From Actinobacteria bacterium HGW-Actinobacteria-2 (GTDB lineage: Bacteria > Actinomycetota > Actinomycetes > Propionibacteriales > Propionibacteriaceae), in the NCBI GenBank assembly GCA_002841335.1, contig PHEY01000006.1:147532-211531 (forward strand): a DNA stretch of 64,000 nucleotides. Direction: 5' to 3'. How positions within the stretch are numbered: position 1 is the first letter of the stretch; every line of letters starts with the position of its first letter. Shown here piece by piece: positions 1-64,000 of the stretch. A program made the translations under genes and the position numbers. The notes under the pieces are model-generated. The model did no database searches. It worked only from the letters and a program-made list of their open reading frames with translations, and was not told the origin of the DNA.

Positions 1-1965
1 CCATTCGCCGATCTGGGCGGCCGTGTTCGACCCGCCACTGGCCTGACCCACCGAGCCGGCGATGTAGTAGTGGATCTTCCCGGTGGCCACATAGGCCTGG
101 AACTGCGCCAGGGTGGGCGAGGGGTCGGAGCCGTTGAAGCCGCCGATCGCCATCACCGCATCACCGCTGGCCAACTGGTAGCTGGCCGCGTTCTGGGAGC
201 CGGTGGTCGCCGCCACCCAGGTGTAGTCGGCGGAGTTCGCAGTCAGCAGAGCCAGAACCTGGTCCGACACCTGGGCGCCGTTGAGCAGCCCACCCATGCC
301 GCCGTCCTGGCCGGCGGCGCCGGGGTTCGCTGTTCCCGGCTGGCCCTGAGGTGGCTGCCCGCCGCGGGTGCCAGGTCCACCCTGGCCACCGCCGGGACGT
401 CCGCCGCCCATCGTGCCGCTCACCGGGCCAGCGGTCACGATCGAGCCGGTGTGAGCCGTGGCTGCGGTGTTCAGCGAGTACGCCAGGGGGCCGGCGAGCC
501 CGGCGCCGATCGCGACAGTCACCAGTGCGGTGGCCAGGGGGCGAGACAGTTGGTCGGCCCAGATCATCGCCAGGGCAGCCAGCGTGCTGACCCCGAAGAC
601 CGTCCAGCCGAGGACCGTGTACCAGCCGCCTGCCTGCAGGAGCAGCGCCAGGGCCCATACCCCGGTGGCCAGGGTGGTCGCCCCCAGCACGATCCGGGCA
701 GTCGGACGTCCACGCTCGGCCCACACCGCAGCGCCGCCGATGGCCACTGCGCCGCCGATCGCCGGCGCCAGCGCCACGGTGTAGTAGTCGTGGTAGATAC
801 CGGCCATGAAGCTGAAGACCAGCGCGGTGACCACCAGCCAGCCCAGCCAGATGATCGCGCCGGCGATCAGCGCCTGGGACGGTGACTGGGTGCGGCCACT
901 GCCGCGCCGCCAGCGGAGGATCGCGATCACGATGGCGCCGGTGGCCAGCACCAACGCGGCCGGAATCAGCCACGACACCATGCCCCCGGAGACCCCCTCG
1001 AACATCCGCAGGATGCCGGTGGAGCCCCAGTTGCCGCCACCGACTGAGCCGGTCTCGTTGCCGGTGATTCGGCCGAGGCCGTTGTAGCTCAGGATCAGCT
1101 CGACGATCGAGTTGTTCTGCGAGCCGCCGATGTAGGGCCGCAGGCTCGCCGGGGTCAGTTCGACCGCGGCCAGGTACCAACCGAAGGAGGCCACCATGGC
1201 GGCGAAGGCGACCAGCAGGTCGACCAGCTTGCGCTTCCAGCTAGCCGGCGCAGCGAACCAGTAGGCCACCACCAGAGCGGGCAGCACCAAGAACGCCTGC
1301 AGCATCTTGGTCAGGAAGCCGAAGCCGATCGCCACCCCGGCCAGCGCCAGCCAGCCGCGTCCAGCGTGTTCGGTGGCCCGGACGGTGAAGTAGCTGGCCA
1401 GCACCATGGTGAACACCAGCAAGGCATCAGGGTTGTTGAAGCGGAACATCAACGTGGCCACCGGGGTGAGCGCGAACGTCGCCGCACCGGCCAGGGCTGC
1501 CCAGTGCACGCCCCGCGCGGTCAGCGGGTGGGTGCCCTGGCCGCGCCAGGCGGTCAGGCTGCGGCGCAGGGTGGCGAACAGCACACCGACGCTGGCCACG
1601 CCCAGCAGCGCCTCGGGCACCAGGATGCTCCACGAGCTCAGCCCGAACAGCCGCACCGACAAGGCCATCAGCCAGATAGCGGCCGGTGGCTTGTCGACGG
1701 TGATCGAGTTGCCGCCGTCCAGGGAGCCGAAGAACCAGGCGATCCAGTTGTCGGCACCGGCCTGGGCGGCGGCGGAGTAGAAGGAGTTGGCGTACCCGGA
1801 GGCCGACAGCCCCCAGAGGTACAGCGCGGCGACCGCGACCAGCAGAGCGGCCACGCTGCCGCGGGCCAGCCAGTCGGGTCGTTCTTCGACGTAGCCGTAG
1901 TGCGGCACGGGCGGTGCCTCTTCGGCGGTGGTGCCGGGGTTCGGCGTTAGCTCGGTAAGCGTCAT
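1..1965 (-). CDS. GT39/ArnT-like membrane glycosyltransferase, C-terminus cut by window edge
   Basis: Polytopic membrane protein, probably a polyprenyl-phosphate-sugar-dependent glycosyltransferase of the GT39/ArnT (YkcB) type. 655 residues are visible; the stop lies beyond base 1. About ten hydrophobic segments begin near residue 35. The motif DKPP at residues 91-94, after an acidic extracellular loop, is typical of the YkcB subgroup. A glycine-rich linker near residues 515-555 precedes an outward-facing C-terminal domain, as usual in these proteins. The ATG at 1963-1965 is the first start in the frame. The gene follows the two-component pair in the same direction after a 288-nt gap, so it may be a target or late member of that unit. 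The transferred sugar cannot be told from sequence. Confidence 0.85.
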   Translation of the reverse strand, partial: MTLTELTPNPGTTAEEAPPVPHYGYVEERPDWLARGSVAALLVAVAALYLWGLSASGYANSFYSAAAQAGADNWIAWFFGSLDGGNSITVDKPPAAIWLMALSVRLFGLSSWSILVPEALLGVASVGVLFATLRRSLTAWRGQGTHPLTARGVHWAALAGAATFALTPVATLMFRFNNPDALLVFTMVLASYFTVRATEHAGRGWLALAGVAIGFGFLTKMLQAFLVLPALVVAYWFAAPASWKRKLVDLLVAFAAMVASFGWYLAAVELTPASLRPYIGGSQNNSIVELILSYNGLGRITGNETGSVGGGNWGSTGILRMFEGVSGGMVSWLIPAALVLATGAIVIAILRWRRGSGRTQSPSQALIAGAIIWLGWLVVTALVFSFMAGIYHDYYTVALAPAIGGAVAIGGAAVWAERGRPTARIVLGATTLATGVWALALLLQAGGWYTVLGWTVFGVSTLAALAMIWADQLSRPLATALVTVAIGAGLAGPLAYSLNTAATAHTGSIVTAGPVSGTMGGGRPGGGQGGPGTRGGQPPQGQPGTANPGAAGQDGGMGGLLNGAQVSDQVLALLTANSADYTWVAATTGSQNAASYQLASGDAVMAIGGFNGSDPSPTLAQFQAYVATGKIHYYIAGSVGQASGGSNTAAQIGEW

Positions 1966-2081
1966 GTTCACAGCAAAACTGGCCGCGCTGAGGTGGGCGT
2001 GGGTGCACCCTGTGCCTCTGTTGTGAGCGTTCCGGCGTGAGTTGCGACCCTCCGGCGAGCTCGAGGCCAGCCAAGCTCACC

Positions 2082-2190
2082 GTGGGACACCGAGGACGGT
2101 TCCTCCTGTCCCAGCCAATGTGTCTCAGTCAGTCTCAGCCGACGGGGTGAGGTTCAGGTGGGACGCGAGGAGCCGTCCCCGGTGTCTCAC
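2082..2190. repeat. Long imperfect inverted repeat between histidine kinase and glycosyltransferase
   Basis: Arms 2082-2113 and 2159-2190 are reverse complements at 27 of 32 positions, with a 45-nt spacer. The spacer carries further short GTCTCAG-type words. Transcribed leftward it would fold into a long hairpin ahead of the glycosyltransferase gene. No T-run follows, so a simple terminator is unlikely. It could be an attenuating structure or a small repetitive element. The rest of the 1966-2253 gap shows no gene. Confidence 0.6.
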
Positions 2191-2253
2191 TGTTGCTGGT
2201 GAGCAGCGGCGAAGGCGCGTGTTGAAGCCCGCTGGGAGAGCGGCGAGAGCTGG

Positions 2254-3666
2254 TCAGGCCAGCGGGACGCGGAGGGTGAAGACCGTCCGTCCGGGCTGGG
2301 AGTCGAGCTCAACGCTGCCGCCGTGTGCCTTGACCACCGCCGAGACGATGGCCAGGCCCAGGCCGGTGGACGAGCCGCTGTCCTGACGGACGCGGCTGGC
2401 GTCGGCCCGGGTGAAGCGCTCGAACACCGTCGGCTGAATCTCCGGGGCCACCCCGGGGCCGTTGTCGGTCACACTGATCACCGCCGAGCCGGCTTCGGCC
2501 CGCAGCGCGGCGGTCACCGAGGTGCCGGCAGGCGTGTGGGTGCGCGCGTTGGCGAGCAGGTTGGTGATCACCTGGTGCAGCCGGTGGGGATCGGCCATCG
2601 CGGTGATCACGTCCTCGGGCAGATCCAGCGACCACTGGTGCTCGGAGTCGGCGGCGCGAGCGTCGCTCACCGCGTTCAGCAGGATCTCGGTCACGTCGAC
2701 CGGTTGCAGATCGAGCGTCGGTTGGGAGTCCAGGCGGGCCAGGAGCAGCAGGTCCTCGACCAGCACCGACATCCGATCGGATTCGGATTCGATCCGCCCC
2801 AGCGCATAGGCGGCGTCCTCCGGCAGGGCGTCCTCGCCGCGTCGGGTCAGCTCGGCGTAGCCGCGGATCGAGGCCAGCGGATTGCGCAGTTCATGGGAGG
2901 CGTCGGCGACGAACTGGCGCACCTTGGTCTCGCTGCGATGCCGGGCGGCCAGCGCGCCCTCGACGTTGTCGAGCATGTGATTGAAGGCCAACCCGACCCG
3001 ACCTACCTCGCTGTCGGGTTGAGCGTCGGCCGGTGCCACTCGGATCGGTACTTGGCCCTCGCCGCGTTCCAACGGCAGGTTCGAGACCTGGGTGGCGGTG
3101 GCGGTGAGCCGATTCAGCGGACGCAGGCTGGCCTCCACCACCCGCCGGGTGGCCAGGTAGCTGACCAGGATCATCGCCCCGGTGAGCAGCGCGGTCATCA
3201 CCAGTTGGCTGGTCAGCGGCTTGGTCACCTCCGACATCGGCAGTGCCACCACCGTGTGGAACGGGTACTCCCGGGCCAGGACGCGATACATTCCCAGGCC
3301 CTCGAGGCGGACGTTGACCGGGTCACCGGCCCGGACAGCAAGGAGTTGTTGCTTGGCCTCGATCGGCACGGTCACACTACTGATCGTCCGGGAGACGCCG
3401 TCGATGGAGTCGATCCGAATCACTCCCGATCCGGTCGGATCGCCCGGGATGCGATCACCGTCGGGCAGTCGGCGGCCGACCGCGGCGTTGAGGCGGTCGT
3501 CCACCTCGCGCTGCAGGATCTGGAAGCTGGCCAGCACGGTGAACATGCCCAACACGATGGTGAGCAAGGCGACCAGTGCGGTCACCCGCACCACCAGTTG
3601 GCGAGCCAGCGTCCCTTTGCCCATTGGATGCGCCGGCGGCGAGACCGCCTCGGCCGGGGTGGTCAT
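2254..3666 (-). CDS. Membrane sensor histidine kinase (OmpR/PhoB partner type)
   Basis: Sensor kinase of 470 residues that should autophosphorylate and pass phosphate to the adjacent response regulator. A first transmembrane helix lies near residues 25-50, then an extracytoplasmic sensor domain to about 150, a second helix near 152-175, and HAMP. The H-box ASHELRNPLAS places the phosphorylated His at 258. N-box Asn369 and Asn373, DNGPGV from 401 and GLGLAI at 436-441 complete the catalytic domain. The ATG at 3664-3666 is chosen because it overlaps the regulator stop by 4 nt (ATGA), implying translational coupling. Architecture resembles the actinobacterial TrcS/MprB class. The signal sensed is unknown. 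Confidence 0.93.
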   Translation of the reverse strand: MTTPAEAVSPPAHPMGKGTLARQLVVRVTALVALLTIVLGMFTVLASFQILQREVDDRLNAAVGRRLPDGDRIPGDPTGSGVIRIDSIDGVSRTISSVTVPIEAKQQLLAVRAGDPVNVRLEGLGMYRVLAREYPFHTVVALPMSEVTKPLTSQLVMTALLTGAMILVSYLATRRVVEASLRPLNRLTATATQVSNLPLERGEGQVPIRVAPADAQPDSEVGRVGLAFNHMLDNVEGALAARHRSETKVRQFVADASHELRNPLASIRGYAELTRRGEDALPEDAAYALGRIESESDRMSVLVEDLLLLARLDSQPTLDLQPVDVTEILLNAVSDARAADSEHQWSLDLPEDVITAMADPHRLHQVITNLLANARTHTPAGTSVTAALRAEAGSAVISVTDNGPGVAPEIQPTVFERFTRADASRVRQDSGSSTGLGLAIVSAVVKAHGGSVELDSQPGRTVFTLRVPLA

Positions 3667-4403
3667 TCCACCGCCGGCTTGAGCACGTACCCGGCACCGC
3701 GCATGGTGTGGATCATCGGCGCCCGATCGGCGTCGATCTTCTTGCGCAGGTAGGAGATGTACAGCTCGACCACGTTGGCCTGGCCGCCGAAGTCGTAGTT
3801 CCACACCCGATCCAGGATCTGCGCCTTGCTCAGCACCCGCCGCGGGTTGCGCATCAGGTAGCGCAGCAGTTCGAACTCGGTGGCGGTCAGGTTGATCACC
3901 TCACCGGCGCGGGTCACCTCGTGGCTGTCCTCATCCAGGCTCAGGTCACCGACGACCAGGGTCGACTCCGAGCGGGTCGTCGTGGCACCCGAGCGGCGCA
4001 GCAGGGCGCGCAGTCGGGCCACCAGTTCCTCCAGGCTGAACGGCTTGGTGACGTAGTCGTCGCCGCCGGCGGTGAGGCCGGAGATCCGGTCGTCGAGGCC
4101 GTCCTTGGCGGTGAGGAAGATTACCGGGACGTCGGGCTGCTCGCTGCGGATCCGACGCATCACTTCCAAGCCGTCGAAGTCGGGCAACATCATGTCCAGC
4201 ACGATTGCGTCCGGACGGACGTCGCGCGCGGCCTTGACTGCGTCCAGACCGGAGCCGGCGGTGGTGACCTCCCAGCCCTCGTAGCGAAGCGCCATCGACA
4301 ACAGCTCGGTGAGACTGGACTCGTCGTCGACGGTGAGAATGCGGATAGCGGTGCCGTCCGGGCGGGTGAGCGCCTGGAGTCCGCTGCGTGCCGTGATCGC
4401 CAT
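3663..4403 (-). CDS. OmpR/PhoB-family response regulator
   Basis: DNA-binding response regulator of 246 residues, first gene of the pair with the downstream kinase. The receiver domain begins near residue 20 with acidic residues in LTVDDE, the phospho-acceptor is Asp70 in IVLDMMLP, and the conserved Lys lies in FLTAKDG. The C-terminal winged helix includes ATEFELLRYL and ends in the typical RGAGYVL. A 20-residue lead precedes the receiver domain, so a start further in is possible; upstream of the chosen ATG only a weak GAGAG serves as ribosome site. It resembles TrcR/PrrA/MprA-type regulators. Its targets may include the divergent sortase genes or the downstream glycosyltransferase. Confidence 0.93.
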   Translation of the reverse strand: MAITARSGLQALTRPDGTAIRILTVDDESSLTELLSMALRYEGWEVTTAGSGLDAVKAARDVRPDAIVLDMMLPDFDGLEVMRRIRSEQPDVPVIFLTAKDGLDDRISGLTAGGDDYVTKPFSLEELVARLRALLRRSGATTTRSESTLVVGDLSLDEDSHEVTRAGEVINLTATEFELLRYLMRNPRRVLSKAQILDRVWNYDFGGQANVVELYISYLRKKIDADRAPMIHTMRGAGYVLKPAVE

Positions 4404-4570
4404 GGAAGGACTCTCTCAGCGAGGGGTTGGTGCCTGCTGGCAACTTGCTGTGTAAAGCCTATGCGTTCGGATCCGGTTTCGAGGCGGGAAACCTGGGTCC
4501 ACCCTCTTTCGGTGCGGCCGCTCGACGGACAGGTCGGGTAGCGTGAACTGGTCGGCAGGAAGGAGCCCCA
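4404..4570. promoter_or_regulatory. Divergent promoter region between response regulator and sortase
   Basis: 167-nt intergenic region that must hold the promoters of the leftward two-component operon and the rightward sortase operon. It contains an inverted repeat GGTTTC-7 nt-GAAACC at 4475-4493, a plausible operator. A GGAAGGAG ribosome site lies just before the sortase start. No -10 element is clear enough to call. Confidence 0.35.
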
Positions 4571-5230
4571 GTGCGTGTGTTGCGCAATCTGATCGGGCTG
4601 CTTGGTGAGTTTCTGATCACCGCTGGCGCGTTCCTGCTGCTGTTCGTGGCCTGGCAGTTGTGGTGGACCGACGTCGTCGCGGAGGCCGAGGCCGGACGGG
4701 TGGTGACCCAGCTGCAGGGCAACCCGAATGCCTGGGTGCAGCCGGACCAGGTGCAGCTCGGCGACGCCTTCGCGATCGTGCGGATTCCCCGCTTCGGTGC
4801 CGACTTCGCCCGTCCGCTGTATGAGGGGACGACGCGCGACGTGCTCCAGCGCGGCATCGGGCACTACGACGGCACCCAGCTGCCCGGCGGGGTGGGCAAC
4901 TTCGCGATGGCGGGGCATCGCACCACCTACGGCAAGCCGTTCAACCAGATCGACAAACTGAAGGTCGGCGACGTGGTGCTCATCGAAACCAAGGACGCCT
5001 ATTTCGTGTACCGAGTCACCGGCCACGAGGTCGTGCCGCCGACGCAAACCTCGGTGCTCTTGCCGGTGCCCGACCAGCCCGACGCGACCCCGACAGTGGC
5101 CGCGTTGACCCTGACCAGTTGTCATCCGGAGTTCTCCGCACGGGAACGGTTCATCGCCTTCGGGAAGCTGGACGCCACCTACCCGCGGAGCAAGGGCGTG
5201 CCGGCCTCGATGTTGGAGGTGCAGGGCTGA
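4571..5230 (+). CDS. Class E sortase
   Basis: Membrane-anchored cysteine transpeptidase of 219 residues that attaches LAXTG-type proteins to the cell wall in high-GC Gram-positives. An N-terminal membrane helix spans about residues 8-31. Catalytic residues are visible: His116 in MAGHRTTYG, Cys184 in TLTSCHPEF, and an Arg in the following RERF. The GTG start at 4571 follows AAGGAG closely. The stop overlaps the next ATG by one base, and three genes follow as a tight unit. No obvious sortase substrate is encoded in the window, so its clients lie elsewhere. Confidence 0.92.
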   Translation: MRVLRNLIGLLGEFLITAGAFLLLFVAWQLWWTDVVAEAEAGRVVTQLQGNPNAWVQPDQVQLGDAFAIVRIPRFGADFARPLYEGTTRDVLQRGIGHYDGTQLPGGVGNFAMAGHRTTYGKPFNQIDKLKVGDVVLIETKDAYFVYRVTGHEVVPPTQTSVLLPVPDQPDATPTVAALTLTSCHPEFSARERFIAFGKLDATYPRSKGVPASMLEVQG

Positions 5231-5391
5231 TGTCGTTCTACGGATGGCTGTGGCGGATCCTGCCCGGGCCGATGCCGGTGAAGGTGATCGGCGCGCTGAC
5301 CCTGCTGACGGCGGTCTTGGCGGTGTTGTTCACGCTCGTCTTCCCGGCGATCGCGCCGTTAATGCCCTTCAACGAGACCACGGTGGAGTGA
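5230..5391 (+). CDS. Small single-pass membrane protein (53 aa)
   Basis: 53-residue protein starting at the ATG that shares one base with the sortase stop codon. One strong hydrophobic helix runs from about residue 17 to 41 and a short tail ends in acidic residues. I do not recognise a named family. Small membrane proteins are common beside sortase genes in actinomycetes. Its tight spacing on both sides suggests co-translation with sortase E and the YdcF protein. A role as a sortase accessory or regulator is only a guess. Confidence 0.75.
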   Translation: MSFYGWLWRILPGPMPVKVIGALTLLTAVLAVLFTLVFPAIAPLMPFNETTVE

Positions 5392-5396
5392 ACCCG

Positions 5397-6440
5397 ATGT
5401 TGTGGCTGAGCGTGGGCCCGGAGGTCATTCCGCTGGCGATCTTCCTGATCAGCTTCGGGCGGGAGCCGCGGAAGTTCCGCACCGGGGTGTATCTGCTGGG
5501 AGCGGTGGGCTGGTTGGCGGTGCTCGTCCTGGGATGGTCGCTGGCGGTGGTCAGTCGACTCGACGACCGCCTCGGTGGCTGGTGGTTGTTGGGTGTGGTG
5601 GCGGTTGCCGCGATCACGCTGGTGGGGTTGGCCATCTCCATGGTCATCGCCGGGGTGACCTTGGTGCGTCGGGAACGGCTGCGACCCGGGCGGCTGCTGT
5701 CGATGGCGTTGGGCCTGTTGATGCTGGGCTACCTGGCCTGGCTGACTGCGGCCATCGTGAGTGAAGACGTGGTGCAGGTGATGTGGGCGATCTGGGTCGG
5801 TCTGCCGCTGAGCTACTTCGGCTTCGGGTTCGCTGCCTTCGTGATCTACGGCGCGTTCTACCCGGCCTGGATGGTGCGCTTCGGGCCGCCGGCCCACGCA
5901 GTGATCGTCCTCGGCTCGGGTCTGATCCGCGGCGAAGTGCCTCCCTTGCTGGCCGACCGGCTGCGCGCCGGACGACGTGTTTTCGCCCACGCGATCGTCA
6001 GCGGGCGACGTCCGGTGTTGATCACCAGTGGCGGGCGAGGTCCGGACGAGCCGGTCGCCGAGGCGGAGGCGATGCGCGACTTCCTGATCGCCGACGGCGT
6101 GGACCCCGGCGCGATTGTGACCGAAGACCAGTCCCGCAACACCCAGCAGAACCTCGAGTTCAGTGCGGAAGTGTTGAAGTCTCGGCAGATCACCGGCCCG
6201 GTGGCGGTGGTCACCAGCGACTTCCATGCCCTGCGGGCCGCCCTGCTGATGCGTGCTCAGGGCATTCCGGGGTACGCCGTGGGGGCTCGCACCGCGCGCT
6301 ACTTCTGGCCGACCGCGGTGATCCGCGAGTACGCCGCCGTGCTGCGTGACCACTTCTGGTTCAACGCGGTGATGGTGGCACTGACCAGCCTGCCGCTGGT
6401 GCTGGCTCTCGGCCAGGCGATCGTGAACAGCCTGGGTTGA
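5397..6440 (+). CDS. YdcF/SanA-family (DUF218) membrane protein
   Basis: 348-residue protein with several N-terminal transmembrane helices (about residues 1-160) followed by a DUF218 domain. Signature features are VIVLGSGL at the domain start, SGGRGPDEPVAEAEAM, and later the EDQSRNTQQN stretch. DUF218 proteins (SanA, ElyC, YdcF) act in envelope integrity in Gram-negative bacteria; the biochemical activity is unsettled. I chose ATG 5397 because GGTGGAG lies 8 nt upstream; an in-frame GTG at 5388 overlaps the previous stop and is an alternative. It is the last gene of the sortase unit and converges on the next gene. Confidence 0.85.
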   Translation: MLWLSVGPEVIPLAIFLISFGREPRKFRTGVYLLGAVGWLAVLVLGWSLAVVSRLDDRLGGWWLLGVVAVAAITLVGLAISMVIAGVTLVRRERLRPGRLLSMALGLLMLGYLAWLTAAIVSEDVVQVMWAIWVGLPLSYFGFGFAAFVIYGAFYPAWMVRFGPPAHAVIVLGSGLIRGEVPPLLADRLRAGRRVFAHAIVSGRRPVLITSGGRGPDEPVAEAEAMRDFLIADGVDPGAIVTEDQSRNTQQNLEFSAEVLKSRQITGPVAVVTSDFHALRAALLMRAQGIPGYAVGARTARYFWPTAVIREYAAVLRDHFWFNAVMVALTSLPLVLALGQAIVNSLG

Positions 6441-6450
6441 TTCCGACGGC

Positions 6451-8127
6451 TCAGGCCCGTCCCAGCTGCATCACCCAGAACGAACCGTGCCGTTCGGCGC
6501 TGTCGATGCGCAGGCCGCTGTCCGCCCAGGCGTCCGGCAGACGTGCCGGGGTCTGGGTGCCGACCCAGTTCACCGGAGTGACCCAGATCGCTCGGGGCTC
6601 TCGGATGAGCCGGGCGTGGAGGTCGGCGGCGGGGACGGCCTGCGGCCACACCCACGACGAGCCCGGGGAGATGACGAAGGCGATCTCCCGGGCCGCGAGA
6701 TCAGGACGCACGCAGTTCAGATAGGCATGGACGACGTCGGCCTCGGTGATCACCGGTTCGTCCGGGGCCTCGGCGAGGAGGTGGTCGACGTAGCTGGTCA
6801 TCGCGGCGACGTTCACGTCATGTCCGTCGGCGGCGCGCACCGCACGTTGCGCGGGCAGCATCACCACCACCTGGCCGAGCACGATCAGCACGGCCACCGA
6901 TGTGCCCAACACCGCCACGGCGTCCGAGCGCGACGTGCGCCGGAGCGCGCGGACGACGAGAAGCTGGATGACCCGGCCGAGCGCCAGTGCGCCGATCACC
7001 GCCAGCACTGTGGAGGGGGCGAGCACCGGAACCAGATAACGCGCTCGGAACAGGCTGGGACGGGCCACGCCCAGGGCCAGGGACAGCGCCAACGGAACCG
7101 AGGCCCACACCACCGCCATCCGCGCGGTTGCGATCAGTCGGGTCGACAACACGCCTCGGCGGGCGAACGCAACCGCCACCCCCACCGCAGCCAGCACGGC
7201 GATCGGCGCCGCGAGCAGCGGCCGGGGGAGGACGACCACGAGTTGCACCAGCCGATCGACGATCAGCCCTGGTGAGACCTCGCTACCGGTGTTCGGGCCG
7301 CGTCCCATGGTGATCCCGGTCCAGATCGGCACCGAGAAGACCACCAGTGTCACCGCCATCAAGAAGGTGTCCTGGCGCAGCCGATGCCAGCGTTCGGCAC
7401 GGGTCGCCCGCGGTGTGACCAGATCGGCGGCCAGCATGGCGGGCCAAGCGAATCCGGCGAACAGGCTGGTCGTCGCCGACAATCCCAACAGGGCCGCCAG
7501 CCCCCAGCCGCCGCGCAGCCAGTGACCCCAACGCGCAATGAGACTGCGGCCGGCATCGGTCGGCGCGTTCGGGCGGGGCCAGGTGTCCCAGGCCAGCCAG
7601 GCCGCGGACGCCAGGAGCATCAACAGGGCGTACGGACGGGCGTCCTGGCACCAGCGGGTGAATCCCGGCAGGCTGATCAGCAGCCCGGCGGCCAACACCG
7701 CGGGCAGCACCCCGAGGCGGCGTGCCACCAGGGAGAACACCACCATCGCGGTGGCCGCACCAGCCACCGCCGACAGAGTGCGCACCGCGACCAGGGTGGG
7801 CAGCCAGCCCAACAGGTCGGCCCACACCTTGGCCACCGAGTAGAAGAACAGCAGCGGGGCGTCCTGGCCGCCCGCCAGCGCCCACAGCCCGGACCAGGAG
7901 CGTTGAACCGCCAGCACGGTGGCGGCCTCGTCCGCCCACGGGGCGGGCACGTCGATGCGGAACAGCCCGGCCACCAGTGCGACCACGCCGACCGCGACCA
8001 GGGTGCTGCGACGCAGCCGCTTCGAGACGGATGAATCCTGACGCGCTCCCGAGGGCCTCATCAGGGCGACCGTCCAGCGGCGCAGGCGCGGACGGCCGTG
8101 TTGGAGGCGTCCCGCCGGGTCGGTCAT
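6451..8127 (-). CDS. GT39-like membrane glycosyltransferase
   Basis: 558-residue polytopic protein with roughly ten membrane helices. The WADEA motif (Asp66-Glu67) after the first helix is the acidic catalytic pair typical of GT39/GT-C mannosyltransferases that use polyprenol-phosphate sugars. It differs from the GT39 protein at the left edge: there is no glycine-rich linker and the C-terminal domain is shorter. The start at 8127 is uncertain; in-frame ATG 8061 is possible, and GGGAG lies unusually close to the chosen ATG. It is the last gene before the convergent sortase unit. The acceptor is unknown, but protein O-mannosylation or lipoglycan synthesis are reasonable possibilities. Confidence 0.82.
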   Translation of the reverse strand: MTDPAGRLQHGRPRLRRWTVALMRPSGARQDSSVSKRLRRSTLVAVGVVALVAGLFRIDVPAPWADEAATVLAVQRSWSGLWALAGGQDAPLLFFYSVAKVWADLLGWLPTLVAVRTLSAVAGAATAMVVFSLVARRLGVLPAVLAAGLLISLPGFTRWCQDARPYALLMLLASAAWLAWDTWPRPNAPTDAGRSLIARWGHWLRGGWGLAALLGLSATTSLFAGFAWPAMLAADLVTPRATRAERWHRLRQDTFLMAVTLVVFSVPIWTGITMGRGPNTGSEVSPGLIVDRLVQLVVVLPRPLLAAPIAVLAAVGVAVAFARRGVLSTRLIATARMAVVWASVPLALSLALGVARPSLFRARYLVPVLAPSTVLAVIGALALGRVIQLLVVRALRRTSRSDAVAVLGTSVAVLIVLGQVVVMLPAQRAVRAADGHDVNVAAMTSYVDHLLAEAPDEPVITEADVVHAYLNCVRPDLAAREIAFVISPGSSWVWPQAVPAADLHARLIREPRAIWVTPVNWVGTQTPARLPDAWADSGLRIDSAERHGSFWVMQLGRA

Positions 8128-8165
8128 GGCTCCCAGTATCGCCGCCGCCGGACAGGTTCGCCGCT

Positions 8166-8438
8166 CTAGCGGGCGGAGAATCCCATTCGCCCGGGCACCG
8201 GCTCGGGCCATTCCAGATCGAAGTCCTCCACCCGGCCGGGGCGCGCGGCGGTGGTGGGGTCCTCGATGGCGAACCGCAGCAGCCGTCGGACGGCGTCCGG
8301 TTCGCCCTGGGCGATGATCTCCACCCCGCCGTCGGGGAGGTTCCGGACGGTTCCGGCCAGGCCGAGCGCGCGGGCGGTGTTCTGGGTCCACCAGCGGAAG
8401 CCGACCCCCTGAACCCGTCCGATCACGACCAGACGCAT
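8166..8438 (-). CDS. acyP: Acylphosphatase
   Basis: 90-residue enzyme hydrolysing carboxyl-phosphate bonds in acyl phosphates. It carries the signature GRVQGVGFRWW with the catalytic Arg, and NLPDGGVEI with the catalytic Asn region. Length matches the family. A second in-frame ATG lies three codons upstream (8447); I chose 8438 because the core begins there and GGAG lies 11 nt away. It is divergent from the phosphoribosyltransferase gene and lies 38 nt upstream of the glycosyltransferase in the same direction. Confidence 0.95.
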   Translation of the reverse strand: MRLVVIGRVQGVGFRWWTQNTARALGLAGTVRNLPDGGVEIIAQGEPDAVRRLLRFAIEDPTTAARPGRVEDFDLEWPEPVPGRMGFSAR

Positions 8439-8502
8439 TGCGAGCATGGCTCCATTCTCGGACAGAACCTCGCACCGGTTCGACTCTGAGAAGATTGGGC
8501 AC

Positions 8503-8994
8503 ATGACGCAACCGATTCGCGAAGTGCTCACCTGGGAGGGGTTCGGTGTCGCGGCCCGCGAGTTGGCTCGCCAGGTCGTCGATTCGGGCTATCGGCCTGA
8601 TCTGATCATGTCGATCACGCGAGGCGGGATGCTTCCCGCCGGCGCGATGAGCTACGCCATGGGTATCAAGAACCTGCACATCATCAACGTCGAGTTCTAC
8701 ACCGGGGTCGACACCCGGCTGCCGATGCCGGTGTTGCTGCCGCCGGTGCCGGTGGCGGTAGACCTGTCGGCCAAGCAGGTGCTGATCATCGACGACGTCG
8801 CCGACACCGGCGAGACCCTGCGGATGGTGCGCGACTTCTGCGCCACCCACCTGGCCGAGACCCGTACTGCGGTGCTGTACGAGAAGTCGCAGTCGGTGGT
8901 GAAGTGCGACTACGTGTGGAAGCGCACCGATGAGTGGATCTCGTTCCCCTGGTCGAGCGAGCCGCCGCTGGTGGGGGTCTCCACCGACAACTGA
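8503..8994 (+). CDS. Purine-type phosphoribosyltransferase
   Basis: 163-residue type I phosphoribosyltransferase. The PRPP-binding loop VLIIDDVADTGET is clear, and a flexible-loop or PPi-loop region SITRGGMLPAG sits upstream. Related short actinobacterial enzymes are usually annotated as xanthine/guanine or hypoxanthine phosphoribosyltransferases, so purine salvage is likely. The base specificity cannot be assigned from these motifs. ATG 8503 was chosen because homology begins there; upstream codons are non-conserved. The gene stands alone. Confidence 0.85.
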   Translation: MTQPIREVLTWEGFGVAARELARQVVDSGYRPDLIMSITRGGMLPAGAMSYAMGIKNLHIINVEFYTGVDTRLPMPVLLPPVPVAVDLSAKQVLIIDDVADTGETLRMVRDFCATHLAETRTAVLYEKSQSVVKCDYVWKRTDEWISFPWSSEPPLVGVSTDN

Positions 8995-9108
8995 GCGCCC
9001 AGTGCGCGTCGATGGGGGAGGCGCTCAGCCTGGTGGGACCGCTATGCTCTGCTGCTGAGCGGCGCTGGCCCGTGAGTGTGGGGGCATTCAGGGGATTCGG
9101 GGGAAATC

Positions 9109-10347
9109 GTGAGCCACACAGGACGCGCGCATCTGGGACACGAGCGCGAGACTGAAAGCGACCTGTTGCTGCGCGTCCGCGACGGTGACATGGACGCGTT
9201 CAGTGAGCTCGTCGAACGGAACTTCGGCCCAGGATTGGCTGTGGCTCGGGGCATCGTGGACCCGGCGACCGCTGAAGACGTCGTCGCTGATTCCCTGGAG
9301 CGCCTGCTGGTGGTGCTGCGTCGCGGTGAGGGACCCACCTACTGCCTGCGCCCCTATTTCCTGCAGATGGTGCGTAATCGCGCGATCGACTACCAGCGTC
9401 GCAACCCGGAGATCCCTACCGACGCCCCGGTTCCGTTGCCCCCGACGCCGCCGATGCCGAATGAGGTGGACGTCGACGCCGTCCGCGCCGCATTCGAGGC
9501 GCTGCCACAGCGGTGGCAATCGGCCTTGTGGCTCGGCGAGGTCGAAGGTCGCAGCAATGCCGAGATCGGCAAAGAACTGGACGTCGCCGAGAGCGCGGCC
9601 AGCCAGCTGCTCTTCCGGGCGCGGGAGGGATTGCGACAGTCCTTCCTCGATGCTCACGTCGGGCAGAGCCAGAGGTGTAGCCAACTGAGCGGCCTGCTGG
9701 GCAAGTACGTGCGAGAACGCACCAGCCGTCGCGACGTCCGCAAGATTGACCAACATCTGGGCGAATGTTCCAGTTGTCGGGATGCGGTGTCCAAGACCCG
9801 TGACCTCAACCGGCGGATCGGCTCGGCGCTGGCGGTGGGCGTCCTGGGTGGGCTCGGCCTGGAGCTGATCCGGCGTCCGGGCACCGCGATGGCGGCCGAT
9901 CTGGTCGGCGGGCCAACACGAGCGGTCGGCAGCTTGCGGCACGCCAGCAAGGCGCGCTCTCTGGTCGGGGCAGCTGCGGGTGTGGTGATCACTGCTGGAC
10001 TCGTGCTGGGCATCCCGGTGAACGGGGCCGCCACGCTCGCGGACGCGATCATGTCGCTGCCGCCGCTTCCGTCGCCATCGGTGATCCCGACGCCGATTGC
10101 CACCCCGACGCCGACCCCGACACCGACGCCGACCACGGCGTCCCCTCGCTCCAAGGTCTCCACCACGCCGAAGCCGACGCTCACGCCGAAGCCGACGCCC
10201 ACGCCGACGCCGACACCCACCCCGACACCGACCTCCACGCCCACGCCCACTCCGACCCCCACTCCGACCCCCACGCCGACGCCGAGCTGTGAGGTCGAGT
10301 GTCCGGTCGAGCTGCCGACCGACGCGCCCGTGATCAGTCAGCCTTGA
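9109..10347 (+). CDS. ECF sigma factor fused to zinc-binding anti-sigma-like domain, membrane segment and Pro/Thr tail
   Basis: 412-residue protein. Residues 10-110 form sigma region 2 ([10 protein letters not shown], ...[10 protein letters not shown]). Region 4 lies near 130-185 ([33 protein letters not shown]). A zf-HC2-like segment with the HLGECSSC motif (H-x3-C-x2-C) follows, like the zinc-binding domains of anti-sigma factors. There is a hydrophobic stretch near 235-252 and a probable transmembrane helix at about 284-305. The tail, about residues 320-400, is almost entirely repeats of Pro and Thr with few other residues. Start GTG 9109 is preferred over an upstream GTG because GGGGG sits just before it. 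Such fusions occur among actinobacterial ECF groups. It probably controls envelope-related genes in response to an outside signal. Confidence 0.88.
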
Positions 10348-10825
10348 GCGACGACTTTTCGAGAAGTTTCGCGGTTTCGCGTTAGGAACCGGCACTGCTG
10401 TGCGTATTAAGGGTGAGCAGGCGACTGTGACCTTATGGCGGTCACTATCACCGCTCGCGGCCTGTTGACGCGTTGGGAGACCGCGTCCGGGCCGACCCCG
10501 ACGGACCCAGTGGTGTCCGGAATGGGTGGACTCCCTGTCGGGGGGCTGGGAGTCCACCCATGGGTGGGGCGGTGCTGTTGGGGAGATTCGGCACCGGCCG
10601 CCAGAGCGCGAGCGAGCGCCGACGCATTGCTGCCAGAGGTGGTGGCGAGGCCGGCCTCGCAGCGCTCGGGGGGATGAATCCGTGGGCAGGTGGCGCTGAA
10701 GGCGTGGGATCCGCTGCAATCAGTGGCGAGAAGTGCGGATTACGTAACCTGATCGTATCCTTGCCGCGATAGCGTGACTCGCGTACGCCGCGCCGGGCAC
10801 CCGCCGTGGCAGGAGGAAGATAGTA
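10348..10825 (+). other. 478-nt intergenic region upstream of the amine-catabolic operon
   Basis: No convincing gene. It holds a perfect 14-bp inverted repeat (listed separately), the 8-bp palindrome TTACGTAA at 10740-10747, and a ribosome site AGGAGGAAG before the oxidoreductase start. The promoter of the downstream operon must lie here, but no -10/-35 pair is clear. Confidence 0.5.
10522..10561. promoter_or_regulatory. Perfect 14-bp inverted repeat, candidate operator or hairpin
   Basis: Arms ATGGGTGGACTCCC (10522-10535) and its exact reverse complement (10548-10561) are separated by 12 nt. No T-run follows on either strand, so it is not a typical intrinsic terminator. It sits about 265 nt upstream of the oxidoreductase start, on the path of any transcript leaving the sigma gene. 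Operator or leader structure are both possible. Confidence 0.6.
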
Positions 10826-12226
10826 ATGCCGTACCAGACGGCTTTCGAACGCTACCGCCCAGCGACGACCCAGGTTGAAGATGCCCTGCGGGACAGTCGC
10901 GCTGCGGTGTTCTGGCTGGACGACCTCGCCCGCCCTGATCGTCCGGTTCTGACCGGAGCGCACACCGCTGATCTGGTGATCGTCGGCGGCGGGTTCACCG
11001 GACTGTGGACGGCGGTGCGAGCCAAGGAACGCGACCCCGAACGCAGCGTGATCCTGCTGGAAGGTCAGCAGATCGGTTGGGCGGCCTCGGGTCGCAACGG
11101 CGGCTTCTGCGACGCCAGCATCACCCACGGCGAGGAGAACGGACGGCGCCGCTGGCCGTCCGAGTACGACCAACTCGAACGCCTCGGCCTGGCCAACCTC
11201 GACGGCATCGCCGAGACCATCGAGCGCTACCAGCTGCAGGTGGAGTTCGAGCGCACCGGCGAACTCGAAGTCGCCGTCGAGCCCCATCAGGTGGCCTGGC
11301 TGGCCGAAGAAGACGGCTTCCTCGACGCCGACGCCGTCCGGGCCGAGGTGAACTCGCCCACCTATCTGGCCGGCGTGTGGCACCGCCACGGCACCGCCCT
11401 GCTCAACCCGGCACGGATGGCCCTCGAGCTGGCGCGTGTGGCCACCGAACTCGGGGTGGAGGTTTTCGAACACTCCCACGTCACCGGCATCGATCGCGGC
11501 ACCCCGCTGAGGGTCCGCACCGAGCGCGGCTGGGTGGACGCCGCGCAGGTGGTGCTGGGCACCAATGTGTTTCCGTCGCTGCTCAAGCGCAATCGGCTGA
11601 TGACCGTGCCGGTGTACGACTACGCCCTGGTCACCGAGCCGCTGAGCGCTGAGCAGTTGGCCGCGATCGGCTGGCAGCACCGCCAAGGACTGGCCGACCT
11701 GGCCAACCAGTTCCACTACTACCGGCTCACCGCCGACAACCGGATTCTGTTCGGCGGCTACGACGCGATCTACCACTTCGGCGGCAAGCTCAAGCCCACC
11801 TACGAGGAGCGTCCGGCCACCTACACCCGGCTGGCCGAACACTTCTTCGCCACCTTCCCGCAATTGGCCGGACTGCGCTTCACCCACCGCTGGGCCGGCG
11901 CCATCGACACCTCCACCCAGTTCTGCGCCTTCTACGGCACCGCAGCGGCCGGACGGATCGCCTACGCCGCCGGGTTCACCGGCCTGGGGGTGGGCGCCAC
12001 CCGCTTCGCCGCCGACGTCCTGCTCGACCTGCTGAGCGGAGCCAAGACCGAGCGCACTTCGCTGGAGATGGTGCGGCGGCGTCCGCTGCCCTTCCCGCCC
12101 GACCCGATCGCGGCCGTGGGCATCGCGGCCACCAAGTGGTCGCTGAACCGCGCCGACCACAACCAGGGACGGCGCAACCTGCTGCTGAAGACCCTGGACG
12201 CTGTGGGATTGGGGTTCGACTCGTGA
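10826..12226 (+). CDS. FAD-dependent amine oxidoreductase (DAO/PuuB-like)
   Basis: 466-residue flavoprotein. The dinucleotide-binding motif VIVGGGFTGLWTA starts near residue 51, followed by an acidic ribose-binding residue in LLEGQQIGWAASGRNGG, a pattern typical of the DAO family (gamma-glutamylputrescine oxidase, glycine oxidase). It should oxidise a primary or secondary amine with O2 or another acceptor. It is the first gene of a five-gene operon with a cupin, an aldehyde dehydrogenase of the methylmalonate-semialdehyde class, an aminotransferase and a second aldehyde dehydrogenase. This points to catabolism of a polyamine or omega-amino acid. The AGGAGGAAG before ATG 10826 is strong. Confidence 0.9.
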   Translation: MPYQTAFERYRPATTQVEDALRDSRAAVFWLDDLARPDRPVLTGAHTADLVIVGGGFTGLWTAVRAKERDPERSVILLEGQQIGWAASGRNGGFCDASITHGEENGRRRWPSEYDQLERLGLANLDGIAETIERYQLQVEFERTGELEVAVEPHQVAWLAEEDGFLDADAVRAEVNSPTYLAGVWHRHGTALLNPARMALELARVATELGVEVFEHSHVTGIDRGTPLRVRTERGWVDAAQVVLGTNVFPSLLKRNRLMTVPVYDYALVTEPLSAEQLAAIGWQHRQGLADLANQFHYYRLTADNRILFGGYDAIYHFGGKLKPTYEERPATYTRLAEHFFATFPQLAGLRFTHRWAGAIDTSTQFCAFYGTAAAGRIAYAAGFTGLGVGATRFAADVLLDLLSGAKTERTSLEMVRRRPLPFPPDPIAAVGIAATKWSLNRADHNQGRRNLLLKTLDAVGLGFDS

Positions 12227-12591
12227 GTGACCGCCATCCCGCCGTGCTCGCCGAAGCCTTCGAAATGGAGATCGAGCACGCAGCCTTCGGTGCCGACCAG
12301 CTCGTGTCCGGCTCACCCACCTCGGGGTGGGTGCCGCTGAACACCATCGACGGTGTCGAGGTGGGCATCTGGGAGATGACTCCCGGCGTGGTCACCGACA
12401 CCGAAGCCGACGAGGTGTTCTGCATTCTCGCCGGCGCCGCCACGGTCGAGTTCCTCGACCCGCCCGCCCCGACATTGGCGCTACGACCCGGCACCCTGGT
12501 GCGCCTGCACGACGGATGGCGCACCCGCTGGAGCGTCACCCAGACCATTCGCAAGATCGCGGTAACTCCCAGAGAGGACGATAAGAAATGA
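12223..12591 (+). CDS. Cupin-domain protein (DUF861-type)
   Basis: 122-residue single-domain cupin. It starts at the GTG that overlaps the oxidoreductase stop by 4 nt (GTGA), and its own stop overlaps the next ATG by 4 nt. The cupin core includes DEVFCILAGAATVEF and later LRPGTLVRLHDG. It resembles the DUF861 cupins often found beside PuuB-like oxidases. Function in these clusters is not established; suggestions are a regulator-like or small-molecule-binding role. Confidence 0.85.
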   Translation: MSDRHPAVLAEAFEMEIEHAAFGADQLVSGSPTSGWVPLNTIDGVEVGIWEMTPGVVTDTEADEVFCILAGAATVEFLDPPAPTLALRPGTLVRLHDGWRTRWSVTQTIRKIAVTPREDDKK

Positions 12592-14075
12592 CCCTTGTTC
12601 CCCACGTCATCGCCGGTCAGGAGGTGACCGGAGATCTGCGCAGCGGCCCGATCTTCAACCCGGCCACCGGCGAGCAGATCGCGTCGGTGGGCTACGCCGA
12701 CAGCGCGCGGGTCAACGAGGCGATCGCTGCCGCGTCCGCAGCGCTGCCCGGCTGGCGGGCCACCGGCCTGATCAAGCGCGCCGATGTGTTCTTCCGGCTG
12801 CGCGCGCTGCTGTTGGAGCGCGCCGACGAACTGGCCGCCATCGTCACTCGCGAGCACGGCAAGGTGCTCTCCGACGCCATGGGTGAGATCAGCCGCGGGC
12901 TGGAGAACGTTGAGTTCGCCGCCGGGCTGGTGCACCTGCTGAAGGGCGACTACTCCGAGCAGGTTTCGCGCGGGGTGGACGTCCACTCGATCAAGCAGCC
13001 GGTCGGTGTGGTGGCCTGCATCACCCCGTTCAACTTCCCGATCATGGTGCCGCTGTGGATGACCGCCTCGGCGATCGCCTGCGGCAACACCGTGGTGCTC
13101 AAGCCGAGCGAGAAGGACCCGTCCGCCTCGGTCTTCCTGGCCAAGCTGTTCGCCGATGCCGGCCTGCCCGACGGTGTGCTGAACGTCGTCCACGGTGATG
13201 CCGAAGCGGTGAACACCCTGCTCGATGCGCCCGCGGTGAAGGCGGTCAGCTTCGTCGGTTCCACCCCGATCGCCAAGGCGATCTACACCCGTGGCACCGC
13301 CAACGGTAAGCGGGTGCAGGCCCTGGGTGGCGCGAAGAACCACATGATCGTGATGCCGGACGCCGATCTCGATTCGGTGGCCGACGCGGCGGTCTCGGCC
13401 GCCTACGGCGCCGCCGGCGAGCGCTGCATGGCGATCTCGGTGCTGGTCACCGTGGGCGATGCCGTGGCTGATGCCGTGCTGCCCAAGATCGCCGAGCGGA
13501 TGGGCAAGCTGACCATCGGCGACGGCACCGATCCGGCCACCGAAATGGGTCCGCTGATCACCGCCGCCCACCGCGACAAGGTGGCCGGCTATGTCACCGG
13601 CGCTGCCGCCGAGGGCGCCGAAGTGGTCGTGGACGGCTCCGGCGTGCAGTTTGACAACGACGGCTTCTTCATCGGCGTCAGCCTGGTGGACCGGGTCAAG
13701 CCGGGCATGCGCATCTACAACGAAGAGATCTTCGGCCCCGTCTTGTCGGTGGTCCGGGTGGCCACCTACGAGGAGGCGGTCGCTCTGGTCAACGCCAACC
13801 CGTACGCCAACGGGACGGCGATCTTCACCCGTGACGGACGCACCGCCAAGGCCTTCGAGTTCGACATCGAGGTGGGCATGGTAGGCATCAACGTGCCGAT
13901 TCCGGTGCCGGTGGGCGCCTTCTCCTTCGGCGGTTGGCGCGATTCGCTGTTCGGCGACTCGCACATCTACGGGCCCGAATCGATCCACTTCTACACTCGC
14001 AGCAAGGTCGTCACCTCGCGCTGGCCCGAGCCGAGTGAGTCCCAGGTCGACCTCGGCTTCCCGAGCAACCACTGA
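12588..14075 (+). CDS. mmsA: CoA-acylating methylmalonate/malonate-semialdehyde dehydrogenase
   Basis: 495-residue aldehyde dehydrogenase of the MmsA/IolA class, which converts malonate semialdehyde or methylmalonate semialdehyde plus CoA and NAD to acetyl-CoA or propionyl-CoA with loss of CO2. Typical features are ITPFNFPIMVPLWM, LKPSEKDPSAS and catalytic Cys280 in GERCMAIS. The MmsA-specific ending, with FSFGGWRDSLFGD, is present. In this operon, malonate semialdehyde made by the aminotransferase from beta-alanine is the likely substrate. GAGAGGA lies upstream of the ATG, which overlaps the cupin stop. Confidence 0.93.
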   Translation: MTLVPHVIAGQEVTGDLRSGPIFNPATGEQIASVGYADSARVNEAIAAASAALPGWRATGLIKRADVFFRLRALLLERADELAAIVTREHGKVLSDAMGEISRGLENVEFAAGLVHLLKGDYSEQVSRGVDVHSIKQPVGVVACITPFNFPIMVPLWMTASAIACGNTVVLKPSEKDPSASVFLAKLFADAGLPDGVLNVVHGDAEAVNTLLDAPAVKAVSFVGSTPIAKAIYTRGTANGKRVQALGGAKNHMIVMPDADLDSVADAAVSAAYGAAGERCMAISVLVTVGDAVADAVLPKIAERMGKLTIGDGTDPATEMGPLITAAHRDKVAGYVTGAAAEGAEVVVDGSGVQFDNDGFFIGVSLVDRVKPGMRIYNEEIFGPVLSVVRVATYEEAVALVNANPYANGTAIFTRDGRTAKAFEFDIEVGMVGINVPIPVPVGAFSFGGWRDSLFGDSHIYGPESIHFYTRSKVVTSRWPEPSESQVDLGFPSNH

Positions 14076-14087
14076 GAGGCGAGAGCA

Positions 14088-15497
14088 ATGACTGAACCGA
14101 ACCTGACCTCGTCCTATGTGGACCTGACCGGGGCAACCGCCCCGCTGCCGGACGCCGCCGCCGAGGCGATCGTCCGGGCCAACGACCGTGGCCACGTGTT
14201 CCACTCCTGGAGCGCGCAAGGCGCGATCGACCCGCTGCCGGTGGCCGGCGGCAAGGGGGCGGAGTTCTGGGACTACGCCGGGAAGACCTACCTCGATTTC
14301 GGCTCCCAGCTGGTCAACCTGAACTTGGGTCACCAGCACCCCGATCTGATCGCCTCGCTGCACCGCCAGGCTGATCGCCTGGCCACCATCCAGCCCGGCA
14401 TGGCCAATGACGTCCGCTCCGAACTGGCCCGGCTGCTGGTCGAGGTGGTGGGGGAGCCGTTCACCAAGGTGTTCTTCACCAACGGTGGCGTGGACGCCAA
14501 CGAGTACGCCGTCCGGATGGCTCGCCATTCGACCGGACGCAACAAGGTGCTGTCGACCTACCGTAGCTACCACGGCGGCATGGGCACCCCGATCGGTCTG
14601 ACCGGTGATCCGCGTCGGTGGGCCAACGAGGCCGCGGCCAATGGCGTGATCCACTTTTTCGGCCCGTATGCCTACCGTTCGCCGTTCCATTCGGCGACGC
14701 CGGAGGAGGAGACCGCCCGCGCTCTGGAGCATCTGGAGGCGGTGATCGTGCTGGAGGGCGCGAGCACCATCGCCGCGATCATCCTGGAGACCATCGTGGG
14801 CACCAACGGCATCCTGGTGCCGCCGCCGGGCTACCTGGCCGGAGTGCGGGAACTGTGCGACAAGTACGGCATCGTCTACATCGCCGATGAGGTGATGGCC
14901 GGCTTCGGCCGTACCGGCGAGTGGTTCGCCTTCCAGGGCTTCGACGTCCAGCCCGACCTGGTCACTTTCGCCAAGGGTGTGAACTCCGGCTACGTCCCCC
15001 TGGGTGGCGTGATCATCTCGGAGGCGATCGCCTCGTTCTTCGATGACAAGGTCTTTTTCGGTGGCTTGACCTATTCGGGTCATCCGCTGGCCTGCGCGCT
15101 GGGCGTGACCACCTTCGAGGTGTTCCGCCGCGACGGCATCCTGGAACACGTCCGCGACTTGAGCGACCGGGTGATCGCACCGCGGCTGAACCAGTGGTTG
15201 ACCAGCCATCCCTCAGTCGGCGAGGTTCGGGGCAAGGGCTTGTTCTGGGCGGTGGAGTTGGTGAAGGATCAGCAGACTCGTGAGCCGCTGGTGCCGTTCA
15301 ACCCGACCCCGGCCCAGAACGCTCCGATGGCGGTCTTCGCCGCGGCCTGCAAGGCCGGTGGCGTGTGGCCGTTCACCCACTACAACCGAACCCACATTGC
15401 GCCTCCGCTGGTGATCACCGAAGCCGAACTCACCCGCGGTCTGGACGTTCTTGACCAAGCACTCAACATCACCGACGAAGCGATTGGAGCAGCCTGA
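14088..15497 (+). CDS. Class III PLP-dependent omega-aminotransferase
   Basis: 469-residue class III aminotransferase. The PLP lysine is Lys296 in TFAKGVNSGY, preceded by IADEVMAGFGRTGEW with the cofactor Asp. Overall it resembles taurine-pyruvate and beta-alanine-pyruvate aminotransferases. With MmsA downstream in the pathway, beta-alanine to malonate semialdehyde is the simplest role; GABA or taurine are alternatives. It lies 12 nt after mmsA, and its stop shares one base with the next start. Confidence 0.9.
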   Translation: MTEPNLTSSYVDLTGATAPLPDAAAEAIVRANDRGHVFHSWSAQGAIDPLPVAGGKGAEFWDYAGKTYLDFGSQLVNLNLGHQHPDLIASLHRQADRLATIQPGMANDVRSELARLLVEVVGEPFTKVFFTNGGVDANEYAVRMARHSTGRNKVLSTYRSYHGGMGTPIGLTGDPRRWANEAAANGVIHFFGPYAYRSPFHSATPEEETARALEHLEAVIVLEGASTIAAIILETIVGTNGILVPPPGYLAGVRELCDKYGIVYIADEVMAGFGRTGEWFAFQGFDVQPDLVTFAKGVNSGYVPLGGVIISEAIASFFDDKVFFGGLTYSGHPLACALGVTTFEVFRRDGILEHVRDLSDRVIAPRLNQWLTSHPSVGEVRGKGLFWAVELVKDQQTREPLVPFNPTPAQNAPMAVFAAACKAGGVWPFTHYNRTHIAPPLVITEAELTRGLDVLDQALNITDEAIGAA

Positions 15498-16858
15498 TGA
15501 GCTATGCCGTAGTGAACCCGGCCACCGGCGAAAAGGTGGCCGACTACCCCGAGATCACCGACGCCGCCCTGGAGCAGGCGATCGCGGGTGCCTATGCCGC
15601 TACCCGTGGTTGGGGTCGCAGCACGACCGTTGCCGAGCGGGCCGCGATCGTGGCCAAGATCGGCGACCTGCACAACGAGCGCCGCGAGGAACTCGCGCAG
15701 GCGCTGGTGGAGGAGATGGGTAAGCCGCTCTCGCACGCCTACGGCGAGATCGATTTCGCTGCCGACATCTACCGCTACCACGCTGAGATCGCCGAGGCCG
15801 AGCTGGCCGACGAGGTGATCGAGCTGCGTGGGGGCGAGGGTTCGGCGATCATTCGCAACGCGCCGTTGGGCGTGATCCTCGGCATCATGCCGTGGAACTT
15901 CCCCTTCTATCAGGTGGCCCGTTTCGCCGGTCCGAACCTGGCGATCGGCAACTCCGTCCTGCTGAAGCCGGCGCCGCAGTGCCCGCACACCGCCGAGCTG
16001 ATCCAGAAGATCTACGACGACGCCGGTGCGCCCGCTGGTGCGTTCACCGCGATCCTGGCCAGCAACGAGCAGATCGGCACTGTGATCGCTGATCCGCGGG
16101 TGGCCGGCATCTCGCTGACCGGCTCCGAGCGCGCCGGATCGGCCGTGGCCGAGCAGGCCGGACGTCACCTGAAGAAGGTCGTGCTCGAACTCGGCGGCAC
16201 CGACCCGTTCGTGGTGCTGTCGACCAACGACCTGGACGCCGTGGTGGCCGACCTGGTCTCGGCTCGTCTGGACAACACCGGCCAGTCCTGCAACGCGCCC
16301 AAGCGGGCGATCGTGATGGCCGACCTGTATGAGGAGTTCACCGCCAAGCTCACCGAAGCGATGAGCGTGATCGAGGCCACCGAGCCGCTCAGCGACGGTG
16401 ACGCCGGCCCGGTGTCGTCCGAAGTGGCTGCGGCTCGCCTGGAGGATCAGGTGCAGCGCGCAGCGGCGGCCGGTGGCACGATCACCGCGGGCGGCACCCG
16501 CAAGGGCGCCTTCTTCGCCCCGACCGTGATCACCGACATCCCGCGGGATTCGGCGATCTACCGTGAGGAGATGTTCGGCCCCGTGGCGCTGGTCTACAAG
16601 GTGGCCGACGAGGCCGAAGCCATCGAGGTGGCCAACGACACCCCCTACGGCTTGGGCTCCTACGTCTACACCACCGATCCGGCGCAGGCCGAGCGGGTGG
16701 CCAACGCCATCGATGCGGGCATGGTGTTCGTCAACTGCGTGCTGGCTGATGCGGTTGAGTTGCCCTTCGGTGGCGTGAAGCGCAGCGGCTTCGGTCGCGA
16801 AATGGGACGCCTCGGTGCGACCGAGTTCGTCAACAAGAAGCTGATCCGTACCGCCTGA
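15497..16858 (+). CDS. NAD(P)-dependent succinate-semialdehyde dehydrogenase-like enzyme
   Basis: 453-residue aldehyde dehydrogenase of the GabD/YneI class. MPWNFPFYQV, the catalytic Glu in LELGGTDPF and nucleophile Cys265 in GQSCNAPKR are visible. It likely oxidises the aminoaldehyde or semialdehyde produced by the oxidase or aminotransferase of this operon. 453 residues matches the shorter YneI/Sad type. It is the last gene; a strong hairpin follows ten bases after the stop. Confidence 0.9.
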   Translation: MSYAVVNPATGEKVADYPEITDAALEQAIAGAYAATRGWGRSTTVAERAAIVAKIGDLHNERREELAQALVEEMGKPLSHAYGEIDFAADIYRYHAEIAEAELADEVIELRGGEGSAIIRNAPLGVILGIMPWNFPFYQVARFAGPNLAIGNSVLLKPAPQCPHTAELIQKIYDDAGAPAGAFTAILASNEQIGTVIADPRVAGISLTGSERAGSAVAEQAGRHLKKVVLELGGTDPFVVLSTNDLDAVVADLVSARLDNTGQSCNAPKRAIVMADLYEEFTAKLTEAMSVIEATEPLSDGDAGPVSSEVAAARLEDQVQRAAAAGGTITAGGTRKGAFFAPTVITDIPRDSAIYREEMFGPVALVYKVADEAEAIEVANDTPYGLGSYVYTTDPAQAERVANAIDAGMVFVNCVLADAVELPFGGVKRSGFGREMGRLGATEFVNKKLIRTA

Positions 16859-16867
16859 TCACTCACC

Positions 16868-16903
16868 CAGAACGGCCCTCGCGCTCGCGTGGGGGCCGTT
16901 CTG
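16868..16903 (+). terminator. Hairpin terminator of the amine-catabolic operon
   Basis: An 11-bp perfect stem, CAGAACGGCCC (16868-16878) with its complement at 16893-16903, and a 14-nt loop. The stem is followed by gcatgtg rather than a T-run, which is usual for high-GC actinomycetes. It lies between the converging operon and the M4 peptidase gene, so may serve both. Confidence 0.85.
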
Positions 16904-16958
16904 CATGTGCCGGCCGTCGGGCTTGGTCGCATCGCAGTCGGCACCATGCGGTATTCGC

Positions 16959-18329
16959 CTAGCTGTCACCCCCGAGGAAGCGATCCAGCAGCTTCTTCAA
17001 CCGGTCGGGCAGCGACAGCTCCGGCACCTCGTACACCTCCCCGGCGCAGCTGACCTGATAGACGAAGGTGTCGGGATGGCTAGGGGAACCCGCGGCGAGT
17101 TTCGGCAAGGTGTCGCCGGTGAGCAGGCCCTGCCATGCGCGGCGCTCTGAACTCGGCAACTCGGCCAAGGTGGCTTGTCGGGAGGCGGTTCGGCCGGTGA
17201 TGCCGCCGCTTCGCTCGACGCCGAGGGCGAGCTGGGGATCCACCTTGCCCGGGGCTTTGGAACCACGGGCGGCGCCCGGCTCGACACCGACCGCTCGCCA
17301 GGCGTCGGCCACGGCGCGGGCATCGCCCGAGTCCTTCCCGTAGCGACGCACGGCGGCCGCGATGGTGAGAGCAGCGAAGGCGGCGAAGCTGCAATCGGCC
17401 GTGATCTTGCCGCCGGTCAACACGTCGTACCAGATCTGCCCCGCGCGCTCCCAGGCGAACCCGCCCAGGGTGGTGGCGGTCAAGGCGAAGGCCCGGTTGG
17501 GGATGCCGGAGTTGTAGTGCACCCCGCCGTTGTCACTGGTGGTCTGGACGTAGTCGGCCATGCTGGCCGGCTGGGGGTCCTTGCCCAACCGCGGATCGTC
17601 GTAGGCGGTGCCGGGGTGCAGCATGTTGCGCAGACCCACGCCTGTCACGCCGGGCAACAACAGATCGCCGCCGACCAGCCAATCGGCTTCGGCGACCGGC
17701 TGTCGTCGCTGGTACTGCGTCACCAGGACGCCGAACACATCGGCCACGGACTCGTTGAGCGCCCCCGATTGCCCGGAGTAGACCAGGGCGGCGGTGTGTT
17801 CCACCACCCCGTGGGTGAGCTCGTGACCGATCACGTCCAAGCTGGCGGTGAACCGTCCGAAGATCTCCCCGTCGCCATCACCGAAGACCATCCGGGTGCC
17901 GTTCCAGAAGGCGTTCTGGTAGCCCTGCCCGTAGTGGACGGTGCCCAGCAGGCGCTCGCCGACACCGTCGATGGAGTTGCGCCCGTACACGTCATGGAAC
18001 AGTGCCCAGGTGGATCCGAAACCGTCGTAGGCCTCATCGACCGCGGCATCGCCGGTGGCCGGCTGACCTTCCTCGCGCACCCTCTTGCCGGGCAGCCGCT
18101 CGACATTGTCGGCATTCGAGATCAGCCGGGAGACCGCCTCGGGTGCGGCCAGCAGCGGACGCACCGTGCGGGGTCGTTTGGTGGCGCGATACCGGCGCTG
18201 GCGCTGGTCGCGGGTGAGGGTGTCGAGCGCTGCGGACGCCTGGGGCTCGTCGGTTTGAGCCAGGTGGCGCAGCAGGTACGGCGGCACGATGCCGCGCAGC
18301 GGCGGGAACGGGGTGGGGTGGGCTGTCAT
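16959..18329 (-). CDS. Protealysin-type M4 metalloprotease with C-terminal emfourin-like inhibitor domain
   Basis: 456-residue zinc peptidase with no signal peptide. The N-terminus carries the protealysin-type propeptide signature GIVPPYLL at residues 13-20. The thermolysin-like domain has HELTH at 169-173, the third zinc ligand in NESVAD (Glu193) and the catalytic His271 in NGGVHYNSG. Residues about 369-456 follow a short linker and resemble the protealysin inhibitor emfourin: ERSGG near the start, a mid-segment LPSSERRAW, then DTFVYQV and ELSLPDRLK. That gives protease and inhibitor in one chain. The assignment of the last domain is from remembered pattern and should be checked. Protealysin-like enzymes are cytoplasmic or exported without a leader. 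Confidence 0.85.
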   Translation of the reverse strand: MTAHPTPFPPLRGIVPPYLLRHLAQTDEPQASAALDTLTRDQRQRRYRATKRPRTVRPLLAAPEAVSRLISNADNVERLPGKRVREEGQPATGDAAVDEAYDGFGSTWALFHDVYGRNSIDGVGERLLGTVHYGQGYQNAFWNGTRMVFGDGDGEIFGRFTASLDVIGHELTHGVVEHTAALVYSGQSGALNESVADVFGVLVTQYQRRQPVAEADWLVGGDLLLPGVTGVGLRNMLHPGTAYDDPRLGKDPQPASMADYVQTTSDNGGVHYNSGIPNRAFALTATTLGGFAWERAGQIWYDVLTGGKITADCSFAAFAALTIAAAVRRYGKDSGDARAVADAWRAVGVEPGAARGSKAPGKVDPQLALGVERSGGITGRTASRQATLAELPSSERRAWQGLLTGDTLPKLAAGSPSHPDTFVYQVSCAGEVYEVPELSLPDRLKKLLDRFLGGDS

Positions 18330-18361
18330 GACTCCAGCATGCCTGCCGGGTCTGACACTTC

Positions 18362-18853
18362 CTAGGCGTCCGCGGCAGTGCTGATCGCGGCCCGCTGGGC
18401 CCCGAGCGCGGCCAAGGCCGCCTCGGCATCGACGGTGACCGCGGCCCCCGCTTCACCCGAACCCAGGCTGATCGGGCCGGGCTCGATCGCGGCATCGGCG
18501 ATCACCGGCCAGGGGTGAGTCGAGCCGAACGGGGTGATCGTCCCGCGGCGGTAGCCGGTCGCGGCGAAGGCGGTCTCGGCGTCCGGCAGCGACAGCCGGG
18601 ACACTCCGAGCAGGGCGCGCAGCTTGGGCCAGGAGATCTCCCGGTCACCGGGCAGCAGCACGAACAGGTAGTCGTCGGCGCCCCGGCGCACCACCAACGT
18701 CTTCACGATGTCGGACGGACGAATGCCACGGACGGCCGCAGCCTCGGCCAGTGACCGCACCGGTCCGTGTCGCTGCACCACGAACGTCAGCCCGGCGGCA
18801 CGCATCGCGGCGGCGGCGGGGACGTCATCGGGAGCGGACGGCAGACTGGTCAC
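18362..18853 (-). CDS. YbaK/EbsC-family aminoacyl-tRNA deacylase
   Basis: 163-residue trans-editing enzyme of the YbaK/ProX superfamily that removes mischarged amino acids from tRNA. Features include the conserved Lys in IVKTLVVR, the loop GYRRGTITPFG, and SLGSGEAG near the C-terminus. Whether it edits Cys-tRNA(Pro), Ala-tRNA(Pro) or another species cannot be told. The start overlaps the upstream membrane-protein gene by 4 nt. Confidence 0.88.
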   Translation of the reverse strand: MTSLPSAPDDVPAAAAMRAAGLTFVVQRHGPVRSLAEAAAVRGIRPSDIVKTLVVRRGADDYLFVLLPGDREISWPKLRALLGVSRLSLPDAETAFAATGYRRGTITPFGSTHPWPVIADAAIEPGPISLGSGEAGAAVTVDAEAALAALGAQRAAISTAADA

Positions 18854-19656
18854 CCCGCCGACCGTACTCGCGCGGGTGTCGGGGAATCAGGCTGCGGTCG
18901 CAACGGCGCGGGGAGCAGGCGATCAACGAGCAGGAGTACCGCGGCGACGACGGCTGCTCCGACCAGGACGAGACCGGAGTTGATCAGGGCGGTGGCCAGC
19001 CCGAGTTTGCCGGCGTCCAGGAACGGATAGGGGTACCAGCCGGTGGCCTCGCCGCGCACGAAGGTGAACAGCAGCCAGGCGGCCGGCCACAGGCAGGCCC
19101 AGGCCAGCGTGCTCGCCGACATAGTGGGACGCGGGCCGAAGATCAGCCAGACGGCCACCGCCAGGATCGGGGTGGCGTAGTGGAACCCGAGGGTGGCCAC
19201 GTATGCCCAGCCGGCGAGGTCGAGGATCGGTGCCAACAGCAGATGGAACACCACACCGGTGGCGATGATCCCCAGTAAGGCGTCCAGGCGAACAACCCGC
19301 CACACCGCGCTGTCACGCTGTGGGCGGATGGCCAACATCACCGAGGTGACGCCGACGAGAATGTTGCTCAGCACGGTGAAGTAGCTGAACAGCCGAGCGA
19401 AGCGCACCTCGAGGCCCACAGTGGGGTCGACGACGCCGGAGTTGGCGTCGGCTCCGCCGGTGGAGGTGAGCACCAACTGGATCGCCAAGGTCGATGCGAC
19501 CGTCGCCGCCACCACGGCGTGACTCAGCCGCGCCAGGAGAAGCGTCCGTCGTTCTGGATCAGCGGCCGCATCCACGGCGCGCCGAGGTCGGTCGATCGTG
19601 GCCGGTGCCTGGCCGCTGGATCCGGGCGTTGAGGGATCAGCTGTGGAGGTACTCAA
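18850..19656 (-). CDS. Pr6Pr-family integral membrane protein
   Basis: 268-residue protein with six to seven hydrophobic segments after a roughly 40-residue polar N-terminus. The pattern RLFSYFTVLSNILVG in the second helix and LHLLL-type segments with conserved His are typical of Pr6Pr (FAR-17a/AIG1-like) proteins. Function is unknown. The 5' end overlaps the CBS gene by 20 nt and its stop overlaps the YbaK start, so the three appear to be one transcript. Confidence 0.82.
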   Translation of the reverse strand: MSTSTADPSTPGSSGQAPATIDRPRRAVDAAADPERRTLLLARLSHAVVAATVASTLAIQLVLTSTGGADANSGVVDPTVGLEVRFARLFSYFTVLSNILVGVTSVMLAIRPQRDSAVWRVVRLDALLGIIATGVVFHLLLAPILDLAGWAYVATLGFHYATPILAVAVWLIFGPRPTMSASTLAWACLWPAAWLLFTFVRGEATGWYPYPFLDAGKLGLATALINSGLVLVGAAVVAAVLLLVDRLLPAPLRPQPDSPTPARVRSAG

Positions 19657-20065
19657 GGAGGTGGTTGCGTTCGTCGGTGAGTTGGTCGATGCGGTACTTC
19701 ACCACATCACCCAGCGAAACGATGGCGACCAGGCGACCGTCCTCGACCACAGGCAGGTGCCGCAGCCGGGAGTAGGTCATGGTGTGCGCGGTCGCGCCGA
19801 GGGAGTCCTCGCGGGTGGAGGTGACCACCGGGGAGGTCATGATCTCGCCCACCGTGCGCTGTAGAACCGCCGGGCCGTCGCTGGCCAGGTGGCGCACCAC
19901 GTCGCGCTCGCTGACGATGCCGTCGACGCTCACGCCATCGGCGCTGACGACCACAGCACCGATGTTGCGCCGGGAGAGGAGTGCGGTGAGGTCGGCCACG
20001 GTCGCGCTGGCGGTGATGGTGACCACTTCGGAGCCCTTATTGCGAATAACGTCGTCGATCTTCAT
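19637..20065 (-). CDS. Tandem CBS-domain protein
   Basis: 142-residue protein made of two CBS motifs, residues 5-65 (DVIRNKGSEVVTI, GIVSERDVVRHLA) and 70-135 (TVGEIMTSPVVT, GRLVAIVSLGDVVKYR). CBS pairs bind adenine nucleotides and act as energy sensors. No effector domain is attached, so it is likely a stand-alone regulatory or stress protein. The first gene of a three-gene leftward unit. Confidence 0.92.
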   Translation of the reverse strand: MKIDDVIRNKGSEVVTITASATVADLTALLSRRNIGAVVVSADGVSVDGIVSERDVVRHLASDGPAVLQRTVGEIMTSPVVTSTREDSLGATAHTMTYSRLRHLPVVEDGRLVAIVSLGDVVKYRIDQLTDERNHLLEYLHS

Positions 20066-20151
20066 GTATTGACATTAGGCGACGATGGGTCCTTGCAGAA
20101 GGAGGCCGAAGGTGCGACAACTACTGTGCGCGGCGGGCGCAGAATAGGGCT

Positions 20152-20514
20152 ATGGCTTACGAATCCTGGATCGACCGACAGGTGCGCGAGGCCATCGAGC
20201 GCGGTGCCTTCGACGACCTGCCCGGTGCCGGCAAGCCGCTGTCGTTGAACGACGACCCCGATTGGTGGGTGAAGTCGAAGATCGCCGCGGAGAACCTCGA
20301 ACCGCTCCTGCCCACCTCCCTGGCGCTGCGTCGCGAGGTGCAGCGGCTGCCCGAAACCCTCGCCAACGTACGTGTCGAACAGGAGGCGAGGGCCATCGTC
20401 GAAGATCTCAATGCCCGAATCAAAGACAGCTACCTGCGCCCGCAGGACGGGCCGCGGGTGGTGGTGGGGCTGGTGGACGTGGCTGAGGCGATTAGCCAGT
20501 GGCGGCAGCGCTGA
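20152..20514 (+). CDS. DUF1992 protein (DNAJC28 conserved domain)
   Basis: 120-residue protein with the DUF1992 signature ESWIDRQVREAIERGAFD followed by LPGAGKPL and a WWVKSKIA block. The domain occurs in bacteria alone and in eukaryotic DNAJC28. Molecular function is unknown. It stands alone between the CBS gene and the convergent aldolase gene. Confidence 0.93.
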   Translation: MAYESWIDRQVREAIERGAFDDLPGAGKPLSLNDDPDWWVKSKIAAENLEPLLPTSLALRREVQRLPETLANVRVEQEARAIVEDLNARIKDSYLRPQDGPRVVVGLVDVAEAISQWRQR

Positions 20515-20523
20515 CCCGGACGG

Positions 20524-21165
20524 TCAGCGCCGCGGTACCCCGAACAACTGCTGGATCCGCTCCACCTCGTCGGCGGGCAGGTCACGACCACCGCCGACCG
20601 CGTCCAGACGCCAGATGAGCTCGGCGGTGTACTCCAGCCGCTCCATGGTCAGGTAGGCGGCGAAAACGTCGCTGCCCCAGGTGAGAGCGCCATGATTCTC
20701 CAGCAGGCAGGCGGTGTTGTCCGCGATCAGGTCGGTGATCGAATCCGGCACCGCCATGGTGGACGGCGTCGCATACGGCGCCAGCGGAACCCGCGGCAGC
20801 GCCACGATGGTTTCCGGCAACAGCCGGCACTCCAGCGAGCGCCCCTGAATCGCCATCATGGTGGCGAACATCGGGTGGGTGTGAACGACCGCGGTGACCT
20901 GGGGATCCACCTCGTACACCCGAAGATGCATCTTCACCTCCGAAGAGGGGCGGTTCGCGCCGGAGATGATGGTGCCATCCAGGCCCACCACGGTCAGGCC
21001 TTCCGGGGTGAGGAATCCCTTACTCACCCCGGTCGGCGTGCACACGATCTGGTCGCCCACCCGTACGGAGATGTTGCCGTCGTTGGCGGCCACCATGGAG
21101 CGCTGCCACATGGCCCGGCCGACCTCACAGATGGCCAGCCGGGCAGCGTCGAGCCCGTCAGTCAT
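20524..21165 (-). CDS. Class II aldolase (fuculose-/5-deoxyribulose-phosphate aldolase-like)
   Basis: 213-residue zinc-dependent class II aldolase/adducin protein. GNISVRVGDQIVCTPTGVSKG near the start (residues about 30-50), SEVKMHLRVY with the catalytic Glu, the metal ligands in VVHTHP and the later His in LLENHGALTWG match FucA/DrdA-type enzymes that release DHAP from a ketose 1-phosphate. ATG 21165 overlaps the lsrF stop by 8 nt; an in-frame GTG at 21171 is possible. It is the last gene of the leftward operon. Given MtnA and MtnK across the regulator, 5-deoxyribulose 1-phosphate or methylthioribulose 1-phosphate is a likely substrate. MtnB is the same fold, but the SEVKMHL and ENHG patterns favour an aldolase. 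Confidence 0.88.
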   Translation of the reverse strand: MTDGLDAARLAICEVGRAMWQRSMVAANDGNISVRVGDQIVCTPTGVSKGFLTPEGLTVVGLDGTIISGANRPSSEVKMHLRVYEVDPQVTAVVHTHPMFATMMAIQGRSLECRLLPETIVALPRVPLAPYATPSTMAVPDSITDLIADNTACLLENHGALTWGSDVFAAYLTMERLEYTAELIWRLDAVGGGRDLPADEVERIQQLFGVPRR

Positions 21166-22042
21166 CGGCACCGTTCGACAGCTCCAGGTAGAGCTGATGG
21201 GCCTGGCCAGCCGACAAAGAGTCGTGGACGATCCCGCGCACGGCCTGGATCATCGCGACCGGATCCTTGCGCTGGAAGATGTTGCGTCCCATGTCGACCC
21301 CGGCCGCACCGGCGTCGATCGCGTTGAAGGCCATGGTGAGAGCGTCGATGGCAGGCAGCTTCTTGCCGCCGGCCATGATGATCGGCACCGGGCATCCGGC
21401 CACGACCTGATCGAATCCCTCGTCGATGTAGTAGGTCTTCACCATCTGGGCGCCGAACTCGGCGATGATCCGGGTGGCCAGACCGAGGTAGCGGGCGTCA
21501 CGGGTGAGTTCCTTGCCGACCGCGGTCACGCCCAGCACCGGGATGCCGTACTGGTAGCCGGCGTCGATCTGGGCGTTGAGGTTAGCGATCGACTGGGTCT
21601 CGAACTCGCCCCCGATGAACACCTGGACGGCCACCGCGGCCGCGTCGATGCGCGCGGCGTCGGCCATCTCGACCGCCACCCGCTCGTTCGACAGCTCCTT
21701 GAGGATGGACGGCCCGCCACTGGCCCGCAGCACCAGCGCGTTCTTGACCGAGGCGGGAATGTTGGCCCGCAGGATGCCGCGGGTGGCCATCAACGCGTCG
21801 GCGTAGGGCGCCAACGGGACGATGTTCAGATCGATCCGCTCCAGGCCGCTGGTCGGGCCCTGGAAGTAGCCGTGGTCGAAGGCGAGCATGGCGGTGTGGC
21901 CGTCCTCACCGAAGATCCGCGACAGCCGGTGGCGCATGCCGAAGTCGAGTTGACCGGCACCCTTGATGTGGAAGTCCCACGACTTCTGGGGCTGGTCGAG
22001 ACCCCAATCCTTGGCTTGGATGTTGCCTTCTAGATCTGCCAT
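21158..22042 (-). CDS. lsrF: LsrF-type 3-hydroxy-5-phosphonooxypentane-2,4-dione thiolase
   Basis: 294-residue (beta/alpha)8 protein of the LsrF/DhnA class I aldolase family. The N-terminus KDWGLDQPQKSWDF, AFDHGYFQGPTSGLE and the presumed catalytic Lys202 in QMVKTYY (Lys203 in E. coli LsrF) match LsrF closely. LsrF transfers the acetyl end of its substrate to CoA, giving acetyl-CoA and DHAP, in autoinducer-2 breakdown. Here LsrK, LsrG and LsrR are absent and the partners are an aldolase/dehydrogenase fusion and a cupin, so the upstream route must differ. AAAGGAA precedes the ATG. An aldolase activity on another ketose phosphate is an alternative. Confidence 0.9.
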   Translation of the reverse strand: MADLEGNIQAKDWGLDQPQKSWDFHIKGAGQLDFGMRHRLSRIFGEDGHTAMLAFDHGYFQGPTSGLERIDLNIVPLAPYADALMATRGILRANIPASVKNALVLRASGGPSILKELSNERVAVEMADAARIDAAAVAVQVFIGGEFETQSIANLNAQIDAGYQYGIPVLGVTAVGKELTRDARYLGLATRIIAEFGAQMVKTYYIDEGFDQVVAGCPVPIIMAGGKKLPAIDALTMAFNAIDAGAAGVDMGRNIFQRKDPVAMIQAVRGIVHDSLSAGQAHQLYLELSNGADD

Positions 22043-22054
22043 GACGGGTTCCTT

Positions 22055-22441
22055 TCAGTTGGTGGCGTCGGGCACGACGGGTGCCGGATCGCCGGGATGC
22101 CAGGGGAGGTTGATGGTGTCGCCCGGGCTGGCCGGGGACTTGATGAAGACCATCTTGAAAACCTGATCACCGGTGTTGGTGAAGTAGTGCATCTCGCCGG
22201 GCGCGCAGCGGTACACGTCACCGGGAGTGATGGTGAACTGCTCAGCGCAGTCCACCCACAGGGTCGCCGAGCCTTCGACCACCACGAACGACTCGTCGCA
22301 GTGGTGGTGGATGTGGTTAGGCATTTCATCGCCGGGGCGCAGGGTCAGCAGGCCGATATCGCTGGTCGGGCCTTGGATCACATAGGCCGGGCCCCAGTCG
22401 CCGTTGCGCGGCGGTTGGCCGTCCAGTCGTCCTGATTGCAT
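22055..22441 (-). CDS. Single-domain cupin in the sugar-phosphate operon
   Basis: 128-residue cupin. Metal-binding His and Glu residues are seen in NHIHHHCDESFVV (HxH and Glu), with the second motif His in PGEMHYF. The fold suits an isomerase, epimerase or mutarotase acting on small sugars, but also many other roles. It lies between the aldolase/dehydrogenase fusion and lsrF, 12 nt from lsrF, with AGGAG before the ATG. It occupies the operon place that LsrG holds in true lsr systems. Substrate unknown. Confidence 0.85.
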   Translation of the reverse strand: MQSGRLDGQPPRNGDWGPAYVIQGPTSDIGLLTLRPGDEMPNHIHHHCDESFVVVEGSATLWVDCAEQFTITPGDVYRCAPGEMHYFTNTGDQVFKMVFIKSPASPGDTINLPWHPGDPAPVVPDATN

Positions 22442-22468
22442 GGTGTTCTCCTGTTGGTGGGCAGCCGG

Positions 22469-24421
22469 TCAGATGACCCGCTCGTTGCCGCCGTCGATCG
22501 GAATCTGGGCGCCGGTGGTGCAGGCGAAGGATTCGGTGCACAACTGGGTGGCCAGGCGTCCGACGGCGGCGCTGGTGATCTCGGTGTGAAGCAGGTTGCG
22601 GCGCTTGTAGGTCTCGACCGAGACGCCGTAATGCTCGGCTCGGGCCTGCAGCAGTTCGGGGGTCCACAGTCCGGTGTCGAACACGGCATCGGGGTGCACC
22701 ATGTTGACCCGGATGCCCTCGCCGGCCCATTCCAGCGCGGCCACCCGGGTGAGCTGGGTGACCGCCGCCTTGGACGATGAGTAGGCCGCAGCGCCCGGAC
22801 CGGGAGCGGCAACGTTCTTCGATGCGATCAACACCACGCGGCCGTACGGGTAGCCGGCAGCCAGCAGGGGCCGGGCCTGGCCGTACAGCTCCATCACCGA
22901 ATCGACGTTCACCGCCATGGTCTTGCGCCAGGCCGCCGCGCTGAGTTCGCCGAGGTTGGCGCTGGTCGGGAAGATTCCGGCGGCCACCACCAAGATGTCC
23001 AGGCCACCGAAGGTGTCCACCTGGCGGGCCAGGGCGGCGGCCACGGCCTGTGGGTCGGTCACGTCGAGCTGAAGGCCAAGGTAGCGCGGGCTGTCGAAGG
23101 TGTCGGCCACCGAGGCGGACAGATCCCAGCCCACCACGCAGGCACCGGCCTGGAGCAACTGCTCAGCGCAGCCGCGTCCGATGCCGGAGGCGGCTCCGGT
23201 GACCAGCGCCACCTGGCCGGTGAGATCGCCGGCGGTGGCGGTGCGGACGAGCTTCTGCTGCTGGAACAGCCAATACTCCAGGTCGAACACGTGCTCGCGG
23301 TCGGCCGGACGGTACCCGCCTAGGGCGTTGGCGCGCTGGATGGCGGCCATGGTGTGGCGGTAGATCTCGGCCGTGGCGGCAGCCTCCGATGGCGTCCGGC
23401 CGGCGGCGACCAGTCCGAACTCGGCATCCAGGATTACCCGGGGAGCCGGATCGAGTTCGCGCAGCGCAGCGCCGCGTCGATGCTGGTTCGCCTCGAAGTA
23501 GGCGTGGTAGTCGCTGGCGTACTGGTTGAGGTCGCGCCCGATCAGCGGCCACGGCTTGGTCCAGCTGGCGTGGTCGGGGGTGAGGGGTCCGGCCTGGGAG
23601 GCGGCCAGTGCGTCCGGGTTGGCCAGGAACGTCCGCACCGCTGCGGAGTCGTCGCGGCGCAGCACCAAGGCCTGCTGGGCTTGGCGGCAGAGGGCGCCGC
23701 GGAAGGCGGCCAGTTGGGCGGGCTCGACCGGTTCAGCGGGCTCGGCTGGCGGGGGAGGGAAGCCCACCGGGCCGAGCGCCGCTTCGGCCAGCGCCACCAC
23801 CTGCAGATGCCGTTCGAGGGCTTCTGCTGGAGTGTCGCCACCGGTGAACAGGCCGTGGCCCAGCACGACGATTCCGTACTCGTCGCCGTGGCGCTGCGAC
23901 CAGGCCAAGTGACAGGCTGCGACCAGGTCGGGGCCGGGCATCGCGTAGTCGACCACCACGCAGGTAGAGGCCACGGCATCCCGGACGCGCTGGGCTCCGC
24001 CGATGGAGTTGCTCAAGGCCAGCACCGCGTCAGCGTGGGAGTGCAGGACCGCGGCCGACGGCAGCAGGGCGTGCAGCAGGGTTTCCACCGAGGGGTCGGG
24101 GGCGCCGGCGTCGAACAGGGCGCAGCGCAGTTCGCTGTGCAGCCGGTCGTCAGGAACCACTACCGGCGGCAGCAGGCGCTGGACGGCCTTCAGCCGCAGC
24201 GGCGCGAAGCCGGCTTCGGTGATCGTGGCGAGGTCGTGTCCGCTGCCCTTGATGTAGAGCACCTCGACCTGCTCGCCGGTGATGTCGGTCGTGGTGGTCT
24301 TCACCGAGCTGTTACCGCCGCCGTGCAGCACTAACGCTGGGTCTGAGCCGATCACCCGGGAAACCCTGGCGAGTTCGGCGAGGTCGTTGACGGCCTCAGC
24401 TGTGACGGCACTGCCGCTCAT
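22469..24421 (-). CDS. Bifunctional class II aldolase / short-chain dehydrogenase (RhaD/RhaEW-like)
   Basis: 650-residue fusion. Residues 1 to about 375 form a class II aldolase domain (LVLHGGGNSSVKT, metal ligands in LHSHADAVLALSN, and GHGLFTGG). Residues about 385-650 form an SDR domain with TGAASGIG for NAD and the catalytic YSSSK. RhaEW-type enzymes cleave rhamnulose 1-phosphate to DHAP and lactaldehyde and oxidise the aldehyde. No rhamnose kinase or isomerase is present here; MtnK and MtnA take that place. ATG 24421 follows GAGGTG by 5 nt and is preferred over GTG 24427. It is the first gene of the leftward operon. Confidence 0.92.
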   Translation of the reverse strand: MSGSAVTAEAVNDLAELARVSRVIGSDPALVLHGGGNSSVKTTTTDITGEQVEVLYIKGSGHDLATITEAGFAPLRLKAVQRLLPPVVVPDDRLHSELRCALFDAGAPDPSVETLLHALLPSAAVLHSHADAVLALSNSIGGAQRVRDAVASTCVVVDYAMPGPDLVAACHLAWSQRHGDEYGIVVLGHGLFTGGDTPAEALERHLQVVALAEAALGPVGFPPPPAEPAEPVEPAQLAAFRGALCRQAQQALVLRRDDSAAVRTFLANPDALAASQAGPLTPDHASWTKPWPLIGRDLNQYASDYHAYFEANQHRRGAALRELDPAPRVILDAEFGLVAAGRTPSEAAATAEIYRHTMAAIQRANALGGYRPADREHVFDLEYWLFQQQKLVRTATAGDLTGQVALVTGAASGIGRGCAEQLLQAGACVVGWDLSASVADTFDSPRYLGLQLDVTDPQAVAAALARQVDTFGGLDILVVAAGIFPTSANLGELSAAAWRKTMAVNVDSVMELYGQARPLLAAGYPYGRVVLIASKNVAAPGPGAAAYSSSKAAVTQLTRVAALEWAGEGIRVNMVHPDAVFDTGLWTPELLQARAEHYGVSVETYKRRNLLHTEITSAAVGRLATQLCTESFACTTGAQIPIDGGNERVI

Positions 24422-24715
24422 GCGCACACCTCGTTGTGGTCAAACATGTAAGAGAAGTTGTTTTACAAGTTAGCTCGCGGGCCGGAGGGTGTCAACAGCG
24501 CAAGGGGGTCGCGGACGGGGTCTGCGAGGCCTGTTGGGGCGATCTGGACGCCTCAGGGCTGGGCGGGGGCGGTTTTGGCCTGGGCGCCTCCTGAGCCCGG
24601 TGGCGGGAGCCGGTGGTGGGCGCGCGGTCAGGGCGCTGGGCGCTGGCGGGCCGATGGGGTGGAGTTGGCAAGCCGTGGGCGCCTCAGCGCACCCGACGGG
24701 TCAGCAGTGCTGGAA
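24422..24715. promoter_or_regulatory. Leader of the leftward operon with candidate GntR-site
   Basis: 294-nt gap between the GntR gene and the aldolase/dehydrogenase gene. The A/T-rich segment 24441-24472 stands out from the GC-rich rest and holds the symmetrical TTGT-TTT-ACAA at 24458-24468 and the palindrome ACATGT nearby. Both are close to the operon start and could be promoter or operator. The 24480-24700 part is G-rich and shows no gene. Confidence 0.45.
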
Positions 24716-25435
24716 TCAGTTCCCGCTGCGGTAGATGGTGAAGTTGTAACGTCCCTCGATGAAGTAGGTGCGCGAGTACATCAACAACTGGCTGGCGCTG
24801 TCGTAGTGCAGCTGCTTCAGCATCACGAACAGGTGGTGGGCTGGAGCCTCCGGCCCCCAGCCGACGTGCTCGGAGTGCACCGCGTGGACTTCGGCGATGC
24901 CGTGATGTGGATCAACGCCCAGCTGCCCACGGAAGAACCGGAAAAGTGACCCTGACAAGGTGTTCGTGTCGAACTCCTTGGGCAGCAGATCGGCCGGGAT
25001 CAGGTCGTAGGAGTAGGCCATGACCTCACCGTCGGCGGTGATGGTGCGGCGCAGCTCCAAGATCTTGGTGTCGCCGGGCACGCCCATGGTGCTGGCCTCC
25101 TCGGGCAGCACGTGGCGGACCATCCGGCTGTAGTAGACCATCCCCGGAGTGCGGCCCATGGCGCGGATCGAATCGGTGATCGAGTCCAGTCGTTCCAGGC
25201 CCGCTTTGACCGTGGGCTGCTCCACGACGAAGGTGCCCACGCCGTGCTGGGTTCGCACCAGCCCCATGGCCTCCAGCTCGCGCAGGGCGGCACGGATAGT
25301 GGGGCGGGAGACCCCGAATTGCTCAGCCAGCTGGGCTTCCGCCGGGAGGCGAGTGCCTGGTTCGTGGGTACCGACAGAGAGCTCGGTACGAAGATCTTCC
25401 GAGACTCGCGAGACAAGCGTTGCGCGCTGCGCCAT
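24716..25435 (-). CDS. GntR/HutC-family regulator with UTRA domain
   Basis: 239-residue repressor. The winged-helix domain (about residues 1-75) includes EAQLAEQFGVSRPTIRAALREL, and the effector-binding UTRA domain covers about 95-235 with GRTPGMVYYSRM and RRTITADGEVMAYS. The ATG at 25433-25435 is preceded by an excellent AGGAGG; longer in-frame starts lack conservation. It is divergent from mtnA and reads toward the leftward operon, so it probably controls both. HutC-type regulators usually bind a pathway sugar phosphate or related metabolite. Confidence 0.93.
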   Translation of the reverse strand: MAQRATLVSRVSEDLRTELSVGTHEPGTRLPAEAQLAEQFGVSRPTIRAALRELEAMGLVRTQHGVGTFVVEQPTVKAGLERLDSITDSIRAMGRTPGMVYYSRMVRHVLPEEASTMGVPGDTKILELRRTITADGEVMAYSYDLIPADLLPKEFDTNTLSGSLFRFFRGQLGVDPHHGIAEVHAVHSEHVGWGPEAPAHHLFVMLKQLHYDSASQLLMYSRTYFIEGRYNFTIYRSGN

Positions 25436-25475
25436 CAGGAACCTCCTAGTCGGGGATGACCTTACCGCCTCGGAT

Positions 25476-25496
25476 AACGGTTGGCTAACAACCGTT
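25476..25496. promoter_or_regulatory. Candidate GntR operator (8-bp inverted repeat)
   Basis: AACGGTTG-GCTAA-CAACCGTT, perfect 8-bp arms with a 5-nt spacer, lies between the divergent gntR and mtnA genes. Its right arm runs into a consensus -35 box for mtnA, so a bound repressor would block the promoter. Confidence 0.65.
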
Positions 25497-25524
25497 GACA
25501 GCATCTCGAAGTTGTAACTACTGT
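25495..25524 (+). promoter_or_regulatory. Probable mtnA-operon promoter
   Basis: TTGACA at 25495-25500 is a perfect -35 box. A -10 candidate TACTGT at 25519-25524 gives 18-nt spacing; TAACTA at 25515 is closer but spaced only 14. The mtnA ATG follows about 42 nt later after AAGGA. Confidence 0.55.
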
Positions 25525-25566
25525 GCAGCCAACTGATCGGACAACGCAGTTCGAAGGACAAGGATT

Positions 25567-26601
25567 ATGGTTCGCGCACTCCACTGGATCAACGACTCTT
25601 CGTTGCTCCGACTCATCGACCAGACTCGCCTTCCCGAGGCGGAGGTCTACCTGGACATCACCACCGTTGACGCGCTGGTGCAGGCGATCAAGGATCTGGC
25701 CGTCCGGGGAGCCCCGGCGTTGGGGGCGGTGGGTGCGCTCGGGGTCGTGGTCGCCATGGAACAGGGGCGCCGCGAAGGTTGGACGGCCCAACGGCTGGCC
25801 GACGAGGTCGACCGGGTGCGGCGGGCGCGTCCCACCGCGGTCAACCTGGCCTGGGGCGTCGATCAGGTCTGGCCGCTGGCCGATCAGGGCATTCCGGCCG
25901 TGCTGGCCCGGGCCGAGGAGATCGTGGTCGAGGACGAGGCGGCCAACCGTCGCCTCTCCGCGCTAGGCGCAGACTGGATCCTGGCTCGCACCGGCAAGCA
26001 GAAGGTGCGCGTGATCACCCACTGCAACACCGGCGCCCTGGCCACCACGGCCTGGGGCACCGCCTACGGCATCATTCATGAGCTTCACGACCGCGGCGCG
26101 CTCGAACTGGTCTACGCCGACGAGACCCGGCCGCTGTTGCAGGGTGCCCGGCTGACCAGCTGGGAACTCGTCCAGGACGGCATTCCGCACGTGGTCGAAG
26201 CCGACGGCGCAGCGTCCAGCACCATCTTGCGTGGGCTGGTCGACGTGGCCATCATCGGCGCCGACCGGATCGCGGCCAACGGCGACAGCGCCAACAAGGT
26301 GGGTTCGGTAGCGCTGGCTTTGGCCGCAGCGCGCGCCGGCATCCCGTTCGTGGTCGCCGCCCCCTCATCGACCCTCGACCTGAGCACTGCCTCAGGGGAG
26401 GACATCGAAATCGAACTCCGTGACGAAGGCGAAGTCCTCAACCTCGGCGGAGTACGTACCACCCCGGTCGAAGCCGTCGGGTTCAACCCGGCCTTCGATG
26501 TCACGCCACACGACCTGATCTCCGCCATCGTGACGGAGTTCGGCGTCGTGGAGCCGGATCGCGATCCGGAACCTCGGCTCCTCGCCCGAATCTCCGGCTA
26601 G
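25567..26601 (+). CDS. mtnA: MtnA-type aldose-1-phosphate isomerase
   Basis: 344-residue enzyme converting S-methyl-5-thioribose 1-phosphate (or 5-deoxyribose 1-phosphate) to the ketose 1-phosphate. Catalytic Cys153 in THCNTGALAT and Asp233 in IIGADRIAANGD are present, and LAVRGAPALG near residue 44 is typical. The family also contains ribose-1,5-bisphosphate isomerase and DrdI; sequence alone does not separate them. First gene of the rightward operon. The rest of methionine salvage (mtnC, mtnD, mtnE-type genes) is not nearby, which favours a DHAP-shunt or deoxysugar role. Confidence 0.93.
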   Translation: MVRALHWINDSSLLRLIDQTRLPEAEVYLDITTVDALVQAIKDLAVRGAPALGAVGALGVVVAMEQGRREGWTAQRLADEVDRVRRARPTAVNLAWGVDQVWPLADQGIPAVLARAEEIVVEDEAANRRLSALGADWILARTGKQKVRVITHCNTGALATTAWGTAYGIIHELHDRGALELVYADETRPLLQGARLTSWELVQDGIPHVVEADGAASSTILRGLVDVAIIGADRIAANGDSANKVGSVALALAAARAGIPFVVAAPSSTLDLSTASGEDIEIELRDEGEVLNLGGVRTTPVEAVGFNPAFDVTPHDLISAIVTEFGVVEPDRDPEPRLLARISG

Positions 26602-26672
26602 GACCCGCAAGAAACACAGCCCGACCGACGCGAGAGAACGACCTCTCGCCCGCTCACGAAGGGAACCTTCAC

Positions 26673-27776
26673 ATGTTGAGTACGCGTAAGACTGTCGCCG
26701 CAACCATTCTGGGTTTGACCATGGTTACCGCTTCAGCCTGCTCCCAGGGCGGTTCCGCCGCCACCAACAATCCAAATGCCGAGGGCGGCAAGACACAGGC
26801 TGCCACCGCACCGATGCCGGCACCCTTCGACGCGGGCGAAGTGCACGTCGCTATCGTCCAGAACACCGGCCAGGGTGACTACTTCCAGCAGTACCTGAAC
26901 GGGACCAAGCTGCAGGCTGGCGCGCTGAAGATGAAGCTGGATGTCTATGACGCCCAGGGCGACAACGCCACCCAGGCCTCCCAGCTCGACCAGGCCATCG
27001 CCTCGGGAGTCAAGGGCATCATCGTCCGCCACGGCTACGCCGACACCCTGTGCCCCGGCGTGAACAAGGCTCTCAAGGCCGGCATCAAGGTGGTCATCTA
27101 CGACGTGGAGATTCAGAAGTGCTCTCCCGACGCCGTGCAGACCCAGCAGTCCGACGCCAAGATGGCCTCGCTGGTGCTCGACCAGATGGCCACCGACATC
27201 GGCCAGAACAAGCCCGTCGGCTACGTCAACGTGCTGGGCATCGCCCCGCTGGACCGCCGCAACGTGGTCTGGGAGCAGTACAAGAAGACCAACACCTGGA
27301 CCCAGAAGTTCTTCACGGGCAAGTACTCCAGCTCGACGGCGACTGATACAGCGCCTATGGTTTACAACGCTCTTCAGGCCAACAAGGACGTTGTGGCCAT
27401 CTACGCCCCCTACGACGAGCTGACCAAGGCGACGCTCTCCGCGCTCGACCAGGCGAACATGAAGGACAAGGTCAAGGTGTACGGCGCGGATATCTCCACT
27501 GCTGACATCGAGTTGATGACCGCGGCGGGTAGCCCCTGGGTTGCCACCGGCGCCACCGACCCGAACGCCATCGGCGCTGCTGTGACTCGCGTGCTGGCCC
27601 TTGATCTGGCCGGCCAGCTGACCACCAAGAACGTGGAATTTCCCCCGATCCTGGTGACTCAGACGATGCTGCGCGAGAAGAGCATCAAGAACATGGATGA
27701 CCTGCGTGCGGCCGAGCCCTCGCTGAACATCTCCGACACCGCTTCAGCGCCCTGGATCCCCGCGATCAAGTTCTGA
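26673..27776 (+). CDS. Sugar ABC transporter substrate-binding lipoprotein
   Basis: 367-residue periplasmic-binding-protein-like lipoprotein of the RbsB/LsrB class (type 1 fold). The signal peptide ends in the lipobox TASAC (Cys near residue 23), so the mature protein is tethered to the membrane. The domain pattern ASGVKGIIVRHGYADT and YGADIST is like ribose-type binding proteins. It is followed by the ATPase and permease genes. GAAGGGA precedes the ATG. The ligand is inferred from the operon: a deoxy- or methylthio-pentose. Confidence 0.9.
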   Translation: MLSTRKTVAATILGLTMVTASACSQGGSAATNNPNAEGGKTQAATAPMPAPFDAGEVHVAIVQNTGQGDYFQQYLNGTKLQAGALKMKLDVYDAQGDNATQASQLDQAIASGVKGIIVRHGYADTLCPGVNKALKAGIKVVIYDVEIQKCSPDAVQTQQSDAKMASLVLDQMATDIGQNKPVGYVNVLGIAPLDRRNVVWEQYKKTNTWTQKFFTGKYSSSTATDTAPMVYNALQANKDVVAIYAPYDELTKATLSALDQANMKDKVKVYGADISTADIELMTAAGSPWVATGATDPNAIGAAVTRVLALDLAGQLTTKNVEFPPILVTQTMLREKSIKNMDDLRAAEPSLNISDTASAPWIPAIKF

Positions 27777-27828
27777 AGCCTCTCACAGACCCACGACTCC
27801 AGGGCGAACCCGGGAAGGAAGCAGACCA

Positions 27829-29361
27829 ATGACAAGCGAGCATGCCAAACCGCGGTACGCCCTGGAGTTGCGTGGGATCGAGAAGTCCTTTGGGGCCAAC
27901 CAGGTCCTCAAGGGCGTGACCCTGGCCCTGGAACCGGGCTGCGTGACCGCGCTGCTCGGTGCCAATGGCGCCGGAAAATCGACTCTGATCAAGATCCTCG
28001 CCGGCGTCTATGAACGCGGCGCCGGCGAGATCCTGGTCTCCGGGGAACCGGTCGAGATCACCTCGCCGCTGAGCGCGGCCCACAACGGGATCCAGACCGT
28101 GCATCAGCGAATCGACGAGAGCATCGTCCCCGGCCTGACCGTGGCGGAGAACCTGTTGTTCGAGGAACTCGTCCAAGGCGGCCTGCCGCCGATCGGGTCG
28201 CTGCGCAAGCTGCTGCCGAAAGCGCGGGCCACCGCCGAGACGCTCAACTTGTCCTGGTCGGATTCCAAGCTGCTCAGCGATGCATTCGAGCTCGGCATCG
28301 CCGACGCCCAGCTGCTGGTGCTGGCCCGGGCCCTGGTGAAGGCACCCAAGGTGCTGGTGCTGGACGAGCCCACCTCCACTCTCTCTCAGGCCGAAGCCGA
28401 GCGGCTGTTCGGGCTGATCGAGAAGATGCGTGACCAAGGCGTCGCCATCTTGTACGTCTCCCATCACCTCAGCGAGATCCAGTCGCTGGCCGACCGCCTG
28501 GTCGTGCTGCGCGACGGCCAGATCAAGGACCGCCAAAGCGCTCCGCTGGACATGGGCAAGGCCGTCCGCTCGATGCTCGGTGAGCAGGTGGCGGTCGAGG
28601 TCGAACAGCTCAACCAGCTTCAGGGCTCGAAGGTTGCCGTTCAGCTCCGCGGGGTGCAGTTGTTGAAGCGCTCCGAGCCGATCGACGTCGACCTCAACTA
28701 CGGCGAAGTGACCGGGGTGGTGGGGTTGCTGGGCGCAGGCAAGTCCGAGCTCGCCCGCGGCATCTTCGGAGTCGACCCGTTCCGCAGCGGCACCATGACA
28801 TTGGACGGCAAACCGTACGCGCCGCAGCGGGCCGGCGATGGTGTGCGCCGACGGATCTACCTGGTGCCGGAGAACCGCGCGGCCGAGGCCATGCTGCCCG
28901 GCTGGAATCTGTCCTCCACGGTGACGCTGCCGTTCATGAACCGGATCACCCGGCTGGGAATGACCAACTTCGGCGCTGAGCGCAAGCTCGCCCGCGAGGT
29001 CATCGAGAACTTCAACGTGGTCACCACCGGCCCCGATCAGGTGGTGGACGCTCTGTCCGGCGGGAACCAACAAAAGGTTGTCGTCGGCCGCTGGATGAGT
29101 GGTGATCCCAAGATCATCCTCATGGACGAACCCTTCCGCGGGGTTGATATCGGGGCCCGCCACGACCTCTCCGGGAAGGCCCGCGACGCTGCGGCTGCCG
29201 GGGCGTGCGTGGTGGTGCTCTCCTCCGACATCGAGGAGATCAGGGAGGTGGCCGACCGGATCCTGGTGATCGTCGAAGGCCACATCACCCTCGACTCCCG
29301 GGCCTCGGAGGTCGACGCGGACCTAATCATGACGAGCATGTCGGAGGTGGCATCACGATGA
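27829..29361 (+). CDS. Sugar ABC transporter ATPase with two nucleotide-binding domains (RbsA-like)
   Basis: 510-residue double ATPase. Domain 1 (about 1-235) has Walker A GANGAGKST and Walker B VLVLDEPTS, but its signature region reads LGIADAQLLVLARAL in place of the usual LSxGQ. Domain 2 (about 255-505) has LLGAGKSE as Walker A and a normal LSGGNQQKV signature. Unequal domains are known in RbsA/LsrA proteins, although here the missing signature is in domain 1. The stop overlaps the permease start by 4 nt. It energises the pentose importer of this operon. Confidence 0.9.
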   Translation: MTSEHAKPRYALELRGIEKSFGANQVLKGVTLALEPGCVTALLGANGAGKSTLIKILAGVYERGAGEILVSGEPVEITSPLSAAHNGIQTVHQRIDESIVPGLTVAENLLFEELVQGGLPPIGSLRKLLPKARATAETLNLSWSDSKLLSDAFELGIADAQLLVLARALVKAPKVLVLDEPTSTLSQAEAERLFGLIEKMRDQGVAILYVSHHLSEIQSLADRLVVLRDGQIKDRQSAPLDMGKAVRSMLGEQVAVEVEQLNQLQGSKVAVQLRGVQLLKRSEPIDVDLNYGEVTGVVGLLGAGKSELARGIFGVDPFRSGTMTLDGKPYAPQRAGDGVRRRIYLVPENRAAEAMLPGWNLSSTVTLPFMNRITRLGMTNFGAERKLAREVIENFNVVTTGPDQVVDALSGGNQQKVVVGRWMSGDPKIILMDEPFRGVDIGARHDLSGKARDAAAAGACVVVLSSDIEEIREVADRILVIVEGHITLDSRASEVDADLIMTSMSEVASR

Positions 29362-30446
29362 CCCAGGCAGTGACCAACAAGACGGGGCAGCAAGCTCCCC
29401 AGCCGAAGCTGATCAAGCAGGCTGCACCGGCGTCAGAGCTGACGCCACTGATGCGGGTGCAGGATGCGGTGGTCAAGTACGGCTTCGTGGCGGTGACCGT
29501 CCTGCTGTTCGTCTACTTCGCCGCCACCGAACCTGCCTTCGCCACGTCCGATTCGCTGTTCGCCATGCTGAAGTACGCCTCGGTGACCGCCATCCTCGGT
29601 CTGGGCATGACCTTCTCGATGGTGGTCGGCGGCATGGACATGTCGATCGGCTCCCAGGCGGGCCTGGCGGTGCAGATGGCCGCCATGACCATGGTGTTCT
29701 ACAACATGAACGGCACCACGGCCGGCCTGGTGGTGGTCGGGGTGGGGATCCTGGTCGGCCTGGTGAACGCCTTCTTGATCGTCTACTGCAAGATCCCTGA
29801 TCTGCTGGCCACCTTGGCCATGATGTTCGTGATCCAGGGCGTCAAGCTGATCCCGGTGGACGGCCAGTCGGTGTCGGCCGGCATGGTGCTGCGCGACGGT
29901 TCGGTGGCACCGGGCAAGTTCACCTCCACCTTCCTGCTGCTCGACCGCGGCACGCTGGGGCCGGTGCCGCTGCCAGTGGTGATCATGCTGGTGCTGGCGC
30001 TGGTGAGCTGGTTCTTCCTGTCCCGTACCAAGTGGGGCCGGTTGATGTACGCCGTGGGCGCCAACCCCGAGGCCGCTCGCCTGTCCGGCGTCCGGGTCGG
30101 CTTCTACCGCGGCCTGGCCTACGTGCTGACCAGCACCTTCGCCTCGGTCGGCGGTCTGATCCTGGTGTCGCGGATCGGCCAAGGCGACGTGAACGCCGGC
30201 TCGTCCAGTCTGTTGGAGGCGGTCGCGGTGGCCCTGGTCGGCACATCCGTCCTGGGGGCGGGCAAGGCAAACGCCTGGGGCACCCTGCTGGGCGCTTTGC
30301 TGGTCGGCATCGTGCTCACCGGCCTGACAATGAAGGGCTTCCAGTACTACTACCAAGACACCGCCAAGGGACTGGTCCTGCTCGTCGCGCTGGTGTTCTC
30401 CTACACCATGTCGCGCAAGAAGGTGCGATATACCCCGGCCACCTGA
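29358..30446 (+). CDS. Sugar ABC transporter permease (RbsC-like)
   Basis: 362-residue membrane protein with about ten helices, of the BPD_transp_2 family. The motif GGMDMSIGSQAGLA, equivalent to the GGIDLSVG segment of RbsC, and AVGANPEAARLSGV in the cytoplasmic coupling loop are diagnostic. ATG 29358 overlaps the ATPase stop (ATGA) and follows GGAGGTGG. A single permease gene implies a homodimer. Confidence 0.92.
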   Translation: MTQAVTNKTGQQAPQPKLIKQAAPASELTPLMRVQDAVVKYGFVAVTVLLFVYFAATEPAFATSDSLFAMLKYASVTAILGLGMTFSMVVGGMDMSIGSQAGLAVQMAAMTMVFYNMNGTTAGLVVVGVGILVGLVNAFLIVYCKIPDLLATLAMMFVIQGVKLIPVDGQSVSAGMVLRDGSVAPGKFTSTFLLLDRGTLGPVPLPVVIMLVLALVSWFFLSRTKWGRLMYAVGANPEAARLSGVRVGFYRGLAYVLTSTFASVGGLILVSRIGQGDVNAGSSSLLEAVAVALVGTSVLGAGKANAWGTLLGALLVGIVLTGLTMKGFQYYYQDTAKGLVLLVALVFSYTMSRKKVRYTPAT

Positions 30447-30489
30447 CCCCCTCAACCCACTACTGAAATCCACGAAGAAGTGATTCACC

Positions 30490-31716
30490 ATGGCTGACTA
30501 CGAATTCCTCACCGAACACACCGTCGCCGACTACATCCGCCAAAACCGGGAACTGTCGGCCCGGATCGATCCCGATCACCTGGCCAGCATCCGCGAGGTG
30601 GGGGACGGCAACCTCAACCTGGTCTTCCTGGCCACCGACGAGGCCGGACGGGGGATGTGCCTGAAGCAGGCCCTTCCCTATGTGCGGATGACCGGCGAGG
30701 GCTGGCCGATGACCCCAGACCGGGCCCGCCACGAGGTGGAGTCGTTGCAGGCTCACCACCAGCTCACCCCGGAGCTGCTTCCCGAGGTCTACCTCTACGA
30801 CCCCAGCCGCTACATCATCGCCATGGAGGACCTCTCCGATCATCAGGTGTGGCGCGGCTCGCTGATCGCCGGTGAGCGCAAGGAGGGTGCGGCCGAGGCC
30901 GTGGGCACCTACGTTGGCGCACTGGCCTTCGGCACCTCGGCCTTCGCGATGGAGCGCGAGGCTCTGGCTGAAGCCGTGGCGCGGGCGGTCAACGCCCAGT
31001 TGTGCACCATCACCGAAGACCTGGTGTTCACCGAGCCGGTGGCCGGCGCCGAGCGCAACTCCTTCCTGGCCGCCAACGCTCCCGACGTGGCCGAGTTCCA
31101 GGCCGATCCGGCCGTCTGGCAGGGCATGGGCTACGCCAAGTGGATCTTCATGACCAAGGCCGAGGCGCTGATTCACGGCGACCTGCACACCGGCTCGGTG
31201 ATGGTCCGCTCGGCGGCGGGCAGCGACGTGTGTGACAGCGTCAAAGCCTTCGATTCCGAGTTCGCGTTCTACGGCCCGCTGGCCTTCGATCTGGGGGCGT
31301 TGTTCGCCAACTACGTGGTCGCGGCGGCGCGGGCTGTCGCCCTCGGCGAGGACGACCGGGCGCACTGGTGCCTGAGGTTGATCGAGCAGACCTGGACCGG
31401 TTTCGAGGCTGAGTTCCGCCGCCGGTGGCCGACGCGTCGCGATCCGCGGGTCTGGGGCGATGAGTTCCTCGACGAGTTGCTGGCCACCTGGCGCAGCGAG
31501 GCGTGGCTGTTCGCCGCGGCCAAGATGTCTCGACGGATCATCGGTGCGGCCAAGACCCGCGACATCGAGTCGCTGCCGGAGAACCTTCGCGAAGGTGCGG
31601 CCCGCGGTGTCCTGCGGGTGTCGCGTCGCCTCCTGGTCGAACGTCACCTCGACTCCAGCCCGGCCCGGTTCGTGGCGTTGGCCGAGCCCATCCTGCGCGA
31701 CGCGCGCACTGTCTGA
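30490..31716 (+). CDS. mtnK: MtnK-type 5-methylthioribose / 5-deoxyribose kinase
   Basis: 408-residue kinase with a protein-kinase-like (APH) fold that phosphorylates the anomeric hydroxyl of methylthioribose. The nucleotide loop GDGNLNLVF at 38-46, the Lys in CLKQALPYVR, the catalytic LIHGDLHTGSVMV and the metal site in DSEFAFYGP all match MtnK. HGDLHTGS is particularly diagnostic. Activity on 5-deoxyribose is known for some family members. Placed directly after the importer, it should trap the incoming sugar as a 1-phosphate for MtnA. Confidence 0.93.
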   Translation: MADYEFLTEHTVADYIRQNRELSARIDPDHLASIREVGDGNLNLVFLATDEAGRGMCLKQALPYVRMTGEGWPMTPDRARHEVESLQAHHQLTPELLPEVYLYDPSRYIIAMEDLSDHQVWRGSLIAGERKEGAAEAVGTYVGALAFGTSAFAMEREALAEAVARAVNAQLCTITEDLVFTEPVAGAERNSFLAANAPDVAEFQADPAVWQGMGYAKWIFMTKAEALIHGDLHTGSVMVRSAAGSDVCDSVKAFDSEFAFYGPLAFDLGALFANYVVAAARAVALGEDDRAHWCLRLIEQTWTGFEAEFRRRWPTRRDPRVWGDEFLDELLATWRSEAWLFAAAKMSRRIIGAAKTRDIESLPENLREGAARGVLRVSRRLLVERHLDSSPARFVALAEPILRDARTV

Positions 31717-31728
31717 GGACGGGTCGGC

Positions 31729-32151
31729 GTGCTGAAGGGAATCGATCCGCTGCTGGTGCCCGACCTGCTCGCTGAGCTGGCCCGGATGGGGCACGGCGAC
31801 ACGGTGGCCCTGGTGGACCGCAACTTTCCGGCCCACAGCCACGCACGCACGGTGATCGAGCTACCTCAAGCCGACGTGCAGCAGGCATTGGCGGCGCTAC
31901 TCAGCGTCCTACCGCTGGATCGCTATGACGCACCGGCGGTGGTGCACATGCTCACCGATGAGGGAGCCGAGTCCCCGGCCACCCCTGCTGCCCGCGAACT
32001 GTGGCGTGCGGTAGAGGGCTTCGAGGTGAGCGAGGCCGGTGTCGATCGCCACGTCCAGTTCTACGAGCTGTCCCGAGCTGCCCGGGTGACGGTGCGAACC
32101 GGCGAGACCCTGCCGTACGCCTGCTATCTGCTGACCAAGGGGACGCTGTAG
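31729..32151 (+). CDS. RbsD/FucU-family sugar mutarotase
   Basis: 140-residue protein of the RbsD/FucU family, which interconverts anomers or ring forms of sugars. LARMGHGDTVALVDRNFPA near the N-terminus (with the catalytic His) and HMLTDE match the family. The GTG start at 31729 lies 12 nt after the mtnK stop. It would supply MtnK or ribokinase with the correct ring form. Ribose, fucose and 5-deoxyribose cannot be separated by sequence. Confidence 0.9.
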   Translation: MLKGIDPLLVPDLLAELARMGHGDTVALVDRNFPAHSHARTVIELPQADVQQALAALLSVLPLDRYDAPAVVHMLTDEGAESPATPAARELWRAVEGFEVSEAGVDRHVQFYELSRAARVTVRTGETLPYACYLLTKGTL

Positions 32152-32195
32152 TCCCTGCAGGTGTGTCGGCTTCCCATCGAGAAGGAGTTACTCAC

Positions 32196-33191
32196 GTGCG
32201 CAAGATCATCAACGACCCGCAGGACTTCGTCGATGAGGTCATCGACGGGCTGCTGCTGGCCCACCCCGATCACCTCAGGGCCGTGGACGCGGACCGGCGC
32301 GTGCTGGCCACCACCACCGTGGTGCCGAATCAGGTGGGTATCGTCACCGGCGGCGGCTCGGGCCACCTGCCGCTGTTCCTGGGGTATGTAGGCCAGGGGC
32401 TGTGCACCGCGGTGGCTATCGGCAACGTGTTCTCCTCCCCGTCGGCGGAGCAGATGGCTGCGGCGATCACGGCCGCCGACGCCGGCGCCGGGGTGCTGTG
32501 CCTGTACGGCAACTACGGCGGCGACGTGCTGAACTTCGATCTCGCCTGCGATCTGGTCGATGGGGTCCAGACCGCCACCGTACTGGGGGTCGACGATGTG
32601 CTTTCTGCGCCGAAGCAGCGGGCTGACACCCGCCGCGGGGTGGCCGGCCTGGTCTTCGCCTACAAGGTGGCCGGTGCCGCTGCGGCCCGGGGAGCGTCGC
32701 TGGCTGAAGTGACCGAGGTGGCCCGCCGGGCCACGGCCGCGACCGGGACGGCCGGAGTCGGCCTGTCGCCGACGATCCTGCCCGCCGCCGGCAAGCCCAC
32801 TTTCACCCTGGCCGAGGGCGAAATGGAGATCGGGATCGGTATCCACGGAGAGCCCGGACGCCAGCGCGGCCCGCTGCAGACCGCCGACGAGATCACCGAA
32901 ATGCTGATCCGTCCGGTTCTGGAAGACCTGGAGATCACGGCAGGCGATCGAGTGGCGGTGCTGGTCAACGGACTGGGCTCCACTCCCGCCGAAGAGCTCT
33001 ACCTGATCTACCGCAAGGCGGCCCAACTCCTGGCCGAAGCCGGGGTGAGTATCGCGCGCCGCTACATCGGCGAGTACGCCACCAGCCTGGAAATGGCCGG
33101 GGCCTCGCTGAGCCTGCTGCGCCTGGACGACGAACTGCTGACTCTGCTCGACGCGCCGGCGTTCTCGCCGCTGGTCAGCTTCGGAGGCTGA
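32196..33191 (+). CDS. dhaK: DhaK-like kinase subunit, divergent substrate site
   Basis: 331-residue DhaK-family subunit. The His that binds the carbonyl covalently is His217 in GIGIHGEPG. The first substrate loop reads GGGSGHLPLFLGYVG, whereas canonical dihydroxyacetone kinases have GHEPxH there; the Glu and second His are replaced by Leu and Phe. The metal/nucleotide side GNYGGDVLNF is kept. This suggests a substrate other than dihydroxyacetone, such as a tetrulose or deoxyketose. GTG 32196 follows GAAGGAG and is preferred over the longer frame. The pair with DhaL lies 2 nt downstream; no PTS-type DhaM gene is present, so ATP is the likely donor. Confidence 0.88.
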   Translation: MRKIINDPQDFVDEVIDGLLLAHPDHLRAVDADRRVLATTTVVPNQVGIVTGGGSGHLPLFLGYVGQGLCTAVAIGNVFSSPSAEQMAAAITAADAGAGVLCLYGNYGGDVLNFDLACDLVDGVQTATVLGVDDVLSAPKQRADTRRGVAGLVFAYKVAGAAAARGASLAEVTEVARRATAATGTAGVGLSPTILPAAGKPTFTLAEGEMEIGIGIHGEPGRQRGPLQTADEITEMLIRPVLEDLEITAGDRVAVLVNGLGSTPAEELYLIYRKAAQLLAEAGVSIARRYIGEYATSLEMAGASLSLLRLDDELLTLLDAPAFSPLVSFGG

Positions 33192-33193
33192 CC

Positions 33194-33814
33194 ATGCTGG
33201 TCGGCGAGCTGAAGACGGTCCTGGCTGCAGCCTTGCAGGCGCTGGCCACCCACTCCGACGAGTTGCGCGACCTGGACGCGGCCCTGGGCGACGGCGATCT
33301 GGGGATCACGGTACGGGCCGGTTCGCTGGCCGCCGTCGAGGCTTTGGCCACCAGCGACAGCGACGATGCCGCCGAGGTGCTCAAGGCGGCGGGTCGGGCG
33401 TTCGCAGCGGCGAACCCGTCCACCTTCAGCGCGCTGGTGGGCGGCGGACTGATGGCAGCGGCGTCCCCGCTGGCCGGACGTGACCACCTGGACACCGAAG
33501 CCGCCCTCGCCTTCGGACGCGCCGCTGCCGAGCGCATTCATCAGCGCGGCAAGGCCGAGCTGGGTGACAAGACCCTGCTGGACGCGCTGCTGCCGAGTCT
33601 TGACGTGCTGGCGACCGCGTCCGGAAGTGCGGCCGAGCGCTGCCGGGTGATGGCCACCGAGGCCGATCGGTGCGTGGCCGCCAGCCGCGAGTGGGAGTCC
33701 AAGCGGGGCCGCGCCGGCTGGCTCGGCGAGCGCAGCATCGGCCAGATCGATGCCGGAGCCCGCGCGTACGCGCTGTTCTTGGCCGAGTTCGCAGCAGCCC
33801 TGGAGCGGTCATGA
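33194..33814 (+). CDS. dhaL: DhaL-like ADP/ATP-binding kinase subunit
   Basis: 206-residue DhaL-family subunit. Three metal-binding Asp residues are seen in DAALGDGDLG; the His normally following GDGD is Leu here. NPSTFSALVGGGLMAAAS is close to the nucleotide-binding glycines of DhaL. It starts 2 nt after the dhaK stop and should form the active kinase with it. Changes in both subunits at matching places support co-evolution toward a different substrate. Confidence 0.88.
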   Translation: MLVGELKTVLAAALQALATHSDELRDLDAALGDGDLGITVRAGSLAAVEALATSDSDDAAEVLKAAGRAFAAANPSTFSALVGGGLMAAASPLAGRDHLDTEAALAFGRAAAERIHQRGKAELGDKTLLDALLPSLDVLATASGSAAERCRVMATEADRCVAASREWESKRGRAGWLGERSIGQIDAGARAYALFLAEFAAALERS

Positions 33815-33859
33815 GTGCGGTGCTTGACCACCCCGACGCCCCCGTGTTGGGTTGGCCGC

Positions 33860-34750
33860 ATGTCTGCTGAACTGATCGTGCTGGGAAGCGCCAACATGGA
33901 CCTGGTCGTCAAGTTGACGCGCCACCCGGCGCCCGGCGAGACCGTGTTCGGCGACTCGCTGACCACTGTCGCCGGCGGTAAGGGACTCAACCAAGCCGTG
34001 GCCGGTGCCCGCGCCGGGGCGCCGGTGCGCTTCGTCGGCGCTGTCGGGCGCGACGAGTTCGGGCAGCGCCTAGTGGCCGGCCTGCGTGCCGAGGGTATCG
34101 ACACCACCGGCGTCCAGCAGGTCGACCAGCCCACCGGGACCGCCCACATCAGCGTCGATCGCGCCGGGCAGAACAGCATCGTGGTGGTCTCCGGCGCCAA
34201 CGCCAGCCTCACCCCGCAGGTGTTGGACGGCCTCGAACCCGGTGCGGCCGAGTGGTTGTTGACCCAGCTGGAAGTGCCCCTGGACACCGTGGCCGCAGCG
34301 CTGGACTGGTGCCACCACCACGGTGTGCGGGCGGTGCTGACCCCGGCACCGGTGCTCACCTTGGACGCGTCGTTGTTGGCGAAGGTCGACCTGCTGGTGC
34401 CCAACGAGTTCGAGGCCTGCCAGCTGGCCGGCTTGGACGACCCCCAACAGGCCGCGCTCGCGTTGAGCCGGTCGTGTCGCGACGTGGTGGTCACCCTCGG
34501 TTCGCGCGGCTCGGTGTGGGCCACCGACGGCGAGCTCCGCCACCGGCAACCGGCCCTCACCGTGGCTGCGGTGGACACCACCGCAGCCGGGGACACCTTT
34601 GTGGGGCTGTTGGTCACTCAGCTGTCGCAGGGAGCGACGATGCCGCAGGCCATGGAGTGGGCGGCCGCGGGCGCGGCGATCAGCGTGAGCCGAGCCGGAG
34701 CGTCGGCGTCCATGCCGACCCGGGCCGAGATCGACGCCTTGCTGGCCTGA
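33860..34750 (+). CDS. rbsK: Ribokinase (PfkB family)
   Basis: 296-residue PfkB sugar kinase. Signature one is in AGGKGLNQAVAGARAG and signature two in DTTAAGDTF, both as in RbsK, with the substrate-binding NMD (residues 11-13). ATG 33860 is chosen because the family begins there. Last gene of the rightward operon. It would phosphorylate ribose at O5 if ribose enters through the same importer; 5-deoxyribose has no O5 hydroxyl, so this enzyme must serve another sugar or position. The stop abuts the convergent proline dehydrogenase gene. Confidence 0.88.
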   Translation: MSAELIVLGSANMDLVVKLTRHPAPGETVFGDSLTTVAGGKGLNQAVAGARAGAPVRFVGAVGRDEFGQRLVAGLRAEGIDTTGVQQVDQPTGTAHISVDRAGQNSIVVVSGANASLTPQVLDGLEPGAAEWLLTQLEVPLDTVAAALDWCHHHGVRAVLTPAPVLTLDASLLAKVDLLVPNEFEACQLAGLDDPQQAALALSRSCRDVVVTLGSRGSVWATDGELRHRQPALTVAAVDTTAAGDTFVGLLVTQLSQGATMPQAMEWAAAGAAISVSRAGASASMPTRAEIDALLA

Positions 34751-35692
34751 CTATCGCCCGAACAGCGCCCGAGCGAAGAACACCAGGTTGGCCGGACGTT
34801 CGGCCAACCGGCGAATGAAGTAACCCCACCAGTCGGTGCCGTAGGGCACGTACACCCGCACGGTCTCACCGGCGGCGGCCAGGCGTCGCTGCTCGTCGGA
34901 GCGGATGCCGTACAGCATCTGAAACTCGTAGTCGCCGGGCTCTCGTCCGGTGGCGCGGGCGAGTTCGGGCATCGCGGCGATCATCTCGGGGTCATGGGTG
35001 GCCAACAGCGGCCAGCCGGCCCCGTCCATCAGGGTGCGGGCGCAGGCCAGGTAGGCCGCCGAGACCTCTTCGCGGGTCTGGTGGGCCACCTCGGCGGGTT
35101 CGGCATAGGCGCCCTTGCACAACCGGACGCGTGACCCGGCCCCGGCCAGGACGCTCACATCGGCCAGGGTGCGGTGCAGGTAGGCCTGCACTACCCCGGC
35201 GGTGTCGGGGTAGTCGCGCCGCAGTTCGGCCAGGATGCCCAAGGTGGCATCGGTGTGGTTGTGGTCCTCGGCGTCCACGGTGACCGTGGTTCCCGCCGCC
35301 GCGGCCGCGGCACAGATCGCCCACGCGTTGGTCAGCGCGATCCGCGGGCCGTCAGGGAGGTCGAGGCCGAGCGCGGTCAGCTTCACCGACACCTCGGCCA
35401 CCTCGGCGAGGCCGGCAGCCTTCAACTCGGCCAGCAGGTGGAGATAGGCATCGCGGATCGCGGCCGCGTCGGCTTCGTTGGTGGTGTCCTCGCCCAAATG
35501 ATCGATGGTGGCCAGCAGCCCGTCGGCGGCCAAGCCGCGCACCGCGTCCAGGCATTCGGCGACCGTCTCGCCGGGGACGAAACGGTGCACCACCTTGGCG
35601 GTCATCGGCAGTCGGACGGCCCACGCGCGCGCGGAGGCGCTCCCGGCCAACGCCAGCAACGGGCCCCGCAGGACCTGGGCAAGGACACTCAT
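34751..35692 (-). CDS. Monofunctional proline dehydrogenase
   Basis: 313-residue FAD enzyme of the PutA PRODH family that oxidises L-proline to pyrroline-5-carboxylate. VDAEDHNHTD, RLCKGAYAEP and the C-terminal YVPYGTDWWGYFIRRLAERP (substrate carboxylate-binding Arg residues) are all typical. No pyrroline-5-carboxylate dehydrogenase lies nearby. The start directly abuts the stop of the HAD phosphatase gene, so the two are co-transcribed. Confidence 0.95.
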   Translation of the reverse strand: MSVLAQVLRGPLLALAGSASARAWAVRLPMTAKVVHRFVPGETVAECLDAVRGLAADGLLATIDHLGEDTTNEADAAAIRDAYLHLLAELKAAGLAEVAEVSVKLTALGLDLPDGPRIALTNAWAICAAAAAAGTTVTVDAEDHNHTDATLGILAELRRDYPDTAGVVQAYLHRTLADVSVLAGAGSRVRLCKGAYAEPAEVAHQTREEVSAAYLACARTLMDGAGWPLLATHDPEMIAAMPELARATGREPGDYEFQMLYGIRSDEQRRLAAAGETVRVYVPYGTDWWGYFIRRLAERPANLVFFARALFGR

Positions 35693-36355
35693 TCAGGCCT
35701 CCATCACAGACTCGACCAGGGCGACGTCGAGCTGTTCGAGACTATCGATCACCACGGTGGCCAGCGCCAGGACGTCGGCGGTCGGCGGGTGGAAGTGCGG
35801 CGGAACCGCGATCACCGCCATGCCCGCAGCGTGCGCGGAACGGATGCCGGCCGGGGCGTCCTCGACGGCCACGCTGCGCCGGGGGTCGGCGCCCAGCCGA
35901 CGGCAGATCTCCAGGTAGACATCGGGGGCGGGCTTGCCGACACCGCCGATCTCGGCGGTCGACAGGCGCTGCTCGATCAGGTCGCCGATGCCGAGCTGTT
36001 CGATGGCAATGTCGATCAGCACCCGGGGCGACGAACTAGCCACGCCCAGACGCCACTGGTCGCCGATCCGTCGGACGGACTCAACCGCTCCCGGCAGCGT
36101 CTTGATGCCGTCTTCGCGGTAGTGGTGAGCCATGGTGTCGATCACCCGGTCGGCAAGCTGTTCGGCCGTGCCCGGCAATCCGACCACATCGACCAGGTAG
36201 GTGGCCCACTGCTGGGTGGACATGCCCATCATCGCCGGGGTGGCGCTTTCGGGCCAGGGCACCCCCTCGGCCGCGGCGATCTCGCGCCGCACCGTGTCCC
36301 ACAGTGCCTCGGTGTCGGTGAGGGTTCCATCCATGTCGAATACGACCACGCTCAT
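35693..36355 (-). CDS. HAD-superfamily phosphatase (beta-PGM/Gph type)
   Basis: 220-residue HAD hydrolase. The nucleophile motif VFDMDGTLTDTEA at residues 5-17, motif II Ser in GVASSSPR, motif III Lys in GKPAPDVY and motif IV in VAVEDAPAG are complete. A helical cap between motifs I and II places it near beta-phosphoglucomutase and phosphoglycolate phosphatase types. The substrate is unknown. ATG 36355 begins at the conserved core. Upstream gene of proline dehydrogenase. Confidence 0.9.
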   Translation of the reverse strand: MSVVVFDMDGTLTDTEALWDTVRREIAAAEGVPWPESATPAMMGMSTQQWATYLVDVVGLPGTAEQLADRVIDTMAHHYREDGIKTLPGAVESVRRIGDQWRLGVASSSPRVLIDIAIEQLGIGDLIEQRLSTAEIGGVGKPAPDVYLEICRRLGADPRRSVAVEDAPAGIRSAHAAGMAVIAVPPHFHPPTADVLALATVVIDSLEQLDVALVESVMEA

Positions 36356-36467
36356 GAGCCCATTCTTGCTCAGTTGTGGCCCGCGGATTCTCGCTACCAC
36401 GACCGGGCCTGGGGAACCACGCACGTCAGGCCGGGGTCGGCCGAGTCGCGTCGCTAGGGTCTTGTCC

Positions 36468-38195
36468 ATGACGGCATCGCCTACCCCTCTCGTCGTTGGA
36501 CTCTGTGCTCTCACGCTGGTGTTGACTGCTTGCGGCACCGGCCCGGGTTCACCGGCCGCCCCGGTGTCCTCCAGCGGTGCGCTGTGTGCATCGAGCAATG
36601 CTCCGGTGGTCAACTCGACCACGGCGAGCTCGTCCAGTAGCGCATCGTCGAGCACTGCTCCATCGAGTGCGGCAGCCACGCCGACTGCCAGCGCGAGCAG
36701 CAGCGCCACCAGTTCTGCCACCCCATCGTGGAGTTTCGTCACTGAGCCCGATCTCAAGCCGGTCAAGCTGCAGGTGCTGAAGAACACCCTGACCGACACG
36801 TCCGGCTACATCTTCACCGCGCCGTACGCGCCGGGGGCAGCCACCGGGCAGACCGGCACCTACATCACCGACGTCGACGGCAACCCGGTGTGGTTCAAGG
36901 CGGTGCCCGGGACGAGCATGGAGAACCTCGGCTTCCGCGTCCAGACCTACCAGGGCAAGCCGGTGCTGACCACCTGGCAGGGGACGGCGGCCGGCTCGCC
37001 TGGCTACCAGAACCTGCCGATCGCCGCCCCGGAGCCGGGCGCCTGCTTCTACATCTACGACCAGAACTACAACGTCATCAAGACCGTCAGCGCGGTGGAC
37101 GGCTGGACCGCCGACCTGCACGAGATGGTGCTGACCCCGCAGGGGACGGCGCTGTTCCTCACCTTCAAGACGGTGGCCAAGGACCTCAGTGCCTACGGCG
37201 GTCCCGCCGACGGCTACGTGGGTGACTACGGCATTCAGGAGATCGATCTGGCCACCGACAAGCTGGTCTTCTCCTGGGACATGCTCGATCACATCAGCCT
37301 GAAGGACTCCTACGAGACCGCGGCCAGCGCCAACGCCACCGACGGCAACGTCTGGGACGTGTTCCATCCCAACTCTCTCGACCTCGGGCCCAACGGCGAG
37401 CTGCTGGTGTCGCTGCGCAACATGTGGGCCGGCTACGCCATCGATCCGACCAGTGGCGACATCTTGTGGCAACTCAACGGCAAGCAGCAGTCCGACGAGA
37501 CCTGGCCGCTGATCAGCCCCGAGAAGGACGCCCGGTTCTCCTGGCAGCACATGCTGCGCTTCCGCGGCACCGATCAGATCTCGCTGTTCGACGACGGCTG
37601 CTGCGGCACCAACGCCGACGGCAGTGACGAAGCCGCCCAAGGCACCTCCCGGGGGCTGGTCCTCAACGTCGACGTCGCTGAGAAGACGGCCTCGGTGGCG
37701 ACCACCGCCTACCACGACCCCACCCTGAAGGTGTCCAGCCAGGGCAGCATGCAACAGCTTGCCACTGGCGATTGGTTCGTCGGTTGGGGAATCCAGCCCT
37801 ACTTCTCCCAATACGGCGCTGCCGGTAACTCCGCGGCCAAGCCGTCCTCGAACCTGGTCTACGACGCCAAGTTCTCCGGCGACATGTTCTCCTATCGCGC
37901 CTTCCGCGACACCTGGGTCGGTATCCCGACCACGCCACCCAAGACCGTCGCCCAGTCCACCGACGGCAAGACGACCGTCTACGCCTCCTGGAACGGATCG
38001 ACCGAGACCGTCGCCTGGCAGGTGCTGGCCGGGAGTAGTCAATCCGAGCTGGCCGTCGTCGAGCCCAATGCAGCCCGCAAGGGGTTCGAAACCTCCATCG
38101 TGGTGCCCGGAACGGTCGCCTATTACCAGGTCAGGGCACTCGACAAGGCCGGCCAGGTGATCGGAACCTCTGCGGTGGTGGCGCTCTCGTCCTAG
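36468..38195 (+). CDS. Arylsulfotransferase-like lipoprotein (ASST family)
   Basis: 575-residue exported lipoprotein. The signal peptide ends in the lipobox LTAC near residue 24. A Ser/Thr/Ala-rich linker runs to about residue 88. The main domain is a beta-propeller of the Arylsulfotran family, with DLHEMVLTPQGTALF, VFHPNSLDLG, ILWQLNG and FSWQHMLRF, the His residues being those usually conserved. A roughly 85-residue C-terminal fibronectin-III-like domain closes the protein. It may transfer sulfate between phenols, but most actinobacterial members are untested. The linker suggests it reaches into the wall. Confidence 0.85.
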   Translation: MTASPTPLVVGLCALTLVLTACGTGPGSPAAPVSSSGALCASSNAPVVNSTTASSSSSASSSTAPSSAAATPTASASSSATSSATPSWSFVTEPDLKPVKLQVLKNTLTDTSGYIFTAPYAPGAATGQTGTYITDVDGNPVWFKAVPGTSMENLGFRVQTYQGKPVLTTWQGTAAGSPGYQNLPIAAPEPGACFYIYDQNYNVIKTVSAVDGWTADLHEMVLTPQGTALFLTFKTVAKDLSAYGGPADGYVGDYGIQEIDLATDKLVFSWDMLDHISLKDSYETAASANATDGNVWDVFHPNSLDLGPNGELLVSLRNMWAGYAIDPTSGDILWQLNGKQQSDETWPLISPEKDARFSWQHMLRFRGTDQISLFDDGCCGTNADGSDEAAQGTSRGLVLNVDVAEKTASVATTAYHDPTLKVSSQGSMQQLATGDWFVGWGIQPYFSQYGAAGNSAAKPSSNLVYDAKFSGDMFSYRAFRDTWVGIPTTPPKTVAQSTDGKTTVYASWNGSTETVAWQVLAGSSQSELAVVEPNAARKGFETSIVVPGTVAYYQVRALDKAGQVIGTSAVVALSS

Positions 38196-38238
38196 GGACC
38201 GCAGCCGCCTGTCGACCCACGCGAGCGGGTGGCGTCAG

Positions 38239-39198
38239 GTGGCCCTGGATGCTGCGGAGGCGCGGGCTAGCATCAATGGCGTGGAAACGGCGCTGCGTTC
38301 GCGGGTGAGCCTGCCGCTCGACCTGCGGCTGGCGCGGCGGCGTCCGGAGGTGGCGGTGGTGCCGCGGGTGCTGCGGCCGTCCGGGCTGCCCAAGCTGGAC
38401 GCGCTGGTGGCCACCCCGTCCGACCCTGCCGGGGTGCTGGTGTACTTCCCGGGTTTCGACACCCCGCTCGGCTCGTGGGAGCGGGCCAAGTGCCAATACC
38501 TGGCCGGGGTCAGCGGGCTGCAGGTGGTGCTCACCGAGATCCCCGGAATGAGCCGCTACGGCGACTCCATTCCCAGATCGGTGCGGTCCGACATGTTGCG
38601 CGGGCACATCGGGTCGTGGGCCGAGTTGAATCTGGCCTACATCTCCGAAGCACTGGCCGAGGTGGTCAACACCGAGACCATGCAGGTGTTCGGCTACTCC
38701 ACCGGTTGCTCGCTGGCTGTGGCTGCGTTGCCGGTGTTGGCCGAATGGGGGCCGATCGAGGGGCTGAACCTTGTCGAGCCGGTGGCGATCACCAAGCGCA
38801 ATATCGCCATGCTGCAAGCCCACAACCTGGCCGACTGGACCCGGCTGCCGGTATCGCTGGGTACCAACGTCGGCCACGGCTGGGTGATGGACGCACTCCG
38901 CGCCCAACGGCGCGAACCCAAGACCAAGTACGGGGTGGTCGACCTGTTGGCGATCGGGATGGTGTTGTCCAGCGCCGAGTTGGCCGCTCGGCTCGATCAG
39001 GTCGAGTTGGCGCATTGTGCGTTGGCGCGCGGATCTCGAAGTTCGTTGTGCCAGCGCGGTGATTTCGATCAACTCGACGAAGCGTTGAGTAGACGCCACG
39101 TCCCCGGCCCGACAATCATCGTGGAGGGGTTGGGGCATCAGTTGTGGCACTCGTTCCCCACGGTGGCGGCCTTGGCTGAGGCGATGCTCGCTCCCTAG
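38239..39198 (+). CDS. Alpha/beta-hydrolase-fold protein
   Basis: 319-residue protein with a nucleophile elbow GYSTGCS (Ser154 from the first start) and a late His in GLGHQLWHS, consistent with a serine hydrolase. LVYFPGFDTPLGSW is the strand and oxyanion-hole region. No signal peptide is seen. The start is uncertain: GTG 38239 or GTG 38281, neither with a good ribosome site. Substrate not predictable. Confidence 0.75.
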   Translation: MALDAAEARASINGVETALRSRVSLPLDLRLARRRPEVAVVPRVLRPSGLPKLDALVATPSDPAGVLVYFPGFDTPLGSWERAKCQYLAGVSGLQVVLTEIPGMSRYGDSIPRSVRSDMLRGHIGSWAELNLAYISEALAEVVNTETMQVFGYSTGCSLAVAALPVLAEWGPIEGLNLVEPVAITKRNIAMLQAHNLADWTRLPVSLGTNVGHGWVMDALRAQRREPKTKYGVVDLLAIGMVLSSAELAARLDQVELAHCALARGSRSSLCQRGDFDQLDEALSRRHVPGPTIIVEGLGHQLWHSFPTVAALAEAMLAP

Positions 39199-39279
39199 CC
39201 AGCGCGCTGATGGGGGAGCGGGGCAGCGGCCTTGCCTCGCCGACGTGAGGCGGTGTCCGGGGTCATCTCCCGGGAAAAT

Positions 39280-39298
39280 ATAGGTAAGGCAAACCTAA
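39280..39298. promoter_or_regulatory. DtxR/IdeR-type iron box 1
   Basis: The 19-mer beginning at 39280 matches the palindromic consensus TTAGGTTAGGCTAACCTAA at 16 of 19 positions. It lies in an A/T-rich patch containing a likely -10 (TATAGG), so binding of the metal-loaded repressor would block transcription of the P-type ATPase. Confidence 0.8.
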
Positions 39299-39309
39299 TA
39301 TCGAGGTGA

Positions 39310-39328
39310 ATAGGTTAGGCAATCCTTG
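39310..39328. promoter_or_regulatory. DtxR/IdeR-type iron box 2
   Basis: A second site starts exactly 30 bp after the first. The left half TAGGTTAGGC is perfect and the right half is degenerate, about 14 of 19 overall. Thirty base pairs is close to three helical turns, so two dimers could bind the same face. Confidence 0.65.
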
Positions 39329-39364
39329 TTTGAAATGTCAGGACTTTTCGACGAGGGTTGTTTT

Positions 39365-41272
39365 GTGAGGATCATCGACTGGACGCGCCGCTACCCGATG
39401 GTTGCCGCCACCATCGCGGTCGGGCTGTTCGGCCTGCTGCTGTTGGCCTTCGGGCAGCAGGTTGTTTCCGGATGGTTGGTCAGTGGCTATGCGTTGGCCA
39501 TCGCCGCCTGGCAGGCCTGGCACATGATCGGCGACCTTCGCCGAGGCGCGTTCGGGTTGGACGTGTTGGCCGTGCTCGCGATCACCTCCACCGTCCTCGT
39601 CGGTGATCACTGGGCGGCGCTGATCGTGGCGTTGATGCTCACCGGCGGCGAAGCCCTGGAGGACTACGCGACCTCGCGGGCCCACCAAGAGGTGTCGGCC
39701 TTGCTGGAACGCGCGCCGCACCACGCGCACCGGGCGAACGCGGAGGGAACCTTCACTGAAGTGCCGATCAGTGAGGTCGTCATCGGCGATGTTGTCATGG
39801 TCCGGCCCGGCGAAGTCGTCCCGGTCGATGGCGTCCTGGAAGGGGACGCCTGTTGGTTCGACGAGTCGTCCCTGACCGGCGAATCGCTGCCGGTGGAGCA
39901 CCAACCCGGCGACCTGGTGCTGTCGGGAACGGTGAGCCAACAGACCGTGGCCATCATTCGGGCCGAGGCCTCGGCCAAGGACAGCCAGTACCAACAGATC
40001 ATCGACCTGGTGGAGGCCGCCGCCGAGACCAAGTCGCCCATCGTGCGGCTGGCCGATCGGTACGCGGTGCCGTTCACCGCGATCTCGCTGATCATCGCCG
40101 GGGTGGCCTGGTGGCTGTCGGGTGACCCCGTCCGATTTGCCGAGGTGCTGGTGGTGGCCACACCGTGCCCACTGCTGATCGCCGCTCCGGTGGCCTTTCT
40201 GGCCGGGATGAGCCGGGCTGCGGCCAGCGGGGTGATCGTGAAGTCCGGTGCGGTCATGGAGGCACTGTCGCGAGTGCGCACTGTGGCGTTCGACAAGACC
40301 GGAACCATCACCCACGGCCAACCGGTGGTGGACGTGATCGAAGCGGCCGAAGGCGTCAACCCCGACGACGTGCTGGCACTCGCAGCCGCGGCGGAGAAGT
40401 ACTCGGCGCACGTGCTGGCCACCACCATCGTCAACGCCGCCGTCGAGCGCGGGCTCAGCGTGCCGGACGCCACCGACGTGGCGGAGGTCACTGCCTCCGG
40501 GATGACCGCGACGATCCTCGGCCGGCGCACCGCCGTCGGCAAGGCTGACCACGTCGAAGCGGTCACCGGTCATCGTCCGGCGACCGGAGAGGTGCCACCC
40601 GGGCACATCGCGATCTATGTCGGCACCGACGACGGACCTGTCGGACGGGTTCTGCTGGCTGATGAGGTGCGTTCACACGCGGCAGCCACGCTGTCCGCGC
40701 TGCATCACCTCGGCGTCCGCAACGTGGCGATGTTGACCGGCGACACCGAAGCTACCGGCCGACACGTCGCCGAGAAGGTCGGAATCGACGAGGTGCGGGC
40801 CGGGTTGCTGCCGGCCGACAAGGTCGCGTGTATGACCGAGCTTCCGCTGCGCCCGGTCGCCATGGTCGGTGACGGCGTCAACGATGCCCCGGTGCTCGCT
40901 GCCGCAGACATCGGCATCGCCATGGGCGCGCGCGGGGCCACCGCCGCGAGCGAATCGGCCGACGTGGTGATCATGCTCGACGATCTCAGCCGGGTCGCCA
41001 CCAGCATCGCCATCGCCCAACGGACGGTTCGGGTCGCCCTGCAGGCCATCTGGCTCGGTATCGCCATCAGCGTGGTGCTGATGGTCGTGGCCGCGGGGGG
41101 CCTGCTGCCGGCCATCGTCGGCGCCACCCTGCAGGAGTTCGTCGACTTGGCCGCCATCGTGGCCGCGCTGCGCGCCGTCCGTCCCGGTGCGGACGAGCGA
41201 CAACTCAGCCGTGACTTGCGGCAACTGCCGGCCTCACCCGCCCGCGAGGTCCAACCCGCGCTCGCCGCCTGA
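39365..41272 (+). CDS. Heavy-metal-transporting P1B-type ATPase, TPC motif, no N-terminal metal domain
   Basis: 635-residue membrane pump. The metal-site motif in the sixth helix is Thr-Pro-Cys at 266-268 (ATPCPLLIAAP). Phosphorylation is at Asp310 (FDKTGT), with TGES in the actuator domain and MVGDGVNDAP in the hinge. The usual SEHPLA segment reads YSAHVLA, lacking Pro. No CxxC metal-binding domain precedes the membrane part. GTG 39365 follows GAGGG by 7 nt; earlier starts would overlap iron box 2. Tandem iron boxes suggest regulation by DtxR/IdeR, so iron or manganese homeostasis is likely, although the motif alone does not fix the ion. Confidence 0.9.
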   Translation: MRIIDWTRRYPMVAATIAVGLFGLLLLAFGQQVVSGWLVSGYALAIAAWQAWHMIGDLRRGAFGLDVLAVLAITSTVLVGDHWAALIVALMLTGGEALEDYATSRAHQEVSALLERAPHHAHRANAEGTFTEVPISEVVIGDVVMVRPGEVVPVDGVLEGDACWFDESSLTGESLPVEHQPGDLVLSGTVSQQTVAIIRAEASAKDSQYQQIIDLVEAAAETKSPIVRLADRYAVPFTAISLIIAGVAWWLSGDPVRFAEVLVVATPCPLLIAAPVAFLAGMSRAAASGVIVKSGAVMEALSRVRTVAFDKTGTITHGQPVVDVIEAAEGVNPDDVLALAAAAEKYSAHVLATTIVNAAVERGLSVPDATDVAEVTASGMTATILGRRTAVGKADHVEAVTGHRPATGEVPPGHIAIYVGTDDGPVGRVLLADEVRSHAAATLSALHHLGVRNVAMLTGDTEATGRHVAEKVGIDEVRAGLLPADKVACMTELPLRPVAMVGDGVNDAPVLAAADIGIAMGARGATAASESADVVIMLDDLSRVATSIAIAQRTVRVALQAIWLGIAISVVLMVVAAGGLLPAIVGATLQEFVDLAAIVAALRAVRPGADERQLSRDLRQLPASPAREVQPALAA

Positions 41273-41297
41273 AGGTCGTGCGGCCTCGGTTCGCGCC

Positions 41298-43199
41298 TCA
41301 GCGACCGGCGTACAAACCGTCGATGACGGCCTTCGCACGGGCCAGCAACTCGCCCCGCTTGAGCTTCATCGTCGGGGTGAGGAGACCGCTGGCCTCGGAC
41401 AGGTCGGCGACCGCGAGCACGAAGCGTTGAGCCTGCTCAGCGCGGGAGAAGTGGGCGTTCGCGGCCCGCACGGTGGCCTCGAGTCGGGCGCGGAGCCGGG
41501 CGCTGGTCAGCTCGATGATCGAGCCGTCGGGAGCCGGGACGGGCACCTTGTCGGAGTTGCCAGGATGTTGGGCCCAGGTGTGGAGTTCCTCAGGGTCGAG
41601 GAGCAGGACCGCACTCAGGTAGGGCTGGGCTTCGCCCACCAACACCGCATGAGCGATCAGCGGATCTTGCTCCACCCAGTTCTCCCACGGCCCCGGCGCG
41701 ACCGTCTTGCCGCCGGAGGTGACCACGACGTCCTTGCAGCGCCCGAAGAGCCGCAGTCGACCCCGGTCGTCCAGTTCGCCCAGGTCGCCGGTGCGGAAGA
41801 AGCCGTCGACGAACGCGTCGGTGTTGTCGCCGGCCCGGTAGTACCCGGCGAACACCCCGGCCCCGCGCGCCAGCACCTCACCGTCGGCGGAGATGCGCAC
41901 GGTGGTGCCCGGCAGGGGCACGCCGACGCTCCCGGGACGGATGTCGGTGGGCAGATTGCCGGTCAGTGGGGCGGTGGTCTCGGTCAGGCCGTAGCCCTCG
42001 ACCACCGGCAGTCCGGCTCCCCAGAAGAATCGGCACAGATCGGCCTCCAGCGCGGCCGCGCCGGAGAGGAGGTAGTCCACGCGTCCGCCGAACAGGGTGC
42101 GGACGCGGGCGAAGAACAGCCGGTCGTACAGCCGGTGCCGCAGTGCCAGTCCCCGCGATGGGCGTGCGGTCGGATCGTCCTGGAGGTGTTCGAGATGGGT
42201 GGCCCACGCGATCGCGGTGCGCTGCGCCGAACGCCACACCCGGCCGAGCCCCTTGCGTTGGGCCGACGCGGTTGCGGCCGCCAGCACCTTCTGCAGTACC
42301 CGGGGCACGACCACCAGGAAGGTCGGACGCAGTACGCCGAGCGCCGGGACCACGTCCTTGGGTGAGCTCAGGTGGGCGATCCGCATGCCGTTGGCCAGGC
42401 ACACCAGTTGCAGCCCGCGGGCCAGCACATGCGCCAGCGGCAAGAAGATGATTGTGCTGCCGCCCTCGTAGATGACCTCGCGGTAGGCGGCGGCCACATT
42501 GAGCACCTGATGGACGAAGTTGCGATGGGTCAGCAGGGCGCCTTTGGGGGCGCCGGTGGTGCCGGAGGTGTAGACGATGGTGGCGACCGAGTCGAGGTCG
42601 GCCAGCCCGCGACGTTCGTCGACGACCTCCTCGGCGAGGTCGCGTCCGGCGTCGGCCAGGGCGTCCAGGTCGTGGCCGGGGTCGGCCGTCATCAGCCACA
42701 CCCCCAGAGTCGTGCGCGCTCGACCGCTCAGTGCGTGGCGCAGCTTGGCGGCCTGTTCGGCGTCACCGGCCAACCCGAGGACGACGTGCGCATCGTCGAC
42801 GATGGCGTCCACCTGGGCCGCGGCTGCGGTGTCGTACAGCGGCACGATCACCGCTCCGGCGTACCAGCAGGCCATTTCGGCGACCGCCCACTCGTAGTTG
42901 GTCGCCGACATGATCGCCACAGCTGCACCCGGCGTGACTCCGGTGGCGATCAGGCCCTTGGCCAGCGCGCGCACCTGGGTGTCGAACTCGGCGGTTGTGA
43001 CGCCCCGCCACGGCCCGCTCACCGGCGCCCCGGAATCGCGCACCTCAAAGGCGACCTGGGAGGGCGCCTGGCTCACCCGGAGCGCCAGCAGGTCACTGGC
43101 GTTGCGGTACCCGTGGCTCGTGGTCAGCATCGGAGTGCTCACTTCGGCCAAGGTGTTGAGGGACTGCGTGGCGCTGGCAGTCTTACTGTGGTCGACCAT
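41298..43199 (-). CDS. Long-chain fatty acyl-CoA synthetase (AMP-forming, FadD15-like)
   Basis: 633-residue adenylate-forming enzyme. P-loop YTSGTTGAPKGALLTH, GYGLTETTAP, RTGDLGELD and the hinge GRCKDVVVTSGGK are intact, giving fatty acid plus CoA plus ATP to acyl-CoA. It is closest in layout to actinobacterial FadD15-type synthetases of about 600 residues. ATG 43199 has a GAG element nine bases upstream; an ATG six codons earlier lacks one. Divergent from the DUF1295 gene, also lipid-linked. Confidence 0.93.
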   Translation of the reverse strand: MVDHSKTASATQSLNTLAEVSTPMLTTSHGYRNASDLLALRVSQAPSQVAFEVRDSGAPVSGPWRGVTTAEFDTQVRALAKGLIATGVTPGAAVAIMSATNYEWAVAEMACWYAGAVIVPLYDTAAAAQVDAIVDDAHVVLGLAGDAEQAAKLRHALSGRARTTLGVWLMTADPGHDLDALADAGRDLAEEVVDERRGLADLDSVATIVYTSGTTGAPKGALLTHRNFVHQVLNVAAAYREVIYEGGSTIIFLPLAHVLARGLQLVCLANGMRIAHLSSPKDVVPALGVLRPTFLVVVPRVLQKVLAAATASAQRKGLGRVWRSAQRTAIAWATHLEHLQDDPTARPSRGLALRHRLYDRLFFARVRTLFGGRVDYLLSGAAALEADLCRFFWGAGLPVVEGYGLTETTAPLTGNLPTDIRPGSVGVPLPGTTVRISADGEVLARGAGVFAGYYRAGDNTDAFVDGFFRTGDLGELDDRGRLRLFGRCKDVVVTSGGKTVAPGPWENWVEQDPLIAHAVLVGEAQPYLSAVLLLDPEELHTWAQHPGNSDKVPVPAPDGSIIELTSARLRARLEATVRAANAHFSRAEQAQRFVLAVADLSEASGLLTPTMKLKRGELLARAKAVIDGLYAGR

Positions 43200-43285
43200 C
43201 GTTGCTCGTTCCTGCATCCATTATCTGTGGAATGTCCTGTTCCCCGCTGGTGTTTCAGCGGCAAAGCTCGTGTCCAGAACAACGG

Positions 43286-44164
43286 ATGGTGATCATGGAA
43301 GATTCCGCAGGAAAGTCGTTGTTGGTTGTCGCGGTGGTAGCAATCCTGGGTATAGGCCTCGGCGTTGCTGGTAGTCAGGGCGGTGCGGCCCTGGCCGGCG
43401 TGCCCTTGTTCGGGGCCGCGGTCGCGGTGGCCTTCATTCTACAGTGGGTGATTTTTCTGCCCTCGTTTTTCCTGCGCACAGAGCGCTTTTTTGACCTCAC
43501 CGGCAGCTTCACCTATTTGGCCATCACCCTCGCCCTGGCGCTGCTGACCCCCGCTGCGGACGCTCGCACCTGGGTGCTGGCGGCGATGGTGTCGGTATGG
43601 GCGCTGCGGTTGGGGACGTTCTTGTTCCGGCGGGTCGAGCGGGTCGGCAAGGACTCCCGCTTCGACCAGATCAAGCAGTCGGCGCCCCGGTTCCTCTCGG
43701 TCTGGACGATCCAGGCGCTGTGGGTGAGCGTGACCGCGTCGGCGGCCTGGATCGCGATCACCTCGACCGTCCGCGTCGCGCTGGACGGCTGGGCGGCGGC
43801 CGGGGTGCTGCTGTGGCTGATCGGCTTCGGCATCGAAGCGGTCGCGGATGCGCAGAAGAATCGGTTCAAGGCCGACCCCGCCAATGCCGGTCAGTTCATT
43901 CGTACCGGGCTGTGGTCGCGGTCACGGCACCCCAACTACTTCGGCGAGATCGTGCTGTGGGTGGGGGTGTTGGTGGTCACCGTGCCGGTGCTGCAGGGTT
44001 GGGGCTGGGTGGCGGTGATCTCACCGATCTTCGTGACGGTGTTGTTGCTGCGGGTCAGCGGCATCCCGCTACTGGAAGCCAAGGCCGACGCCACCTGGGG
44101 TGGGCAAAGCGAGTACGAGGCGTACAAGTCGGCCACGCCGGTGCTGGTTCCCAAACTGGTCTAG
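43286..44164 (+). CDS. DUF1295 membrane protein (steroid 5-alpha-reductase-like)
   Basis: 292-residue protein with about seven membrane helices. The C-terminal block GLWSRSRHPNYFGEIVLW is the family signature, shared with steroid 5-alpha reductases and isoprenylcysteine methyltransferase-like proteins. Function is unverified; a role in lipid or isoprenoid reduction is possible. The start may be 43286 or ATG 43295; neither ribosome site is strong. Divergent from the acyl-CoA synthetase. Confidence 0.88.
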   Translation: MVIMEDSAGKSLLVVAVVAILGIGLGVAGSQGGAALAGVPLFGAAVAVAFILQWVIFLPSFFLRTERFFDLTGSFTYLAITLALALLTPAADARTWVLAAMVSVWALRLGTFLFRRVERVGKDSRFDQIKQSAPRFLSVWTIQALWVSVTASAAWIAITSTVRVALDGWAAAGVLLWLIGFGIEAVADAQKNRFKADPANAGQFIRTGLWSRSRHPNYFGEIVLWVGVLVVTVPVLQGWGWVAVISPIFVTVLLLRVSGIPLLEAKADATWGGQSEYEAYKSATPVLVPKLV

Positions 44165-44182
44165 GCAGCCTCGCCCACCCGC

Positions 44183-44533
44183 TCACGCCAGGGTGGAGCC
44201 GTTGAACCCCCACATGGCCCGACGGAAGTCGGTGAAGTTCACGAAGACCCGGTTCGGCTCGACGCCGAGGTGGTCGCGCACCAGCGAGCACAGCCGGGCG
44301 GTGATGGCCTGGGTCTGGTCGCCGGTGAGTTCCACCACGCTGCGCACGTCCACTAGGCAGGACGGGTCGCTGGTGCCGGCCATGGTCATGGCGTCGGCGC
44401 GTTCGAACAGGGTCATCACATAGCCCTCGGGCTGGGCCATGGCCTCGGCCAGGGTGGTCGAACAGGCCGTGAGGAGGGTGGGGATGGCGCCGTCGTCGAT
44501 CGTCGCGGTGGTGTGAACGGTGAGCACGGGCAC
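44183..44533 (-). CDS. MIF/tautomerase-superfamily protein
   Basis: 116-residue protein starting Met-Pro, which would expose the catalytic Pro1 of the tautomerase superfamily after Met removal. PEGYVMTLFE and VFVNFTDFRRAMWGFNG near the end fit the MIF/phenylpyruvate tautomerase class. It follows the aldo/keto reductase after 25 nt in one transcript, so it may handle an enol or keto product of that enzyme. Confidence 0.88.
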   Translation of the reverse strand: MPVLTVHTTATIDDGAIPTLLTACSTTLAEAMAQPEGYVMTLFERADAMTMAGTSDPSCLVDVRSVVELTGDQTQAITARLCSLVRDHLGVEPNRVFVNFTDFRRAMWGFNGSTLA

Positions 44534-44558
44534 GGTGGCTCCCTTTCCAGATCGGGGC

Positions 44559-45473
44559 TCAGCCGGCTTGGGTCGGGTCGCCCATGGCCCAGGCCACGGC
44601 GTTGTCGCGGTTCAGCGTGGCGATCGCGGCGAGGTCGCCGGCGTCGATGCTGAACCCGAAGATGTCGGCGTTGCTGCGGATGCGCGCAGGGTTGGTGCTC
44701 TTGGGGATCACCGGATAGCCCTGCTGCACGGCCCAGCGCAGCAGCACTTGCGCCTCGCTCACGCCGTACTTGGCGGCCATGACCTTGAACGCCGAGTCTT
44801 GACGTTCGCCGTCGGTTCGCATGTCGGCGGTCTTGGCGGAGTCCTGGCCCGGCGCGACCCGCCAGGTGGAGAGTGGGGCGAGGCTGCTGTAGGAGATCGG
44901 GACGATCTGGTGCTCGTTGAGGTAGGCCACCAGCTCCGGCTTCTGCGACCACGGATGGAGTTCGAGTTGGTTGACCGCGGGGGTGGGTAGCCCGGCTGCG
45001 CGGATCTCTTCCAGGTGTTGAACGCCGAAGTTGCTCACCCCGATCGCTCGCGCCAGCCCGTCGGCCTGGGCGTCGACGAGGGCCTGCCACTGGTCGAGTC
45101 GCTGATCTGCACCGAACGGGGCATGGATCAGGTACAGATCCACGTAGTCCAGACCGAGGCGCTCCAAGCTGGCCGCCAGGGCCGCCCGGGTTTCCGTCCG
45201 GCCTTTGGGGGCGTCACCCCAGGCGGGGTTGCCCGGCCAGAACTTGGTGGTGACGAACAACTCCTCGCGCTTCAGCAGGCTGGTGTCGATTGCTTGCCGG
45301 ATCGCCTCACCCACGCCGTGTTCGTTGCCGTACCCCTCGGCGGTGTCGACGTGCCGGTAGCCGGCACGTAGCGCTTCGCCCACCACGGTGACCGCCTCGT
45401 CGTCGGGGATGAGGTAGGTGCCGAAGCCGAGATAGGGGATCTCGACGCCATTGCTCAATGATCGGGTGTGCAC
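44559..45473 (-). CDS. Aldo/keto reductase
   Basis: 304-residue NADPH-dependent reductase with the full catalytic tetrad: Asp43 and Tyr48 in DTAEGYGNE, Lys77 in VTTKFWP and His117 in YLIHAP. The C-terminal phosphate-binding pattern IPKSTNPARIRSN matches NADPH binding. It resembles 2,5-diketo-gluconate reductase-type enzymes. It is divergent from an AraC-type gene, a common pairing in which the regulator senses a toxic aldehyde or the reductase substrate. Confidence 0.93.
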   Translation of the reverse strand: MHTRSLSNGVEIPYLGFGTYLIPDDEAVTVVGEALRAGYRHVDTAEGYGNEHGVGEAIRQAIDTSLLKREELFVTTKFWPGNPAWGDAPKGRTETRAALAASLERLGLDYVDLYLIHAPFGADQRLDQWQALVDAQADGLARAIGVSNFGVQHLEEIRAAGLPTPAVNQLELHPWSQKPELVAYLNEHQIVPISYSSLAPLSTWRVAPGQDSAKTADMRTDGERQDSAFKVMAAKYGVSEAQVLLRWAVQQGYPVIPKSTNPARIRSNADIFGFSIDAGDLAAIATLNRDNAVAWAMGDPTQAG

Positions 45474-45622
45474 CGGCTTCTCCTTGCTTTCGTCGGTACT
45501 TCGAACCTAGGCGGGCGCCGGGCGCGAGGCATGCCCATTCCTCCGCACTCCCTGCCTAATCCTGTCGCGCCGGTGCAGGCCCGCGAGGATCCGGCAGACT
45601 GGTGGCGGACGACGGGAGTGTC
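45474..45622. promoter_or_regulatory. Divergent promoter region for the reductase and AraC genes
   Basis: 149-nt space between the two start codons. The AraC protein probably binds here and controls both directions. I could not pick out a clear operator; GGGAG precedes the AraC ATG. Confidence 0.35.
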
Positions 45623-46492
45623 ATGGAGCTGGCGAACCTGACCGAGCAGATCGACCGCATGGTGCCTGCGTGCCGGGGTCGGCAGCAGCAGATCGTCCGC
45701 GCCAGGGACGGCTTGGTGCTGCTGCGGCAGGACCGTCCCAGCCCTTTGGAGCGATCGCTCTACGAGCCGGTCGTGTGCCTGATCCTCCAGGGAAGCAAGG
45801 ACGTCTTTGTCGGTAGCCGCCGGCTGTCGGTCGGCCCAGGGGAGTGCCTGCTGGTCAGTCACGACCTTCCGGTGCGCTCCCAGGTGACCGTCGCTCCCTA
45901 TCTTGCGTTGGTGTTCGAGATCGACGTCGACACCATCAGGCGGCTCGGTGAGCGAGTGGCGGTGCCACCGCGCGAGGCTGCGCCTGGGCAAGCCGCGGAC
46001 GTGCAGGTGGCTGATCCGGGTTTGGTGGCTGCGTTGAGTCGCTACCTCAATCTCGGCGAGTCCGGCGGTGGCCAGGACGTGCTCGGCCCCCTTACCGCTG
46101 AGGAGATCCACTATCGACTGCTGACCGCACCGTTCGGCGCGATGCTGCGCACGCTCAGCCTTCCCGACAGCAGTGTCAGTGCCGTTGCCCAGGCCATCAG
46201 CTACCTCCGTGCCAACCTGCGCGTGCCCGTGGTGGTGCCCGACCTGGCCCGCCACGTCGGGATGAGCCCATCCTCGTTCCACAAGCACTTCAAGGCGGTC
46301 ACCGCGACTACACCGCTGCAGTATCAGAAGGAGTTGCGCCTGCTGGAGGCCCGGCACCTGCTGGCCGGTGGCCGCTCGGTGACCGCCGCGGCCTTCGACG
46401 TCGGCTACGCCAGCTCCAGTCAGTTCAGCCGCGAGTACGCCCGCAAGTTCGGCGTCCCACCCAGTCGGGACGTGTCCTCGCGCGTTGGTTGA
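45623..46492 (+). CDS. AraC-family transcriptional regulator
   Basis: 289-residue regulator. The AraC_N-type effector domain (about 20-175) includes YEPVVCLILQGSKDVFVG and GPGECLLVSHDLPV. The C-terminal double helix-turn-helix has VVVPDLARHVGMSPSSFHKH and VGYASSSQFSREYARKFG, ending in the usual P-x-x-R. ATG 45623 follows GGGAG; an upstream GTG at 45602 is less likely. It probably activates the adjacent reductase-tautomerase genes. Confidence 0.92.
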   Translation: MELANLTEQIDRMVPACRGRQQQIVRARDGLVLLRQDRPSPLERSLYEPVVCLILQGSKDVFVGSRRLSVGPGECLLVSHDLPVRSQVTVAPYLALVFEIDVDTIRRLGERVAVPPREAAPGQAADVQVADPGLVAALSRYLNLGESGGGQDVLGPLTAEEIHYRLLTAPFGAMLRTLSLPDSSVSAVAQAISYLRANLRVPVVVPDLARHVGMSPSSFHKHFKAVTATTPLQYQKELRLLEARHLLAGGRSVTAAAFDVGYASSSQFSREYARKFGVPPSRDVSSRVG

Positions 46493-46686
46493 GTGGCGGC
46501 ATCGGCACCGCTGGGTGACCGCGTCGCCCCTTAGCCAGTGGTAGTCCCCTGGCATCAAGGTGCGCCGCAACGTCCCGCCGGTCGCGACCTGCCCGCCCAC
46601 CGGTCCGCCGGTGGTTGAGCAGGCCGTCCAGCGGCCGCGGCGAAACCCGGGGCGTCCCAGGCGCGTCCCCACCTCCCAACGCCCCC

Positions 46687-48318
46687 TCACGCCGCGGGTG
46701 AAGCCGCCATGCTGGGTGAAGCTGCCGTGCCTGGTGGGGCTGTCATGCCGGGTGAAGCTGCCGTGCCGGGTGAAGCTGTCATGCCGGGTGAAGCTGCCCT
46801 GCCTGGTGGGGCTGCCGTGCCGGGTGAAGCTGCCGTGCCGGGTGAAGCTGCCGTGCCGGGTGAAGCTGCCGTGCCGGGTGAAGCTGTCATGCCGGGTGAA
46901 GCTGCCCTGCCGGGTGAAGCTGCCGTGCCGGGTGAAGCTGTCATGCCGGGTGAAGCTGTCATGCCGGGTGAAGCTGCCGTGCCGGGTGGGGCTTCCGCCC
47001 CGGGTGGGGGCGGGCCAGTCTCGGGCCGGTCTCGGTCGGCAAATCTGGAGTGTCTCAGTGGTCTTCGCTCGGGGTCGTAGCGGCGGGGCGGAATGGCCTC
47101 GGGGACACCCCCATCACCGATCCGCAACTCCCACTGATCTCGGGCGCTGAACTTGGCCGGCTCGACCAGGCCATGGTGGTGATGGCACAACAGCGCCAGG
47201 TTGGACAGGTCAGTGCGTCCGCCGTTCCACCAGGGGTCGATGTGATGAGCCTCGCACACGGCCGGACGTGTGGTGCAGCCAGGGAAGACACAACCACCGT
47301 CGCGCAGAATCAGAGCGGTACGCAAGGCTCGAGTGACCAGGCGATGCGCGCGTCCGACATCAAGCACTTCGGACTCTCCTCCGAGCACCGTCGGCACCAG
47401 ATCGGCGTCGCAGCACAGGCGCCGCAGTTCACCGGCGGAGAGGGCTTCGCCGTCAGCGATGAGTCCGGCACCGGCAGCGGCCCGGTGGAGCCGGTCGTAG
47501 TCGAGGGTCACGATTACTCGAGGCCGGTCACCGCCGGTGCTGGGTGCGCGCCGCTGGCTGTGATGCGCGCCGAGGAGATCAACCAGGGCATCGGCGCGGC
47601 GCTGCGCGGGCGTGTTGAGGCTGGCCGGATCGCGCTCTTCAATCGCGCTGCGCCGACGGGACTCGACATAGGAATCGATCAAGGTGATGAAGCTCTCCCC
47701 AGCGACCCGCGGCAGGCTGCCGGAGAAGGTGACTGAGCCGTTGCCGTCGCGGCTGAAGGTGAGACTCCGGTTGCGATGGGCGGCCTCAGCCTGCCGCTGA
47801 AGGTGCTTCTCCTTCGCCTCCTCGGCGCCTTCGCGGGCGACGGCGGCCAGCACAATCGGCGCGGCCTTGGCGGGCTGATCGGTGTCTTGGCGCTGGGCCA
47901 GCGACAGCATCACCTGCTCCGCCTGCGCCCCCTGCTCAGCGTTCAACCCGCTCAGCCCGTCCAGAACCTTGGTGATGGTGCGCGCCTTGGCAACACTGAT
48001 TGCCCCGGCCACCGCCGCCTGCCCGATCTCGGGCCGGGCGCCGAACTCGCGCGCCTGATGCAGCAGCCCGGCCGCCTCCCGCTTCGACAACCCACCTCGG
48101 GTCGCCAACCACGTGGTGGTGGGCGTGCCGGTGTCGCGCAACGACTCCGAGGCGGCGTCGGCCAACCCCAACAACGTCACCGACAGCGCATTCAGCCGGG
48201 ACGCCAGCCGGTGCGCCCGCTGGGACGTCGCCAACCGATCGCCGCGCCCCACCCCGGACACGTCGAGCTGATCGAGGCTGGCCTCGATCTGGTCCAACAG
48301 CGTTCCCGGGGTGGTCAT
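46687..48318 (-). CDS. DUF222 / HNH endonuclease-like (13E12 family) protein with hexapeptide-repeat tail
   Basis: 543-residue protein. Residues 1 to about 290 form the DUF222 domain. The HNH motif lies near 340-390, with the zinc Cys residues in CVFPGCT, AHHIDPWWNGG and LALLCHHHH. After about residue 440 the chain becomes 16 hexapeptide repeats (SPGTAA, SPGMTA and variants). Genes of this family are abundant in actinomycete genomes and resemble the mycobacterial 13E12 repeat proteins; a homing or mobile-element link is suspected. ATG 48318 was chosen over a TTG four codons upstream. Confidence 0.9.
   Translation of the reverse strand: MTTPGTLLDQIEASLDQLDVSGVGRGDRLATSQRAHRLASRLNALSVTLLGLADAASESLRDTGTPTTTWLATRGGLSKREAAGLLHQAREFGARPEIGQAAVAGAISVAKARTITKVLDGLSGLNAEQGAQAEQVMLSLAQRQDTDQPAKAAPIVLAAVAREGAEEAKEKHLQRQAEAAHRNRSLTFSRDGNGSVTFSGSLPRVAGESFITLIDSYVESRRRSAIEERDPASLNTPAQRRADALVDLLGAHHSQRRAPSTGGDRPRVIVTLDYDRLHRAAAGAGLIADGEALSAGELRRLCCDADLVPTVLGGESEVLDVGRAHRLVTRALRTALILRDGGCVFPGCTTRPAVCEAHHIDPWWNGGRTDLSNLALLCHHHHGLVEPAKFSARDQWELRIGDGGVPEAIPPRRYDPERRPLRHSRFADRDRPETGPPPPGAEAPPGTAASPGMTASPGMTASPGTAASPGRAASPGMTASPGTAASPGTAASPGTAASPGTAAPPGRAASPGMTASPGTAASPGMTAPPGTAASPSMAASPAA
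46690..46989 (-). repeat. 18-nt tandem repeat coding the hexapeptide tail
   Basis: Sixteen 18-nt units followed by a partial one, each reading SPGTAA, SPGMTA, SPGRAA or PPGTAA on the minus strand. The unit boundaries are in frame and end exactly at the stop codon. Near identity between units suggests recent slippage or unequal recombination, so copy number probably varies between strains. The repeat also leaves the opposite strand open, giving false reading frames. Confidence 0.92.
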
Positions 48319-48857
48319 GAGACAAGCCAATCAGCCGCCCCTGACACTCAGGCCAGCCTGAAACGATCCAAAACCCCTAGTGAACCTAAACAAGACCTGA
48401 GAAAATCGAATAGGCGTGCGAATTGTGACGATCCGAGCGGTGGACAGCCTTGGTGGCGCGTGGCTGGCGGTTTGGTGGCGCGTCGGTTGCGGGGTTGGTG
48501 GCGCGGGTGTGGCGCGAAGGTCGCTGGATCGTGGCGCGACTGTGGTGGGTCTGTGGTGCCGGGGTCGCCATTCTTGTGGGCGCGTGTTGGGTGCGGTGCG
48601 GGTGCTGCGGTGGCTTCTGCGTCGGCCGGGCTGGTCCTGCGGCGCGAGTGACCACGGGGTTGGCTGAACGGGCTGGACCCTAGGCGCCGTCTCGTTTCGG
48701 CAGGTTCGGAAACGTCCGCTGTTCGGCCAACTCAGAGCTCATGGCAGGCTCACGACGCGGGCTCGACCAAGTTGCCAGCCTCATGACCCCATCGTGTCCC
48801 GAGGGTTAGGGCTCGGCGCTTCTCGCTCAGAAGACCATGGACGCCACCGGCCCCGGG
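48319..48857. other. 539-nt intergenic region with G/T-rich strand bias
   Basis: No convincing gene on either strand. The stretch 48440-48660 is strongly G/T-rich on the plus strand with repeated GGTGGCGCG-like words. The A-rich part 48370-48425 probably holds the HNH gene promoter. Frames open in both directions have no ribosome sites or recognisable domains. The region 48670-48857 shows no tRNA-like fold or hairpin. Confidence 0.5.
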
Positions 48858-49046
48858 TCAGGGGCGGGCGGTCAACTCTGATTCCCAGAATGACACGATG
48901 GCGTCGTCATCGCGCAAGCGCACCGCATAGCTGGCTCCGCGGCCCTCGTCCTCGCCGATCCCCACGATGACGCCGATCTTCCCCACCTGCTCCGGGGTTC
49001 GTTCCGCGGTGGTGACGCGCACCTCATCGCCGTAGTCGAATGCCAC
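48858..49046 (-). CDS. Small SH3-like protein (Imm31-like), 62 aa
   Basis: 62-residue protein, rich in beta-type residues. FDYGDEVRV at the start, GKIGVIVGIGED in the middle and FWESEL at the end resemble small KOW/SH3-barrel proteins and the Imm31 immunity-protein pattern. It starts 3 nt after the gnd stop, so it is co-transcribed with zwf and gnd. No toxin gene is nearby, so an immunity role is unlikely. Function unknown. Confidence 0.75.
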   Translation of the reverse strand: MAFDYGDEVRVTTAERTPEQVGKIGVIVGIGEDEGRGASYAVRLRDDDAIVSFWESELTARP

Positions 49047-49049
49047 GAG

Positions 49050-50063
49050 TTACTTCTTCTCGGCGTGGCCGCCGAACTGCTTGCGCATCGCCGAGAGGAT
49101 CTTGTGCTCGAAGACGTCCGCGCCCTGGCTGGAGAAGCGCGAGACCAGCGCGGCGGTCAGCGTGGGTGCCGGGACGCCCAGGTCGATCGCGGCGGCCGCC
49201 GTCCAGCGGCCTTCGCCGGAGTCGGACACCCGGCCGCCGAACTCGTCCAACGTCGGGTCGGCCACCAGGGCGGACGCGGTCAGGTCGAGCAGCCACGACT
49301 GCACCACCGAGCCACGCCGCCACACCTCAGCCACTTCGGCCAGGTTGAGGTCGTAGCCGTAGTGCTCGGGGTGTTCCAGCGGCGCGGTTTCGGCGTCGGC
49401 GTCGCGCTCGTGCGCCCCGGCGCCAGCGTGCGCCAGCAGGTTGAGGCCTTCGGCATAGGCAGCCATCAGGCCGTACTCGATGCCGTTGTGCACCATCTTC
49501 ACCAAGTGTCCCGCTCCTGCCGGCCCGCAATGCAGGAAGCCGTGCTCGGCGTCGGTGGGGATCCCGTCGCGACCCGGCGTGCGGCCGGCGGCATCCACGC
49601 CGGGCGCGAGCGCTTCCCAGATCGGACGCAGCCGCTCGAAGTGCTCGGCCGGTCCGCCGATCATCAGCGAGTAGCCGCGCTCCAAGCCCCACACGCCACC
49701 GGAGGTGCCGACGTCGAGGTAGCCGATGCCGCGCTCAGCCAGCGCCGCCGCCCGGGTGATGTCGTCGTGGTAGTGGGAGTTGCCGCCGTCGATGATCACG
49801 TCACCGGCGCTGAGCACGTCGGCGACCGCGTTCACCGTGCTGGCGGTGATCGCGCCGGCCGGCACCATCACCCAGACCGCGCGCGGGCCGTCCAGTTTGG
49901 CGGCGAGATCTTCCAACGAGGACGCACCGACTGCACCTTCGGCGACCAGGGCGGCCACCGCGTCGGGGTTCACGTCATAGACGACGGCCTCTTGGCCGGC
50001 GCGCAGCAGGCGGCGCACCAGATTGGCTCCCATTCGGCCCAAGCCGATCATGCCTAGTTGCAT
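49050..50063 (-). CDS. gnd: 6-phosphogluconate dehydrogenase, short (YqeC/GndA) type
   Basis: 337-residue decarboxylating dehydrogenase, the short bacterial type rather than the 470-residue one. [15 protein letters not shown] is the nucleotide fold, [10 protein letters not shown] the substrate motif, and [10 protein letters not shown] holds the catalytic Lys. Short-type enzymes usually prefer NAD. It lies 7 nt downstream of zwf, and together they give the oxidative pentose phosphate route; the lactonase gene is not in the window. Confidence 0.95.
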
Positions 50064-50070
50064 CGTGGTC

Positions 50071-51465
50071 TCAGCCTTCCTGAGTCTTGGTGTTGTGCCC
50101 GTTCGGGTTGTGCCAGCCGCCCTCGCCGATCAGTCGGTCGGCGGCCTCCGGGCCCCAGCCGTCGCGGAAGTAGGGGTGGACGGCGGTGGCGTCGCCGAGC
50201 ACATTGGCCACGACCTTCCAGGCCTCGTCGACGAAGTCCTCGCGGGTGAACAAGGTGGTGTCACCGTCGATGGCATCGCCGAGCAGCCGCTCGTACGGAT
50301 CGAGTCCGTCGGCGCTGGGCAGGTCGTTGAAGGCCAGCTCCACCGTCCGTCCGGCCATCTCCTCGCCGGGGGCCTTCACGTTGGCCGCCAGCGAGATCGA
50401 CACGTCCGGGCTCAGCTTGAACAGCAGCGAGTTGGTCGACATCGGGCCGGTCTGACCGAGCTGGACGCCGGTGGGCGGGTTCTGCAGCTCGACGAACACC
50501 TCGGTGGCGGTGGTGGCCAGTCCCTTGCCGGCGCGGATGTAGAACGGCACCCCTGACCAGCGCCAGGTGTCGATCTGCGCCTTCAGTGCCACGAAGGTCT
50601 CGGTGGTCGATTCGGGCTTCACGCCGGGTTCGTTGCGGTAGCCCTCGTACTGGCCGCGCACCACATCGGTGGGGCAGATCGGCGGCATCGCTCGCAGCAC
50701 CTTGACCTTCTCGTCGCGCAGGCCTTCGGTGCCGCGTCCCGACGGCGGCTCCATGGCCACCATCGCCAGCACCTGGAGCATGTGGTTCTGCACCACATCG
50801 CGCAGCGCGCCGACTTCTTCGTAGAAGGCGCCGCGGCCTTCCACGCCGAAGTTCTCAGCCATGGTGATCTGCACCGACTTCACGTACAGCCGGTTCCAGA
50901 TCGGCTCGAGGAAGGTGTTGGCGAAGCGGAAGTAGCTCAGCCCCAGGATCGCTTCCTTGCCCAGGTAGTGGTCGATGCGGAACACGCTGGACTCATCAAA
51001 GGCCTTGTGCAGGGCGGCATTGAGCTCGCGGGCCGAGGCCAGATCGCGGCCGAACGGCTTCTCGACGATCACTCGGGCGTTCTCGGCGCAGCCCACTTCG
51101 GCCAGCGAGTCGATCACGGTCTCGAACAGCGACGGCGGGATCGCCAAGTAATGGATGGGACGGCGGGCGCCCTTCAGTTCCTTCTTCAGCTTGCGGAAGG
51201 TGGCGATGTCGGCGTAGTCGCCGTCCACCTGACGCACCAGGGCGGTCAGCTGGGTGAAGACCTTCTCGTCGAAGCCGCCGTGGTCGTCAAGGCTGGCGCG
51301 GATCCGCTCCAAGAACTGCTCGTGGGTGTCGCCCGAACGCGAGACCGCGATGATCGGGATGTTCAGCTTCCCCCGTGACACCAGAGCGGCGAGTGCGGGA
51401 AAGATCTTCTTGTGCGCCAGGTTGCCGGTTGCTCCGAAGAACACCAGGGCGTCTGAGGACTCCAT
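50071..51465 (-). CDS. zwf: Glucose-6-phosphate dehydrogenase
   Basis: 464-residue enzyme making 6-phosphogluconolactone. The coenzyme motif is [12 protein letters not shown], with Asn where many relatives have Asp. The active site RIDHYLGKE is intact. [10 protein letters not shown] and [10 protein letters not shown] are also conserved. First gene of the zwf-gnd-small protein operon, divergent from dnaK. Confidence 0.95.
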
Positions 51466-51563
51466 TTGTTACGGCCTTCCGTGTTATCCATCAGGGGCCA
51501 ACGTCGCCAGTCTCTCAAACAGTCCCAACATCCCCGCCCCGTCATCCAAGACTCGCCCGAACG

Positions 51564-51594
51564 CCGAGAGCTCGCCTTCAAGGCGAGCCCTCGG
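51564..51594. repeat. Near-perfect 31-nt palindrome between zwf and dnaK
   Basis: Arms CCGAGAGCTCGCCTT and AAGGCGAGCCCTCGG pair over 15 positions with one mismatch around a single central C. It sits between the divergent zwf and dnaK promoters, about 100 nt from the zwf start. No T-run. It could be an operator or a cruciform/REP-like element. Confidence 0.7.
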
Positions 51595-51665
51595 TGGTGG
51601 CTTCGACGGGTCAGTGCTGGGGTGCGCTTGCGCGGGCCGCAGCCGGCGGCTAGCGGGAGTCTGTT

Positions 51666-51700
51666 GGTTGAGCAGCGGACGAAGTGAGCGTGTCGAAACC
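51666..51700. repeat. Possible dispersed REP-like sequence
   Basis: The segment starting GGTTGAGCAGCGG and ending GTGTCGAAACC resembles short intergenic sequences with GTTTCGACA...CTCAACC that recur in many actinomycete genomes. Recognition is from memory. Its ends pair only over GGTT/AACC. Confidence 0.4.
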
Positions 51701-51734
51701 CCTGGTGCTGGGGGAATACCCCCATCCGTCCCGG

Positions 51735-51757
51735 AGTTGAGTCTGGTGAACTCAACT
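51735..51757. promoter_or_regulatory. HAIR element 1 (HspR operator)
   Basis: AGTTGAGT-7 nt-ACTCAACT is a perfect inverted repeat matching the HAIR pattern CTTGAGT-N7-ACTCAAG except at the outermost bases. HspR, encoded last in this operon, should bind it with DnaK as co-repressor. Confidence 0.9.
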
Positions 51758-51760
51758 TGT

Positions 51761-51785
51761 GGATTGAGCCTGCTAAGCTCAATCC
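51761..51785. promoter_or_regulatory. HAIR element 2 (HspR operator)
   Basis: GGATTGAGC-7 nt-GCTCAATCC, perfect 9-bp arms, follows the first element by 3 nt and ends 29 nt before the dnaK ATG. Centres lie 27 bp apart. The core TTGAG-CTCAA is shared. Confidence 0.88.
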
Positions 51786-51814
51786 GTACCAAGAACTAAC
51801 CGGAGGTAACACCC

Positions 51815-53655
<1,841 letters not shown>

Positions 53656-53659
<4 letters not shown>

Positions 53660-54240
53660 GCGACGAGTTCACCGAACCGACGCAAGACCCGCAGGAGCCT
53701 GAGGACAATCAGGCTCCTGCGGAGTCCGCCGAGTTGGACGCCGCCCTGGCCGAGATCCTGGACGCCGCCGACGCTGAGGCCGGCGCAGCGCCGAAGTCGG
53801 AGACCGAGCAGTTGCAGGATCTGGTCGCCGAGCGCACCGCCGACCTGCAGCGGCTGCATGCCGAATACGCCAACTACAAGAAGCGCGTCGACCGTGACCG
53901 GGCGCTCTCGCGTGCCGGCGGCATCGAATCGGTCGTGCTCGACTTGCTGCCGGTGCTCGACAGCGTCGAAGCCGCCCGCGAGCATTCCGAGCTGGTCGGC
54001 GGCTTCAAGCTGGTCGCCGAAGAGCTGGAGAAGATCACCGCCAAGTACGGGCTGGAGACCTTCGGCGAGGTGGGCGAACCGTTCGATCCGCAGATCCACG
54101 AGGCGCTGATGCAGATGCCGATGGCCGGGGATTTCGACGTCCCGACCATCTCGGCGGTGATGCAGCGCGGCGTGCGGTTGAATGATCGAGTGATCCGTCC
54201 GGCCCGCGTGGGCGTGGCTGACCCGGACGCGTCCGAGTAA
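53656..54240 (+). CDS. grpE: Nucleotide exchange factor GrpE
   Basis: 194-residue dimeric exchange factor for DnaK. An acidic N-terminal extension of about 50 residues comes first, then the long coiled coil with [19 protein letters not shown], then the beta domain with [13 protein letters not shown] and the C-terminal [13 protein letters not shown] start at 53656 overlaps dnaK. Confidence 0.96.
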
Positions 54241-54258
54241 CGAAGAGGAGGTGGACGC

Positions 54259-55392
54259 ATGAGTACCAAGGACTGGCTCGAAAAGGACTACTACAAGGTG
54301 CTGGGCGTCTCCTCCGACGCCAAGCCCGAGGAGATCAAGAAGGCCTTCCGCAAGTTGGCCCGCCAGTATCACCCCGATCAGAACACGGCCAACCCCGAAG
54401 CCGAGGCCAAGTTCAAGGAGATTTCCGAGGCCAACTCGGTCCTCGGTGATCCCGAGAAGCGCAAGGAGTACGACGAGGCCCGGCGGATGTTCGGCGGGGG
54501 CGGCTTCCGATTCCCCGGTGGGGGAGCCGGCGGCGTGCGTCCCGAAGACCTGTTCACCAACTTCGGCGGGGAGCAGACCAACATCAGCGACCTGTTCGGC
54601 GGGCTGTTCGGTGGCGGCGGCGGTAGCCGGCGCGCCAGTCGCGGACCGCGACGCGGTGCCGACATCGAGGGTGAAGTCACCCTCGACTTCGCCGACGCCC
54701 TGGCCGGCGCACAGGTCTCGCTGCAGACGTCCTCGGACGCCGCCTGCGACACCTGTCACGGCACCGGCGCACGACCCGGTACTCAGCCGACGGTGTGTCG
54801 GGTGTGTCAGGGCTCCGGCATGCAGACCTCGACCAGCGGCGGCATGTTCTCGGTCTCCGAGCCGTGCCGTGAGTGTCGCGGTCGTGGCATGACGGTCGCC
54901 GACCCGTGCCCCACCTGCGGTGGTTCGGGACGGGCGCGCGCCACCCGCACCATTCAGGTGCGGATCCCGGCCGGCGTCACCGACGGGCAGCGGATCCGGA
55001 TCAAGGGCAAGGGCGGCGCCGGTGAGAACTCCGGGGCGTCCGGCGACCTGTATGTGCTCGTGCATGTGCGCCCGCACAGGGTGTTCGGCCGCAAGGGCGA
55101 CCACCTGACCATCACCGTCCCGATCACCTTCGCCGAGGCCGCCCTCGGCGCAGAGATCCCGGTGCCGACCCTGGAAGGGAGCACGGTCCGGCTGAAGGTG
55201 CCGGCAGGCACCCCGACCGGGCGCACCTTCCGGGTGGCCGGACGGGGCGGGAAGGGCGGCGACCTGCTGGTCACCGTCGAAGTGCAGGTGCCCAAGGAAC
55301 TCAGCGATGAGGCCAAGCAGGCGCTGGTGGCGTTCACCGCGCAGGCCGCCGAAGCTGACCCGCGGGCTGCGCTGATGCGGAGCCTGGGATGA
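54259..55392 (+). CDS. dnaJ: Co-chaperone DnaJ (type I)
   Basis: 377-residue type I J-protein. The J domain has YYKVLGVSSDAKPEEIKK and the HPD triad, followed by a Gly/Phe-rich region with FGGGG repeats. Four zinc motifs are complete (CDTCHGTG, CRVCQGSG, CRECRGRG, CPTCGGSG). GAGGAGGTGG precedes the ATG. The stop overlaps hspR by 4 nt. This is the DnaJ1-type of HspR operons. Confidence 0.97.
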   Translation: MSTKDWLEKDYYKVLGVSSDAKPEEIKKAFRKLARQYHPDQNTANPEAEAKFKEISEANSVLGDPEKRKEYDEARRMFGGGGFRFPGGGAGGVRPEDLFTNFGGEQTNISDLFGGLFGGGGGSRRASRGPRRGADIEGEVTLDFADALAGAQVSLQTSSDAACDTCHGTGARPGTQPTVCRVCQGSGMQTSTSGGMFSVSEPCRECRGRGMTVADPCPTCGGSGRARATRTIQVRIPAGVTDGQRIRIKGKGGAGENSGASGDLYVLVHVRPHRVFGRKGDHLTITVPITFAEAALGAEIPVPTLEGSTVRLKVPAGTPTGRTFRVAGRGGKGGDLLVTVEVQVPKELSDEAKQALVAFTAQAAEADPRAALMRSLG

Positions 55393-55808
55393 GCGACAAC
55401 CTTCCCGATCGCTTCGATGTGGACGCCCCGGTCTTCGTGATCTCGGTGGCGGCACAACTAGCCGACATGCACCCCCAGACCCTGCGCGGCTACGACCGCC
55501 TCGGGCTGGTGGTGCCCGGCCGGGCCCGTGGACGGGGTCGGCGCTACTCGCTGCGCGACATCGCCAAGCTGCGCCACGTCCAGCACCTCTCACAGAACGA
55601 GGGGATCAACCTGGAAGGCATCCGGCGCATCCTGGCGCTGGAGGCCGAGCTGGAGGCGGTCCGCGACCAGTTGTACCGGCTCACCGAGATCGTCGGACGC
55701 CTGCAGGCCACCGACCAGGGCGCGCGGGTGTTCACCGCCGCCCAATCCGGCCAGGTGCACATGGGCCGGGTGCGGCCCAAGGTGGTGCGGGCGATCACCG
55801 TCCGCTGA
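55389..55808 (+). CDS. hspR: Heat-shock repressor HspR (MerR family)
   Basis: 139-residue MerR-type autoregulator. The HTH region reads SVAAQLADMHPQTLRGYDRLGL, then RGRGRRYSLRDIAKL, and a coiled coil near 75-100. It represses the operon by binding the HAIR sites upstream of dnaK with DnaK as partner. Unlike metal-sensing MerR proteins it has no C-terminal Cys cluster. Confidence 0.96.
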   Translation: MSDNLPDRFDVDAPVFVISVAAQLADMHPQTLRGYDRLGLVVPGRARGRGRRYSLRDIAKLRHVQHLSQNEGINLEGIRRILALEAELEAVRDQLYRLTEIVGRLQATDQGARVFTAAQSGQVHMGRVRPKVVRAITVR

Positions 55809-55864
55809 ACCCGTCGGTCTGGGTCGATGCGCGAGCACTGCCTCGGCCGCGACCGGGTGGCCGC

Positions 55865-56665
55865 CTAGCAGGTGATCAGCAACTCGGTGTGTGGCACCAC
55901 GAAGATCGCATCAGGATCATCGGCCCAAGCCAGCCAGGCTTCGCTGAGTTCAGTGACGTCGCTGGCTGACGCCAACCCCAGACTCACCGCCTGGTCAGCG
56001 AAGGCGGGATCTTCTACCCGGCGCGCCCACGACCGACCCCACCAGGCGGCCCCATCGCCGGCGCTGAACGTCCAGGTGGAGGTGTGGACTTCGACCTGAC
56101 CGAGGCCCGCAGTGTGCGCCCAGGACAACAGGTGGCGTCCGGCGTCCGGCTCGCCGCCGTTCGCCCGTGCCACCGTGCGGTAGAGCACGCGCCACTTCTC
56201 CAGCCCGGGGAGTTCGGGGTACCAGCTCAATGCCCCGTAGTCGGCGTCGCGAACCGCGACGGTGCCGCCAGGTCGCGTCACCCGAGCCAGTTCGCGCAGC
56301 GCGGCGACCGGGTCGCTGAGGTGCTGCAGCACCTGGTGGGCGTGGCTGAGGTCGAAGGTGGCATCGGGAAAAGCGAGTTGATAGGCGCCGGCCTGCACGA
56401 ACCATAGATTCGAGACCCCGGACGCCTTCTCCTGCGCCCGCGCCAGCACGCCGGCGTCGATGTCGACCGCGACGACCTGGCCTGGTGCGACCCGACTGGC
56501 GAGGTCGACGCTGATCGTGCCGGGTCCGCAGCCGAGATCGAGCACGGTCAACCCCGGACGCAGCAGGTGCCGCCCGTAGGCGAAGGAGTTCTCCACGGTA
56601 CGTCGGCTGTGGGACGTCAGGACGGACTCCGTGTAGCCGTGGGTGTAACGCTCGGGAGTGGACAC
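55865..56665 (-). CDS. Class I SAM-dependent methyltransferase
   Basis: 266-residue methyltransferase. The SAM motif VLDLGCGPGTISVDLA starts near residue 40, the acidic ribose contact is in VAVDID, and motif post-II HQVLQHLSDP with motif III LARVTRPGGTVAV is clear. UbiE/COQ5-like family; the substrate is unknown. GTG start. Convergent with hspR. Confidence 0.88.
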   Translation of the reverse strand: MSTPERYTHGYTESVLTSHSRRTVENSFAYGRHLLRPGLTVLDLGCGPGTISVDLASRVAPGQVVAVDIDAGVLARAQEKASGVSNLWFVQAGAYQLAFPDATFDLSHAHQVLQHLSDPVAALRELARVTRPGGTVAVRDADYGALSWYPELPGLEKWRVLYRTVARANGGEPDAGRHLLSWAHTAGLGQVEVHTSTWTFSAGDGAAWWGRSWARRVEDPAFADQAVSLGLASASDVTELSEAWLAWADDPDAIFVVPHTELLITC

Positions 56666-56737
56666 CCGACGAGCCTAGGCGCCGCACCCCGCTGCAGGGC
56701 AGGGGGTGTCCCGCCGCTCGGGAGATCGCCGTGCAGT

Positions 56738-56787
56738 CGGCCACTACGTTCCTGGTTCGGCAAGCTCGCCGTAGGAACGGCCACTAC
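56738..56787. repeat. Hairpin flanked by 10-bp direct repeats
   Basis: CGGCCACTAC occurs at 56738-56747 and 56778-56787. Between them a hairpin pairs CGTTCCT with AGGAACG and, inside, CGGC with GCCG. It lies about 40 nt upstream of the OsmC start. The layout resembles a tiny inserted element or a duplicated operator. Confidence 0.5.
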
Positions 56788-56825
56788 CCGCTGTCCGCCA
56801 TCGCCCGGCTGGCTAGTCTGCGTTC

Positions 56826-57260
56826 ATGCATGAGTTCCCTCATCGGTACCTCGCCTCGGCCGTCGGTGGCCCGGAAGCCACCATCGCGACGACGTCTCCG
56901 GGGCTGCCTGAACTGGTTGCCAACACCCCGCCCGAGTTCGACGGGCCGCCCGGATTCTGGTCTCCCGAGACCATGCTCACCGGAGCCGTGGCCAACTGTC
57001 TGATCCTGACCTGGCGGTCGGTGGCGGCGCACAACGGCTTCGAGTGGTCGGCGATCAGCGTTGATGCGGTGGGCGTGCTTGATCGGGTCGAGCGGGTGAC
57101 CTGCTTCACTCGCTTCGACCTCACCGTGCGGCTCACCGTGCCGGCGGGCACCGACGCCGAACGCGCTGACAAGCTGATCCACAAGGCTGAGTCGGTGTGT
57201 TTGGTCACCAACTCGCTGACCGCGGAGATCGCGCTGAAGTTGGAGCTGGTCACCGCCTGA
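56826..57260 (+). CDS. OsmC-family protein (hydroperoxide reductase type)
   Basis: 144-residue OsmC/Ohr-family protein. Both redox Cys residues are visible, in VANCLILTW (about residue 58) and ESVCLVTNS (about residue 125), with a Glu in PETMLTGA. These features fit a thiol-dependent peroxidase acting on organic hydroperoxides. ATG 56826; monocistronic. Confidence 0.9.
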   Translation: MHEFPHRYLASAVGGPEATIATTSPGLPELVANTPPEFDGPPGFWSPETMLTGAVANCLILTWRSVAAHNGFEWSAISVDAVGVLDRVERVTCFTRFDLTVRLTVPAGTDAERADKLIHKAESVCLVTNSLTAEIALKLELVTA

Positions 57261-57381
57261 GGCTGGTGCGGGCCGGGATTGCTCGATACTGCGGCTTTAG
57301 TGGCTGTGGTAACCGTAGGTTCCTGTCCACAGATGGGCTGACGGATGACGCGTTCTCACCGCTGATCCCGAAGCTGCAGGC

Positions 57382-58347
57382 ATGAGAACTCCTCGTGTGT
57401 GGACTTTGCCAACCGAGCCTGTGACAACGGCGCTTCTCCACGCGGCGGGGGTGAGTACCCAGATGATCCGCACGCAGGTGCGCAATGGTCGACTCTTGCG
57501 GCTTCGCCAGGGTGTCTATTTGGCCACCGCTGCGTGGCCCAGCGCCATTGCTGATCAGCACCAAGTGCGTGGGCGAGCCGAGGTGGTGGCCAACCCCGGT
57601 GCGGTGTTGAGCCATCAGTCGGCGGCGTTGTCCTGGGGTCTGCCATCGCCGGGGTTCAAGGGCTGGTCCGAGTTCGCGGTGAGTGTGAGTTTCGCCGCAG
57701 ATGACGGCCACGGCTGGTCGGCCGGAGCGGCGCGCCACCATCAGGCCATGTTGCCGTTGGAGCACCGTGCTCGCGACTCGGCAGGCTACCCAATAACCAG
57801 TTTGGCGCGCACCGCAGTTGATCTCGCCGCAGGTTTGAACCTCCCCGAGGCGTGGGTGCTGTTGGATGCAGCCGCGCGGAAGCTGTGCGCGGGTTACGTG
57901 AGTTCTATTCGGCGCAGCGATCTCACTAACCCGCGGTTAGTAGCCGCCGCTCGAGCGGAGTTGGCGGACGTGGCCACTGCTCTGCGGCGAACAAGGTTGC
58001 TGTCGGTCATCTCTGGCTGTGACCCGGCGCGTGAGTCGGTCGCCGAGTCGCTCTCCGCGGGGCATTTTCGCCTTGCCGGGTTGCCGCAGCCTCGACATCA
58101 GGTGCCGATCGATACCGCTGCGGGGGTGTTCTTCCCGGACTGCTACTGGTCCGAGGTCGGGCTGATCGGTGAGTGTGATGGTGCGGTGAAGTACGCCGAC
58201 TCGAATGCCTATGTGCATGAGAAGCAGCGTGAGCAAGCACTCCGAGATGCTGGCTATCCCGTGGTGCGTTGGCTGGCCAAGGAGATCATGACCCGCCCCT
58301 CAGTGGTGGTTGAGCGAGTCCGGCGGGCGCTCGACGCCAACCAATAG
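57382..58347 (+). CDS. AbiEi-like winged-helix plus nuclease-fold (DUF559-like) protein
   Basis: 321-residue protein. Residues 15-60 resemble the AbiEi antitoxin HTH (ALLHAAGVSTQMIRTQVRNG then GRLLRLRQGVY). The middle has SLARTAVDLA. The C-terminal part carries a possible PD-(D/E)XK nuclease core: Glu in RESVAES, Asp in FFPDCYW, then GECDGAVKY (E-x-D...K). Proteins of this layout are numerous in actinomycetes and are not paired with an AbiEii toxin; none is seen here. Possibly a Vsr-like or defence-related nuclease. Activity is unproven. Confidence 0.82.
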   Translation: MRTPRVWTLPTEPVTTALLHAAGVSTQMIRTQVRNGRLLRLRQGVYLATAAWPSAIADQHQVRGRAEVVANPGAVLSHQSAALSWGLPSPGFKGWSEFAVSVSFAADDGHGWSAGAARHHQAMLPLEHRARDSAGYPITSLARTAVDLAAGLNLPEAWVLLDAAARKLCAGYVSSIRRSDLTNPRLVAAARAELADVATALRRTRLLSVISGCDPARESVAESLSAGHFRLAGLPQPRHQVPIDTAAGVFFPDCYWSEVGLIGECDGAVKYADSNAYVHEKQREQALRDAGYPVVRWLAKEIMTRPSVVVERVRRALDANQ

Positions 58348-58497
58348 TGCTGTTATGGCCGAGGTGCTGATGCCGTTGGCTGGTGACCCAAGCGAATGTG
58401 TCGTTATGGCGCCGGGATTCGGCTCGATATCAACAGTTTCGGTTGGGGCATCGATGCGTGGCATCGGTACCCCGGTCAAAACGACCATTTCGGTGGG

Positions 58498-59376
58498 CTA
58501 CTGACGTAGCGCTTGGCGGGCAGCGCTGATCACCGCCTCCTCGATCTGCTCCAACAACGGCGAGCGCAGCTTCCATCGCTGCCAGAACAGCGGAATGTCG
58601 ACCGGCGGCCCGTCCAGGCGAACCAGGTGACCGGCGCCGATGGCGCCTTCGGATTGATACTCGGGCACCAGCGCCCAGCCGAAGCCGAGTTCGCTGGCGC
58701 GGGCGAAGTCGCTGGACGCCGGCACCCGGTGGCGCGGCGGCAAGGCGGGGTCGGCGCCGACTCGTTCGAGGTAGGTGGTTTGCAGGCCGTCGCGGCGATC
58801 GAAGTCGATCAGCGGGGCGCGGGAGAACGCCTCGGCATCTTGAGTGCTCAGCCAGGTCTCGACGAACGCCGGCGTCGCCACGGGCAGATAGCGCATCGCA
58901 CCGAGCGGACGCACCGTGCAGCCGGCGACCGGGGTCGACTGTGAGGTGACGGCCGCGGTGACCGTGCCCGACTCCAGCATCGCGGCGGTGTAGTCCTGGT
59001 CGTCGCGGTGAAGATCGAAGATCACCCCGGCCTCGATCAGCGGTGTCAGGGCGGGCAGGAACCACGTGGCCAGGGAGTCGGCATTCACCGCCAGCGGCAC
59101 CTCGACGACGCCCGTCCCACCCATGCCGAGTTCGGCCAGGGTGTCATGCTCCAAGGCGTCGAGTTGGCGAGCCAGCCGGACGACGGCCCGTCCGGCGGCG
59201 GTCGGTTGCAGCGGCTTGCTGCGCACCAGCAGGACGCGACCTACCCGTGTCTCCAGCGCCTTGATCCGCTGGGAGACCGCCGAGGGGGTCAGATGAAGCT
59301 TGCCCGCAGCGGCGTCGAGCGAGCCGACGTCGATCGCCACGGCGAGAGTACGGACGAGATCGAAGGGTAGCTCCAC
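58498..59376 (-). CDS. lysG: LysR-family regulator ArgP/LysG
   Basis: 292-residue LysR regulator. HTH region GSLDAAAGKLHLTPSAVSQR is typical of ArgP/LysG, and the effector domain follows. It is divergent from a LysE exporter, the classic arrangement in which LysG with Lys or Arg activates lysE. The GTG at 59374-59376 is chosen because the conserved region begins there; the earlier TTG at 59400 is less likely. The ribosome site is weak. Confidence 0.93.
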   Translation of the reverse strand: MELPFDLVRTLAVAIDVGSLDAAAGKLHLTPSAVSQRIKALETRVGRVLLVRSKPLQPTAAGRAVVRLARQLDALEHDTLAELGMGGTGVVEVPLAVNADSLATWFLPALTPLIEAGVIFDLHRDDQDYTAAMLESGTVTAAVTSQSTPVAGCTVRPLGAMRYLPVATPAFVETWLSTQDAEAFSRAPLIDFDRRDGLQTTYLERVGADPALPPRHRVPASSDFARASELGFGWALVPEYQSEGAIGAGHLVRLDGPPVDIPLFWQRWKLRSPLLEQIEEAVISAARQALRQ

Positions 59377-59447
59377 ATAAGCAATGCTAATGCAGCCCAA
59401 GAATCTTTAGCTGTACTAATAATCAATGGCTGGCTAGCGTCGATCCC
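59377..59447. promoter_or_regulatory. lysG-lysE divergent control region
   Basis: 71-nt region, clearly A/T-rich compared with its surroundings (59400-59425). LysG should bind here and activate lysE. A single clean inverted repeat is not evident to me. Confidence 0.5.
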
Positions 59448-60107
59448 GTGACCACACTCTTTGCCGGCCTGGGCCTGGGCTTCTCGCTCATCGTGGCGAT
59501 CGGGGCCCAGAACCTATTCGTACTGCGACAAGGCATTCGGCGCGAGCAGGTGGCCCTCGTGGCCGCGATCTGCACGATCTCCGATATGACCCTGATCGTG
59601 ATCGGCATCTCCGGCATCGGCGCGGCGACCCAGGCTCTGCCCTGGCTGGAGGCTGTGGTGCGGTGGGCCGGCGCTGCGTTCCTGGTGGGCTACGGCGTCC
59701 TGGCCGCTCGGCGGGCGCTGCGTCTGGCAGAGGTCGGGCTCCAGGTGGATACCGACTCCGAACCCGAGCCCACCCCCGGTGCCGGCTCGGTGGCCACCCA
59801 ACAGCGAACCCGGACCTCGGCGGCCGCCGTGGCGCTGACCACGCTGGCACTGACCTGGCTCAACCCCCACGTCTATCTCGACACGGTGTTCCTGCTCGGT
59901 TCGGTCGGGGCCGCCCATGGGCAGGCGCGCTGGGTCTTCGCCGCCGGGGCCATGATCGCCAGCACCACCTGGTTCTTCGGCCTGGCCTACGGTGCCCGGT
60001 TCCTCAGTCGCTGGCTGGCCTCGCCGCGAGCCTGGCGCTGGCTGGACGCCGGAATCGCGGTGGTGATGATCGTCCTGGGTGTCTCCCTGGTCTGGCCGAC
60101 CGGCTAG
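59448..60107 (+). CDS. lysE: LysE/ArgO-type amino acid exporter
   Basis: 219-residue membrane protein with six helices, of the LysE family. The N-terminal AIGAQNLFVLRQGIRRE and TWLNPHVYLDT motifs match LysE/ArgO exporters of basic amino acids. The loop near residues 100-125 is long and polar. The 3' end overlaps the convergent TMEM175 gene by 4 nt. Confidence 0.93.
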   Translation: MTTLFAGLGLGFSLIVAIGAQNLFVLRQGIRREQVALVAAICTISDMTLIVIGISGIGAATQALPWLEAVVRWAGAAFLVGYGVLAARRALRLAEVGLQVDTDSEPEPTPGAGSVATQQRTRTSAAAVALTTLALTWLNPHVYLDTVFLLGSVGAAHGQARWVFAAGAMIASTTWFFGLAYGARFLSRWLASPRAWRWLDAGIAVVMIVLGVSLVWPTG

Positions 60108-60736
60108 GTGGTGCGGTTCGTGCGGGCCAGGCGATCCACCAGCCAATGCCCCGGACGGGCGAGGAAGAGCACCAGCAGCGACCAATAGCCGAGCTGGGGG
60201 ATGGTCAACGCAAGCACCAAGGACGCCACCAGGGCGCCGGTGAAGACGAGGCTGCTGTGCACCTTCTCGATCGAGATCTCGGCACCCGTGACCCACGCCT
60301 CCGGATGGCGTTTCAGCAGGATCGTCATGGCCGCCATCAACGCCGAGATCGTGATCATCGTCCCTTGATAGAGACCCAGCTGAGTTGCGTCGGTGGGTAG
60401 CGCGCCAGTGATCGCGGTGGTCACCGGAAGGAAGACCACAGAGAACAACCAGGCCATGTTCAGCCAGAACAGGCCGCGGGGTTCCCGCTCCACTGCGGCG
60501 AAGAGAAGGTGGTGGGCGCGCCAGAAGCGGGCGATCAGCACGAAGCTGAGCGCGAAGCTACCCAGCCGGGCCACGTTCTCGCCGAGGTAGTCGGCGGTGG
60601 TGAGGCCGGCCCGATCCGCCTCGCCGACAGCGTCCATCAGCGGGAGGATCAGCAAGGTCAGCGCGATCGCCACTGCGGCGTCGGAGAAGAACACCAGCCG
60701 TTCGATGGGCGCATCGACTGCTTCAGGGATCTTCAC
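60104..60736 (-). CDS. TMEM175/DUF1211-family potassium channel
   Basis: 210-residue membrane protein with six helices. The first helix contains the diagnostic RLVFFSDAAVAIALTLL (RxxxFSD), the selectivity-linked motif of bacterial TMEM175 channels, which form tetramers permeable to potassium. GTG 60736 has AGGAGG seven bases upstream and is preferred to a longer frame. Likely housekeeping ion permeability. Confidence 0.9.
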   Translation of the reverse strand: MKIPEAVDAPIERLVFFSDAAVAIALTLLILPLMDAVGEADRAGLTTADYLGENVARLGSFALSFVLIARFWRAHHLLFAAVEREPRGLFWLNMAWLFSVVFLPVTTAITGALPTDATQLGLYQGTMITISALMAAMTILLKRHPEAWVTGAEISIEKVHSSLVFTGALVASLVLALTIPQLGYWSLLVLFLARPGHWLVDRLARTNRTT

Positions 60737-60854
60737 GATCGCCTCCTGGGGTCCGCTGACTCGAGGGTAGCGAATCGACTCGGGGTGTCGCTGGTCGAGC
60801 CGTCCACCCGAACGGCCACCCCGGTTAGGGTGGCTCCGAACAAAGAGGAGCGTC

Positions 60855-62048
60855 GTGGCAGCCGAGGTCAGCCCGCAACAACGCCGGTGGTTCCGCGCCA
60901 TCGGGTTGTCGGCGGTTGCGCTGGCCTCAGCGTCGATGCTGGTCTACCTGCTGACCCAGCCCTGGGGGCCTGGCATGCTCGGCGACCTGGAGATCTACAA
61001 GGGCGCCATCTCCTACGCCTTCTCCGGTCAGCCTCTCTACGACTGGGTGTACGTCCATCCCACCGTGCACGGCCTGGGCTTCACCTACCCGCCGTTCGCG
61101 GCACTGGCGCTCTCCTGGCTGGTGCCGCTCGACCTCGGCGTGGCCAAGGCGATCTGGGTGCTGCTGACTTTCGTGGTGCTGTTGGCCTGCGTGCTGCTGG
61201 TGGTGCGTACCGGGCTGGCCGCCCGACGTCCGGACGGCGTGGTGCCGCTGGTCGACCAGGTGGCCTGGACGTCAGCGCTGCTCGTCGCGGTGATCTTCAC
61301 CTACCCCTTCCTGCACGACATGATCGTCGGTCAGGTGAGCCTGTTCGTGATCGCCTTGGCGCTCTTCGATCACCAGCTTCCGCGCAAGTGGCAAGGGGTG
61401 TTGGTGGGGATCGCTGGGGCGGTCAAGCTCACCCCGTTGGTGTTCATCCCGTACTTCCTGATCACCAAGCGGTGGCGCCAGGCGATGGTCGCCACGGCCA
61501 CCTTCGCCGGCGCCAGCTTGATCGCCTTCGCGGTGCTGCCGCAGGCGTCCATCGCCTACTGGACCGACAAGCTGTGGCAGACCGGACGGGTGGGCCGCAC
61601 CGACTCGACGGTGAGCAAGTCCCTGTTGAGCCTGCTGACTCGCCTGATCGGCGACGGCACCACCACCAAGATCATCTGGCTCGTGTTGGCCGCCGTGGTC
61701 ACGGCGCTCGCCCTGTGGCAGGCCTCGCGAAGCTACCGGCAGGCGGACTACCTGGGCGCGGCGCTGGTGGTCGGTTCGCTGTCGGTGGCGGTCTCGCCGA
61801 TCTCGTGGCCGCATCACCAACTCTGGCTGGTGCTGGTGGCCTGCTGGTGGCTGCTGCAGCCGGGCCGCCTGCCGAAGGTGTTGGCCCTCGTGCTGTTCGC
61901 CATCTTCTGGTGTTATCCCGCCTTCGACGATTATCAAGCGGTGTCCGGCTGGCTGGCCGTGGCCGTCGAACTTCCGGTGATCGCGGTGCTGATCGTGTTG
62001 GGCTGCGGCTCGCGGCCGCGCTGGGGGCGGGAGTTGGGTGAGCGATGA
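60855..62048 (+). CDS. GT87-family membrane mannosyltransferase-like protein (copy 1)
   Basis: 397-residue polytopic protein of the GT87 (DUF2029, PimE-like) family. YPPFAALALSWLVPL after the first loop, GQVSLFVIALALFDHQLPRKW and GAVKLTPLVFIPYFL are family hallmarks, with an acidic residue in GDLEIYKGA. GT87 enzymes use polyprenyl-phosphate-mannose and make lipomannan-type glycans. GTG start after AAAGAGGAG. It overlaps copy 2 by 4 nt. Confidence 0.88.
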   Translation: MAAEVSPQQRRWFRAIGLSAVALASASMLVYLLTQPWGPGMLGDLEIYKGAISYAFSGQPLYDWVYVHPTVHGLGFTYPPFAALALSWLVPLDLGVAKAIWVLLTFVVLLACVLLVVRTGLAARRPDGVVPLVDQVAWTSALLVAVIFTYPFLHDMIVGQVSLFVIALALFDHQLPRKWQGVLVGIAGAVKLTPLVFIPYFLITKRWRQAMVATATFAGASLIAFAVLPQASIAYWTDKLWQTGRVGRTDSTVSKSLLSLLTRLIGDGTTTKIIWLVLAAVVTALALWQASRSYRQADYLGAALVVGSLSVAVSPISWPHHQLWLVLVACWWLLQPGRLPKVLALVLFAIFWCYPAFDDYQAVSGWLAVAVELPVIAVLIVLGCGSRPRWGRELGER

Positions 62049-63244
62049 CCGAAGCTGAGGCATCCCCGGCTCGCACCGATCGGCTGTTCGGTTGGGTGCT
62101 GATCGCCTTGGTGGTGCTGGCTTTGGTGGTCGTCGCCGGCCGGGACGTCCTGGCCGGCGACCAGACGCTGCGGCTGGACTCGACCATCTACCGCAATGCG
62201 ATCAACGGCATGCTCGCCGGGCACAATCTGTACGACTACTCGCTGTCCTTGTACGACCGGCAGTTCCCCTTCAACTATCCGCCGTTCGCCGCGCTGCTGC
62301 TGATGCCCTTCGCCGTCCTGCCGGTGGGCTGGAGCCAAGGCCTGTGGATGGTGCTCCAGATCCTGGTGGCCGGGGCAGCGGTGAAGGTAGTGATCACCCG
62401 AGCAGCACCGGGACGGCTGCCGCGCGATTGGCGCGGGCTGGCGATCCTGCTCGTGGCCACCATCGTGTTCCTGATCAGTGCCAGTGCGATGCAATCGCTG
62501 CTCTTGGGCCAGGTGAGCCTGCTGGTCGGCGTGGCGGTGCTGATCGACCTGTTGGTCGTCCCGCCACGGTGGCGAGGGTTGCTCACCGGTGCGGCCGGGG
62601 CGGTGAAGCTGCTGCCACTGATCTACCTGCCATATCTGCTGATCACTCGTCAGTGGCGCACGGCGGCGCACACCGCGCTCGGGTTCGTGGTGGCCACCGG
62701 ACTGGCCTGGGCAGTGCTGCCCAACGAATCGCTGCGCTATTGGACGCAGGTGCTGTTCGACACCAGCCGGGTGGGCGAGTTGGGGGACCTGCGCAACAAG
62801 TCGATCCTGGGGCTGATGGCGCATTGGGAGTTGGGCGGATCGGCGCAGCGATGGGTGTGGTTGGGCCTCGCGGCCGTGGTGGTCCTCGCGGGCTTGTGGC
62901 GGGCCTGGCGGCATCACCACGCAGACCAGGAACTCGCTGCCGTCCTGGTGATGGGCGTGGTGGCCGGACTGATCAGCCCGATCTCGTGGCCGCATCACCT
63001 CGCACTGTTGGCCTTGGTTCCGCTGTACCTGCTCGCCGTCGGAGGACGACGGTGGACGGTTGTCGGAGCGGTGATGGTGCTGGCGTTCTGCTACTGGTCA
63101 CCGGCCGCGATTCCGGTGGATCGGGTGCCGCTGTGGCAGCAGGCCGGCCAATACCTGATGACGATCGCGATGGCGGTGCTGGTGGTGTTCGGCCTGCCTG
63201 CGCCGCGTCCGCCCGACCGGCAGGAGCTGACCGATGTCGGCTGA
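62045..63244 (+). CDS. GT87-family membrane mannosyltransferase-like protein (copy 2)
   Basis: 399-residue paralogue of the preceding gene, sharing the same block order (YPPFAALLLMPF, GQVSLLVGVAVLID, GAVKLLPLIYLPYLL, PISWPHHLA). Its acidic residue lies in RLDSTIYRNAING. The two probably arose by tandem duplication and may add successive sugars, or work as a pair. ATG 62045 overlaps the previous stop. The next gene begins within its last codons. Confidence 0.88.
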   Translation: MTEAEASPARTDRLFGWVLIALVVLALVVVAGRDVLAGDQTLRLDSTIYRNAINGMLAGHNLYDYSLSLYDRQFPFNYPPFAALLLMPFAVLPVGWSQGLWMVLQILVAGAAVKVVITRAAPGRLPRDWRGLAILLVATIVFLISASAMQSLLLGQVSLLVGVAVLIDLLVVPPRWRGLLTGAAGAVKLLPLIYLPYLLITRQWRTAAHTALGFVVATGLAWAVLPNESLRYWTQVLFDTSRVGELGDLRNKSILGLMAHWELGGSAQRWVWLGLAAVVVLAGLWRAWRHHHADQELAAVLVMGVVAGLISPISWPHHLALLALVPLYLLAVGGRRWTVVGAVMVLAFCYWSPAAIPVDRVPLWQQAGQYLMTIAMAVLVVFGLPAPRPPDRQELTDVG

Positions 63245-64000
63245 GGCGCTGCGGCTCGGCTCGGCGGTTGCCGGGCGGGGCTGGCCGCGTCCGCGCACGG
63301 CGGAGGTGGCGGTGCGCGACGGCGCACGGATCGACCACTTCCGGCGGCTGAGTGACCGTCCCGATCGGGCGTGGACGCATGTCGGGGTGATCAGTGAGGC
63401 CGCCATCGGACCGGCTGATCTGGCGCTCATCGACGGCGTGTTGCGCGCTCGGGTGCCGGAAGCAGACGGGGCGGTGATCTACGAGTTCTACGAGACCGGC
63501 TGGCAGCGCGCCGCCGAGCAGGTCTGGACCGCGCCGCTGCGTCCGTCCGTCCCGACGGCGGCTGAGTTGGGCGTGCCCGCCGACCTGCTCGGCTCGGTGG
63601 CGGCCTTCGACGCTGACTGGCCCCAGGCGGTGGCCGAGATCGGCGGAGCGGTCTACTCCTACCAGCGGCGCCCCGATCAGCGCTGGCAGCGTTCGGCCTG
63701 CCTGCGGGTGGGATCGGAACCGGTGCGCGAGGCGAGCAGTTCCTCGGTGAAAGTCGCCCAGATCACCGGCGAGCGGGATGCCACCCCGACGCCGTGGGGG
63801 GAGCGGACGCCGACGCTAAGCAGGTCCCGTTCGAGTGCGGGGATCCGCGGCACCGACCTCGGGGTGCGGGTCGAGCACTGTGGACGCAGCTTCCTGCTGT
63901 TCGGCGACACTCATTGGACCCGGCCGTGGCTGGTACTGCGGGACTCGATCGCCGAGGTGTTCAGCGACGGTGGTCTTCCGGAGGTGCGGTTTCACGGCTC
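63234..64000 (+). CDS. DUF4185-like protein, C-terminus cut by window edge
   Basis: About 255 residues visible. ATG 63234 lies inside the end of the GT87 gene (11-nt overlap). Residues 1-190 show no family I recognise. From about 200 the pattern RGTDLGVRVEHCGRSFLLFGDTHW matches the start of DUF4185, a beta-propeller-type domain (five-bladed, related to glycosidases). No signal peptide is present. It may act on or bind the glycan made by the two transferases. The rest is outside the window. Confidence 0.65.
   Translation, partial: MSAEALRLGSAVAGRGWPRPRTAEVAVRDGARIDHFRRLSDRPDRAWTHVGVISEAAIGPADLALIDGVLRARVPEADGAVIYEFYETGWQRAAEQVWTAPLRPSVPTAAELGVPADLLGSVAAFDADWPQAVAEIGGAVYSYQRRPDQRWQRSACLRVGSEPVREASSSSVKVAQITGERDATPTPWGERTPTLSRSRSSAGIRGTDLGVRVEHCGRSFLLFGDTHWTRPWLVLRDSIAEVFSDGGLPEVRFHG

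What the first reader, a model, noticed from the sequence alone, without database searches (positions are those of the whole stretch)
21158..24421. Proposed oxidative, thiolytic branch: SDR domain feeds LsrF
Oxidising the C4 hydroxyl of 5-deoxyribulose 1-phosphate yields 3-hydroxy-5-phosphonooxypentane-2,4-dione, which is exactly the LsrF substrate. LsrF with CoA would give DHAP and acetyl-CoA and avoid free acetaldehyde. The SDR domain of the fusion is a candidate for that oxidation. This would join methylthioribose-type salvage to the end of autoinducer-2 breakdown. The competing view is that the aldolase half makes acetaldehyde which the SDR half oxidises to acetate.
Basis: inference. Interest (0 to 1): 0.85.

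Follow-up and report, generated by a model that had tools for sequence, protein, structure and literature searches.

The report
Oxidative route for deoxy-sugar salvage
A bacterial gene cluster seems to burn a waste sugar by first oxidising it and then splitting it with coenzyme A, using the last enzyme of a bacterial signal-breakdown pathway; gene neighbourhoods support this, but no enzyme has been tested.

Summary
The chemistry holds: oxidising C4 of 5-deoxyribulose 1-phosphate gives LsrF's substrate. Neighbourhoods support a dehydrogenase feeding LsrF. Of 91 LsrF loci from three phyla, 58 have a polyol-type zinc dehydrogenase next door, 7 a fusion, 1 the fusion's SDR alone. Three of the 58 hold MtnA in the same gene row, without a recognised aldolase there. 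Zinc enzyme and fusion excluded each other in 80 genomes (57, 9, neither 14). In one half of the LsrF tree, fusion-linked proteins nest among zinc-enzyme-linked ones; the window's LsrF is in the other half, with lsr-type and DhaK-linked ones. Against: 40 of 49 fusion genomes, a sample weighted to such loci, lack a true LsrF; the aldolase half keeps its metal site in 83 of 83 fusions; three zinc-enzyme loci have an aldolase-like gene nearby. Best reading: an oxidative, thiolytic variant of 5-deoxyribose salvage, about 0.5; order of steps and substrate are inferred.

The parts
21158..22042 (-). LsrF-type CoA-dependent thiolase (class I aldolase fold); proposed to cleave the 2,4-diketone phosphate to DHAP and acetyl-CoA
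   Evidence: NF006081 453.9 > 297; 3gkf alignment; ligand and lysine residues conserved
22055..22441 (-). cupin with conserved H-x-H-x4-E and GE-x-H motifs; role unknown
   Evidence: Pfam Cupin_2; 10 of 80 fusion loci have it, 9 with LsrF, the tenth (L049) ends at a contig end; alignment of 11 relatives
22469..24427 (-). class II aldolase / SDR fusion; the SDR half (about residues 399-652) is the proposed 5-deoxyribulose 1-phosphate C4 dehydrogenase
   Evidence: NF006196 855.4 > 831; both active sites intact (residue roles recalled)
20524..21171 (-). small class II aldolase (FucA/DrdA superfamily), a possible parallel aldol branch
   Evidence: Aldolase_II; of the 25 NCBIfam rows shown none reaches its cut-off; fuculose phosphate aldolases among best PDB hits
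24716..25471 (-). GntR/UTRA regulator at the divergent promoter region
   Evidence: Pfam GntR + UTRA
25567..26601 (+). MtnA: (methylthio/deoxy)ribose 1-phosphate isomerase
   Evidence: TIGR00512 384.6 > 279
26673..30446 (+). sugar ABC transporter (binding protein, ATPase, one permease)
   Evidence: ORFs; conserved block in relatives; named by reading the sequence, not scanned with a family library
30490..31716 (+). MtnK: (methylthio/deoxy)ribose kinase
   Evidence: TIGR01767 366.3 > 275
31729..32151 (+). RbsD/FucU-type sugar mutarotase
   Evidence: PF05025 97.7 bits

Best explanation
The cluster takes up and degrades 5-deoxyribose (perhaps also 5-methylthioribose). MtnK makes the 1-phosphate and MtnA the 1-phospho-ketose. 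The SDR half of the fusion oxidises the C4 hydroxyl with NAD+ to 3-hydroxy-5-phosphonooxypentane-2,4-dione. LsrF transfers the acetyl group to CoA, giving acetyl-CoA and DHAP. In this view RhaEW-like fusions are oxidise-then-cleave machines: alone they end in an acid, and with LsrF the acyl group is saved as a thioester. Gene content and active-site residues are shown; the order of steps, the substrate, the cofactor and the CoA outcome are inferred.
For: 1) LsrF neighbours (same strand, 3 kb): zinc dehydrogenase in 29 of 40 Actinomycetota, 10 of 17 Chloroflexota and 19 of 34 Planctomycetota loci. The one member scanned (L154) is of the Tdh/polyol-dehydrogenase kind, no model above cut-off; the EPL motif is in 19 of 23 full-length Actinomycetota members. 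2) MtnA stands in one row with the pair and AhcY in L153, L154 and L166; in L215 AhcY, MtnP and MtnA lie beside it on the other strand; no class II aldolase matched there. 3) Exclusion: zinc dehydrogenase only 57, fusion only 9, both 0, neither 14 of 80 genomes, p = 3.5e-6; all 9 fusions are in the LsrF cluster. 4) One genome has only the SDR half, next to LsrF. 5) LsrF tree: two fusion-linked groups (L050 with L099; 7 Chloroflexota rows) lie inside a zinc-enzyme-linked set. Fusion tree: LsrF adjacency changes at least 5 times. 6) Three lsr-like AI-2 loci (L142, L145, L149) show neither partner. 7) Published RhaEW of C. aurantiacus made no DHAP without NAD+ (PMC3870299 passages).
Against: The aldolase half keeps E115, H129, H131 and H191 in 83 of 83 fusions, with or without LsrF. 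40 of 49 fusion genomes lack a true LsrF (45 of the 50 loci given had no LsrF nearby). Three genomes have both but apart (G470, G488, G496). The window's own LsrF is not among the zinc-enzyme-linked ones but in the other half of the tree, with lsr-type, DhaK-linked and fusion-linked LsrF, so the exchange argument reaches it only by analogy. MtnA is near the pair in only 4 of 58 loci; its genome-wide presence, 36 of 40, is not significantly above LsrF-less controls, 29 of 40 (p = 0.083; no Actinomycetota among the controls). Three zinc-enzyme loci have a class II aldolase-like gene close by (L212, L254, L271). L224, with an AI-2 kinase, also has SDR genes, the nearest about 2.8 kb from LsrF, so it is no clean control. 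The free SDR is one case near a contig start and was not found in 16 other genomes of its order. Relatedness inflates the Fisher test. Aldolases elsewhere in zinc-enzyme genomes were not sought. No enzyme was assayed.
Confidence: 0.5

Rival explanations
1. Aldol first: the aldolase half (or the small aldolase) splits 5-deoxyribulose 1-phosphate into DHAP and acetaldehyde, and the SDR half oxidises acetaldehyde to acetate, as named for RhaEW; LsrF has another job.
For: The aldolase metal site is intact in 83 of 83 fusions. 40 of 49 fusion genomes searched lack a true LsrF. RhaEW is published as aldolase plus lactaldehyde dehydrogenase (PMC3870299 passages) and DrdA as an aldolase giving acetaldehyde (PMC6079011 passages).
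Against: It does not explain why LsrF joined the fusion in several lineages, why fusion and an unrelated dehydrogenase exclude each other beside LsrF, or why RhaEW made no DHAP without NAD+.
Confidence: 0.22
2. Same chemistry, other sugar: the fusion and LsrF oxidise and thiolyse another ketose 1-phosphate (for example from 5-methylthioribose or an unknown deoxy sugar); 5-deoxyribose is not the main substrate.
For: The fusion-cupin-LsrF module also sits with DhaK and an RpiB-type isomerase (L033), and fusion and LsrF with an FGGY kinase and a FAD dehydrogenase (L027), with no MtnA or MtnK seen there. DrdK also accepts 5-methylthioribose (PMC6079011 passages).
Against: In the window and its relatives L030-L032, L035-L037, L041, L049 and L086, MtnA and MtnK flank it.
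Confidence: 0.17
3. LsrF is a plain class I aldolase here, cleaving the ketose phosphate to DHAP and acetaldehyde; the neighbouring dehydrogenase handles acetaldehyde.
For: LsrF has the class I aldolase fold and binds ribose and ribulose 5-phosphate (PMC2728841 passages).
Against: The ten LsrF proteins that I scored are above the thiolase cut-off and below the aldolase and ADH-synthase cut-offs. The zinc enzyme scored is closer to threonine and polyol dehydrogenases than to AdhP. The fusion already has an aldolase half.
Confidence: 0.06
4. LsrF degrades phospho-AI-2 taken up by the ABC transporter.
For: LsrF family membership; in the tree the window's LsrF lies in the half that also holds lsr-type LsrF.
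Against: No AI-2 kinase above the cut-off in the genome (best 122.9 of 528 bits; none of the 14 control genomes passed the cut-off either, so the test is weak). No LsrG among the ten proteins scanned, and one permease instead of two (by reading).
Confidence: 0.05

Closest known systems
5-deoxyribose disposal (DrdKIA) / DHAP shunt
   Same: MtnK-type kinase and MtnA-type isomerase on 5-deoxyribose; DHAP as a product (PMC6079011, PMC10986504, passages)
   Different: There the ketose phosphate is split by a class II aldolase to acetaldehyde; here a dehydrogenase and LsrF would give acetyl-CoA
Lsr pathway of AI-2 breakdown (LsrK, LsrG, LsrF)
   Same: Same last enzyme family and, if right, the same last intermediate and products
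   Different: No AI-2 kinase above cut-off and no LsrG recognised; the diketone would come from oxidation of a sugar phosphate
RhaEW aldolase / lactaldehyde dehydrogenase fusion of rhamnose catabolism
   Same: Same two-domain architecture; NAD+ use is published for RhaEW and inferred here
   Different: 32-36% identity to the fusions found in genomes of the same order outside the close set; below the TIGR02632 cut-off; an MtnA/MtnK context; LsrF partner

Membership tests
LsrF (3-hydroxy-5-phosphonooxypentane-2,4-dione thiolase) | Curated family score | tested here: met
   453.9 > 297 bits
LsrF (3-hydroxy-5-phosphonooxypentane-2,4-dione thiolase) | Schiff-base Lys203 and phosphate-site His58, Gly226, Gly227, Gly253, Arg254 | tested here: met
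   residue roles from PMC2728841 passages
LsrF (3-hydroxy-5-phosphonooxypentane-2,4-dione thiolase) | CoA-dependent acetyl transfer | not testable with these tools
   needs an assay
lsr AI-2 system | AI-2 kinase LsrK in the genome | tested here: not met
   best match 122.9 bits against a cut-off of 528; weak control, since none of the 14 control genomes passed either
DrdKIA / DHAP shunt | MtnK-type kinase and MtnA-type isomerase together | tested here: met
DrdKIA / DHAP shunt | FucA/DrdA-type aldolase in the cluster | tested here: inconclusive
   20524-21171 is of this superfamily, but none of the 25 NCBIfam rows shown reaches its cut-off
RhaEW rhamnose fusion (TIGR02632) | Score above the RhaD_aldol-ADH cut-off | tested here: not met
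   379.4 < 567.75 bits
PRK08324.2-4 aldolase/SDR fusion (NF006196) | Score above the cut-off over both domains | tested here: met
   855.4 > 831, residues 10-652

The most novel reading that the evidence does not exclude
A widespread oxidative salvage of 5-deoxy sugars exists in which a dehydrogenase (fused SDR, free SDR or an unrelated zinc enzyme) turns a ketose 1-phosphate into the diketone otherwise known from AI-2 breakdown, and LsrF captures the acetyl group as acetyl-CoA. LsrF would then be mainly a salvage enzyme in these phyla, and RhaEW-type fusions would oxidise before they cleave.
Probability: 0.42. Interest if true: 0.85.

Novelty: new variant of a known kind. Interest (0 to 1): 0.7.

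Why it matters
It would join two pathways thought separate, salvage of the radical-SAM by-product and breakdown of the AI-2 signal. It would give bacteria a way to recover acetyl-CoA from 5-deoxyribose without free acetaldehyde, explain LsrF genes outside AI-2 operons, and make the reaction order of a whole class of aldolase/dehydrogenase fusions testable.

Tried and rejected
AI-2 catabolism as the role of this LsrF: no AI-2 kinase above cut-off and no lsr operon structure; held unlikely, with a weak control.

Degenerate aldolase half as a sign of lost aldolase function: looked for and not found; 83 of 83 fusions keep the residues. This counts against a simple oxidation-only story.

Genome-wide enrichment of MtnA in zinc-enzyme/LsrF genomes: 36 of 40 against 29 of 40, p = 0.083; not significant. 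The 40 were chosen out of 57, and the controls held no Actinomycetota.

LsrF in the class of G498 (Gammaproteobacteria by the record title): 0 of 229; no positive control, so nothing is concluded.

More aldolase-less SDRs in the order of G1156: none in 16 others.

Cofactor motif of the zinc enzymes: the script pattern matched none of 23, so the cofactor is untested; an Asp of NAD-type placing is visible by eye in the two sequences printed.

Gene calling by longest ORF gave shadow genes in GC-rich loci and was replaced by codon-usage calling.

Structure prediction was not used, because it would not settle the order of steps.

Literature: eight searches of the held open library. Lists seen in full. 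Only the top rows seen: 15 of 139; 8 of 889; 10 of 56; 12 of 2,285; 8 of 260. No listed paper joins LsrF with MtnA or 5-deoxyribose salvage; unlisted rows were not looked at, and the 2014 LsrF paper was not read. Of seven papers opened I saw passages only.
Full report
What is there. On the minus strand lie, in order of reading, a GntR regulator (24716-25471), the aldolase/SDR fusion (22469-24427), a cupin (22055-22441), LsrF (21158-22042) and a small class II aldolase (20524-21171). Divergently on the plus strand lie MtnA, a sugar ABC transporter (by reading), MtnK, a FucU-type mutarotase, DhaK, DhaL (by reading) and a ribokinase-like gene. LsrF, MtnA, MtnK and the fusion are above NCBIfam cut-offs. 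LsrF is the only match in the genome at E <= 1e-5. The genome also has two PF01048 nucleoside phosphorylase/nucleosidase proteins; one begins like MtnN (recalled resemblance, sequence).

Chemistry (established knowledge). 5-Deoxyribulose 1-phosphate is CH3-CHOH-CHOH-CO-CH2OP. Oxidation of the C4 hydroxyl gives CH3-CO-CHOH-CO-CH2OP, the substrate in the name of NF006081. LsrF gives DHAP and acetyl-CoA in E. coli (PMC7828210 and PMC8016206, passages). The known 5-deoxyribose route ends in DHAP and acetaldehyde (PMC6079011 passages; PMC10986504 passages).

Active sites. In six close fusions and in 83 fusions (80 loci, two genus loci and the window) the SDR N507, Y549, K553 and the NAD-type D435 are in 83 of 83, and position 536 is Ser or Thr. 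The class II aldolase E115, H129, H131 and H191 are also in 83 of 83 (residue roles recalled from family knowledge). This does not depend on whether LsrF is nearby (19 with, 64 without). The aldolase half has not decayed.

Fusion neighbourhoods. By my gene of 80 loci hold MtnA, 17 MtnK, 7 the MtnP cluster, 39 any of these, 16 LsrF and 10 the cupin; many loci end at contig ends. LsrF stands by the fusion in the window type, in Acidimicrobiia (L050), Chloroflexota (L055, L065, L069, L075) and a planctomycete (L099). LsrF proteins from L027, L050, L055 and L099 pass the LsrF cut-off. In the genus 7 of 29 genomes have a fusion of 50% identity or more, and all 7 carry LsrF with it. On a quick tree of 81 fusions LsrF adjacency changes at least 5 times on well-supported branches (18 with, 41 without, 22 rows not counted for near contig ends). 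So the link was made or lost more than once.

Fusion without LsrF. I searched 49 genomes behind 50 of the 80 loci; 45 of those 50 loci had no LsrF nearby, so this is not a fair sample. Nine have a true LsrF (E < 1e-80): 5 beside the fusion, 1 at a contig end, 3 elsewhere. A tenth match is weak (33% identity, E 1.2e-31), and 39 have none at E <= 1e-30. Some of the fusion loci without LsrF carry MtnA, a few also MtnP. The fusion can thus work without LsrF.

LsrF neighbourhoods. LsrF was sought without regard to the fusion in Actinomycetota (40 of 396), Chloroflexota (18 of 251) and Planctomycetota (33 of 199) (the last two phyla named after the record titles of their centres). I read 91 loci. 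Within 3 kb on the same strand 58 have one conserved zinc dehydrogenase, 7 a fusion, 1 a free SDR, and 25 neither. The member scanned (L154) is nearest to threonine dehydrogenase, scyllo-inosose and galactitol-1-phosphate dehydrogenases, none above cut-off, and to sorbitol dehydrogenase in the PDB. In L154 AhcY, LsrF, the dehydrogenase and MtnA follow one another with gaps of 20 bases or less. L153 and L166 have the same set plus a purine nucleoside phosphorylase-type gene. L215 has AhcY, MtnP and MtnA beside the pair but on the other strand. In these four no class II aldolase matched my two aldolase queries at E <= 1e-10. Read as a pathway, these genes go from nucleoside to 5-deoxyribose 1-phosphate, the ketose, the diketone, and acetyl-CoA plus DHAP. 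On the other side, L212, L254 and L271 carry a class II aldolase-like gene (26-30% identity) near the pair.

Exclusion. I searched 80 of the 90 LsrF genomes for the fusion (ten dropped to meet the handle limit; the tool scored up to 15 first-look candidates per genome). 57 have the zinc dehydrogenase within 3 kb of LsrF and no full fusion, 9 a full fusion and no zinc dehydrogenase by LsrF, none both, 14 neither (Fisher p = 3.5e-6; relatedness makes this too small). In all 9 the fusion lies in the LsrF cluster, in G560 about 7 kb away with MtnK between. Some of these fusions are of other subfamilies (L140: NF006194; G560 and G1037 at 38-39% identity).

AI-2 controls. Among the 14, three loci (L142, L145, L149) have an FGGY kinase, a SorC-type regulator, an ATPase and two permeases beside LsrF. 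The partial kinase of L145 matches the AI-2 kinase model best (469.4 bits over the part present, cut-off 528), and its regulator matches LsrR at 183.7, cut-off 486. Neither zinc enzyme nor fusion matched there, as expected if their substrate is already oxidised. L144 was labelled with them in the tree only for its identical LsrF. L224 has an AI-2 kinase at 621 > 528 but also SDR genes on the LsrF strand, the nearest about 2.8 kb away, so it is no clean control. Several others of the 14 have a DhaK-type kinase.

SDR alone. G1156 has LsrF and, 67 bases on, a 304-residue SDR. Its best family match covers only positions 408-657 of the fusion model (347.9 bits), and it is 51% identical to the window's SDR half. 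The genome search with the whole fusion gave that place only (E <= 1e-20, 15 of 25 first-look candidates scored). It is one case, close to a contig start, not seen in 16 other genomes of its order.

LsrF tree. On a quick tree of 113 rows the fusion-linked label needs 8 changes, at least 6 on well-supported branches. L050 with L099, and seven Chloroflexota rows, lie inside a large, well-supported set of zinc-enzyme-linked LsrF: there fusion and zinc enzyme have replaced each other beside the same LsrF lineage. The window's LsrF is not in that set. It belongs to a second set with 16 fusion-linked, 5 DhaK-linked and 5 lsr-labelled rows, the free-SDR row and some others, so for the window the argument is by analogy. 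The tree flags long branches, and L281 was labelled with the zinc enzyme on a weak opposite-strand match. Ligand residues and the lysine are the same in every row that has a letter there, except that D251 and M252 of E. coli numbering vary.

Judgement. The simplest account of the exchange is that the partner supplies an oxidation whose product LsrF cleaves. For the zinc enzyme in one row with MtnA no aldolase is at hand, so oxidation must come before cleavage there, unless an aldolase is encoded elsewhere. By analogy the SDR half does the same in the window. The published finding that RhaEW gave no DHAP without NAD+ (PMC3870299 passages) fits oxidation before cleavage, though its authors read it as dependence of the aldolase on the dehydrogenase. 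Still open: what the intact aldolase half does, what the cupin does, and which sugar is the real substrate.

Limits. No enzyme was assayed. MtnA is near the pair in only 4 of 58 loci, and its presence anywhere in the genome is not significantly enriched (36 of 40 against 29 of 40). Paper searches cover only the open library, and for five of eight only the top rows were seen.

Noticed in passing
58 of the 91 loci L139-L178, L211-L227, L248-L281: A conserved two-gene pair of LsrF and a zinc polyol-type dehydrogenase in Actinomycetota, Chloroflexota and Planctomycetota, mostly away from MtnA.
   Followed up: yes
window 22055-22441; L026, L030-L033, L035-L037, L048, L049, L086, L189: A cupin with an intact metal motif that in the fusion loci examined stands only with LsrF (L049 ends at a contig end); L189 has it beside LsrF without a fusion on that short contig. 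Its substrate could be the diketone or an isomer of it.
   Followed up: partly
L033:3436-14767: Same genus, same fusion-cupin-LsrF core, but with a DhaK-type kinase, an RpiB-type isomerase, a triose-phosphate isomerase-like protein and a ketose-bisphosphate aldolase-like protein instead of MtnA/MtnK: another sugar may enter the same end route.
   Followed up: partly
L027:4923-10964: LsrF, a FAD glycerol-3-phosphate dehydrogenase-like protein, an FGGY kinase and the fusion in a row, as if for a deoxy-polyol.
   Followed up: partly
L269, L274-L277: Five Planctomycetota loci with LsrF close to a DhaK-type kinase gene.
   Followed up: no
L060:4138-9900: Two different MtnA-like genes on either side of the fusion and MtnK.
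   Followed up: no
L140, L221, L223, L224: LsrF next to a ribulose-phosphate 3-epimerase-like gene (family scan for L140 and L221; by reading for L223 and L224), recalling lsrE of Salmonella.
   Followed up: no
window 32181-34750: DhaK, DhaL and a ribokinase-like gene at the end of the plus-strand operon; DhaK and DhaL are also present in relatives L031 and L032.
   Followed up: no
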